38,832 nucleotides of DNA, taken from Gammaproteobacteria bacterium. Its GTDB lineage: Bacteria > Pseudomonadota > Gammaproteobacteria > Pseudomonadales > Pseudohongiellaceae. The notes below the pieces were generated by a model, which saw only the letters and a program-made list of their open reading frames with translations, was not told the DNA's origin and did no database searches. The first letter of the stretch is position 1, and each line of letters opens with the position of its first letter. Below are positions 1 through 38,832 of the stretch, piece by piece. The DNA lies in the NCBI GenBank assembly GCA_017853205.1, contig JAFMKB010000022.1, forward strand, positions 1-38,832, read 5' to 3'. The position numbers were made by a program, and so were the translations under genes.

Positions 1-2
1 CG

Positions 3-473
3 CTGCGGGATCGCTCGCAGGCATCACGTATTCGAAATAACTATGCGGTATTCTTATTTGAGCGCGCGCGATATGTTGAGGCACAGCGACATTTACGCCA
101 AGTAGTCTCCGATGCTAGCTACGCGGGACGAGCGAAGGCGTATGAAAACCTAGGTCTCACGTTACTCGTATTGCAGGACTCTGAGGGCGCTCGAGCGGCG
201 TTTCTGCGTGCGACTCAGCTTAACGCATCGTTAGTGCAGTCGCCGCTCGAGCTAGGTATCCTTGGTATTCGGCAAGAAAAATGGGTTGAGGCTCGCGTCT
301 GGTTCGAACGTTATTTAAATGCAAGAACTAGCGCTGGTGTCGCTGAGTCTGGCGCACATAGCAAAAGGGCGCTGCGAGCAGGTCGAGATCTCGCGGCTGC
401 GTCTGGTGATCACAAAGCAGCGGCGGTATGGCAGCGCCAACTCGACTCGAGAAGTTCAGCGACAAATCACTAA
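3..473 (+). CDS. pilW: Type IV pilus biogenesis TPR lipoprotein PilW/PilF, 3' part
   Basis: The reading frame is open from the left edge to TAA at 471-473, so the start lies outside the window. The visible 156 residues look like tetratricopeptide helices: an early NNYAVFLFERARYVEAQ stretch followed by YENLGLTLLVLQDSEGARAAF has the spacing and small-residue pattern of TPRs and resembles the NNYG-F-C motif of PilF/PilW. In that family the protein is an outer-membrane lipoprotein pilotin that helps assemble the PilQ secretin. Its position directly before rodZ and ispG is the usual gammaproteobacterial order and supports the name. The lipobox and N-terminus cannot be seen. Assignment rests on TPR pattern plus synteny. 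Confidence 0.8.
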   Translation: MRDRSQASRIRNNYAVFLFERARYVEAQRHLRQVVSDASYAGRAKAYENLGLTLLVLQDSEGARAAFLRATQLNASLVQSPLELGILGIRQEKWVEARVWFERYLNARTSAGVAESGAHSKRALRAGRDLAAASGDHKAAAVWQRQLDSRSSATNH

Positions 474-585
474 ATAAACAGCCTCATCTATCGAGGCAGG
501 CGAACTCCGCCACTTTGCGAGTCTCGGACCCAATTCTAGTTTAAGGGTGCTTTGGGGCTCGTTTAAAAAAAGGTCGATAAAGACT

Positions 586-1014
586 ATGAATGACGATTTG
601 ACTGATGTTGGAGAGGACGCGGAACCGAACGCGGCCGAGGTGGACCTGAGTTCGCCCGGCGCTCGACTTCGAGCTGAGCGCTTAAGGCAAGGGTTCGATG
701 AGGAGGATATCGCTGATAAACTCCATATCACGCGGCACTACCTACGTGCAATCGAAGAGGATGCCTACGACAAGCTCCCGGGTGTCGTTTTCGCGCGAGG
801 CTATGTTAGAAATTATTGCCTGCTGCTCGAGATGCAGACAGAGCCGCTTATGACTTTATTCGAAGGCTTGGTGGAAATCGCGAAAAAGGAGAAAGAGGCC
901 GAGTCTGTGCCTAGGGGCAGACTCACGCGCGCCGATCGTAATCAGCGCTGGCTGAGCCTTTCACTGTTCGTGTCTGTCGTCCTCTTTGTGATCCTATGGT
1001 TTATTAATGGATAA
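586..1014 (+). CDS. rodZ: Short RodZ-like cytoskeletal HTH membrane protein
   Basis: This 142-aa protein has an N-terminal acidic stretch, a Cro/C1-type helix-turn-helix of the RodZ kind at about residues 24-95 (GARLRAERLRQGFDEEDIA, then LPGVVFARGYVRNY), a basic linker, and one membrane helix at about 120-140 (WLSLSLFVSVVLFVILWF). RodZ links MreB to the membrane and helps set rod shape. The protein stops two residues after the helix, so the periplasmic domain of full-length RodZ (about 330 aa in E. coli) is absent. I chose ATG 586 because it leads straight into the conserved part; GTG 547 is an in-frame alternative with a poor extension. ispG follows 122 bases later, the usual neighbour. Confidence 0.85.
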   Translation: MNDDLTDVGEDAEPNAAEVDLSSPGARLRAERLRQGFDEEDIADKLHITRHYLRAIEEDAYDKLPGVVFARGYVRNYCLLLEMQTEPLMTLFEGLVEIAKKEKEAESVPRGRLTRADRNQRWLSLSLFVSVVLFVILWFING

Positions 1015-1136
1015 CCAGTCAGTGAACTAAACTCAGTAAAGTAATATCGATACGACATGTTAATTGAGTACGTTAATTGAATACGTTACACAAGCACCTT
1101 CACTAAATAAATAGCTTAGCAATCGAGTCCCGAACC

Positions 1137-2237
1137 ATGAATTCTCAGAATCCAATTACACGTCGTAAGACACGCCAGATTATGGTTGGTAATGTCGCGG
1201 TAGGCGGTGGCGCTCCGATTAGCGTTCAGAGTATGACCAACACTGAGACCTGCGATGTTGATGCGACGCTCTCGCAAATACAGAGGCTAGTAAACGCGGG
1301 CGTGGATATCGTGCGTGTTTCGGTGCCGAGCATGGATGCAGCTGCTGCATTTAAAGAGATCCGATCCAAAGTAGCCGTGCCACTTGTCGCTGACATCCAT
1401 TTCGATCATTTGATAGCACTTGAGGTATTAGAGTCAGGGGTTGACTGTCTGCGTATAAATCCAGGCAATATCGGCAGTGAAAAGCGTATTCGCGCGGTAG
1501 TCGACAGCGCTAAAGACAAAGGCATACCGCTACGCATTGGCGTCAATGCTGGTTCCTTGGGCAAGACTCTTTTGCGAAAATACAAGGAGCCCAATGCCGA
1601 GGCGATGGTTGAATCTGCGTTGACGCAGATCGATATTCTCGACAAATTGGATTTTCAAAATTTCAAGATCAGTTTAAAGGCGTCTGAAATTTTCATGACG
1701 CTTACTGCCTATCGACAACTTGCGTCGCAGATTGATCAGCCTCTTCACCTTGGCATTACTGAAGCGGGGGGACTGCGTTCGGGCACGGTTAAGTCGGCTA
1801 TCGGGCTTGGGGCATTGCTTATGGAAGGCATTGGAGACACGATCAGGATTTCACTAGCCGCCGATCCTGTCGAAGAAGTCAAAGTCGGTTTTGATATCCT
1901 TAAAAGCCTCGGCCTGCGTCACAAGGGGGTAAACTTAGTAGCCTGTCCGAGTTGTTCGCGCCAGAACTTCGATGTTATCTCTGTAGTGAATGAACTTGAA
2001 TCGCGACTCGAAGACATCACTACACCCATCGACGTTGCTGTGATCGGTTGCATCGTTAACGGGCCGGGAGAGGCGAAGGTCGCCGAAATCGGCTTAACCG
2101 GCGCAAGCCCCAACAACCTCGCCTATGTCGAAGGGATTCCCTCCAAGAAAATCCAGAATGCTACGCTTGTCGACGACTTGGAGGCGATGGTGAGAGCGCG
2201 CGTTGCGCTAAAAAAAGACCTTATCGCGTCGAATTAG
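1137..2237 (+). CDS. ispG: 4-hydroxy-3-methylbut-2-en-1-yl diphosphate synthase
   Basis: IspG converts methylerythritol cyclodiphosphate to HMBPP, the penultimate step of the MEP isoprenoid pathway, in the cytoplasm with a [4Fe-4S] cluster. The 366-aa product matches the short bacterial form. Cluster ligands fall at Cys270 and Cys273 (ACPSCSRQ), Cys305 (GCIVNGPGE) and Glu312, the same numbers as in the E. coli enzyme. The N-terminal TIM barrel shows [12 protein letters not shown] and [10 protein letters not shown]. The gene sits between rodZ and hisS as in most Gammaproteobacteria, and the start agrees with family length. Confidence 0.98.
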
Positions 2238-2306
2238 GCGCGTCCAAATCATTCGAAGACCTAATCAACTAGGTTCTGCAAACGACTCAGGTTACTACAT
2301 ATCACC

Positions 2307-3581
2307 ATGGCAAAACTCCAAGCAATTCGCGGCATGAACGATATCTTGCCTGCACAAACTCCAACCTGGCAAGCGCTCGAAGCCGCGTTTCATCGTGTCG
2401 TAAATCGGTTTGGTTATCAGGAGATTAGGTTTCCAGTCCTAGAGCAGACTCAGCTTTTCAAGCGTTCCATTGGTGAGGTCACCGATATTGTCGAAAAAGA
2501 GATGTATAGCTTTGACGATCGCAACGGCGACAACCTTAGCCTTCGACCAGAGGGTACCGCGGGCTGTGTGCGCGCGGCAGACCAACACGGGCTTCTCTAT
2601 AATCAACAGCAGAGACTTTGGTATCAGGGCCCCATGTTTAGGCATGAGCGCCCACAGAAGGGGCGTTATCGGCAATTCCAACAGTTTGGCGTCGAAGCGT
2701 TTGGAATGTCCGGGCCAGATATCGACGCAGAGCTTATTCAGCTGTCAGCAGACCTGTGGCGTGAACTCGATATTGCTGAGGCGCTCGTTCTGCAGATCAA
2801 TAATATTGGCGCCTCGGCAGAGCGCAAGGCTTTTGGCGCCGCGCTCACCGCCTACTTAGAGGGGCATAGCGAACGCCTCGATGACGACGCGCGCAATCGG
2901 CTCTACAGTAATCCGCTGCGCATTCTCGACAGCAAAAATCCCGACATGCAAGCGCTCTTGGCGGAAGCACCGGTGCTCGCCGACTACGTTAGTGAAGAAA
3001 GCCGGTTGCATTTCGACGAACTCAAGGCGCTGCTGAATAATGCTGGCGTGGCTTTTGTGGTGAACCCGCGCTTGGTTCGCGGCCTTGATTACTATAACAA
3101 CTGTGTCTTCGAGTGGGTGACAGACTCACTTGGTGCGCAAGGAACTGTGTGTGGCGGGGGACGCTATGACGGACTTGTCGAGCAGCTCGGTGGGAAGCCG
3201 ACGGTCGCTGCGGGATTTGCCATGGGGGCTGAAAGGCTAGTATTAATGTTCGAAACACTCGATAAAGTCCCGCAGCAGGTCCCCACAAGCCTCTACATTG
3301 TCGTGCCAAATGGCCTTGCCAAGGAGGCTCAGTCGCTCGCAGCAACGCTTCGCAGCGAGATGCCTGAGAGTAAGATTATCAGTCACTGTGGAGGCGGTAA
3401 GCCTGCAAGTCAGCTCAAACGCGCCTTCAGCCTTGGTGCTCGCTACGCAGTACTCCTCGACCCTGAAGGGCTCAGCCAAGGCATAGTGAGACTGCGTGAA
3501 CTAAAAGACGAGGGAGAGGAGGTCACGCTTACGCTTGAAGAAGCGCCCGCCCAGATTGCCCATAGACTTTTAGAAGCCTAA
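2307..3581 (+). CDS. hisS: Histidine--tRNA ligase
   Basis: HisRS charges tRNA-His in the cytoplasm. The 424-aa length is normal. Class II motifs are visible: LSLRPEGTAGCVRA, then motif 2 with FRHERPQKGRYRQFQQFG, the histidine-specific GLDYYNNCVFEW, and GGGRYDGL ahead of motif 3 (AAGFAMGAERL). The C-terminal third (from about residue 325, PTSLYIVVP) is the anticodon-binding domain. The N-terminus MAKLQAIRGMNDILP is the canonical start. It lies 69 bases after ispG and before yfgM/bamB/der, the classical block. Confidence 0.98.
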   Translation: MAKLQAIRGMNDILPAQTPTWQALEAAFHRVVNRFGYQEIRFPVLEQTQLFKRSIGEVTDIVEKEMYSFDDRNGDNLSLRPEGTAGCVRAADQHGLLYNQQQRLWYQGPMFRHERPQKGRYRQFQQFGVEAFGMSGPDIDAELIQLSADLWRELDIAEALVLQINNIGASAERKAFGAALTAYLEGHSERLDDDARNRLYSNPLRILDSKNPDMQALLAEAPVLADYVSEESRLHFDELKALLNNAGVAFVVNPRLVRGLDYYNNCVFEWVTDSLGAQGTVCGGGRYDGLVEQLGGKPTVAAGFAMGAERLVLMFETLDKVPQQVPTSLYIVVPNGLAKEAQSLAATLRSEMPESKIISHCGGGKPASQLKRAFSLGARYAVLLDPEGLSQGIVRLRELKDEGEEVTLTLEEAPAQIAHRLLEA

Positions 3582-3672
3582 CCTTAAAAAGTGCAGTGTT
3601 CCTAAAGGGAATTCAAGTTAGAATAACGGGTTAAGCAACTCGAACAGATTGAGCGGTAAGACTTTGCGATAG

Positions 3673-3731
3673 AGCCTATCGGTAGCATTTATCTATAGCA
3701 TCTATCGATAGCATCTATCGATAGTACCTAC
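3673..3731 (+). repeat. 13-bp tandem repeat upstream of yfgM
   Basis: Two identical copies of AGCATCTATCGAT (3697-3709 and 3710-3722) are preceded by a degenerate copy (3684-3696, AGCATTTATCTAT) and a shortened one (3673-3683), and trail into a partial copy. Each unit carries a TATCGATA-like palindrome. They occupy the 195-base hisS-yfgM gap about 50 bases before the yfgM start. Copy number may vary between strains; no function is evident. Confidence 0.7.
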
Positions 3732-3776
3732 AAAAAGACGCCGCATAACAACTGAATAAATAGAAAGGAGACCGTC

Positions 3777-4448
3777 GTGGCGATTAACGCGGCTGAGGAA
3801 GAAACCCTCGAGACCCTCAAAAAGTGGTGGGAAGAGAACGGAAAGCAACTCGTTGCAGCCGTCGTTATAGTTGCGGCGGGCTTCGGAGGTTGGAATTTTT
3901 GGGAAGGTCAGCAGCTGGCTAAACAAGGCGCCGCATCGGATCTGTACGAGGAAATACTCGAGCTAACCCTCGTTGATCCGGGCCAACAGGTCGCAGAGGA
4001 GGATGCAGATCGCATCATCTCCTTGAGCGAACAGCTCCGCGATAATTACGCGCAATCAACCTACGCATCGTTTGGTGCGCTTTTCGCTGCGTCTCAACAA
4101 GTCGCGAGCAACGATCTTGAAGCGGCAGAGGCCTCTCTTCAGTGGATTATCGATAATCACGGCAAGGGTTTTTTGGCCAAGACTGATACGGGCCTGTTAC
4201 TCACTGCTAATCTAAGGCTAGGTAGGGTAATCCTCGCGAGGGGCGATGCTGAGCGTGCTTTAGCGCTCGTTAATAGTGTTGCGCCTCAGTCATTCGAGGT
4301 CGGCTACTCTGAACTCAGAGGCGATATCTATCTCGCGCTTGGCCGGCGGGCGGATGCGCGCGATGCTTACCTTGCAGCACAAGAAGCGGGTTCGTTAAGC
4401 GATTCGCTGCGAATGAAACTCGACGACCTCGCGCGGGTCGAAAGTTAA
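3777..4448 (+). CDS. yfgM: YfgM-family membrane-anchored TPR protein
   Basis: YfgM is an ancillary factor of the Sec translocon (partner of PpiD) in E. coli. The 223-aa product begins with the family signature: a short cytoplasmic acidic segment (ETLETLKKWWEENGKQL), a single membrane helix at about 24-41 (LVAAVVIVAAGFGGWNFW) and a periplasmic TPR-like region that ends with ALGRRADARDAYLAAQEAG. The start is GTG with an AAGGAG ribosome-binding site 7 bases ahead. Position between hisS and bamB is standard. Confidence 0.9.
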   Translation: MAINAAEEETLETLKKWWEENGKQLVAAVVIVAAGFGGWNFWEGQQLAKQGAASDLYEEILELTLVDPGQQVAEEDADRIISLSEQLRDNYAQSTYASFGALFAASQQVASNDLEAAEASLQWIIDNHGKGFLAKTDTGLLLTANLRLGRVILARGDAERALALVNSVAPQSFEVGYSELRGDIYLALGRRADARDAYLAAQEAGSLSDSLRMKLDDLARVES

Positions 4449-4477
4449 TTATAAGTAGTGCAGCCAAGTAGACAACT

Positions 4478-5710
4478 ATGATCTTAATGAAGCCTAATCT
4501 GACATCTGGCCAACGAAACTCGTACCACCGATTGGCCGCCCGCGGGTTAGTGTTGTTGCTACTCTCGGCGTCGCTCACGAATTGTGCTGGCTTTGATGTC
4601 GGCAGACTGAATCCATCGACTTGGTTTGGCGATGACGAGGTTAACCCGCCCACAGAGCTCACTAAAATCGATGTCGAAGTGACGATTAAGCGGGAATGGG
4701 ATGCCAAAATTGGGAACGGTCAGGGGAAAATATTTAACCTCATCACGCCCGTTATTGACGGTGAGCGACTGTTCGTAGCAAGCGCAGATGGGACGGTCGC
4801 AGCGTTTTCGGCAAACGACGGAACCTTGCTCTGGCGTGAGCGTTTAGAAGATCCAATCACAGGCGGTGTGGGCGCAGGGTATGGCCTTGTCTTAGTAGGC
4901 ACCGAAGCGGCGGAAGTTGTTGCTTTAGACCAAGACTCAGGCACGATCCTTTGGGCGATGGCTGTATCGAGCGAGGTGCTGTCTGCACCTAAGACTAACG
5001 GTGATGTCGTCGTTGTCCAGACCGTCGACGAAAAACTCGTTGCACTAGAAGCGACTACCGGCGAACAGCGCTGGACGTATGAGACAACTCTGCCAGCGCT
5101 TACTCTTCGCGGTACGAGCAGTCCTGTATTCGCGACCGGTGGCAAAGTGCTTGCTGGATTTAGTAATGGAACCCTCGTTGCAGTTGAGGCGAGTGACGGT
5201 GTGTGGAGTTGGGAAGAGCGCGTCGCTGTGCCCGAGGGTCAATATGATATCGATCGCGTGATAGATATTGATGGCCAGCTTCTTGTCGATGGCTCCAGGG
5301 TTCTCGCGTCAAGCTATCAAGGCAATCTCATGGCACTCGACGTGAACACTGGTCGTATCGTTTGGGGTCGTGAAGCGTCGAGCTTTCACGGAATCGAGCG
5401 CGGATTCGGCAATCTTTATTACGTCGACGACGAAGGGGTGATCACTGCTGTTCGAGACAACAGCGAGGATGTAGTCTGGGAGAATAGCGATCTCAAATTT
5501 CGAAGCGTCTCGGCGCCGCGCGCAGTAGGCAACTACGTGGCAGTGACCGACTTCGAAGGCTATGTGCATCTACTTTCGCAAATCGATGGGCGAATTGTCG
5601 GTCGAACCCGTGCCGATAGTGATGGGGTTCGTGCGGCGATGGTGAGCGGCGCCGGCCTGCTTTACGTGTACGGCAATAGCGGTAAGCTTACCGCCTACAG
5701 ACCTGAGTAG
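4478..5710 (+). CDS. bamB: Outer membrane protein assembly factor BamB (lipoprotein)
   Basis: BamB is the beta-propeller lipoprotein of the BAM complex that inserts outer-membrane beta-barrels. The 410-aa product has a signal sequence ending in a lipobox-like SASLTNC at about residues 30-36, followed by PQQ-like propeller blades with repeated patterns such as GTLLWRERL, GTILWAMAV, GEQRWTYET and GRIVWGREA. The nearby in-frame ATG at 4487 is an alternative start. The gene lies 29 bases after yfgM and 87 before der, the conserved order. Confidence 0.96.
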   Translation: MILMKPNLTSGQRNSYHRLAARGLVLLLLSASLTNCAGFDVGRLNPSTWFGDDEVNPPTELTKIDVEVTIKREWDAKIGNGQGKIFNLITPVIDGERLFVASADGTVAAFSANDGTLLWRERLEDPITGGVGAGYGLVLVGTEAAEVVALDQDSGTILWAMAVSSEVLSAPKTNGDVVVVQTVDEKLVALEATTGEQRWTYETTLPALTLRGTSSPVFATGGKVLAGFSNGTLVAVEASDGVWSWEERVAVPEGQYDIDRVIDIDGQLLVDGSRVLASSYQGNLMALDVNTGRIVWGREASSFHGIERGFGNLYYVDDEGVITAVRDNSEDVVWENSDLKFRSVSAPRAVGNYVAVTDFEGYVHLLSQIDGRIVGRTRADSDGVRAAMVSGAGLLYVYGNSGKLTAYRPE

Positions 5711-5797
5711 CCGCAAGCCTCGCGGGTTTTAACCCTGTGCTGACTTTTCCTGAACAACCCTTTTCACTAGACCTATTACTGCTCCATTAGGATATTC

Positions 5798-7246
5798 ATG
5801 AAACCTGTTATCGCACTCGTTGGCCGCCCGAACGTTGGTAAATCGACGCTGTTCAATCGGCTTACTAAGTCGCGCGAGGCGATTGTAGCCAATTTTCCGG
5901 GGCTCACGCGCGATCGTAAATACGGTGAAGGTGAAATTGAGGGGCAGTCGTTCATCGCTATCGATACCGGCGGTATTAGTGGCGATGAAGAGGGAATCGA
6001 TTTAGAGATGGCTGCGCAGTCGCTGCAGGCTATCGCCGAGGCCAACATCGTTTTATTTTTAGTCGATGCGAAAGATGGCCTGATGCCAGACGATCACGGT
6101 ATTTTGGATTACCTGCGTAAACGAGAGAAACACACGTATCTCGTTGCCAATAAAATAGACGGATTGGATCCGGATATCGCGCTTGCCGATTTCTATAGCC
6201 TTGGTTTTACCGACGTGTACCCTATCACCGCGACGCAGGGTCGCGGAGTGAAGTCGCTGCTACTTAGCGTACTCGAAGATTTTGCAGAGATCGCTAAAAA
6301 GGAGGAATCCGAGAGCGAATTCGACATCGACGATGTTGCGGTTACTGGTATTAAAATCGCTATAGCCGGACGCCCTAACGTTGGGAAATCGACACTTGTG
6401 AATCGAATGCTCGGCGAGGACCGTGTAGTCGTGTACGACCAACCCGGTACTACGCGAGACAGTATCTACATTCCCTTTGAACGCAGGGGACAGCGTTACA
6501 CGCTGATCGATACTGCTGGTATTCGTAAACGCGGGCGCACGCGCGAGACAGTTGAAAAGTTTTCGGTAGTAAAATCGCTGCAGTCGATACAGGATGCTAA
6601 CGTGGTCGTGCTCGTAGTGGATGCACGAACAGGCATTGTCGAACAAGATCTACATTTATTAGGCTACGTTATTGATACCGGCCGAGCATTGGTTATCGCA
6701 TTAAACAAATGGGATGGCATGGAACATGAGGCAAAGGAGAAGGTTAAATCGGATATTCAGCGGCGTTTTACCTTTGTTAATTTTGCCAAAATTCACTTTA
6801 TCTCGGCGTTATTTGGCACCGGCGTCGGCGATTTGTACGAATCGATCCACCGTGCCTACGACTCTGCGCGCAAACAGCTTACGACCAACGTTCTGACTCA
6901 GATACTGCAAGATGCGGTGGTAGATCATGCGCCGCCCATTATCAACGGTCGCCGCATTAAACTGAGATACGCGCACGCCGGCGGTCAGAATCCGCCTATC
7001 ATCGTTATTCATGGCAAGCAGACCGATAAGGTTCCTGGCAACTATACGCGCTACCTTGAAAAGACGTTTCGCAAGGTGCTTAAGCTTGAAGGTACGCCGG
7101 TTAGAATCGAGCTGCGCAGCGGCGATAATCCGTTTGTGAAATCCGAAGAAAATCTCACTGCCCAACAAGTTGCACGTAAGCGGCGCATCGCCAAGAATAG
7201 AGACCTTAATAAAAAGCCTTCCTCTACCAAGAGGCATCTGACCTGA
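5798..7246 (+). CDS. der: Ribosome biogenesis GTPase Der (EngA)
   Basis: Der is an essential GTPase acting in 50S subunit maturation. The 482-aa product has two tandem G domains: P-loops GRPNVGKST near residues 9-17 and again at 191-199, each with its switch DTGG/DTAG motif, an NKID (first domain) and an NKWD (second), followed by a C-terminal KH-like domain ending in a basic tail ([15 protein letters not shown]). Length and order fit the gammaproteobacterial protein. It closes the housekeeping block. Confidence 0.98.
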
Positions 7247-7264
7247 GGCGCCTTCAGACGCCTC
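7245..7264 (+). terminator. Hairpin between der and the PLP dehydratase
   Basis: GAGGCG (7245-7250) pairs with CGCCTC (7259-7264) around an 8-base loop, overlapping the end of der. No T-tract follows, and the hairpin ends just before the AGAGGAG ribosome-binding site of the next gene. It could be a weak terminator or affect translation of the downstream gene. Confidence 0.3.
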
Positions 7265-7280
7265 GAGAGGAGACGATCGA

Positions 7281-8267
7281 GTGCCCATCACCCTGCAAGA
7301 TATCATCGACGCTGCATCGCGCCTCGAAGGCGTTGCAGTGCGAACGCCCTTGCTTACGAGCCCCGAGTTAGATCGGAGACTCGGTGCGCGAGTTTTTCTG
7401 AAGGCTGAAAACCTACAGCATGTGGGCGCTTTTAAATTTCGTGGCGCCTATAACCGTCTGGTTCAATTAACTGCAGAGGAACGCGCACGCGGTGTCGTTG
7501 CGTTCTCTTCGGGCAATCATGCGCAGGGAATAGCTTATGCCGCGCGTCTTTTGGGGATGAAGGCAACCATAGTCATGCCAACCGACGCGCCGTTGATCAA
7601 ACGTGAAGGTACCGAGGCGCTCGGCGCTGCAGTGCGTGCTTACGACCGCAAAACCGAATCTCGAGAAGAAATCGCCGCCGAGATTGCCGATTACTCGGGC
7701 GCGGTGCTTGTTCCTGCCTTCGATGATGTTGCGGTTATGGCAGGGCAGGGAACTTGCGCCTTAGAGATGGTTCAACAGCTGCGCGAGCGCGGCTGGGAAC
7801 CCGACTTAGTCCTAAGCCCAGTTGGTGGGGGCGGCCTTATGTCTGGCGTTGCAACCGCGGTACGCGGCCTAGCGCCGGAATGCCGAGTTATTGGCGTTGA
7901 GCCTTTTGCGTATGATGACCACGTAAAATCAGCGGCAGCAGGAGAGCGTGTTCGCATCGATCCTCAAACTGCTACGCGTTGCGACAGCCTCATGGCTACT
8001 CAGCCTGGCGTTCTGACTTGGGCGGTTAACAGCAAGCTAGTCGATCGATTTATCAGCGTATCTGAAGACGAGGTAGCGCATGCTATAAGCTTCGCGTTTC
8101 GTTATCTTAAGTTGGTAGTCGAGCCGGGTGGCGCGGTAGGACTCGCGGCGCTATTAGCCGGTCACATACGCCCAATGCCGGGGGCAACGTCGTGTGCTGT
8201 GCTGTCGGGGGGGAATATTGACGCCGCCACATTTAATGACTGCCTTGCTCAGTACCCTGCGCCGTAA
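7281..8267 (+). CDS. Threonine dehydratase-family PLP enzyme (no ACT domain)
   Basis: This 328-aa fold-type II PLP protein has the Schiff-base lysine at Lys52 (GAFKFRGA), the substrate loop SSGNHAQG and the tetraglycine phosphate loop PVGGGGLMSG. It lacks the C-terminal ACT regulatory domain of biosynthetic IlvA, so it belongs with catabolic threonine/serine dehydratases, serine racemases or hydroxyaspartate ammonia-lyases, which sequence alone does not separate. The expected reaction is beta-elimination of ammonia from a hydroxy-amino acid in the cytoplasm. The start is GTG with a strong AGAGGAG site ahead of it. It follows der by 34 bases. Confidence 0.85.
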   Translation: MPITLQDIIDAASRLEGVAVRTPLLTSPELDRRLGARVFLKAENLQHVGAFKFRGAYNRLVQLTAEERARGVVAFSSGNHAQGIAYAARLLGMKATIVMPTDAPLIKREGTEALGAAVRAYDRKTESREEIAAEIADYSGAVLVPAFDDVAVMAGQGTCALEMVQQLRERGWEPDLVLSPVGGGGLMSGVATAVRGLAPECRVIGVEPFAYDDHVKSAAAGERVRIDPQTATRCDSLMATQPGVLTWAVNSKLVDRFISVSEDEVAHAISFAFRYLKLVVEPGGAVGLAALLAGHIRPMPGATSCAVLSGGNIDAATFNDCLAQYPAP

Positions 8268-8328
8268 TAGCCTTCAGTCTTTGTAATTAACTATCGGCGC
8301 CGCGAAACGGCGCGTTGGAGTCACATCT

Positions 8329-9828
8329 ATGCCTATCAATATCGCCAGCAATTCTTTGCTACAAGCCATCCGCTCAGCAAAAAGGGGAGCGGTGTTCGCT
8401 GCGCTTGGCACAGGTCTTGCGATGAGTGCGCTTTCCACACCGGTAGCAGTTGCACAGGAGACCTGTAGTGATCGTTTGGACTGTGAGTCTAGCTGGGTAG
8501 GGATTACTGTAAACGAGCGGGCCGAGGTGTTCGCCTTCGCCGAGGATTACAAGGACTTCATTGCTAAGGCGCGTACCGAGCTTAGCTTCGTGACCGAGGC
8601 GGTGGCCTTTGCCGAGGAAAATGGTTTCTCCGAACTTATGCCCACTACGCGTCTGGTTCCCGGTGGGAAGCATTATGAGGTCAATCGAGACCGGACAATC
8701 ACGCTGTTGGTGATCGGTGAGAATGGGCTACAGGAAGGCTTTCATGTTGTCGGTGCACATATCGATTCTCCGCGTCTCGAACTCAAAGGTCGCCCACTCT
8801 ACGAAAATAGCGAATTTGCCCTTTTCCAAACCAATTATCACGGGGGAATAAAGTTTCACCAGTGGACAAACCTGCCGCTCGCGTTGATGGGGCGCGTTGA
8901 TAAAAAAGATGGCACATCCGTAACAATCGAAATCGGTTTAGATCCAAGCGATCCGATTTTCATGATTCCCGAACTCTCACCGCACGTTGATCGATCGCGG
9001 AGTTCTAAGACTTTGAGCGAATTCTTAGGGCCAGAGGATATGGATCCGGTAATAGCGCATATACCCGACACACAAGAAGGCGGGGGTGTGGGTGATCAAG
9101 TGCTCGCGTTCCTTGCCGCCGAATACGGGATTAGTAAAGCGGATCTGGTGTCTGCTGAGCTTTCGCTCGTGCCTGCCGGAGCACCGCGAGATATGGGCTT
9201 TGACCGCGGTCTCGTCGCAGCCTACGGACAAGATGACCGCCTCGCTGGCTACGCAACACTGAGGGCGATCGCTGCGGTAGACCGCCCGCAAACAACAACG
9301 GTTGCCTACCTAGTAGACAACGAAGAGGTTGGGAACAGAAATAATACGGGCGCGGGCTCTGATTATTTTGCCGACCTGCTGTCGCGGCTGCTTTATATCG
9401 AACTCGGCAGTGCTTATCGCGAGCCTTTATTTAGGCAAGCCTTACGCGCAACCAAATTCATATCAATCGATGTGAACCCGGGTGTAAACCCGATGAATCC
9501 GGGAGCATGGGAGTTAGGTAACGCGCCAAAGCTTGGCTATGGCGTGAATCTCAAACTCTACGGGCAGGGCAACACGGCTAACAGTGAATTCATGGCATGG
9601 ACGCGTGCGCTGCTCGATAACAACCAGATCCCCTGGCAAACCGCGACTTACAAGGTGGGCAGCGCTGGTGGCGGGACCATCGGCGGCGAATTTTCGAGTC
9701 AGAATATCGAAGTGATTGATTTCGGCGTGCCACTGTTATCCATACACACCCCGTATGCAGTGAGTTCGAAGATCGACGTTCACAGCCTCTATAAGGCGGC
9801 GCGAGCCTTCTATGCCTACAGAGACTAG
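8329..9828 (+). CDS. Exported M18-family aminopeptidase
   Basis: The protein (499 aa) matches the M18 dinuclear metallo-aminopeptidase family. Metal and catalytic residues are visible: His144-x-Asp146 in GAHIDSPRL, Asp302 in GQDDRLAG, the Glu332-Glu333 pair in VDNEEVGN, and a C-terminal His in LLSIHTPYAV. M18 enzymes usually lack export signals, but here residues 1-42 form a signal peptide (basic KR, hydrophobic AVFAALGTGLAMSAL, cleavage near AVAQE), implying peptide trimming in the periplasm or outside. The GGAG site before ATG 8329 fits the start, and a GC hairpin (8297-8313) lies just before it. The last 17 bases overlap the next gene. Confidence 0.88.
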   Translation: MPINIASNSLLQAIRSAKRGAVFAALGTGLAMSALSTPVAVAQETCSDRLDCESSWVGITVNERAEVFAFAEDYKDFIAKARTELSFVTEAVAFAEENGFSELMPTTRLVPGGKHYEVNRDRTITLLVIGENGLQEGFHVVGAHIDSPRLELKGRPLYENSEFALFQTNYHGGIKFHQWTNLPLALMGRVDKKDGTSVTIEIGLDPSDPIFMIPELSPHVDRSRSSKTLSEFLGPEDMDPVIAHIPDTQEGGGVGDQVLAFLAAEYGISKADLVSAELSLVPAGAPRDMGFDRGLVAAYGQDDRLAGYATLRAIAAVDRPQTTTVAYLVDNEEVGNRNNTGAGSDYFADLLSRLLYIELGSAYREPLFRQALRATKFISIDVNPGVNPMNPGAWELGNAPKLGYGVNLKLYGQGNTANSEFMAWTRALLDNNQIPWQTATYKVGSAGGGTIGGEFSSQNIEVIDFGVPLLSIHTPYAVSSKIDVHSLYKAARAFYAYRD

Positions 9829-10324
9829 CAACAGCATCATCAGTATCCGCAAAGCTACTTCTCACGACTTCGAGTCGATCTGGTTGTTTTTTGAGGCTAT
9901 CGCACGAGCGGGGGAAACCTATGCGTATGCTCGTGATATCAACAAAGAGTCAGCGTTCTCGCTGTGGCTAGAACAGCCGCGCACAACTTTTGTTGCTGAA
10001 ATTGAGGGTCGAATTGTAGGCAGCTACTACATTAAGACAAATAATTCTGGCCCTGGCAGCCACGTGTGCAACTGCGGTTATATGGTTGCCGATGAAGCGC
10101 GAGGAAGGGGAGTGGCGAGAGAAATGTGCCTGCATTCGCAAACGCTTGCGAAACGGCTTGGCTATCGTGCCATGCAGTTCAATTTTGTTGCTAGCAGTAA
10201 CGTGGCTGCCGTGGCGCTTTGGAGCAAACTCGGTTTTGCGACTGTCGGCGTCCTGCCGCTTGCCTTTGAGCATCCGGTGTTAGGTTTTGTGGACGCATTC
10301 GTTATGCACAAACCTCTGGTCTAA
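9812..10324 (+). CDS. GNAT-family N-acetyltransferase
   Basis: A 170-aa acetyl-CoA-dependent acyltransferase. The core shows beta-strand 4 and the acetyl-CoA pyrophosphate loop (YMVADEARGRGVAREMC) and the motif B region NVAAVALWSKLGFATVG. N-terminal KATSHDFESIW is typical of GNATs acting on small molecules or protein N-termini. Its substrate cannot be told. It overlaps the end of the aminopeptidase gene by 17 bases, so the two are probably co-transcribed and translationally linked. Confidence 0.88.
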   Translation: MPTETSNSIISIRKATSHDFESIWLFFEAIARAGETYAYARDINKESAFSLWLEQPRTTFVAEIEGRIVGSYYIKTNNSGPGSHVCNCGYMVADEARGRGVAREMCLHSQTLAKRLGYRAMQFNFVASSNVAAVALWSKLGFATVGVLPLAFEHPVLGFVDAFVMHKPLV

Positions 10325-10333
10325 ACCGCTTGC

Positions 10334-11425
10334 CTATGTGATTGCAGGTTCATTCACCGACGCATCATCAGTGAGAGGGTCCATTTCTGCCTGAAACTCT
10401 TCGATTTGACTCGCAGCCGCGCTGGTGCTCTCAAAACGTGCAACGTGGAACAGCGCCTCGCCCTCGTTGACTAAGGGTAGATTTGTCTTGCCGATTATTA
10501 TGCCGCTAAACGGCGCTATCGCCTTGTGTTCCAGATCGCCAAAAGGATCAGAAATGATGCCCAAAACCTCATTCTTCGAGACGCGCGCACCCAGTGGCTT
10601 GATCATACGTAAGATGCCGCTGTGCGGCGCGCGAATCCACGACGAGTCGGTCGCGACAACGGGGATCGGATCATTCTTGCGCGCTTTTTTCTTCGGCAGC
10701 ATGCCAATTTCGCGCATCACCGAATCCACTCCTCGCACGCCTGCGCGGATCGCAACCTCATTAAAGCGAAGTGCCTCGCCGGCTTCATAAACTATAACGC
10801 TCACGCCGAGTCTCTCAGCCTCCTGGCGGAGTGAACCTTCGACTATCTGCGTATTCAGAATCACTGGTGGTATGAAGGCGCTCGCCATACGCTTCGTTTC
10901 ATCGTCGTCGAGCACGGCTCGGATGTGGGGGAAATTCTCTCGGTGTACAGCACCCGTGTGCAGGTCGATACCATGCGTGCAGCGTGACACGATCTCATTG
11001 AGGAACAGGTTGGCGATCCGACCTGCCAACGAACCTGATTCAGAGCCTGGGAATGAGCGATTGAGGTCGCGTCGATCGGGTAGGTAGCGGCTCTGGTTAA
11101 TGAAGCCGAAAATGTTAACAACCGGGATAGCAATGAGTGTGCCGCGCAGTCTGCCGATATTGCGTTGATGCATGACGCGTCGAATGATTTCTACGCCATT
11201 GATCTCGTCGCCGTGGATGGCTGCTGAGATAAAAAGTGTGGGTCCCGGTTTCTTGCCATGGATGACCTGAACGGGCATTTCGAGCGCAGTATGTGTGTAG
11301 AGGCTCGGTACCGGGAGAGCGATTGATGCGCGCTCTCCCGGCTTGATAGTTGTGCCTAAAATGCTGATTGCTGTTTGTCTAGTCTGTCCGTTGCGTGCCA
11401 CTCTTATCTTCTCAGAGAGCTTCAA
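10334..11425 (-). CDS. Succinylglutamate desuccinylase/aspartoacylase-family zinc hydrolase
   Basis: A 363-aa protein of the AstE/AspA family, M14-like zinc amidohydrolases. Zinc ligands His71 and Glu74 lie in AAIHGDEING and His156 in GIDLHTGAV; RRDLNRSFPG supplies the substrate-binding arginine. The C-terminal part (HSGILRMIKPLGARVSK onward) is a lipoyl-like beta domain seen in a common proteobacterial subfamily. The substrate is unknown. It lies 24 bases downstream of rimK on the same strand, in an operon with rimK and the RimB-like protease, so an N-acyl or glutamyl-type amide made or exposed by those enzymes is a reasonable guess. Confidence 0.88.
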   Translation of the reverse strand: MKLSEKIRVARNGQTRQTAISILGTTIKPGERASIALPVPSLYTHTALEMPVQVIHGKKPGPTLFISAAIHGDEINGVEIIRRVMHQRNIGRLRGTLIAIPVVNIFGFINQSRYLPDRRDLNRSFPGSESGSLAGRIANLFLNEIVSRCTHGIDLHTGAVHRENFPHIRAVLDDDETKRMASAFIPPVILNTQIVEGSLRQEAERLGVSVIVYEAGEALRFNEVAIRAGVRGVDSVMREIGMLPKKKARKNDPIPVVATDSSWIRAPHSGILRMIKPLGARVSKNEVLGIISDPFGDLEHKAIAPFSGIIIGKTNLPLVNEGEALFHVARFESTSAAASQIEEFQAEMDPLTDDASVNEPAIT

Positions 11426-11449
11426 AATAGAAGCGTAATAAATTGATTG

Positions 11450-12355
11450 TTAACCTTTTCCTCGGGTTTTTGTTTTGCCGCGTTTGGCGTTCTTTTCCAT
11501 AAACTGAATGATGAGCCCAGCGATGTCTTTGCCTGTCGCATTTTCAATGCCTTCCAGACCAGGCGAGGAATTAACCTCCATTACCAGCGGGCCATGCGCT
11601 GAGCGAAGAATGTCTACACCGCACACATTAAGCCCCATAGTCATTGCTGCACGGACTGCTGTGGTGCGCTCTTCTGGCGTTATCCGTATCAACGACGCGC
11701 TACCACCGCGATGAATATTCGAGCGGAATTCGCCCTCTTTGGCCTGTCGCTTCATTGAAGCGACGACCTTGCCGTCGACAACGAGGCAGCGAATGTCCGC
11801 GCCGCCTGCTTCTTTGATGTATTCTTGCACTAGCACCGAAACTTTCAGTCCCAGAAACGATTCGATTACGCTCTCTGCGGCCTTCCGGGTCTCGGCCAGT
11901 ACTACGCCGATTCCCTGTGTCCCTTCCAGCAGTTTAATCACGAGCGGCGCACCGCCCACCATCTTGATTAAATCTTGGATGTCATCCGGCTTGTTTGCAA
12001 AACCGGTGATCGGTAGACCAATACCTTTACGCGAGAGAAGTTGCAGTGATCTCAGTTTGTCACGCGAACGTGAAATTGCGACTGACTCGTTAAGGGGATA
12101 AACACCCATCATTTCGAACTGACGCAGCACCGCGGTGCCGTAGAATGTCACTGATGCGCCGATGCGCGGAATGATCGCATCGAAGTCCTCGAGGATTTCG
12201 CCTCGATAATGGATCGTCGGCCTATGAGAAGTAATGTTCATGTAACAGCGCAGCGCGTCGAGCACGCGTACCTCATGACCGCGTTCGGTTGCGGCCTCGA
12301 TCAGGCGTCGAGTGGAATAGAGGTTGCGATTGCGTGAGAGCACTGCGATTTTCAT
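11450..12355 (-). CDS. rimK: RimK-type ATP-grasp glutamate ligase
   Basis: RimK adds glutamate residues to the C-terminus of ribosomal protein S6, and can make poly-alpha-glutamate. The 301-aa length matches. Features are the N-terminal pre-ATP-grasp domain ([18 protein letters not shown]), the ATP-grasp region with [14 protein letters not shown], the [16 protein letters not shown] strand, and the metal site [15 protein letters not shown] basic tail ([14 protein letters not shown]) ends it. It overlaps the upstream gene by the four bases ATGA, which shows translational coupling. Confidence 0.95.
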
Positions 12356-12837
12356 AACTGACTTTCCTTGCTGGCAGCGGGTTTCTTTGCAGCGAGTTCT
12401 TCGCCTTGAGTAAAGGATCGAGCTGGGTCAACAATCAAACTACCCCCGACCAACGAGGTTCGTCCAAGTAGCATTCTAAATGCCATATTTTCTCTATTAG
12501 TGAGGCTGAACTCAGCCTCCCAGCACTTGCCCATAAACTCTACCGTAGTAGAGATGAACAGCCTTTCTTCTTCGTGACCTCCCGAATCTCGGACTATTCG
12601 GCGATCGACAACAGGGGCGCGACAGGTAATCGTATTGCTCAGGTCATCTTGCAGCGGATGCACTTGGAAGATGGCGAATTCTTGTCCGTCGATGATCTCG
12701 GTTTCTATGCTGTATGCGTGAATCGCTGAGGAGCGAGCGCCAGTATCAATCTTTGCTTTGATTGCTTCGATGCCAAGTCCTGGAAGCGATAGCCATTCTC
12801 GCCATCCAACAATAACTTTTTCTTTAATATTAGTCAT
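12352..12837 (-). CDS. RimB-like retropepsin-fold zinc/aspartic protease
   Basis: A 161-aa protein of the Zn_protease family (PF05618-type), related to RimB, which trims the glutamate tail added by RimK in Pseudomonas. The N-terminus [18 protein letters not shown] leads into [12 protein letters not shown], whose DTGA resembles a retropepsin active site. No signal peptide is seen. It is the first gene of a three-gene minus-strand operon, coupled by a 4-base overlap to rimK. Pairing with rimK strengthens the functional guess: control of S6 glutamylation. Confidence 0.88.
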
Positions 12838-13161
12838 TTAATTATATTATTTAATCCAAATAATAATTAATTAGAGGTCTCTACTCTTTCAGAGAGACTC
12901 CGACCCACCGTGTTTTTTTGCTTCGAAGGATAAGCGTCTAACGTCTTGATTTCGAGGTGCTTTACTCAAGGCGCGCGACTATAGCACAAGTCGTTGGCTG
13001 TGACGTTCACAAGTTACATGATTTTTCGTTGAACTGCGCGGCTCGCTTGTTTCAATTAATCATAGTTCTGAGACTTAATTCTTGGTAGCTTTGGTTGGGT
13101 TTAGCCCTGTGAAATACCATACACCTCGCGGGGTCTAGTTTCGTTAAAGAGAGAGGGAGTT
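12838..13161. other. Divergent intergenic region, rimK operon / PQQ dehydrogenase
   Basis: These 324 bases separate two divergent transcription units and must hold both promoters. The left 50 bases are very AT-rich (runs such as AATAATAATTAATTAG). I found no convincing sigma-70 pair, no hairpin with a T-tract and no reading frame of interest. A GAGAGAGGGAG ribosome-binding stretch ends the region before ATG 13162. Confidence 0.5.
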
Positions 13162-15201
13162 ATGCGATTGTTAAGTAGTAATTCGAAGACCCGCAGTATC
13201 CTACGCGGTATGACACTCGGAGCCATTGCGCTTGGTGTCTCCGCCACGGCGGCTGCTCAAAATCCCGAAGAGTGGTTCACGCTTGGTGGAGATTTCGCGC
13301 ATACGCGCTACTCGCCGGCCGAAGAGATTACGGCAGAAAACTTTGCCGACCTCGAGGTCGCTTGGGAATGGGATGGCGCAAGCTTCAAAGCGATAAGCGG
13401 CCGCTCTACGCCCTCGTTGATCGACGGCAAGCTTTTCACCGTTGCGGGCAATAAGCGCTACGTCATCGCGATCGACCCCAAGACAGGGGAGACGATCTGG
13501 TCATACCGCGAACCCGACACGCCTCGAGCTGAATACTCAATGCGCGCTGACTACGGCAAAGGTGTTGGCTACGCTCGCATCGACGGCCGCGGCGTTGTCT
13601 ATATCGTCTCGCCCGGTTTCTTCCTGACAGCACTCGACGCTGATACGGGTGTGCCAATCGAAGGCTTCGGCCAACCGGTGCCAATCGACGGCTTTCCAAA
13701 GACAGGTGTTGTCGACTTGCTTGCCGATCTCGGGCATCCCTACGATCCCTATGAAGGTCTCCCACTCGAGACTGGCTACATCACCTCTTCATCGCCGCCG
13801 ATTGTTGTTAACGATACAGTTGTTGTCGGTAACTCCGCAGAGCAGGGCTACCACCAGTCGCGTGTAGAGAATGTCCCAGGTGATATTCTCGGTTACGATG
13901 CGCGCACCGGCGCGTTTAAGTGGAAGTTTAATGTTATCCCTAAGCCAGGCGAATACGGCCATGAGACATGGGAGAATGATGCATGGGAATGGACTGGTGA
14001 TGTTTCGTCTTGGGCGCCGCTGTCGGCAGACCCCGAGAACAACCTCGTTTACATCCCAACTAACAGCGCGACGATCGACTACTATGGTGGTTTCCGTCCA
14101 GGAGATAATCTTTACGGCGCGGCGCTTATCGCGCTAGATACCCGCACCGGCGAGCGTAAATGGCATTTCCAGATGGTGAAGCATGAAATCTGGAATTTCG
14201 ACAATCCCACTGCGCCTGTACTGCTCGATCTCGATATGCCCGGCCGCGGCAAAGTCCCTGCGGTTGCTCAGATTACAAAGCAAGCGTGGGTTTATGCCTT
14301 TAACCGCATTACGGGTGAACCACTGTGGCCTATTATCGACAAGCCCGTGCCACCATCCATTGTGCCTGGCGAAGTCCTTTCGCCGACTCAGCCGCATGTG
14401 ACAAAGCCTGCGCCTTACGACATGCAAGGTATCACTGTGGATGATCTTGCGGACTTTACGCCTGAGATTCGTCAACAAGCGATAGATGCATTGGCAGACT
14501 ATCAAATGGGTCCTCTGTTTAATCCGCCGATTCACGCGGGTAACGATACTGGAAAGTTTGCTGCGATGAACTGCCCAGGCGGCGCCGGCGGCGCGAACAT
14601 CACAGCGCCCGCTGTTGCCGACCCTGAGACAGGCAAGCTTTATGTGTCTTCGCACAAAGCGTGTTTTGCGCTTCGTCTGATACCCGGAGAGGAGGCTGAT
14701 CTGCTCTACCCGAACACAACTGGTGTAACTCTGTCCGACTGGGCAAACGCTGGACCGGGTGCGACTTCGCGTCCGCCTCGTCATCCCGCGGGCATTCCAC
14801 TTTGGAAGCCGCCCTACAGCCGTATTACTGCGATCGATATGAACACGGGCGATCATTCTTGGATGATTCCGACGGGCGAGACGCCTAATCGTATCAAGAA
14901 CAATCCGGCGCTTGCGGGTATCGATATTGGTAACACAGGCACAGGTGCACTCGTGCCGATGGTCGTCACCAAAAATATGCTGGTTTACTCTGATGCGGCG
15001 AGCGACGGAACGCCGATGCTTTACGCGATCAACAAAGAGACAGGTGAGATCATGGAACAGATCGAAGCGCCTGGTCGTAGCAGCTACGGCATGAGTTCAT
15101 GGGTGCACGATGGGCACCAATACATAATTCTGCAGACAGGCTCTACGCTTACTGCGATGGCTTTGCCTGGAGCTAAGGCGCAGAGCAGTGGCGGTCACTA
15201 A
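13162..15201 (+). CDS. Periplasmic PQQ-dependent dehydrogenase (GDH-like beta-propeller)
   Basis: A 679-aa quinoprotein. A signal peptide covers residues 1-32 (cleavage near ATAAAQ). The mature part opens with WFTLGGDFAHTRYSP, the family entry motif, and carries propeller repeats (GETIWSYREP, GAFKWKFNV, GERKWHFQM, GDHSWMIPT). No membrane domain is fused, unlike E. coli Gcd, and I see no vicinal Cys-Cys pair of the methanol/ethanol dehydrogenase type and no CxxCH heme motif. It should oxidise an alcohol or sugar and pass electrons to a partner; the substrate is unknown. No PQQ synthesis gene is in the window. It stands alone and ends in a strong terminator. Confidence 0.85.
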   Translation: MRLLSSNSKTRSILRGMTLGAIALGVSATAAAQNPEEWFTLGGDFAHTRYSPAEEITAENFADLEVAWEWDGASFKAISGRSTPSLIDGKLFTVAGNKRYVIAIDPKTGETIWSYREPDTPRAEYSMRADYGKGVGYARIDGRGVVYIVSPGFFLTALDADTGVPIEGFGQPVPIDGFPKTGVVDLLADLGHPYDPYEGLPLETGYITSSSPPIVVNDTVVVGNSAEQGYHQSRVENVPGDILGYDARTGAFKWKFNVIPKPGEYGHETWENDAWEWTGDVSSWAPLSADPENNLVYIPTNSATIDYYGGFRPGDNLYGAALIALDTRTGERKWHFQMVKHEIWNFDNPTAPVLLDLDMPGRGKVPAVAQITKQAWVYAFNRITGEPLWPIIDKPVPPSIVPGEVLSPTQPHVTKPAPYDMQGITVDDLADFTPEIRQQAIDALADYQMGPLFNPPIHAGNDTGKFAAMNCPGGAGGANITAPAVADPETGKLYVSSHKACFALRLIPGEEADLLYPNTTGVTLSDWANAGPGATSRPPRHPAGIPLWKPPYSRITAIDMNTGDHSWMIPTGETPNRIKNNPALAGIDIGNTGTGALVPMVVTKNMLVYSDAASDGTPMLYAINKETGEIMEQIEAPGRSSYGMSSWVHDGHQYIILQTGSTLTAMALPGAKAQSSGGH

Positions 15202-15247
15202 TACACCCGTGAGTAAATAACTCATCCGCCGCTTAATACGGCATCGG

Positions 15248-15284
15248 AAAAAGCCGAATGACAGCAACGTCATTCGGCTTTTTT
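15248..15284. terminator. Bidirectional intrinsic terminator
   Basis: A 14-base perfect stem (15248-15261 with 15270-15283) around an 8-base loop has an A-run on the left and a T-run on the right. It can end the quinoprotein transcript on the plus strand and the convergent dedA transcript on the minus strand. Confidence 0.92.
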
Positions 15285-15330
15285 ATGTCTGATGAGAAAG
15301 CAGGGTTCAGCGGGCGCTAAAAGCGAGAGC

Positions 15331-15882
15331 TTAAACGAGTTTGTCGACTCCAGTTGCGAGCAGGACCAATGCGCCTGCCCATGTCGCGCATGAGAGCGTA
15401 TCGATTAAGATAAAGCGATTAGGAGCGAATCCGCTTGTCCCAAGTAGCGCTGGGACGATGCTGCGAATCGCGGGCACGAATCGACCGATTGGCACCGCGA
15501 TTCCTCCCCACCGAGCGATCATATTTTCTGTTTTCAGAATACGATCCGCATGGCGAATAAAGAGCCGCGTATGGTGGAGTCGTGGTCCTAAAAAGCGGCC
15601 GAAAAAAAAGCCCACATGGTCACCGAGCATTGCACCTGCAGCCGCGGATATCGCAAGTTGGGTGCCCGAAATAAGTTCCTGTGAGAGCAGGTACGAGGCA
15701 ATTCCCAGCAGGAAAACACCAGAAACAAAAAGGCCTATTCCTATAAGCGACTCGAAACACGCGAGCATAAAAACGAGTAGCAGCGCACTGTGCGCGTTGG
15801 ACAGAGTAGATTCGCCGCCGATCGATGTGAAGAATGAAAGGTCTATGGGATTTCTCCTGCGTTTTTTATAGCACGAATTCAA
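15331..15882 (-). CDS. DedA-family membrane protein
   Basis: A 183-aa DedA/SNARE-associated-domain protein of the inner membrane; members take part in lipid transport and membrane homeostasis. Visible are the re-entrant, small-residue-rich segment FESLIGIGLFVSGVFLLG, GAMLGDHVGFFFGRFLG, and the conserved GRFVPAIRSIVPALLG followed by a final helix. The only normal in-frame start codon is TTG 15882, with GAAGG six bases ahead. An AGGAG also lies seven bases ahead of an ATA codon at 15846, so the true start is uncertain. It is convergent with the quinoprotein gene and shares its terminator. Confidence 0.88.
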   Translation of the reverse strand: MNSCYKKRRRNPIDLSFFTSIGGESTLSNAHSALLLVFMLACFESLIGIGLFVSGVFLLGIASYLLSQELISGTQLAISAAAGAMLGDHVGFFFGRFLGPRLHHTRLFIRHADRILKTENMIARWGGIAVPIGRFVPAIRSIVPALLGTSGFAPNRFILIDTLSCATWAGALVLLATGVDKLV

Positions 15883-16270
15883 AAGAAGCCTTCGACTACT
15901 ATAACGCAGCCACAGTGATTTTGGCCTGCTTAACGTTCTTGCCCTTTAGGCGTGCAATTTAACGGTGTCGCGCGAAGTTTTGCCTAAAAACGGTGCAACT
16001 CCAGTGCTCTAGCAAGCCTGTTTGTGCGTATTAGTGCTGGCATAATGCTTGCAGATTCAGGCCATTGAAAAAGCTTCTGTATCGTATCGGCTGTGTCTGA
16101 CGAGCATGCGGTGCGTAGTGAATTAAATGATTTAAATCAATACTCTGGTGATTGGCTGGCAGTGACAAAATATGACCCTCATCAACTTCCGTTTACGAGC
16201 TCATCGCGCTAGAGTATGCGGCTATCAGGCCACTTTGTTCGGCTATTAGAAACAGCAGTAGGAACACGCT
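15883..16270. other. Intergenic region upstream of the amine oxidase operon
   Basis: These 388 bases lie between divergent dedA and the amine oxidase gene. They carry an FNR/Anr-like palindrome (listed separately) and a TATGAC hexamer at 16171 that could be a -10 box. No open frame or RNA gene is apparent. Confidence 0.5.
16127..16140 (+). promoter_or_regulatory. Candidate FNR/Anr-type box
   Basis: ATGAT-TTAA-ATCAA matches the FNR/Anr consensus TTGAT-N4-ATCAA at 9 of 10 defined positions and contains the perfect palindrome TGATTTAAATCA. It lies about 130 bases before the amine oxidase start. The promoter itself is not clear, so the spacing to the transcription start is unproven. Confidence 0.4.
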
Positions 16271-17863
16271 ATGAAGAAGTTTGTGTCGAGACGAGAGATC
16301 CTTGGACTAATTGCTAAAGCAGGCGCAAGCGGCGCTGTTTTACAGGCGAGTAACGCTCTCGGTATTGTTCCTGACTCCTATGTCGATATCCCCAAAATCC
16401 CGCCAGCAGACCCGTCGAATCGCCCCAGTGTGGTTGTTTTGGGTGCGGGCGTGGCTGGCTTGACTGCGGCACTCGAGCTCAAAAAGGCGGGTTATAGCGT
16501 GGTGGTGTTAGAGGCTGCTGGACGCGCTGGTGGTCGCAATATGACCGTGCGCCACGGTGATTTGATCGATGAGGTCGGCAATCCTCAGATCTGCGATTTC
16601 GACGACGAGCCGCATATGTATTTCAACGCTGGTCCTGCGCGGATTCCAAGTTCACACCGTAACGTTTTGCATTACTGTAAAGAACTAGGCGTCGAGCTCG
16701 AATTTTTCATTAATGAAAACAAAGAAACCTACATTCAAGACGATGCCATGCTCGATGGTAAACCCATAAAGAATCGCGAGTTCACCACCAACGCGCGTGG
16801 CTTCATGGCAGAGATAATGGCGAAAAACTTCACCAATGCCGAACTAGATCAACCCTTCGATCAATGGGAGGTCGAAGCATTGATGCGGGCGCTGCGTCGA
16901 ATTGGCGATCTCGATGAAGATATGCTCTACAAAGGCAGTATCCGCGGGGGGTATTCGCATGGAGGTTTTCTGGAGCATGGCCATGCGCTCGAGGCAGTCG
17001 CATTAAGAGATCTTCTTAAGACCGATCTCTTCAGCATGGCGCTAGGCCAAAATGAGGGTGAAACAGGCCCCATGTTGTTCCAGCCAGTAGGCGGCATGGA
17101 TCAGATTATCAAGGGCTTTCTGCGCAAGCTCCCTGACGAAGTGTTTTACAACGTCATGGTGACCTCGGTGATGCTGCAGAATGATGGGATAGAGGTGGTC
17201 TACGAGCATAAAGGCATAAAGTATAAAATCGAGGCTGACTACTGTTTCAACAGTATTCCGACGCATTTGATGACAGGCATCGACAATAATTTTTCGGCAG
17301 ACTACAAAGAAGCGATGGCATATCCGCGCAGGGGTGAAGCCTACAAATCAGCCTTCCAAGCGAAAGAGCGCTTCTGGGAGAAAGACGACATCTTTGGAGG
17401 GATTTCGTGGACTAATCAACCTATCGAGCAGATATGGTATCCGCCGCATGGAATGTATAAAGAGAAAGGAATCATCCTCTCTGCTTACAACTATGGCGGT
17501 GGAATGCATTTTACTCAGCTTACACAGGAAGAGCGCATTGAGACCGCGATCCGACAAGGTGAAAAGGTCCACCCGAACTACCGTAATCTGGTCGAGAAAG
17601 GTATTACCATCGCTTGGCATCGAATGAATCATATGCTTGGCTGTTCAGCGCGTTGGCAAAAGAGTCGCAGCGGCTTCACGCAAGAAGAGGAACGATTATT
17701 CCAAACTCTGCGTCAGCCTGCGGGGAATAGACACTACACAATCGGCGATCAGATAACTAAACATACTGCGTGGCAGGAGAGCGCGATTCTCTCGGCCCAC
17801 TGGGCGATTAATGACATGCTAACTCGAAAATCGGGCGGCGCAATGCCTGGTCAGCGCGTTTAA
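16271..17863 (+). CDS. Tat-exported flavin amine oxidase
   Basis: A 530-aa FAD protein of the monoamine/L-amino-acid oxidase family. It begins with a twin-arginine signal (SRREILGL, Arg7-Arg8), so it should be exported folded with FAD. The dinucleotide fold is VVLGAGVAGLTAALEL (Gly58, 60, 63), then EAAGRAGGRN. The C-terminal FAD site shows HTAWQESAILSAHWA, close to the family's T-x-W-x-x-G-A-x-x-S-G pattern. It should oxidise an amine or amino acid to an imine in the periplasm. Next come a diheme cytochrome c (58 bases later) and RidA, suggesting that electrons go to cytochrome rather than oxygen. The substrate is not identifiable. Confidence 0.9.
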   Translation: MKKFVSRREILGLIAKAGASGAVLQASNALGIVPDSYVDIPKIPPADPSNRPSVVVLGAGVAGLTAALELKKAGYSVVVLEAAGRAGGRNMTVRHGDLIDEVGNPQICDFDDEPHMYFNAGPARIPSSHRNVLHYCKELGVELEFFINENKETYIQDDAMLDGKPIKNREFTTNARGFMAEIMAKNFTNAELDQPFDQWEVEALMRALRRIGDLDEDMLYKGSIRGGYSHGGFLEHGHALEAVALRDLLKTDLFSMALGQNEGETGPMLFQPVGGMDQIIKGFLRKLPDEVFYNVMVTSVMLQNDGIEVVYEHKGIKYKIEADYCFNSIPTHLMTGIDNNFSADYKEAMAYPRRGEAYKSAFQAKERFWEKDDIFGGISWTNQPIEQIWYPPHGMYKEKGIILSAYNYGGGMHFTQLTQEERIETAIRQGEKVHPNYRNLVEKGITIAWHRMNHMLGCSARWQKSRSGFTQEEERLFQTLRQPAGNRHYTIGDQITKHTAWQESAILSAHWAINDMLTRKSGGAMPGQRV

Positions 17864-17921
17864 TACGCGAAAAGTCTCTACTTAGAACCAACATCAGTAT
17901 CCTATTCAAGGTCATTTTCAC

Positions 17922-18572
17922 ATGCGAAACACCAGACTTCTGTTTGCCGTTGCCTTAACGGCTTCTATCGCGGGGCTCTCTAGCTTTAACGCCTATGCAC
18001 AGCAGTATGCGGCGGTCGATACAACTAACCAGCCACTGAGCAACGAAGTCTGTGCGACTTGTCACGGCGGCGAGGGTCAGGGTAATCCCGTTGTAGGAGG
18101 TCCTAGTCTTGCCGGACTCGAGCCGTGGTATCTCCGCAAACAACTCGAAAATTTCCGCGCTGGCATTCGCGGCTCGCAGAAAGATTATATTCCTGGTAAT
18201 GAAATGCAGGCGTCCGTTGCCCGACTCAGCGACGCGGAAATTGATGATCTTGTAAACACCATTGCTGGATGGAAGGTGATCGAGAATGACCATACCATCA
18301 AGGGTGATCTCAGCAATGGGGAAGCGTTGTATGCCAATTGTGCCGCATGCCACGGCGCCGATGGTGAAGGTAATGAGGCGCTGGGTGCCCCGGGCCTCGT
18401 CGAAAGAAACGATTGGTATATGTTTAGGCAAATAAAATTATTCAAGTCGGGCTATCGTGGCGTTCATCCTGATGACACAGCAGGGAAACTCATGAGGCCG
18501 TCTGCTCAGGCCCTTAAGAGCGACCAAGACGTTAACGACGTTCTTGCATACATTAACTCGTTAGATCGCTAA
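17922..18572 (+). CDS. Diheme c4-type cytochrome c
   Basis: A 216-aa periplasmic protein with a signal peptide (residues 1-27, cleavage near AYAQQ) and two class I heme sites: Cys44-x-x-Cys47-His48 (CATCHGGEGQGN) and Cys140-x-x-Cys143-His144 (CAACHGADGEGN). Probable axial methionines are Met95 (NEMQASVA) and Met191 (LMRPSAQAL). The two halves are duplicated, as in cytochrome c4. Placed between the amine oxidase and RidA genes, it is the likely electron acceptor for the oxidase. Confidence 0.93.
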   Translation: MRNTRLLFAVALTASIAGLSSFNAYAQQYAAVDTTNQPLSNEVCATCHGGEGQGNPVVGGPSLAGLEPWYLRKQLENFRAGIRGSQKDYIPGNEMQASVARLSDAEIDDLVNTIAGWKVIENDHTIKGDLSNGEALYANCAACHGADGEGNEALGAPGLVERNDWYMFRQIKLFKSGYRGVHPDDTAGKLMRPSAQALKSDQDVNDVLAYINSLDR

Positions 18573-18645
18573 TCGCGCAAATTACTAAGGCAGTGAATAA
18601 AGAGGGCAGCAGGGCCGAGCCCTCGAGTCAGCCGGAGAAGAATTG

Positions 18646-19338
18646 ATGTCCGAACAAGAAGTAAACTCTCAAGATGAATTAAACGAATCGCCAGCACCAG
18701 AGGTGAAAACCGATGAAGGGGGTATGAGCGCGCTCAACAAGGCCGTAATTACAGCTGTGGTCCTGCTTGGAATTGTTCTGCTCATTCAGTTTATGGGCGG
18801 CGATGAAGCTGCTCCCCCGGTTGCTACGACAGACTTATCTGCTGCCTCGGGCGCTGACGAGAGCGTTGCTGTAGAGTCGACTTCCGACAATGTCGCGATT
18901 CTCGATAGAGATGCTGACAGCGACGTGGTTACCGTCGGGGGCATTGAAAGGCGTGGTGAAGGGCGACACTTTTTCACTACGATTAAAGTGCCTGCCGGTG
19001 CAGAAACACTCTACCTGAGCGGTTCAGGTGCCTCTCCGCTGGAAGATGGCAGCTGGGGCGACATGGAACAGCAGGTTGTCGACACGTTCGAAAGCTTCAA
19101 ACAGACACTCGAACAGCAAGGATGGTCAATGGGCGATATTGTTCAGGTTCGCGCCTTTGCTGTGTCTGATGAATTTGGGTATCTCGACTTCGAAGGCTTT
19201 AATCGCGGCTACCGCAAGTTCTTCGGCACTGAAGAAAATCCATTAAAGCCTGTTCGCACCTTCGTAGAGATTCAAGGGCTTGTCGTTCCAGGCTGGTTGG
19301 TCGAGATCGAGATACGCGCAGCACGCATGCCAAAATAG
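18646..19338 (+). CDS. Membrane-anchored RidA-family protein
   Basis: RidA enzymes hydrolyse reactive enamines/imines made by PLP or flavin enzymes. This 230-aa protein is about 100 residues longer than usual RidA: an acidic N-terminus, a single membrane helix at about 31-50 (ALNKAVITAVVLLGIVLLIQ), a Ser/Ala/Asp linker, then the RidA (YjgF) domain at about 100-228. The domain keeps the key arginine (Arg204 in PVRTFVEIQG) and a glutamate at about 220. The topology places the domain in the periplasm. ATG 18646 is preceded by GGAG eight bases away. As third gene after amine oxidase and cytochrome c, it probably detoxifies or completes the oxidase product. Confidence 0.88.
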   Translation: MSEQEVNSQDELNESPAPEVKTDEGGMSALNKAVITAVVLLGIVLLIQFMGGDEAAPPVATTDLSAASGADESVAVESTSDNVAILDRDADSDVVTVGGIERRGEGRHFFTTIKVPAGAETLYLSGSGASPLEDGSWGDMEQQVVDTFESFKQTLEQQGWSMGDIVQVRAFAVSDEFGYLDFEGFNRGYRKFFGTEENPLKPVRTFVEIQGLVVPGWLVEIEIRAARMPK

Positions 19339-19359
19339 CCGCTGCTGTTTTTCAGCAAG

Positions 19360-19374
19360 GGCCGCCTCGCGGCC
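19360..19374. terminator. Hairpin between convergent ridA-like and dsbA-like genes
   Basis: GGCCGC (19360-19365) pairs with GCGGCC (19369-19374) around a 3-base loop in the 55-base gap between convergent genes. No long T-tract follows, so termination is only probable. Confidence 0.4.
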
Positions 19375-19393
19375 GCTATTCAATAACTCAAAG

Positions 19394-20086
19394 CTAGCTA
19401 GCCGCAGCGGCAACCGCCTCAAGAATACGGGCTCGATTGGGTCGCGCAAGCTGGCGGCCTTCTATGAAAACGGCAGGTGTACCCCTTACTCCAGCAGCAT
19501 TCCCCCCACGCTGGTCTGCGCGAATCTTCTCTACAATGGACTCATCAAGCATGTCTGCATGGAGTTTCTCCAAGTCGATATTCAGCTCTAGCGCATAGCT
19601 ATCAAATTCGGCCTCTACTGATCGCATTCCGGACCAGAGGGATTGGGTCTGGAATAGGACGTCGTGCATTTCCCAGAATCGACCCTGGCGCCCAGCCGCT
19701 TCGGCGTAGAGAGAAGCGGTCCATGTATTAGGGTGAGCTGCAGTGATGGGAAAATGCCTAAAAATTAGGTGGGCATCTTCGTTGATCTCAGGCCAGAGTC
19801 GCATCATCGTTTCGTGTTCGGTCGCGCACGCAGGGCACTGGAAGTCTGCATAAACCACAATGGTTACCGGCGCATCGCGGTTGCCTCTCAGATGATCGTT
19901 CTCAGCAACTTGAACGGGAGAGTAAGTGGGAGCCTGATTGAGTAGGGTATAGACCGTAATCAGCGCAATAACGGGGAGAACAAAAAAAAGTCCAAATCGA
20001 CTGAGAAGCTTTCGAGTTCCTTGACTTTTTTCAGCTGCTCGCTGCTTCTCCTCACGGCGTCTGCGTTGTTCATCTCTCTTATTCAT
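19394..20086 (-). CDS. Membrane-anchored DsbA-family thioredoxin-fold protein
   Basis: A 230-aa thiol-disulfide protein. A very basic cytoplasmic start (MNKRDEQRRRREEKQ) is followed by one membrane helix at about 32-49, then a DsbA/DsbG-like domain facing the periplasm with active site Cys84-Pro-Ala-Cys87 (DFQCPACATE) and a cis-proline loop (GVRGTPAVFIEG). It may oxidise or isomerise exported thiols, possibly for the nearby c-type cytochromes. I chose ATG 20086, not the in-frame ATG 20158, because a strong promoter at 20159-20186 would start transcription near 20152. Confidence 0.9.
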   Translation of the reverse strand: MNKRDEQRRRREEKQRAAEKSQGTRKLLSRFGLFFVLPVIALITVYTLLNQAPTYSPVQVAENDHLRGNRDAPVTIVVYADFQCPACATEHETMMRLWPEINEDAHLIFRHFPITAAHPNTWTASLYAEAAGRQGRFWEMHDVLFQTQSLWSGMRSVEAEFDSYALELNIDLEKLHADMLDESIVEKIRADQRGGNAAGVRGTPAVFIEGRQLARPNRARILEAVAAAAS

Positions 20087-20424
20087 AGTGATACCTTTCG
20101 CTGCGATGAAGTCAGCTAGGTAGTTACGACGCTGACTGTTCGACTTTCTAAAGCGCACACTATAGACCAGCGGTGGAGCGAGTCAACGCCAGAAAGCGGG
20201 TGCTGAAAACTTCCCATGACGACATTAACTAGCTCGCGTGGACAAGCGATAGTCCGCATAGCGGCAAAAAAAACGTTTCTGTCCGATGTAACAACTCTGA
20301 ACGTCCCTGTTAAATCAGTCTCTAGTCATGGAGAGAAAATCTGCATGCGAATAAAGGTGCGCGCAAGTCTGCCAAAGGGGGCACAGTTTGCAGTGGAATA
20401 ATGGGTGCAGGTTAGGTTGGTCCC
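20087..20424. other. Intergenic region, M23 peptidase end to dsbA-like gene
   Basis: Of these 338 bases, the left 100 hold the dsbA-like promoter and leader. The remainder (20187-20424) has no convincing gene; a 61-codon plus-strand frame at 20216-20401 has no ribosome-binding site or recognisable sequence. No clear terminator for the M23 gene was found. Confidence 0.5.
20159..20186 (-). promoter_or_regulatory. Sigma-70 promoter of the dsbA-like gene
   Basis: On the minus strand TTGACT (20186-20181) is separated by 16 bases from TATAGT (20164-20159), a near-consensus pair. Transcription would begin about 65 bases before ATG 20086. Confidence 0.75.
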
Positions 20425-21288
20425 CTACTGCGAGAGGAAAAACGCGGGATCGATACGTGTATTATTCAAATTGACGCTCCAATGGAGGTGCGGGCCAGTG
20501 ACCCTGCCTGTCTGGCCTACTTTTCCAATCTGTTCACCCGCAACAACATGCCGCCCAATTTCAACATCGATTGTATTCATGTGGCAATAGAGGCTGATAA
20601 GCCCATGGCCGTGGTCGAGGATGATTGTGTTGCCGTTGAAAAAGTAGTTGCCTGTAGCGACGATACGACCGGACGCGGGCGCGACAATCGGTGTACCCTC
20701 GTCGGCAGCGATATCCATGCCCGAGTGAGGCGCTCTTGGCTCGCCGTTAAAGAACCGCTTGTGGCCGAATGAGCTGCTGCGAATGCCATCGACCGGCGGT
20801 ATCATCGAGAAAGTTGGGACGAGTTCTTCGTCCCAGCTCTGAAAAGCCTGTTTCATCTCAGCGCTCTCGGCTTGAATGCGCACCATGTCCTCTTGGTTTG
20901 GGTTTACCTGACGCTGATTTTTAATTGTGAGGCGCTGCTCCGTGTAGGCTTTGTCAGCTATGCTAAAGCCGAGGGTCTCAGTTTTTCCGGACTCATTGCT
21001 TAATGTGAAGGTTTGCAGGCCCGGCTTAGCAGAGAGAGGAATGCCAATGACCGCATATTGCTGACCTTCGACTCGCGCGAGCAATACCCTTTCGCCTCTG
21101 TATTCAGCTCGAACTGCGTTACCCGCCGTTGGCACAATGGCGACGCCACCGGGTACGAGAAGTGAGGAAGGAAGGCGTGGGAGTGTGACATCAGCACCCG
21201 CAGTAGATGCGCTAACGGCCATAAAAAGAATGAACGTTATCTTCGCGAAGTAGGGAATCCGGCGCACTAGAGAAGCTTGTTTTCTCAC
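20425..21288 (-). CDS. M23-family (LytM) zinc metallopeptidase
   Basis: A 287-aa periplasmic peptidoglycan endopeptidase or amidase activator. An N-terminal signal peptide (ITFILFMAVSASTAGA) is followed by a beta-rich region and the LytM domain with zinc ligands His188 and Asp192 (HSGMDIAADEGTP) and the His267-Leu-His269 pair (GPHLHW). Catalytic residues are complete, so it is probably active. Close spacing to xseA (16 bases) on the same strand suggests shared transcription. Confidence 0.93.
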   Translation of the reverse strand: MRKQASLVRRIPYFAKITFILFMAVSASTAGADVTLPRLPSSLLVPGGVAIVPTAGNAVRAEYRGERVLLARVEGQQYAVIGIPLSAKPGLQTFTLSNESGKTETLGFSIADKAYTEQRLTIKNQRQVNPNQEDMVRIQAESAEMKQAFQSWDEELVPTFSMIPPVDGIRSSSFGHKRFFNGEPRAPHSGMDIAADEGTPIVAPASGRIVATGNYFFNGNTIILDHGHGLISLYCHMNTIDVEIGRHVVAGEQIGKVGQTGRVTGPHLHWSVNLNNTRIDPAFFLSQ

Positions 21289-21304
21289 GATAAATCCTTT
21301 GTTT

Positions 21305-22660
21305 TTATCGACTCTCTTTCTCTATCGTATCAATCGTGGAAATAATGAGGCCGTCTGCCACTTTGGTGCTCAGTTTGGCGCCGGTTTGCGCTTGGTCGGC
21401 GCTACGAAGCAATGCGCCGTTTGCGTCATAGCTGATGCTATATCCGCGCGCGAGCGTGGCAAGGGGGCTCACGGTATCAAGGCTTCTGGTAAGTTGGCCT
21501 AGGTTTGCAGATTTGGTAGCTATCAGAGTTTTAATCGCGCGCATAAGGCGATGCTTGCGATCATTAAGCTGCTGTTCAACTCGCGTAAGCCTCTGGTTAG
21601 GCGATTGAGCCTGCAGTCTCTGATCGAGAAGCGCGACTCGGCTGTGACTGCGCTGTGTCCGCATTCGCCATGCGCGAGCAAGTTGCAATTCGAGTCTATC
21701 AAGGTGCTGAGATTGTTCGGCCAGTAGACGATCGGGTCGTTTCAGGCTGCGCACTAGCCATGCAAGGTTTTTGCTCGAGGCTTGAAGCCTAGCCTGTATG
21801 AGTGCGAGCAGACGCGCTCTCGCAGCATTGAGTGACTGCAGTAGATCTTCTTGATTCTGACTCAGAAGCTCTGCTGCCGCAGAGGGAGTCGGCGCTCGGA
21901 GGTCTGCGACAAAATCGGCGATAGTAAAATCGGTTTCATGACCCACGGCGCTGCAAACAGGCAGTTCGCTGCTTGCGATTGCACGAGCTACCGACTCTTC
22001 GTTGAAGGCTTGCAGGTCTTCGATGGAGCCTCCACCACGACCGACGATTAGCGCCTGAAGACCCAGCTTTTTGGCAAGCCTATTGGCGTTTGCGATAGCC
22101 CGAACGATTTCCTGCGGCGCCTGTGCTCCCTGAACTGCGATGGGGAATAAGGTAAGCCGGGTGGTGGGCGAGCGACGGCCGAACACACTAATAAGATCCT
22201 GAACAGCTGCACCCGTCGCCGAGGTGATGAGTCCGATGTGATGATAGTCGTCACGAAGGGGGCGTTTTATATCGGCGCGAAATAGACCTTCCTCATCGAG
22301 CTTCGCTTTGAGTAATTCGAACGCACGCTGTAGAGCTCCGGCACCAGCTTCTTCCATAGAGTCGACGATAAGCTGATAGTCACCACGACCCTCGTATATG
22401 CTCAGTCGACCGCGGACTGTGACCTGTAAACCACTGTCGGCCTTGAATCTGACGCGGCGATTATTTCCAGCGAACATCGCGCAGCGTAGCTGAGCGCTTT
22501 GATCTTTGAGGGTGAAATACCAATGGCCGGAGCTAGGTCGCGAAAGATTCGAAATTTCGCCTTCGACGCGCACAGCGGGGAAGTGTCCCTCGAGCAAGGA
22601 TTTGGCAAGCCGATTGAGGCCACTTACGGAAAGCACATTCGATTCTGGGACAGATTGCAT
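21305..22660 (-). CDS. xseA: Exodeoxyribonuclease VII large subunit
   Basis: XseA with XseB degrades single-stranded DNA. The 451-aa product has the N-terminal OB fold (FPAVRVEGEISNLSRPSSGHWYFTLKD), the catalytic core with LITSATGAAVQD and VGRGGGSIEDLQAFNEE, then the long coiled-coil arm (about 260-390, rich in Leu, Arg and Gln) and a C-terminal beta segment LARGYSISYD. In many Gammaproteobacteria xseA lies next to guaB and divergent from it; here about 5.2 kb separates them. Confidence 0.97.
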   Translation of the reverse strand: MQSVPESNVLSVSGLNRLAKSLLEGHFPAVRVEGEISNLSRPSSGHWYFTLKDQSAQLRCAMFAGNNRRVRFKADSGLQVTVRGRLSIYEGRGDYQLIVDSMEEAGAGALQRAFELLKAKLDEEGLFRADIKRPLRDDYHHIGLITSATGAAVQDLISVFGRRSPTTRLTLFPIAVQGAQAPQEIVRAIANANRLAKKLGLQALIVGRGGGSIEDLQAFNEESVARAIASSELPVCSAVGHETDFTIADFVADLRAPTPSAAAELLSQNQEDLLQSLNAARARLLALIQARLQASSKNLAWLVRSLKRPDRLLAEQSQHLDRLELQLARAWRMRTQRSHSRVALLDQRLQAQSPNQRLTRVEQQLNDRKHRLMRAIKTLIATKSANLGQLTRSLDTVSPLATLARGYSISYDANGALLRSADQAQTGAKLSTKVADGLIISTIDTIEKESR

Positions 22661-22684
22661 AATTTCTCTTCGTTTTCCCCGAGT

Positions 22685-23470
22685 TTAAGGGCTGCGCACG
22701 AAGCGAAGCAAGAAGCGGTCGGTATTGCGGGCAAGCATTGGATCGAACACCGGACGCCTGCGTCGATCTCGAGGATTCGCTAAGAGGGTTGACTCGTCGT
22801 CGAGAGAATAACCCGCGGCAAGAGCGAGTCGCTTTGCCTGTGCAGCCGGCATGCGATGCAGGCGTTCATTGTCTTGATCATCGTCGCCCGCATGGTCTAT
22901 CACGATTAGGGTGCCGTCATCTTTGAGAAGCGCACCAAGACTCTGGAGAAGCGCGATTGCACTGGCGTCGGTGTTATTAGCAAAGTCATGTAGTAGTTGC
23001 GCAAGCAGAATAACATCGAGCGACGCAGGTTCAATTGGCAAGCCAATGAAATCGCTGCGAACATGAGACACATTGCTGAGGTCTGCTATCGAAATGCGTT
23101 CATCAAGGGCATCGGCTAGGGAATACATTTGGCGAACGTCTTCGAGATTATCGGTCGCAACAGGGTTCTGAGCGAAGACGCGTCCCTCTGGCCCGACAGC
23201 AGCCGCGAGCAAATAGCTGTAATAGCCATCAGCGGCATAGAGATCCAGAACGCGGGCGCCTTCGGGCAAGCGCATAAACTGGATGACTTCACTTGGGCGT
23301 CTTATCTCGTCCCGAAGGACGTGCGCGATTGCGCGTGTGGGCGAGTCTAGCGCTCTAGCCACTCGTAACTGCTGTTCCTGCGTAGATTGCGCCTGTCCGC
23401 CTGTAATAAACATCAAGCTCATCAAAAGGCTAGAGCTCAATTGCAACGCAAGCGTAGAGCTGCTCCTCAT
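22685..23470 (-). CDS. Exported class I methyltransferase-like protein
   Basis: A 261-aa protein related to predicted methyltransferases of the COG4798 type. The Rossmann SAM motif is GARVLDLYAADGYYSYLLA, with later strands SLDVILLAQLLHDF and GTLIVIDHAG. Unusually it carries a signal peptide (LALQLSSSLLMSLMFITGGQAQ), so the domain would sit in the periplasm, where SAM is not expected. I chose the start at 23470 because it overlaps the stop of the peroxidase gene as ATGA; an in-frame ATG at 23485 is possible. Function unknown; it may have been repurposed from a methyltransferase. Confidence 0.8.
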   Translation of the reverse strand: MRSSSTLALQLSSSLLMSLMFITGGQAQSTQEQQLRVARALDSPTRAIAHVLRDEIRRPSEVIQFMRLPEGARVLDLYAADGYYSYLLAAAVGPEGRVFAQNPVATDNLEDVRQMYSLADALDERISIADLSNVSHVRSDFIGLPIEPASLDVILLAQLLHDFANNTDASAIALLQSLGALLKDDGTLIVIDHAGDDDQDNERLHRMPAAQAKRLALAAGYSLDDESTLLANPRDRRRRPVFDPMLARNTDRFLLRFVRSP

Positions 23471-24777
23471 GGCGCTTTCAACCATCGTGGATCTGTCGCA
23501 AGTGGTGCGGTTAACGTATGCATGAATGCCTCGAGTGCGCGCAGTTCGGGGGGGCGTAAACCTAGCGGTTTCGCCTCGTTGTGACTGAGCATCGAAGTCG
23601 GAGCTTCGTTATAGTGACGCATAACCGCAGCGAGATCTGCAATTTGCCCACCGTGCATGTAGGGTGCAGTAAGATCGACATTGCGCAGCGTAGGGGTCTT
23701 ATGTGCGCCCACGAGGTCATTTGTATCGCGCGCGAAACGTAGCTCTGTGCATTCAGCGTTGTCGGCGTCGCTGAACTCGCCGAGGCAATTAAACGGGTCG
23801 AGCCGCGCAGTGCGGATGCCATCGTAGCGCGCCATCGAAGGGAGTTCGCCTGGGTTTGCAAGAACGCCGGTGTTATGGAATTCATGGTTAGTAAATAGCG
23901 GGCCGTTGTGGCACGTTACACACATGGCTTTACCAATAAATAGACGAAGCCCTTGAAGTTCTGCGGGGCTTAGCAAGTCTCCCTGAGAGACTTTCGCCGA
24001 TTCATCACGCAACATTCGTTCTGCGTAGTTATCAAAGCGGGCCCTGCCTGGCAGCAGTTTACGCTGATAAGCGGCGAGAGCTTTGCCGATATTTGCGAAA
24101 ATTATAGATATCGATTGCTGCTCTTCATCGGATAGGCTCTGCCATGCAGCACGCTCGCTGTCATCGCCCAGGGGTGAGGCTTTAGCCGGGATCTCGAATT
24201 TCGGCAAACTGCCGAACGCCGCTTCATAAAGTGAGGCGTAGTTAGCATCACTTTTAATTAACAACGCAAGATCGCTGCGTGTTGTTGCGTGCTCATGTTT
24301 AGCCTCAAGCGGGGCTAGCGCCTGCGCCCATTGGCTGTCTTTTCTCCCGTCCCAATAAAACCAGGGGCTATAGGAGAGACCCACGAGGCTCGGCGTGTGC
24401 CTGTCACCAATACTGGTTCCTACAGCAAGCTTAAGTCCGTCGGTAAACATGAGCTCGGGCTTGTGACAAGTCGCGCAAGCGACTGTGCCGGTTGTAGAGA
24501 GTCGCGTATCGAAATACAACGCGTGTCCTAGCTCGGCAGCACTAGGATCGTCAGCCTTCGCATTACTCGGGTCTGCAGGGACTGGCGGGAGCTGGTCTAA
24601 TGATAGTGAGGCGATAAGGCGCCTCTCTTCGTCGCTCCACTGCGCAGAGCTAGGTACTGAGAAATAGTTCCATCCAAGCGCTCCGACCAAAGCAATAACA
24701 CCCAGTGCAAAACCGATCTTACTGAATCTAGAAAGTCTTGGTGACTGTGAGAGGCTAGAAATTGGAGTGGGTGCCAT
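23467..24777 (-). CDS. Diheme cytochrome c peroxidase / MauG-family protein
   Basis: A 436-aa protein with one N-terminal membrane helix (about 22-39) and two heme c sites: Cys101-x-x-Cys104-His105 (CATCHKPELMF) and Cys286-x-x-Cys289-His290 (CVTCHNGPLFTN). The sequence around them (GHALYFDTRLS, FYWDGRKDSQWAQA, FHNTGV, KTPTLRNVDLTAPYMHGG) is typical of the CcpA/MauG family, which reduces peroxide or makes high-valent heme for protein modification. It is the middle gene of a three-gene unit with a YtkA-like gene upstream (15-base gap) and an exported methyltransferase-like gene downstream (4-base overlap). Confidence 0.92.
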   Translation of the reverse strand: MAPTPISSLSQSPRLSRFSKIGFALGVIALVGALGWNYFSVPSSAQWSDEERRLIASLSLDQLPPVPADPSNAKADDPSAAELGHALYFDTRLSTTGTVACATCHKPELMFTDGLKLAVGTSIGDRHTPSLVGLSYSPWFYWDGRKDSQWAQALAPLEAKHEHATTRSDLALLIKSDANYASLYEAAFGSLPKFEIPAKASPLGDDSERAAWQSLSDEEQQSISIIFANIGKALAAYQRKLLPGRARFDNYAERMLRDESAKVSQGDLLSPAELQGLRLFIGKAMCVTCHNGPLFTNHEFHNTGVLANPGELPSMARYDGIRTARLDPFNCLGEFSDADNAECTELRFARDTNDLVGAHKTPTLRNVDLTAPYMHGGQIADLAAVMRHYNEAPTSMLSHNEAKPLGLRPPELRALEAFMHTLTAPLATDPRWLKAP

Positions 24778-24792
24778 AGTGTCGCTCTCGGA

Positions 24793-25230
24793 TCACAGAG
24801 TGAAGTCGATTACGACAACCGACGGTGGACGACCTTGTGTCTTTGTCGTACTAATGCTCGCAGTCATGCGCCAGAGTCCAGGCATGTGAAAACGCACGCC
24901 TTCGAGGAGATAACGGCCCGGAGCCAATTCCTCGGTGATCTGCGGCTGAGTTGGCATCCCGTGGTTATGCTCTGGCATGCCGCCAACTATTTCGAGCGTC
25001 GCACCGCTAATCGGGCCGTTGGCATCGCTGAGCACGATTTCCCAGCTGTGAATCGTGTTGATCTCGATAGGGCTTAGCCTGCTAAAAACTTCCAGGGATA
25101 TGCCGCCAGTAGCGCCTGAAAGATCCGCCTCTTTCGCAGCGCTTATGCCAGCAAAAAGTGACAGCAGTGCTGTGACGAAAAGAGTGCAGGTGACGTAAAT
25201 TTTGCGTGATAGGAGAGAGGGGCTTTTCAT
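24793..25230 (-). CDS. YtkA/FixH-like small exported beta-sandwich protein
   Basis: A 145-aa protein with a signal peptide (YVTCTLFVTALLSLFAGISAA) and a single beta-sandwich domain: HSWEIVLSDANGPISGATLEI, the Met/His loop GGMPEHNHGMPTQP, and GRYLLEGVRFHMPGLWRMT. That loop and the FHMPG-W motif recur in YtkA-like domains found near copper and cytochrome genes. Metal binding by the His/Met loop is plausible. It leads the operon with the diheme peroxidase, suggesting a metal-handling or substrate role for that system. Confidence 0.8.
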   Translation of the reverse strand: MKSPSLLSRKIYVTCTLFVTALLSLFAGISAAKEADLSGATGGISLEVFSRLSPIEINTIHSWEIVLSDANGPISGATLEIVGGMPEHNHGMPTQPQITEELAPGRYLLEGVRFHMPGLWRMTASISTTKTQGRPPSVVVIDFTL

Positions 25231-25354
25231 AAGACTAGTAACGGCTTTGGATTGAGACTGGATCTTTTTAATGATACGCGAGTCGCTTGAGTGACGTAAC
25301 CTTTGTGTGAAATCGTCATTTGTAGCAATAGTGTTTGGTTAAGTCGTGACAAAA

Positions 25355-25381
25355 AAAAGGCGAGCTCTGCGCTCGCCTTTT
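25355..25381. terminator. Intrinsic terminator of the cold-shock gene
   Basis: An 11-base perfect stem (25355-25365 with 25371-25381) with a 5-base loop is flanked by eight A on the left, which become a U-tract on the minus-strand transcript of the cold-shock gene ending at 25436. Confidence 0.9.
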
Positions 25382-25435
25382 CTCTAACTGTCGCTCTAAC
25401 TGTACAGCTAGTAACAGCTATGCAATCGGTCGGCC

Positions 25436-25645
25436 TTACAGCGCGACGATTTGCTCAGCCTGTGGGCCTTTCTGGCCGTCAGTTACGATGAACTCAACGC
25501 GTTGACCTTCAGCAAGCGTCTTGTAACCAGTGCTCTGGATAGCACTGAAATGAGCGAAAACGTCTGGGCCGCCTTCGCGCTCGATGAATCCAAAACCTTT
25601 ATTTTCGTTGAACCACTTTACTGTTCCAGTAATTTTGTCTGACAT
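25436..25645 (-). CDS. CspA-family cold-shock protein
   Basis: A 69-aa single-stranded nucleic-acid-binding protein. RNP1 (KGFGFIER) and RNP2 (VFAHFSAI) are intact, and the N-terminus ([13 protein letters not shown]) is canonical. It should act as an RNA chaperone. The 191-base upstream gap allows the long 5' leader common to csp genes, and an AGGA ribosome-binding site precedes the ATG. It is a single-gene unit with its own strong terminator. Confidence 0.97.
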
Positions 25646-25836
25646 AACTTGTTCCTGCTTTTCGTATTAAATATTCCCGTGAGGGGGTCGTGCTAGAAAT
25701 TCGGCGGTACACTTATTAACTTACAGGACGAGGTGCTACTGAAGACATCGAAATGGGAAAATAAAGAGTGCTTACTTTCAAGCGGGCTGCATGATACCTC
25801 TAAACCACTGAATGTCAACCAGAATTAGTGGTAGCG

Positions 25837-26943
25837 CTAGACCCAGAGCGAGGGGAGGCGTTCGACAAGCCAATACGTCGCGATGCCACCAAGCAGGTAC
25901 GCTAGCGCGTTCATTGCTACCAGCGCTGCATGCTCAGGGCTGCCAAGTAACCGCGTTACCCCGACCCGATTGACAGCCGCGAGTAGAGGTGGAGCGAGCA
26001 ATAGGCAGGCGAGAATAATGACAAGTTGGCCTACCTCGACACCTATATTGAAAAACAGCAGTGCGACAGGAATATCACCGGGGTTTAGCCCTAAGTTGCC
26101 CAGCGCGCTCGCGAATCCCAGGCCATGAATTAATCCAAAGACAAAAGCTACGCCCCAAGGATAATGATAACTGAGTGAAAATTGAGCGCGCCGAGCGAAA
26201 AGTGCCTCTCGCGCAAGTAAGATGATAGATAGCGCTATGAGTATCTCGACTGGGCCACTCGGAATGCTCACAAACCCAAGACTTGCCGCGGCAAGCGTCA
26301 CGCTATGTGCGAGTGTGAAAGCGGTGATCGTTTTCAGATACCTTGCTGTGCTTCCTGTCGTGCCTAAAAGTAGCATTAAACCGACGACAAAAAGTAAATG
26401 ATCGAATCCCAGTAAGATATGCTCGATGCCTAACTCGAAGTACTGCTGTGCGAGTCTGCCCAGCGCTGCGCTTGGAGCGCGCACGTCGGCGAGCGGGATT
26501 TCTACGAAGACACCATCGCCGCGAAAATAGCTTGAGTGGCTGCTACCGTCTTGCCAATTCGCCACCAAAACTACGCCCGCAAGCGACCAAGGGAATAAAA
26601 GGGAATCTTCGCTTGAAAGTCTTGGATTACAGATGAAACGGTAACTGCTTGACGTTGGTGCTTGGGGCATGCAGCGCGCTGGCAGCACTTTTTCGAACTG
26701 AATTAGCGGAGGGACTTTGGCGTCGACTATCGACAAGCTATAGCTGTACTCCTCTTTGCTGATGTCGGTTGGCGTATTTTCCTGACCGGTCCTTACATGC
26801 TCATCCAAGAACAGTCGTGCGACACCGGTCACATCGATGTCGTGTGCTCGGATTGTTGGAGCGGCAAGCAGCCAAATAAAAACGACGCCCGCGCTAATTA
26901 CACAGGTCTTGGCGAGCGGTTGAAGCAGTGGTGGAAAGGTCAT
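25837..26943 (-). CDS. HupE/UreJ-like membrane protein
   Basis: A 368-aa protein. A signal or membrane segment lies at about 12-32, followed by an extracytoplasmic beta-rich region of about 140 residues, then six to seven helices containing the HupE_UreJ_2 signature: HILLGFDHLLFVVGLMLLLG, TITAFTLAHSVTLAAASLG, ARE, FGLIHGLGFASAL and FNIGVEVGQL. HupE/UreJ proteins are linked to nickel or other metal uptake, but this two-domain form is common in marine bacteria without hydrogenases and its cargo is unknown. It overlaps the upstream PPIase gene by four bases. Confidence 0.85.
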   Translation of the reverse strand: MTFPPLLQPLAKTCVISAGVVFIWLLAAPTIRAHDIDVTGVARLFLDEHVRTGQENTPTDISKEEYSYSLSIVDAKVPPLIQFEKVLPARCMPQAPTSSSYRFICNPRLSSEDSLLFPWSLAGVVLVANWQDGSSHSSYFRGDGVFVEIPLADVRAPSAALGRLAQQYFELGIEHILLGFDHLLFVVGLMLLLGTTGSTARYLKTITAFTLAHSVTLAAASLGFVSIPSGPVEILIALSIILLAREALFARRAQFSLSYHYPWGVAFVFGLIHGLGFASALGNLGLNPGDIPVALLFFNIGVEVGQLVIILACLLLAPPLLAAVNRVGVTRLLGSPEHAALVAMNALAYLLGGIATYWLVERLPSLWV

Positions 26944-27731
26944 TGGCCGCCGCTCGGTTGACTCATCACGATCTCGTATTGATCGACTAGCTTTTTAACC
27001 TGCAGGCGCTGCTGATTCTCTTCTTCGGCGGCGATCCAATCTAGTCGCACTCGCTCGACAACCTCGACGAATTCCGGGGCGGTCTCGGGGTGTGATGCGG
27101 TGACTCTAAGCCAATGCTTACCGCGATTGCTTAAAAACGGGCCTGACCAGTCGTCCGCCTCGCCAGTGCCGCCAGCGATTACCACCTGAGCCGCAAATTC
27201 TTCAGAGAATATTGAGGCGAGATCGCGTTCGCTTAGGGTGGGGAGGGGGCGGGCAAGGAACGGCTCCGCAGCGAGCGCTTCTTCCACCGCTCGGCTGTCA
27301 TCGTGTGCGAGCACTAGCTCTTCGATTTCGTATAGCGCGCTCTGCCGGTAGCGTGCGATGTTGTTGCGGTAAAACTCGGTGAGCTGTGATGAGCTGGGCT
27401 GAATGATATCGGCGCTCATCACGTGTCGCATTTTTTGGGCGAGCAGTGACCGGATGCGAGAATCCTTGTCGAGGCCACGTGCCAAGGCTTCGAGCACGAG
27501 CGCTTCCTCTTCGATGTAGCCGGCGGTTATCGCCTGGCGCTCACTCGCCGACAGAGGTTCGCCGCTATTGAGCTCCTCGAGAAACAGGCGTGCTTCAACC
27601 TCGTCACTGTCAATTAAAAGGACGTTTTTGTCCCCCGGCGAGAACAATGCACTGATCCCAAAGAGCAGAGCCGCTATTAGTGCGAAGAGCACTAGGGGTT
27701 CTTGGAGAAACTTTGTTGGTATGGCTGGCAT
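26940..27731 (-). CDS. Membrane-anchored parvulin-like peptidyl-prolyl isomerase
   Basis: A 263-aa protein with one N-terminal helix (about 12-31), a SurA/PpiD-like helical region (about 38-125) and a degenerate parvulin-type domain (YEIEELVLAHDD, then DWSGPFLSNRGKHWLRV). Such isomerases often sit directly before HupE-like genes, and here the two overlap by four bases. It may fold the large extracytoplasmic domain of its partner. The parvulin core is divergent, so activity is uncertain. It diverges from guaB. Confidence 0.75.
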   Translation of the reverse strand: MPAIPTKFLQEPLVLFALIAALLFGISALFSPGDKNVLLIDSDEVEARLFLEELNSGEPLSASERQAITAGYIEEEALVLEALARGLDKDSRIRSLLAQKMRHVMSADIIQPSSSQLTEFYRNNIARYRQSALYEIEELVLAHDDSRAVEEALAAEPFLARPLPTLSERDLASIFSEEFAAQVVIAGGTGEADDWSGPFLSNRGKHWLRVTASHPETAPEFVEVVERVRLDWIAAEEENQQRLQVKKLVDQYEIVMSQPSGGQ

Positions 27732-27799
27732 TCGTCTTTTCGCCCTCTGAAATCAGCTCGTTACTAGGTCTGGTGCTATACAAGGCAATATAGGCTCTA

Positions 27800-27805
27800 T
27801 ATAAT
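27800..27805 (+). promoter_or_regulatory. Probable -10 box of guaB
   Basis: A perfect TATAAT stands about 29 bases before ATG 27834; the -35 region (around 27776-27782) is poor. Transcription would start near 27812, which leaves only about 10 bases before the other candidate ATG at 27822. Confidence 0.55.
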
Positions 27806-27833
27806 GCTTTTTTTGTAGAGTATGGTAAATCCT

Positions 27834-29303
27834 ATGTTGCGAATAGCTGAAGAAGCCCTAACATTTGATGACGTCCTCCTGCTGCCTGCTCACTCCACCG
27901 TCCTCCCCAAGACAGTAAGCCTCGAGTCACGACTCACCGCATCGATAGCCCTCAATATCCCGCTCGTCTCTTCTGCGATGGATACGGTTACCGAAGCGCG
28001 TCTGGCTATTGCTATGGCGCAAGAAGGTGGTATTGGCGTGATCCACAAGAGCATGACTGTGGAGAGGCAAGCTCGCGAAGTGCGTCTGGTCAAAAAATTC
28101 GAAAGTGGCGTTGTTAAAGACCCAATTACTATCGCCGCGAGTGCCACGATAGGCGAGCTTATCGCTTTGATTAAAGAAAATAACATTTCTGGCATGCCGG
28201 TCCTTGACGGTAACGATCTTGTTGGAATCGTTACGAGTCGTGACGTCCGCTTCGAGGCTAACTACGCGTTGCCAGTGAGTTCGATCATGACGACTAAAGA
28301 CCGTCTGGTCACCGTTCGCGAAGATTTTGATCTCGCCGAAGTCAAAGAGCTTCTGCATCGCCACCGCATCGAAAAACTTTTGGTCGTAAACGAGGCCTTC
28401 GAACTACGCGGTCTAATCACGCTAAAGGATATTCGCAAATCCGAAGATTTCCCGAATGCGTGTAAGGACGAACACGGTCGGTTGCGCGTAGCGGCGGCTG
28501 TTGGTACAGGTCCTGACACCGCCGATCGCGTCGATGCGATTGTGGAGGCCGGTGTCGACGTTGTGGTGGTCGATACTGCGCATGGCCACTCGCAAGGGGT
28601 GATCGATCAGGTGCGCGCCATTAAGACGAAATACCCTTCGCTGTCAGTTATCGGCGGCAATATCGCTACCGCGCAGGCCGCTCTGGATCTGGCAGCTGCT
28701 GGTGCGGATGCGGTAAAAGTCGGCATTGGCCCCGGGTCGATCTGTACAACTCGAATTGTGACAGGCGTTGGCGTACCGCAGATGACTGCGGTGGCAAACG
28801 TAGTCGAAGCGCTTAAAGGCACCGACGTCTGTGTGATTTCCGATGGCGGTATTCGTTTCTCCGGCGATCTTGCAAAAGTTATCGCTGCCGGTGCGAATGT
28901 TGTCATGGTGGGCAGTTTGCTCGCCGGCTCCGAAGAGGCACCTGGTGAGGTAGAGCTCTATCAGGGTCGCAGTTATAAAGCGTATCGCGGTATGGGGTCG
29001 TTAGGTGCGATGTCACACTCTCAGGGCTCAAGCGATCGCTATTTTCAGGACACCGATTCGGGCGCAGAGAAGCTTGTGCCAGAAGGTATCGAAGGGCGTG
29101 TTCCGTACAAGGGACCTATGTCTGCAATAGTGCATCAGCTCATGGGCGGCCTTCGCTCGAGCATGGGCTATACGGGCTGCGCTGATATCGACACCATGCG
29201 AACCAAGACGCAGTTCGTCAAGATCACGGCATCTGGCATGAGTGAATCACATGTGCACGATGTGTCGATTACCAAAGAGGCGCCTAATTACAGGATGTCC
29301 TAA
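27834..29303 (+). CDS. guaB: Inosine-5'-monophosphate dehydrogenase
   Basis: GuaB oxidises IMP to XMP with NAD, the committed step to GMP. Starting at ATG 27834 gives [19 protein letters not shown], collinear with other bacterial GuaB, and puts the catalytic cysteine at 304 (GPGSICTTR), next to E. coli Cys305. ATG 27822 would add four residues. Two CBS domains lie at about 90-200 ([13 protein letters not shown] onward). The flap and C-terminal motifs ([19 protein letters not shown]) are present. It forms a unit with guaA 105 bases downstream. Confidence 0.97.
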
Positions 29304-29408
29304 TGCGCGTGCGAGCGGCGAGGCGGTTGTCTTGCCGCGACTGCGCCCGACCAGCCCGCTGGCTTACCCTTCTATCCTATGCTTTGAACAGCACACCTAC
29401 ACTATGAG

Positions 29409-31001
29409 ATGGCCTCTGCTATGACCTCCGCGAATATCCACAGCCAGAAAATACTCATCCTCGACTTCGGTTCTCAGTACACGCAGCTCATCGCGCGTCG
29501 TGTGCGTGAACTTGGCGTTTACTGCGAGATCTGGGACTACGCTGTCGATCAGGCGTTGTTCGATGAGTTCGCCCCTCAGGGCATTATTTTTTCTGGCAGT
29601 CCGGAGTCGGCAAACACATCAGATTCGCCGCGTCCGCCCGAATTCCTGTATGAGTCGGGTCTGCCTATTTTGGGTATCTGCTACGGCATGCAGATCATGG
29701 CAGAGATGTTTGGCGGTAAGGTCGAGGGATCAGCGAAGTCGGAATTTGGCTACGCCAAGGTCGATGTCTGCGCGCCGTCGCGGCTATTCGATGGTATCGA
29801 AGATAGCATCGATGCCGACGGCTTACCTCAACTCGACGTGTGGATGAGTCACGGTGACAAGGTCACCCAAGTGCCTCCGGGTTTCGAAATTATTGCGAAA
29901 ACCGAGAGCGCACCGATTGCCGCCATGGCTAACGCCGAGCGTAATTACTTTGGCATTCAGTTTCATCCCGAAGTGACTCATACGCTGCAGGGTTTGAGGC
30001 TACTTGAGCGCTATGTCCGAGAGATATGCGGCTGCGAGGCGCTGTGGACCTCGGCGAATATTATCGAAGATGCTATCCAGACCGTTCGTGCTCAGGTCGG
30101 CACCGACACCGTGTTACTCGGCCTTTCCGGTGGTGTCGATTCTTCTGTCGTTGCTGCGCTGCTGCACAAGGCTATTGGCGATCAGCTCGTGTGTGTATTT
30201 GTTGACAACGGCTTGTTACGACTCAACGAGGGCGATCAAGTGATGGCGACCTTCGCCAAGAATATGGGGGTTAAGGTTATTCGCGCCGACGCCGAAGACC
30301 TCTTTCTAGGCAAGCTCGCAGGAGTCGATGACCCAGAGGCGAAGCGCAAAGTAATTGGTAATACCTTTATAGAAGTGTTCGACGCCGAAGCGAGCAAGCT
30401 TACTAATGTGAAGTGGCTCGCGCAGGGCACAATTTACCCTGATGTAATCGAGTCCGCAGGCTCGAAGACAGGCAAGGCGCATGTCATCAAATCTCACCAC
30501 AACGTCGGCGGTCTTCCCGAAAATATGAAGATGGGATTAGTCGAGCCCTTACGCGAACTCTTCAAAGACGAGGTTCGTAAAATTGGCGTAGAACTCGGGC
30601 TGCCTTATGACATGGTCTATAGGCACCCGTTCCCCGGGCCTGGTCTCGGCGTTCGCGTGCTTGGCGAGGTTAAGAAAGAGTACTGCGATATTCTGCGTCG
30701 CGCCGACGCCATCTTCATGGAAGAACTGCACCGCTCAGGCTGGTATAACAAGGTAAGCCAAGCATTTGCTGTATTCTTGCCCGTTCGTTCCGTTGGCGTC
30801 GTAGGCGACGCACGCCGCTACTCGTGGGTCATCACGTTACGAGCAGTAGAAACCATCGACTTTATGACTGCACGCTGGGCGCATCTGCCTCCTGAACTGC
30901 TTGAGACTATTTCTGGTAGGATTATTAACGAGGTCGCAGATGTGTCTAGGGTGGCTTACGATATCTCCTCTAAGCCGCCTGCGACTATTGAGTGGGAGTA
31001 G
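29409..31001 (+). CDS. guaA: GMP synthase (glutamine-hydrolysing)
   Basis: GuaA aminates XMP to GMP. The 530-aa product has the class I glutaminase domain (Cys91 in [15 protein letters not shown] triad region), the ATP pyrophosphatase P-loop ([10 protein letters not shown]), and the C-terminal dimerisation domain ending in [14 protein letters not shown] 29421 ([10 protein letters not shown]) is an alternative start. The 3' end is intact, ending 39 bases before the left repeat of the mobile element. guaA is a known insertion hotspot, but here the element sits past the gene rather than inside its last codons. Confidence 0.98.
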
Positions 31002-31004
31002 TGA

Positions 31005-31024
31005 TATGGGCTGTAAGCCCCATA
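31005..31024 (+). terminator. Hairpin after guaA
   Basis: GGGCT (31008-31012) pairs with AGCCC (31016-31020) over a 3-base loop, extended by TAT/ATA around one bulged base. There is no good T-tract. It probably marks the guaA transcript end and the last host-like sequence before the element. Confidence 0.5.
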
Positions 31025-31040
31025 CTTACTGACTTTTGCC

Positions 31041-31091
31041 ACTTGTAAACTACTTGAAAACACCCATTTTTGAGCGGTTTTTGTAAACAAA
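31041..31091 (+). repeat. Left attachment-site repeat (attL)
   Basis: Bases 31041-31074 are identical to 38607-38640; after one C/T mismatch and a one-base T-run difference the match continues through GTAAACAAAC, about 50 alignable bases. ACTTGTAAAC at 31041 recurs at 31091-31100 just inside the element, which suggests spaced recombinase sites. Position 128 bases before the integrase start fits an attL. Confidence 0.85.
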
Positions 31092-31218
31092 CTTGTAAAC
31101 ACGTGCCGCTACTGAAAATCGTAGGTGTATCAAGTATCTGATAGTACAATGCTTGAAGCGGATACGCTCCAAGTCCAAGTCCATAATGTTCACAGTGACT
31201 TAGAAAAGGAGCGTTACT

Positions 31219-32550
31219 ATGAACAGAGGACAAGTATTGGCTGTCGACTTTGAGAAGCGAGAACTTAAAGACACACAGCAAAATTCTGACAACGACAAAC
31301 AGTCGTTCTACCGCAATAAAACAAAAATCTGCAATGACGCCGTCACCATCTTTCAAACAGCAAAGAGTGGTGGCATTTGGCATATGCGTGCGTACGTCGG
31401 CGACGCTGACAAGTACTTCCAAAAGAGTCTGCGGACTAAAGACAAAGCGAGTGCGATTGATAAGGCGACGTTAGAGCACGCCAAGTTGCTCGTACTCAAG
31501 TCTGAAGGCAAAGCAATCTTCTCGCCCACTGTTTACAAAGCAGTAGAGCAATACCTACAGCATAGGTATGACTACGAAGTTCAGATGGACAGCATCACAG
31601 TTGGTAGGTGGGGCACTATTAGAACGCACATGAATTGGTTCAAACGCTTTGTGAACGCCGAGTACAGATTGGACAACTACACAGCGAAGGCACTGATGGA
31701 CTATCAGCGTTTTCGTAGGGAAAAGGGTGCAAAGGACGTAACGATTGCTAACGAGCAATCCTCTATCAATCACTTTTGTAAGTGGGCGTATGACGAAGGC
31801 TTACACAACATAGCGAAATACGTCTTTCCTAAAATAAAGCAGAGGGGTGAGGACAGAGCGGCGATACGTCGAGCAACCTTCACTGATAGTGAGTACAAGG
31901 CTTGTTACGAAGACTTGCGAACGTGGTGTAGCAAAGCATCTAAAGAAAAGGCAGTAGCAAGACTGAATGAAGCGGCGTTAGGCAGTGACGAGCGATTGTT
32001 CAATAGAGACTTGTTCAGACATTGGTTCCTAATACAAGCGAACACAATGATGCGAAATGGCGAGTTGTTTGGGCTGAAATGGAAGAACGTTAGGACATAC
32101 GAAAAGCATGGTAAGCGTTTGGCGGAAATCACCGTTGAAGCACACACGAGTAAGGTGCGAAAAAGCAGAGTGTTTGTGAGCAGAGGCGGTGAGCACTTTG
32201 ATAGGTTGAAGCAAATCAGTAAGCACACAAAGAAAGAAGACTTTGTGTTTACGATGGACAATGGCACGCATTGGAACAAGCACAACAGACGAGCACTTGA
32301 CTATCAGTTTCATAAGTTGATGGAGCGTGTGGGTATTGATGACTACAAAGCAAGAAACGTGTCGTTGTACAGCCTACGCCACTATGGCATCACACAGAGG
32401 CTGACTAACGGAGTAACTAATCTCACTCAGTTCGCATTGGACTGTGGGACGAGTGTTAATCACATCACTAACACCTACTACCACACCAAAATTGGGAACA
32501 GCGAGGCGAATGCGTTGATGATGAGAGAAGTGCGGGCAGATAAGAGTTAG
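31219..32550 (+). CDS. Tyrosine recombinase / phage-type integrase
   Basis: A 443-aa integrase, the probable driver of insertion. An N-terminal arm-binding-like region (FQTAKSGGIWHMRAYVGD) and SAM-like core-binding region (about 120-190) precede the catalytic domain. Visible catalytic positions are Arg279 (MMRNGELFGLKW), Lys312 (HTSKVRKSRVF), Arg387 in YSLRHYGITQRL, and nucleophile Tyr420 in TNTYYHTK. The canonical first His of HxxR is Tyr384, and the late His/Trp position is a Thr or Ser. The start ATG has AAAAGGAG ahead. It faces inward next to the left repeat, as is usual. Confidence 0.92.
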   Translation: MNRGQVLAVDFEKRELKDTQQNSDNDKQSFYRNKTKICNDAVTIFQTAKSGGIWHMRAYVGDADKYFQKSLRTKDKASAIDKATLEHAKLLVLKSEGKAIFSPTVYKAVEQYLQHRYDYEVQMDSITVGRWGTIRTHMNWFKRFVNAEYRLDNYTAKALMDYQRFRREKGAKDVTIANEQSSINHFCKWAYDEGLHNIAKYVFPKIKQRGEDRAAIRRATFTDSEYKACYEDLRTWCSKASKEKAVARLNEAALGSDERLFNRDLFRHWFLIQANTMMRNGELFGLKWKNVRTYEKHGKRLAEITVEAHTSKVRKSRVFVSRGGEHFDRLKQISKHTKKEDFVFTMDNGTHWNKHNRRALDYQFHKLMERVGIDDYKARNVSLYSLRHYGITQRLTNGVTNLTQFALDCGTSVNHITNTYYHTKIGNSEANALMMREVRADKS

Positions 32551-32895
32551 TCTCATCTGCTCAATGCCCTCACAACGCATTAAAACCCCACTTAACAACA
32601 CTCAAAAAATGAGCATGTGTTTGTACTGCTGAAGCACAAACGTTGCTGTAAGACGCTGTGTGACGCTTATTTCCGCCGAAATTCATTCGTGCGTCACACA
32701 ATTTCATCCGAAATTCAAAAAATTAGAGCGAAAATTACTACTGCTCCAATGCTGTACACGATGAATTTCGACGTAATTGCCGCTATACCCCACAGAAATT
32801 CCAATAAATTGTCAGCACCAAACACTGAAATTAGGAAAATTCCCAAAAACAATTAGGGAAAATTCAGCCATTTTTCGAATTAATTATTAATTAAT
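32551..32895. other. AT-rich region with recurring GAAATTC-like motifs
   Basis: This 345-base gap between the two convergent recombinase genes has no supported gene. GAAATTC or its near forms (GAATTTC, GAAAATTC) recur at about 32678, 32710, 32763, 32795, 32826, 32835 and 32858, in both orientations. The last 60 bases are almost all A and T. Possible roles are arm sites for a recombinase, an origin, or nucleoid-protein binding. Confidence 0.5.
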
Positions 32896-33474
32896 TCAGT
32901 AACTTACTGTGTTAACTGCGTTGTACAACTTGTCATCACTCACTTCTATGTATCGCTGTGTTGTGCTCAGCGAAGAGTGTCTTGCTAACTTCTGAATGAT
33001 GGGCACAGCAACGCCGTTTTCACTTAACTTAGTGATGAACGTGCGTCTGCCACTGTGTGAACTTGCTTGTGGGATGTTTGCTAACTCGTACAACTGCCTA
33101 AACAAGTTTTGAATTGTTTGACTGCTGAACGAGCCTTTCTGTGTTCTCAGCAGAAATCCACCCTTATCTCGCTTGAGCAACTGTGGTTTAGCAGTTACGT
33201 AACGCAGAATCTCTTTCTTAAGTGCTGTACTGACGACAACAGTCTGCCGTTTATTGCCCTTTGTTTGCTCCTTATCCAACACAATCAAGTCCAAAACCTC
33301 GTTTGTGCCGCTAAGCACGTTGTTGATACGCAAGTTGGCAATCTCACACGCTCGCATACCACTAAGTACACTGAGACTAACTATCAGTCTGTTGCGTTCT
33401 GCGTATCTCGTCAGTTCGCACACTTTCATCAGTTTCTTTATTTCCGTCTCGTTCAGTACCTTCGCTTGCTTCAT
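32896..33474 (-). CDS. Minimal tyrosine recombinase (catalytic domain only)
   Basis: A 192-aa XerC/D-like or FimB/FimE-sized recombinase. All six catalytic positions are present: Arg41 (SGMRACEI), Lys72 (EQTKGNKRQ), His140-x-x-Arg143 (SSHSGRRTF), His166 (LARHSSLSTT) and Tyr175 (TTQRYIEV). There is no separate core-binding domain, as in DNA invertases. It runs towards the first integrase. A GGAG site stands eight bases before ATG 33474. It might act as an invertase, resolve replication intermediates of the element, or assist excision; I saw no obvious invertible segment next to it. Confidence 0.9.
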   Translation of the reverse strand: MKQAKVLNETEIKKLMKVCELTRYAERNRLIVSLSVLSGMRACEIANLRINNVLSGTNEVLDLIVLDKEQTKGNKRQTVVVSTALKKEILRYVTAKPQLLKRDKGGFLLRTQKGSFSSQTIQNLFRQLYELANIPQASSHSGRRTFITKLSENGVAVPIIQKLARHSSLSTTQRYIEVSDDKLYNAVNTVSY

Positions 33475-33862
33475 AGTCGTTGCTCCATTTCACACCTACT
33501 CTAACTTCGCTCACTAGCAGTAACTTTTTCAAAAACTCTTTGTGTTGCTCTCTCGTCATCACAGCAAATGTGTTGTTTTGTGTTGCTAATAGTGTGTTTT
33601 CAAACTTTTCAGATTCCTACCGAAAAGACGCCTAGTCTCAAATGTCAGTGTTTATGGGAGGTACACGCAGAAACGTGTGCTTTTACAAAGAAGCAAACAT
33701 TTATTCAGATAAATAACTTTGTGCTTACTTCTGTAAGAAATAGGGCTTCTCACAAACGTACGTGAGCACAGCACAAGGCGTAATTTCGGCTGAAAATACG
33801 CTGTGCGGAGATTTGTGTAGCAAAACACGCAACACCAAAACTATGTGTCTGAAAGAGAAAGA
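33475..33862. other. Divergent regulatory region with palindromes
   Basis: These 388 bases lie between the divergent minimal recombinase and the next plus-strand gene. They hold GCTTAC-TTCT-GTAAG (33723-33737), a palindrome ACGTACGT near 33757, and a long imperfect hairpin at 33771-33806 (GCACAAGGCGTAATTTC against GAAAATACGCTGTGC). Short frames present on either strand have no support. Confidence 0.5.
33723..33738. repeat. GCTTAC-N4-GTAAG palindrome, copy 1
   Basis: GCTTAC (33723-33728), a 4-base loop, then GTAAG (33733-33737). The same palindrome recurs just before the Rep gene, which points to a shared regulator-binding site. Confidence 0.5.
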
Positions 33863-34333
33863 ATGAGATTGCACGAGGTATATGAGGGAGTTCAGTTCGT
33901 CAGCGTTATGTCTATTGCTGAACGCATTGTTGGATTGAAGTCCAAAGCAACGTCCAAACAACGGCTAACCACCGCAGAGTGGAATTGGCTCAAACTCACG
34001 TGCGAGAACCAAACAGTGCTTCGTAGATTGAGTAGAGCGTGTGACAAGTACATAAGTTTCAATGGTGATTGGAACGCTATTGATAGCGAGATGCTGAGAA
34101 GCGGCGGCACGTGTGCTGAAGCCTTCAACTTCCTCAAAGAAATCAAAAGGCAAATGGATGAAGACGCACACACGCGATTGCTACAAGCAACGGATGAAGT
34201 GATGAATAGTGCTGAGATGGCAGAGATAGCCAAACAGCAAGCCCTCATTGACTTACAAAACAGTCACAACGAACAGCAAAGTGATAGTGCTGAGCATGTG
34301 AGCAGTTTGGCTGACAAAGCAGTAGTCATCTAA
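33863..34333 (+). CDS. Small helical protein upstream of rep, unknown
   Basis: I do not recognise this 156-aa protein. It is highly charged and predicted mostly helical: IAERIVGLKSKATSKQRL, then TAEWNWLKLTCENQTVLRRL, and a long Glu/Gln/Ala-rich C-terminal half (EMAEIAKQQALIDLQNSHNE) that could form a coiled coil. There is no membrane segment. GTG 33845 is an alternative start adding six residues. It ends 58 bases before the Rep gene and probably belongs to the same transcript, so an accessory replication or regulatory role is possible. Confidence 0.7.
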   Translation: MRLHEVYEGVQFVSVMSIAERIVGLKSKATSKQRLTTAEWNWLKLTCENQTVLRRLSRACDKYISFNGDWNAIDSEMLRSGGTCAEAFNFLKEIKRQMDEDAHTRLLQATDEVMNSAEMAEIAKQQALIDLQNSHNEQQSDSAEHVSSLADKAVVI

Positions 34334-34354
34334 CCCACCGAAAATTCTGCTTTT

Positions 34355-34372
34355 TGCTTACTGATGTAAGCA
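34355..34372. promoter_or_regulatory. TGCTTAC-N4-GTAAGCA palindrome before rep, copy 2
   Basis: A perfect 7-base inverted repeat (34355-34361 with 34366-34372) ends 19 bases before the Rep start. Its position suits an operator for Rep control, or a hairpin between the two genes. Confidence 0.5.
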
Positions 34373-34391
34373 CAAAAGATAAATAAGTTTT

Positions 34392-34916
34392 ATGAGTGAA
34401 CTTATTGATTTAGCAGAATGGTGCGAACAACTGAGAGAGGCAAATGCTTTTGACGAGTGCATTTCGTTCTTTAGCAAAGGCGACGACTGTAGGCATGTTG
34501 ATTACTTCGTCACTGCTCACTTGTCGAAGTCGAAGCAACAAGTTGCCGAGCATCATATCAAACATTTCCGTAATGTTTTAGACAGAAAGACGTGTGGGCG
34601 AGGACGCAGACTGTACAAGGCAGTTTTTGTCGAAGAGGGCAACAATGCTCTCAGTGTGAGTTACAACCAACGTCATTGCCATCTGCTTATTCAAAAGCCA
34701 AAGCACTTAACAAAGGCACAATTTCAAAAACAATTTAATCAACTATGGGCAGATATTTGCGGTAGTGACGACATCAAGTGGAAACGCATAACAGCAAAGG
34801 ACGGCGGTGTTGGAGGGTTGATTAGTTACTGCAACAAAGAAATCAAAAGTGGCATTAAGGCATTCAGAAAGGAACTAAGCGATAACAGTTATCAGCAACA
34901 CAAAAGGCAAAACTAA
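34392..34916 (+). CDS. HUH-family rolling-circle replication initiator (Rep)
   Basis: A 174-aa endonuclease-like protein with the three HUH motifs in order: motif 1 at about residues 36-43 (DYFVTAHL), motif 2 His95-Cys-His97 (RHCHLLIQKP), and motif 3 with a single catalytic Tyr146 and Lys149 (LISYCNKEI, the YxxK form). Such proteins nick one strand at an origin, stay joined to the 5' end and start rolling-circle replication. No helicase domain is fused, so a host helicase would be needed. Iteron-like repeats and hairpins follow at once. A relaxase-like role in transfer is an alternative, but the small size favours Rep. Confidence 0.82.
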   Translation: MSELIDLAEWCEQLREANAFDECISFFSKGDDCRHVDYFVTAHLSKSKQQVAEHHIKHFRNVLDRKTCGRGRRLYKAVFVEEGNNALSVSYNQRHCHLLIQKPKHLTKAQFQKQFNQLWADICGSDDIKWKRITAKDGGVGGLISYCNKEIKSGIKAFRKELSDNSYQQHKRQN

Positions 34917-34973
34917 GGCACAAGCATTACGTCACAAGCATTACGGCATTACTTAAGGCACTAACTACGGCAC
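34917..34973 (+). repeat. Iteron-like direct repeats after rep
   Basis: Five GGCAC-like words start at 34917, 34931, 34945, 34957 and 34969 (spacing 14, 14, 12, 12); GTCAC and GGCAT are variants. The first two repeats share CAC-AAGCATTAC, and TTAC or CTAC recurs before the later words. Regular spacing close to a helical turn directly after a Rep gene suggests Rep-binding iterons. Confidence 0.65.
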
Positions 34974-35006
34974 ACATAACTACACTGACATTATGGCGAC
35001 TTGATT

Positions 35007-35092
35007 GGAGCAAAAACGCAAAGCGATTGCTCCCTTCACACTATCAAGCAACACCGAGTGTCAGCACGCACTTACTGTCTTCACTGACAGTA
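35007..35092. other. Hairpin cluster, candidate replication origin
   Basis: Two stem-loops follow the iterons: GGAGCAA (35007-35013) with TTGCTCC (35027-35033), and TACTGTC (35073-35079) with GACAGTA (35086-35092) around a 6-base loop. HUH initiators nick within or beside such hairpins. The whole 222-base gap 34917-35138 holds no gene. Confidence 0.55.
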
Positions 35093-35153
35093 GAGTCTCT
35101 ATTGTCTAACACATTGTGTATTTATCAGTATTCGAGCATTGGAGAGAAACATA

Positions 35154-35471
35154 ATGATTGTAGATAAAGTATTGGAGCACTTGAGACACAGAGACAACAC
35201 GCTCAGCAAAAGTAGGTTTGCTGTTGAATATTTGGGAAAGGATAGAAGTTACTTGTTTGTGAGAAAGCACAGACAACAAGACATAAGCAATGACGCCTTA
35301 CTGAGGCTTTATGGCGAACTTGTTGGCAGTAACGCGGCATACGAGCAGTTCTACGAAGAGCGTGATTTAGCACACAGCGACAACGCGGCTTATAGACGCG
35401 ACTTTGAGGCAAGTCAGCAGTTGTGCGAGGAGGTGTTGAATGAGATTAAGAACAGAGCGATGAATGCGTAG
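35154..35471 (+). CDS. DUF6626-like small putative DNA-binding protein
   Basis: A 105-aa protein. The first half (LRHRDNTLSKSRFAVEYLGK, then DRSYLFVRKHRQQDISNDAL) follows the pattern of the DUF6626 family, small proteins with a helix-turn-helix-like shape in which a Phe and a YLG-RS-Y segment are conserved. The second half is an acidic helix. ATG 35154 has GGAG nine bases ahead; a TTG 15 bases upstream is less likely. It may regulate copy number or the element's promoters. Family assignment is from memory of the pattern. Confidence 0.7.
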   Translation: MIVDKVLEHLRHRDNTLSKSRFAVEYLGKDRSYLFVRKHRQQDISNDALLRLYGELVGSNAAYEQFYEERDLAHSDNAAYRRDFEASQQLCEEVLNEIKNRAMNA

Positions 35472-35492
35472 TAGCACATAGACGCGAGTTAA

Positions 35493-35502
35493 GGGGGGGG
35501 GG
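35493..35502 (+). repeat. G10 homopolymer
   Basis: Ten consecutive G lie between two convergent genes. It is non-coding here, so a length change would not shift a frame. It may be a variable tract or an assembly weak point. Confidence 0.8.
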
Positions 35503-35506
35503 TGAA

Positions 35507-35526
35507 CAGTAGGTAAATTCCTACTG
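35507..35526. terminator. Hairpin between convergent genes
   Basis: CAGTAGG (35507-35513) pairs perfectly with CCTACTG (35520-35526) over a 6-base loop, between the ends of the DUF6626-like gene and the next minus-strand gene. No T-tract follows on either strand. Confidence 0.45.
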
Positions 35527-35544
35527 CTCTCCACGTATCAAAAA

Positions 35545-36057
35545 TTACGCTGCCTCCTTCATGTGTAAGTTGAGATTTGTTGTAGGAATTGGCTGTTTGC
35601 TTACATACCAATCGTCAGTGTTGTCTCCACACATCTCAGCAATTTGCTCAAAACCTTGTATGATTTTGCGTGCCTTTGCTTTTCTGTTTAGTTGTTGCTT
35701 CAACAACTTCCAACTAATGATGTCTAAGCCTTCATCATCTACTTCTAAATAAGTAGTGACTTCCTTCATTTGCTTCAGTGCTTCTGCGTTCTTTGTGAAG
35801 TGTGCTGTGCTATTGATAACCTCTGCTTGCTCATCTTTTGTAAGCCACACATATCTGCCTAATGCTCCACAGATAAAATTGCAAACATCAAACTGCGCAC
35901 GTGCTTTTTTACTTGCATTGCCATTCAACACCGCTTGCTCGGCATTCCACCCTTCAAGTTGTAGTCCGTGTTTTGAGATAGAGGACAAGTGATACTTGCG
36001 TGTGAAGTGCTTTAGTTTGCGAGTGTCTTTCGCTTGTTGCTGTGTTTGCCTAATCAT
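35545..36057 (-). CDS. Element gene A, unknown 170-aa protein
   Basis: I do not recognise this protein. It is soluble, basic in the first 60 residues (KDTRKLKHFTRKYHLSSISK) and helical after that, with a KLLKQQLNRKAKARKIIQGFEQ helix near residue 130. The frame runs open to 36174, but I chose ATG 36057, which has AAGGAA ten bases ahead, because the extra part consists of a repeated leader found also before gene B. Gene B lies upstream on the same strand. Shared leaders imply joint control. Confidence 0.72.
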   Translation of the reverse strand: MIRQTQQQAKDTRKLKHFTRKYHLSSISKHGLQLEGWNAEQAVLNGNASKKARAQFDVCNFICGALGRYVWLTKDEQAEVINSTAHFTKNAEALKQMKEVTTYLEVDDEGLDIISWKLLKQQLNRKAKARKIIQGFEQIAEMCGDNTDDWYVSKQPIPTTNLNLHMKEAA

Positions 36058-36173
36058 AATTTGTTTCCTTAAATTTGTTGAACATGTCAGCGTTATTGCT
36101 GACATGTGTATAGAGTAGAAGTGCTTCGTGTGTGTATCGTATTCATGCATCAATAATATGAATACTTGATACA
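36055..36173 (-). repeat. 119-bp leader repeat, copy 1 (before gene A)
   Basis: This stretch aligns without gaps to 36400-36518 and is largely identical, including a continuous CAGCGTTATTGCTGACATG and GTGCTTCGTGTGTGTATCG. It contains a 10-base inverted repeat ACATGTCAGC/GCTGACATGT (36082-36107) and an imperfect inverted repeat built from GTATTCAT and ATGAATAC. On the minus strand it lies directly before the gene A start, so it is probably promoter plus operator. Confidence 0.75.
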
Positions 36174-36174
36174 C

Positions 36175-36402
36175 CTACGCCCACATATGCTGTTGTTCAA
36201 CAATCACGCAGCCGTCAGCAACGATTTCGTCTACTGTTTTGTCTGCCTTGTCCACATCCACAATTAACGTGAAACAGTTGTCACGCTTCTTGTAGCCCTT
36301 CATGTAGGCATCAAGCGTGAGACTCTGCATGGGTTCGCAGCCCTTATTTCCGTGCTCGTCCTCGCATGTGCTGTAAATGATTTTTACGAATTGATTTTCC
36401 AT
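36175..36402 (-). CDS. Element gene B, unknown 75-aa acidic protein
   Basis: Not recognised. A small soluble acidic protein with two cysteines early (YSTCEDEHGNKGCEP), one central cysteine and a beta-rich middle (NCFTLIVDVDKADKTVDEIV). ATG 36402 has GGAG nine bases ahead; an in-frame ATG at 36417 would swallow that site. It is followed by the leader of gene A and preceded by its own copy of the same leader. Small acidic proteins on such elements may be inhibitors or decoys, but nothing here proves that. Confidence 0.68.
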   Translation of the reverse strand: MENQFVKIIYSTCEDEHGNKGCEPMQSLTLDAYMKGYKKRDNCFTLIVDVDKADKTVDEIVADGCVIVEQQHMWA

Positions 36403-36518
36403 AATTTGTATCTCCAAATTGTTTGATTACGTCAGCGTTATTGCTGACATGTGTATAGAGTAGGTGTGCTTCGTGTGTGTATCGTATTCATGCAACATAA
36501 GAGTGAATACTTGATACA
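36400..36518 (-). repeat. 119-bp leader repeat, copy 2 (before gene B)
   Basis: Second copy of the leader, same length as copy 1. The central palindrome is reduced to GTCAGC/GCTGAC (36431-36436, 36443-36448) because one flanking base differs. It ends in GAATACTTGATACA, a motif found again before the divergent gene C. Confidence 0.75.
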
Positions 36519-36604
36519 TTTGCTTGGTGTGATACATGTGTTTCACACCGCCCACTCGTGTAGGCAATCACTTCATCACCCACACATATAATTGTGCTTT
36601 TCGT

Positions 36605-36652
36605 TGGTTGGTGTATCATATTCAAGTAAGAAACTTAGGGATACTTGACACT
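36605..36652 (+). promoter_or_regulatory. TATCA/ATACTTGA motifs before gene C
   Basis: GTGTATCATATTCAAGTA and GGGATACTTGACAC form a loose inverted pair immediately before ATG 36653. The same words occur in the two leader repeats and near 31131, so one regulator may act at all of them. A classical promoter is not evident. Confidence 0.4.
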
Positions 36653-37819
36653 ATGACAGTGCGTTACTTTCCGAAGCCACAGCCGCTAAGCCCAAACACA
36701 AAAACTTGGGTGGATAGTGGTGGTGTGCGATGGCAGAAGGACAAACGTGCGAGAGGTGGAAGGCGAGAAGTAAAAGGCACTTGGTGCACTGACAGCATCT
36801 ACTATCTGTGGTTCGAGTACCTAAAGCGAAGCAAGAACTACAAGAAGGCTTGTGGTTACGAAGTCGAAATGACTGAGGAAGAGCAAAAGGCGTACAAGAA
36901 GTGGCGAGCATTTAAGGGCACAAAGACTAGGAAGAGCACTGAGAAAATACTCAGCGACTTCGGCGATATACATGCTTACGAAGGTGTCGACGGCTTTTGG
37001 AAGTGGTGGATAAAACGTGGGCAGTATTTGTTTGGTATAGAGCCCATTAATCAGTTGGAGTCATTTGCGAGTGTTGCTGACGTGAACAGCATTGCTGACA
37101 AGGTTGAAGATGGCACTTTCAAGTTAGTTGCCATACCCACAAACATCAAAATGGGCACCATAAAAAGAAGGCTCAACAAGTTGCTCAAAGAGATGACAGT
37201 AACTCCTACCGAAGAGCAAACAGCCGCCTACTTTATCGAGCAACCAAAAGTTGATGTAAAGAGTCTGCGTTCTTGCTTGCTAGCCTATGACTTAAGCCAA
37301 CAAGGCATGGATGCGTTAGAGATTGGCATTCAAGTGAGAAACATTGATGCGGCTGAAGCAGATGACTTGATTGAGGATGGCAGAAGCAGAAGCAGACAGT
37401 ATGACATTGCAAAACTGCAGTCTGCGGCAACGAGGGATGTAAAAAGGTATTGGGCGGTTTACGACAAAATTATTGGTGGACTCAAAAAGAAGCAAAAGAA
37501 AGAGGATGCTTTTTGGGACAAGGTGCACGAAGAGCAGATGGAAAAGGACAAGCCCAAAAAGCGTACAAGAGAAGAGTTGCTGAATAATGTAGGCGAGTTT
37601 GACAGTAGGTTTGGTTACGACGGAGTAGGGAGGACGAAAGTCGATTACTTGAGTGATGAGCACATCAGAGAGGCTATGCTGAAAGAAGGTTACCGCAAGT
37701 CTCATTACGAACGTACGCAGAGAAAGCAAAGCATTCGTACCAACACTTACAAGTTGCTCACAAAGGCACGTGAGAATATTGAGGCAACTGAGAGTGGTAT
37801 GTTTGGTGTAGGGCATTGA
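36653..37819 (+). CDS. Element gene C, unknown 388-aa protein
   Basis: Not recognised. The N-terminal part is rich in Trp and Tyr (IYYLWFEYLKRSKNYKKAC; FGDIHAYEGVDGFWKWW; GQYLFGIEP). A middle segment (SCLLAYDLSQQGMDALEIGI) has the look of a helix-turn-helix, and the C-terminal third is Lys/Glu-rich and basic (KKRTREELLNNVGEFDSRF). There is no signal or membrane segment. I chose ATG 36653 because the 39 codons upstream overlap a regulatory-looking region; the frame is open back to 36536. Nucleic-acid binding is likely; a role in replication, packaging or regulation is undecided. Confidence 0.75.
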   Translation: MTVRYFPKPQPLSPNTKTWVDSGGVRWQKDKRARGGRREVKGTWCTDSIYYLWFEYLKRSKNYKKACGYEVEMTEEEQKAYKKWRAFKGTKTRKSTEKILSDFGDIHAYEGVDGFWKWWIKRGQYLFGIEPINQLESFASVADVNSIADKVEDGTFKLVAIPTNIKMGTIKRRLNKLLKEMTVTPTEEQTAAYFIEQPKVDVKSLRSCLLAYDLSQQGMDALEIGIQVRNIDAAEADDLIEDGRSRSRQYDIAKLQSAATRDVKRYWAVYDKIIGGLKKKQKKEDAFWDKVHEEQMEKDKPKKRTREELLNNVGEFDSRFGYDGVGRTKVDYLSDEHIREAMLKEGYRKSHYERTQRKQSIRTNTYKLLTKARENIEATESGMFGVGH

Positions 37820-37880
37820 CGATACTGAAAACGCGTTTGCATTAATGCATTTAAGGAAAAATTGGCAAAGAGGTTTAAAA

Positions 37881-38462
37881 ATGAACCTTCAAAAATTTAA
37901 GGTGTATGCAGACGCTTTATTTGGAGCAGTAGTCTTCTTCGTATTGATGTATTTAGGCTCGATGTACTTGATATACCAAGTTATCGAATCTTATGGACGG
38001 CTTTTGCCAACTTCTGTGGTTGAAGCGATTTACCGAAACTTAGATTTTCTGCCAATACTGTCAGCGACTTCGGATAGCACAGACTTCAAAATGAAAAGCC
38101 AGTTAAGTTGGTTAGTCATCATTAGTTTGCCGAATCTGTATGCAACTTACTTAACAACTAAGAAAGTTTATCGGTTTTTGTTGAAGAGTGAGATTGAGTC
38201 GGAGACTTGTAAAAATTGTGGGGTTCCGTACCAAATATCATCTTCCAAGCAAGATTTTGTTACCACCGCTGTTCCACGTTCAACAGTGAAGAAAAGAGGA
38301 CTGGATTCCAACGGTAATCCAGTGTCCACGCATTTAGTAAGTTGGACAGAGGAAATCGGACACTCGATTATAACGACTCAATGTAATGCATGCGGTGCCG
38401 CATCAACGAGGAGGAAAAATTTCAATCGGAAGGTTAATAAGCGGAGTGATTTGCAATTCTAA
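37881..38462 (+). CDS. Element gene D, two-helix membrane protein with zinc-ribbon-like tail
   Basis: A 193-aa protein of unknown function. A membrane helix lies at about 15-38 (ALFGAVVFFVLMYLGSMYLIY) and a second at about 75-92 (LSWLVIISLPNLYATYL). The cytoplasmic-looking C-terminus has two CxxC pairs, CKNCGVPY and QCNACGAA, about 60 residues apart, a plausible zinc ribbon. ATG 37881 has AGAGG ahead; ATG 37845 is less likely. It is the last gene before the right repeat, the usual place for cargo, so it may serve the host or block competitors. Its word composition differs slightly from the rest of the element. Confidence 0.75.
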   Translation: MNLQKFKVYADALFGAVVFFVLMYLGSMYLIYQVIESYGRLLPTSVVEAIYRNLDFLPILSATSDSTDFKMKSQLSWLVIISLPNLYATYLTTKKVYRFLLKSEIESETCKNCGVPYQISSSKQDFVTTAVPRSTVKKRGLDSNGNPVSTHLVSWTEEIGHSIITTQCNACGAASTRRKNFNRKVNKRSDLQF

Positions 38463-38779
38463 ATCGAGTTAGCAAGTCATACTTGCGTTTGAAATGTTGT
38501 AACAACAGTTGCAAACCTTGCAACTCGTATAGTCGTTAAGGTGCTGAATTTCATAAAAAAGTACGCAATTTGGAGATGGGTAGTTGGCAAGCAAAAGTTG
38601 TAAATTACTTGTAAACTACTTGAAAACACCCATTTTTGAGTGGTTTTGTAAACAAACACAAGTGGTATCAAAAAATTAATAATAATGTATCTGTTTAAAT
38701 GGGTGAAGGTTAGCCCGATTGCAATACAGCGTAGAAGTAGTAGAGCCATCTAATAATTTAAATTCAAAAAGGAGCATAT
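38463..38779. other. Palindrome-rich right end and attachment region
   Basis: No gene is visible in these 317 bases. They contain three close hairpins: GCAAGT/ACTTGC (38472-38486), TGTTGT/ACAACA (38495-38507) and AGTTGCAA/TTGCAACT (38507-38525). The right repeat follows at 38607 and then AT-rich sequence up to the next ribosome-binding site. The hairpins may be terminators, an oriT-like site or recombinase accessory sites. Confidence 0.5.
38607..38657 (+). repeat. Right attachment-site repeat (attR)
   Basis: The first 34 bases (38607-38640) equal 31041-31074; the match continues after one substitution and a one-base gap. The sequence before each copy differs, which places the left limit of the repeat at ACTTGTAAAC. 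Confidence 0.85.
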
Positions 38780-38832
38780 GTGAGTCCGATTTTTTGTATA
38801 GATTGTTATGAATCGATATCACTAATCCAGCT
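38780..38832 (+). CDS. Start of a further gene, cut by the window edge
   Basis: GTG 38780 stands five bases after GGAG (AAAAAGGAGCATAT) and opens a frame of 17 codons beginning MSPIFCIDCYESI to the window end. Its distance from the right repeat (173 bases from repeat start) nearly equals that from the left repeat to the integrase start (178), and the AAAAGGAGC site is shared. It could be the integrase of a second, tandem element. Identity cannot be judged from 17 residues. Confidence 0.4.
   Translation, partial: MSPIFCIDCYESISLIQ

Follow-up and report, generated by a model that had tools for sequence, protein, structure and literature searches.

Near-complete loss of GRYC and CCNG from a small integrative element at guaA suggests selection by frequent-cutting nucleases

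The window analyzed here, that is, the whole stretch of 38,832 nucleotides of contig JAFMKB010000022.1, ends in a small, integrative mobile element situated at the 3' terminus of guaA. The element, as counted, covers 31002-38828 (7,827 bases, 42.7% GC), and the words missing from it can be condensed into two exact degenerate motifs, of which GRYC is one and CCNG, a non-palindrome, the other; each corresponds to about three specified base pairs. Restriction-type words are missing from mobile DNA and normal in its host. The controls described below give good support to selection at the level of DNA words. With a probability of roughly 0.72, frequent-cutting nucleases met in transfer select against these words, the agent presumably being restriction-type cleavage at entry.

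Direct counting found no GATC, AGCT, GGCC, CCGG or CCWGG in the element and a single GCGC. The original prediction, made from the letters of the window, had reported the absence of the first four words, which the count bears out, and one GCGC near 35897, where the number held and the position was actually 35895. Across 300 dinucleotide-preserving shuffles, the means were 17.6 for GATC (lower than the approximately 29 given originally, which is sound as a single-base figure), 39.6 for AGCT, 8.8 for GGCC, 6.2 for CCGG, 24.6 for GCGC and 5.0 for CCWGG. The observed count was reached in none of the 300 shuffles for the first five words and in 3 for CCWGG, the seeming absence of which had also been recorded correctly. 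In the chromosome (1-31001), described earlier as rich in these words, 154 GATC, 122 AGCT, 97 GGCC, 92 CCGG and 317 GCGC were indeed present, corresponding to 105%, 80%, 83%, 81% and 101% of the numbers expected from dinucleotides. Neither near-expected counts in the element nor equal depletion in the flank was therefore found. AGCT is mildly low in this chromosomal region too, none of 100 shuffles being that low. Shuffling of synonymous codons within ORFs upheld the absence of GATC, AGCT, GGCC and GCGC (0/200 each) but not that of CCGG, which 21 of 200 shuffles reached, only 1.8 being expected. Other palindromes had been described as present, which is roughly the case, although TGCA (23 observed, 64 expected), CTAG (4/22), CATG (18/36) and CGCG (6/17) are also low. 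Among non-palindromic words, whose absence the original prediction had passed over, dinucleotide shuffles gave 0 against about 38 for CAGG/CCTG, 0 against about 29 for GACC/GGTC and 3 against about 37 for CCAG/CTGG, with order-2 model expectations of 33, 19 and 32, respectively.

GRYC occurs 0 times in the element against about 57 expected, whereas its sister GRRC occurs 175 times against 170; CCNG occurs 5 times against about 96, whereas CCNH occurs 465 times against 368. A sixth CCNG/CNGG starts at 38827 and extends past 38828. A purely palindromic reading was rejected since CAGG, CCAG and GACC are absent or nearly so, and a list of seven independent words was dropped in favor of two motifs on grounds of parsimony and of a fragment from genome G383. 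In that fragment (L030, 1.1 kb, integrase 43-46% identical), GRYC is 0/11, GRRC 33/33 and CCNG 17/25, indicating that GRYC acts as a unit, separate from CCNG. In the relative G039, GATC and GGCC are absent and yet GACC is normal (49/46), so that outside the window element these two words can be under pressures of their own. GRYC and CCNG, both shared with the nearest relatives, together with GCWGC, AGCT and GCGC, give the best description of the window element's sites. None of the literature matches listed mentions GRYC or CCNG.

Isolate AG-908-B16 (K189A clade) carries a relative at guaA in which GRYC is 0/59 and CCNG 1/100. This element is without TGCA and GTAC, whereas the window element is without AGCT instead; it retains half of the expected AGCT (25/49), and GCGC is 6/21. 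The alignable backbones of both are approximately 70% identical, and the ORFs not common to them are o6, o7 and o9 in the window element and two others in AG-908-B16. The following 8.5 kb in AG-908-B16, with HsdM at the start and Mrr near the end, had none of 21 tested words at 10% or less of expected. In G039, the backbone has GATC 0/29 and CCGG 1/10 and the desaturase/TetR cargo has 5 GATC and 4 CCGG, the second backbone piece being started at 12701 for the cargo count but at 12791 for the backbone word and motif counts, which omits three GATC beside the cargo. Depletion is confined to the backbone in these two cases. In the close relative L005, CCNG is 0, while random placement of the 231 window-to-L005 substitutions on the window gave a mean of 11.7 and a minimum of 2 in 500 runs. 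The result for GRYC is weaker (2 against a mean of 6.2 and a minimum of 1), and AGCT (3) and GCGC (4) are as random placement gives. The window element and L005 have integrases that are 95% identical, whereas the GuaA proteins of their hosts share 72.5% identity, implying that the element moves, as had been proposed originally.

More distant relatives avoid word sets of their own. A count in related elements had been suggested by the original prediction, and several relatives do carry avoidance sets, while some homologues show none. Homology to the integrase, Rep or o8 was the basis on which relatives were identified, word counts playing no part; the integrase is matched in 10 of 137 family genomes (the window's own included), in two others of which, G383 and G412, words were counted. 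G383 is split at contig ends, L005, B, G180 and G843 are partial, and where an element border did not coincide with a gene end, it was placed by eye on GC and word profiles. The yardstick consisted of four 7.8-kb stretches at other loci, of which L030 and L039 are partly element. In G039, RGCY is 0/50 against 125/96 for RGCR and 68/47 for YGCR, and CCAG (15/41) and TTAA (3/22) are also low. Three relatives, one of them a 2.2-kb fragment, are nearly GpC-free, and their proteins have few alanines because GpC is nearly absent. In these relatives, each of the three codon frames is poor in GpC, as is the non-coding DNA, and a cause in alanine codons or tRNA was rejected on this frame test. In L032, 13 of the 16 remaining GpC lie in YGCR. 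No 4-mer in G180 is at 10% or less of expected beyond the GpC effect; its flanking chromosome itself is without CTAG (0/22), which was therefore not used. GCWGC is at expectation in relative B (6/5). GRYC is 4/5 in the second G383 fragment (L031 1-700), and the distant Rep locus G559 has GRYC 15/18 and CCNG 22/25. Depletion is only partial in L007 and L008 (integrase 53% identical), with GRYC 5/14 and 6/11, CCNG 10/22 and 5/16, and TGCA 1/12 and 2/12, respectively. Gene names at the relatives' loci are HsdM, Mrr, acyltransferase, desaturase, TetR and IS transposase. Judged by title and start of abstract, none of the literature matches listed concerns GpC depletion in phages.

The features of the window element are displayed in Table 1. 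The integrase gene adjoins guaA in the window element, L005, AG-908-B16 and L032. Copies resembling the att core were located on the AG-908-B16 contig in guaA (L028 8491) and away from it (L029 10016 and 13485). A repeated att core was observed in this array only, the window contig probably ending before the element's right end. The true right end is at the right copy of the approximately 51-bp repeat or past the contig end; the contig stops at 38832, and 38828 is the end as stated by the original prediction. A search of the genus set, 80 genomes besides the window's own, found no match to 38640-38832, and Rfam and tRNA searches of the window returned none. The XerC/D-like protein matched NCBIfam XerA/C/D models, all below the model cut-offs. 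The start of o8 was picked by aligning it with its AG-908-B16 counterpart, the predicted ORF beginning at 36536. No relaxase or mating-pair family was matched among the nine ORFs (Pfam) or eight of them (NCBIfam); Rep itself could act as a relaxase.

Table 1. Features of the window element (positions in the window).
Feature	Position	Strand	Remarks
Likely att core	30984..31001	+	guaA 3' end (ACTATTGAGTGGGAGTAG); putative crossover site
Word-poor tract	31002..38828		without GATC, AGCT, GGCC, CCGG, GRYC; one GCGC at 35895
CCNG/CNGG exceptions in tract	32533, 38099, 38301, 38319, 38714		three lie in o9
~51-bp direct repeat, left copy	31041..31091	+	putative integrase arm sites or att flank
~51-bp direct repeat, right copy	38607..38657	+	96-98% identical to left copy
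Tyrosine integrase, 443 aa	31219..32550	+	adjoins guaA; PF00589 7e-7, PF13102 3e-5, phrog_1 integrase 2e-25
Short XerC/D-like tyrosine recombinase, 192 aa	32896..33474	-	PF00589 4e-27
o3, no assigned function	33845..34333	+	62% identical in AG-908-B16 element
HUH-type Rep, putative rolling-circle initiator	34392..34916	+	HxH H95/H97, YxxK Y146/K149
o5, DUF6626 small protein	35139..35471	+	PF20331 6e-7
o6, no assigned function	35545..36174	-	no match in AG-908-B16 element
o7, small protein, no assigned function	36175..36417	-	no match in AG-908-B16 element
Two 119-bp direct repeats, 86% alike	36055-36173 and 36400-36518 (span 36055..36518)		overlap o6, o7 starts
o8, conserved Rep partner, no named family	36653..37819	+	LWFEYxK ... 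FDxWW ... LF
o9, no assigned function	37845..38462	+	hydrophobic N-terminus (by eye); zinc-ribbon match under cut-off; no match in AG-908-B16 element

The window Rep has no Pfam match itself and is called HUH-type because aligned relatives match PF23343 (REP_ORF2-G2P) at 5e-7, 1.5e-7, 7e-7 and 5.5e-5, the last under the cut-off; those of G039, G134 and G843 pass and that of G180 does not. The Rep of AG-908-B16, 75-77% identical to that of the window, reached 0.02, also under the cut-off. The H/H and Y/K columns, which we take to belong to the metal motif (HxH) and the catalytic motif (YxxK) of HUH Reps, are invariant in six aligned Reps. The likeness to REP_ORF2-G2P rolling-circle Reps lies in the three relatives above the cut-off and the retained motifs, whereas the absence of a Pfam match for the window Rep, of recognized virion genes and of a named family for o8 sets the element apart. 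AlphaFold2 models from two-row alignments had mean pLDDT values of 37.7 (Rep) and 37.2 (o8), both unusable, and a search of PDB by sequence gave no match for the window Rep. Element DNA had no match in plasmid and phage collections, nor had the window Rep, the G039 Rep or the G134 o8 in protein searches of plasmids and phages; the window o8 matched over one third of the protein in 3 Bradyrhizobium plasmids. Among 293 genomes of the order, one contained o8 and two contained Rep, and a two-row Rep profile matched 1 of 369 genomes of the class.

A process of transfer and purging may be proposed on this basis. Excision of the element, its rolling-circle replication and its entry into new cells in unprotected form are probable steps; on entry, sequence-specific nucleases whose sites are very short would cut site-bearing copies, and purifying selection would thereby purge the sites from the backbone, several relatives having presumably purged other site sets. 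The loss of cut copies in transfer is read from motif exactness, persistence through divergence, the codon controls, backbone confinement, agreement with a known nuclease (the RGCY missing from G039 is the site of CviJI) and movement. Restriction enzymes would be the agent, and a phage-coded or element-own nuclease would leave the same mark. Against this reading, no nuclease or methyltransferase of GRYC or CCNG specificity was identified. A PF00145 C5-methyltransferase was found in one of eight element-bearing genomes, as a partial match, indicating that the present hosts are not obviously the source of the agent. As natural enzymes cutting this often, only CviJI, SetI and FaiI were named in 2013, in the excerpt available of PMC3681635. 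The original prediction of a restriction-evading element stands insofar as the avoidance is real and confined to the element, which moves between hosts, but its appeal to palindromic sites of many type II enzymes does not reach far enough, because the strongest signals are GRYC and non-palindromic CCNG and some relatives are nearly without GpC. Nor is the pattern the one usual in broad-host plasmids, since plasmids exceed core genes in avoiding 6-bp but not 4-bp palindromes, according to the available part of PMC10359461.

Other explanations differ in the agent. The element may be a phage satellite that survives without the targets of helper-phage nucleases degrading the host chromosome, which is rather unlikely: small size, integrase and Rep and the HsdM behind the AG-908-B16 element recall the marine phage satellites PICMI (PMC10803314, in part), chlorovirus-coded nucleases with 2-4-bp sites are thought to degrade host DNA (PMC7019647, in part), and G039 avoids exactly the RGCY of CviJI, but capsid, packaging and AlpA-like genes were not recognized in the nine ORFs (Pfam and PHROG profiles), seven short-pattern scans of IMG/VR found no relative, and the phage collection lacked matches as described above. 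Methylation of the words in some hosts followed by type IV restriction in others is quite unlikely. The site of LpnPI-type enzymes is CmCDG, which CCNG resembles, but GRYC, RGCY, TGCA and GTAC together are not easily explained, and the eight hosts searched yielded almost no C5-methyltransferases.

It is very unlikely that the element avoids words at which its own nuclease or nickase hits competitors, as the PLE nickase reportedly does. Several ORFs are unnamed and some avoided words differ between the window and AG-908-B16 elements, as such self-avoidance would allow, but no convincing nuclease domain was present in the ORFs: a sub-threshold NUC match in o8 of AG-908-B16 (0.036) and a PADLOC Cas12f match in o3 (13.7 bits, 0.0055) were read as chance. 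Furthermore, the host chromosome abounds in CCNG and GRYC and, being unprotected, would be destroyed by a cutter of either. An effect of composition, codon choice or alanine codons could draw on the elements being lower in GC than their flanking chromosomes and on several alanine-poor relatives, but it is barely credible. Neither dinucleotide nor synonymous-codon shuffles reproduce the absence, GpC depletion extends over all codon frames and non-coding DNA, and sister motifs are not depleted, in agreement with the original statement that composition is not the cause. Only a mutational process directed specifically at GRYC/CCNG/RGCY would save this explanation from refutation by the controls.

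If selection by nucleases is the cause, such short-target enzymes must be common where the elements travel, and uncharacterized. The chances are about even that the missing words of a gammaproteobacterial family of small Rep/o8 elements form a readable record of uncharacterized ultra-frequent-cutting nucleases (GRYC, CCNG, RGC-type and CGC-type), the set of each element recording the hosts or phages passed, and that selection in some of them goes as far as stripping out a dinucleotide and thereby almost all alanine of the encoded proteins. Site avoidance is known; here, motifs equivalent to 3 bases, and non-palindromic ones, are almost completely lost, as are GpC and alanine in some relatives. 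The missing words predict specificities, so that the enzymes can be sought directly, and the itinerary of mobile DNA could be read from them. How far proteins can be reshaped by selection on DNA is suggested by the recombinases that are nearly free of alanine.

Tycheposons and other marine cargo islands, which bear integrases and exchangeable cargo, resemble the present family by description, and their target sites differ from guaA. PICMI are likewise small integrated marine gammaproteobacterial elements that combine an integrase with a replication gene and sometimes defense genes, modeled as integrase, AlpA and DUF3987/DUF5906 primase at fis (PMC10803314, in the part available); in contrast, the nine ORFs gave no AlpA or primase match, the site is guaA or glmS, Rep is of the HUH type, and serine recombinases occur in some relatives. 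The relaxed form of CviJI cuts all NGCN except YGCR (available text of PMC7019647), which parallels the missing RGCY of G039 and the YGCR mainly spared in L032, but this enzyme comes from a chlorella virus, and the window and AG-908-B16 elements avoid GRYC and CCNG. As in restriction-marked phage and plasmid DNA, short words present in the host are missing from mobile DNA, whereas here the missing words include non-palindromes and 2-3-base words. Among 133 4-mer classes with at least 10 expected, 6 in the window element and 7 in the AG-908-B16 element were at 10% or less of expected, compared with 0-1 in T7 windows and none in P4. Three of five 7.8-kb windows of T7 are without GATC.

Values written as 0/57 denote observed over expected occurrences, the expectation being taken from dinucleotide counts unless stated otherwise. 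Direct counting confirmed the original prediction that GATC, AGCT, GGCC and CCGG are each absent from the element W, between the end of guaA (31001) and 38828, and that GCGC occurs once; the count places it at 35895. The window comprises a single entire contig (38,832 bases; the source genome has 109 contigs totalling 2.54 Mb), and on its chromosome side all five words occur at 80-105% of expectation. The values observed in W were reached in none of 300 dinucleotide-preserving shuffles, the means of which were 17.6 for GATC, 39.6 for AGCT, 8.8 for GGCC, 6.2 for CCGG and 24.6 for GCGC. Synonymous-codon shuffling within each W ORF gave GATC 0 vs 11.4, AGCT 0 vs 20.2, GGCC 0 vs 9.2 and GCGC 1 vs 11.5, these values being reached in 0/200 shuffles, while the CCGG shortage in the ORFs was not significant by this test (1.8 expected; 21/200). 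Across window positions 1-31001, TCGA is over-represented in the host chromosome (293 vs 173 expected), and both GTAC (40/68) and ACGT (72/106) are under-represented.

The avoidance of palindromes in W was borne out as a fact but proved too narrow a description, since non-palindromic words are as depleted as AGCT: CAGG/CCTG 0 (38 expected), GACC/GGTC 0 (29) and CCAG/CTGG 3 (37), with CCCG/CGGG also low (2 vs 12 expected). Together with GATC, GGCC and CCGG, the missing words form two closed sets: one is GRYC (GATC, GGCC, GACC, GGTC), the other CCNG plus its complement CNGG. In W, GRYC stands at 0/57 vs 175/170 for the sister motif GRRC, and CCNG at 5/96 (1/86 within 31002-37840) vs 465/368 for CCNH. 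Avoidance of AGCT and GCGC is additional to both sets, and GCWGC stands at 3/21. The two motifs are separable, because the integrase fragment at one contig end of genome G383 has GRYC 0/11 (GRRC 33/33) yet CCNG 17/25; a second G383 fragment has GRYC 4/5.

As a yardstick, the 133 4-mer classes for which 10 or more occurrences are expected were used, a class being termed depleted at no more than 10% of expectation. Six classes are depleted in W and seven in S, a full-length backbone in isolate AG-908-B16; none is depleted in three chromosomal stretches of 7.8 kb from the window, nor in the first 7.8 kb of the relatives' loci L005, L007, L030 and L039, of which L030 and L039 are partly element. 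In contrast to W and S, five windows of phage T7 yielded 1, 0, 1, 1 and 1 depleted classes, the lowest word always being GATC, and P4 yielded none. Near-complete absence of non-palindromic words and of 2-3-base words was not met in the literature searched, which covers part of what is in print.

Coordinates of the elements, fragments and repeats
Feature	Location	Description
Element W	window 31002-38828	3' of guaA
119-bp direct repeat, 86% alike	window 36055-36173 and 36400-36518	overlaps the starts of o6 and o7, W ORFs without match in S; looks like a duplicated upstream region
Backbone S, AG-908-B16	L028 8503-16370	adjoins guaA
Array behind guaA, AG-908-B16 contig 5	L029 1371-13500	element, HsdM, Mrr-type gene, second att core; then a second element with an internal deletion, an acyltransferase/SGNH gene and a third att-like core
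Contig end C80, G383	L030 1-1110	integrase fragment, 43-46% identical to that of W
Second fragment, G383	L031 1-700	o8 tail
Cargo region, G039 element	L033 11130-12614	genes encoding a fatty-acid desaturase and a TetR protein (PF00487, PF13972)
GpC-poor relatives of W	L040 1-4952; L041 1-2208; L032 7400-11480	symmetrised ratio 0.15-0.27, alanine-poor proteins

The W integrase as query retrieved four loci in reference genomes, one being the contig of AG-908-B16, titled K189A clade bacterium and, judged from its name, presumably a single-cell genome. S shares with W the integrase (41% identity), the XerC/D-like protein (78%), o3 (62%), Rep (75-77%), o5 (50% over 70 aa) and o8 (35-41%), and carries two different middle genes. 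It displays GRYC 0/59 and CCNG 1/100, retains AGCT (25/49) and GCGC (6/21), and lacks TGCA (0/57) and GTAC (0/20), which stand at 23/64 and 26/26 in W. Behind its o8 lies an HsdM gene (PF02384, PF12161), and an Mrr-type gene precedes the next element; in these 8.5 kb each of the 21 words tested exceeds 10% of expectation. There follows, behind another guaA-like att core, the internally deleted element B, in which the integrase start is joined to the o8 end, with GRYC 0/7 and CCNG 0/14. Since S and B are marked and the intervening 8.5 kb is not, the mark belongs to the backbone rather than to the site or the cargo.

Among the W products, the tyrosine integrase and the XerC/D-like recombinase can be named with confidence. 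Rep (174 aa) has no Pfam match alone, but its aligned relatives match PF23343 in G039 (5e-7), G134 (1.5e-7) and G843 (7e-7); those of G180 (5.5e-5) and S (0.02) fall short of the cut-off. HxH and YxxK motifs recur throughout the aligned set; rolling-circle replication of the element would be consistent with these matches and motifs. As the Rep gene adjoins a divergent o8-like gene in G039, G134 and G180, Rep and o8 are read as the core. Profile searches with the W proteins brought up no family linked to a capsid, a primase, conjugation or defence beyond chance-level matches; a Cas12f match in o3 (13.7 bits) was taken as one of these.

Counting the window's own genome each time, Rep relatives were detected in 5/390 genomes of the order and 2/369 of the class, and integrase relatives in 10/137 of the family. 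The G039 element, at glmS and with serine recombinases, displays RGCY 0/50 vs RGCR 125/96 and YGCR 68/47, together with GATC 0/29, GTAC 0/16 and CGCG 0/7, and its cargo contains 5 GATC and 4 CCGG. That cargo has no AGCT or GGCC, of which only about 3 and 2 are expected. G134 (10.4 kb) lacks GGCC (0/20) and CGCG (0/18), depletion is partial in L007 and L008, and G559 displays none.

Other relatives are nearly devoid of GpC. G180 contains 37 GpC in 4,952 bases (symmetrised ratio 0.18) and 2 CGC vs 85 by single-base expectation; the ratio is 0.27 in G843 (glmS site, 2.2 kb) and 0.15 in L032 (genome G412, same genus and guaA site as the window; integrase 34-35% identical, o8-like gene assigned by eye), where YGCR makes up 13/16 of the remaining GpC. 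Flanking chromosomes give 1.13-1.35. The proteins are correspondingly poor in alanine, with 1 in the 574-aa recombinase and 0 in the 237-aa o8 of G180, and 2 in the 425-aa integrase and 6 in the 321-aa o8 of L032; averages are 7.3% in W, 7.6% in S and 10.1% in six chromosomal proteins. In G180, GpC is low at codon positions 1-2 (6 vs 59 expected), 2-3 (7 vs 51) and 3-1 (21 vs 76) and in non-coding DNA (3 vs 19), as likewise in L032 and G843, indicating that selection acts on DNA and that alanine loss is a consequence.

The Luminiphilus MAG contig L005 shares 2.46 kb with W at 90% identity. When the 231 observed substitutions were placed randomly on W in 500 runs, CCNG averaged 11.7 (minimum 2) and the actual L005 has 0; judged by this sequence comparison, selection against CCNG is therefore continuing. 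The result for GRYC is weaker (mean 6.2, minimum 1; L005 has 2), and AGCT and GCGC (means 3.3 and 3.2) stand at 3 and 4. The avoided word set changes between close relatives. The predicted movement between hosts holds for W, because its integrase is 95% identical to that of L005 and the adjoining GuaA proteins only 72.5%. Between W and S, GuaA is 65% and Rep 77% identical, and the integrase of B, in the same host as S, is 81% identical to that of W over 355 residues.

The best-supported explanation is transfer through nuclease-bearing cells with purifying selection on the backbone: the element would cross, as unprotected DNA, cells holding very-short-site nucleases, and selection would remove nuclease words; the nucleases may belong to hosts, phages or rivals. 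According to PMC3681635 the CviJI site is RGCY, and according to PMC7019647 YGCR is the class missing from its relaxed list; this specificity matches the RGCY avoided by G039 and, roughly, the YGCR spared in L032, and GRYC has the same form as RGCY. C5-methyltransferases were found in 1/8 element-bearing genomes, as a partial match. Contigs stop inside or just past elements at the window end and in L005, L007, L030, L040 and L041, where population variation or multiple forms may break assembly.
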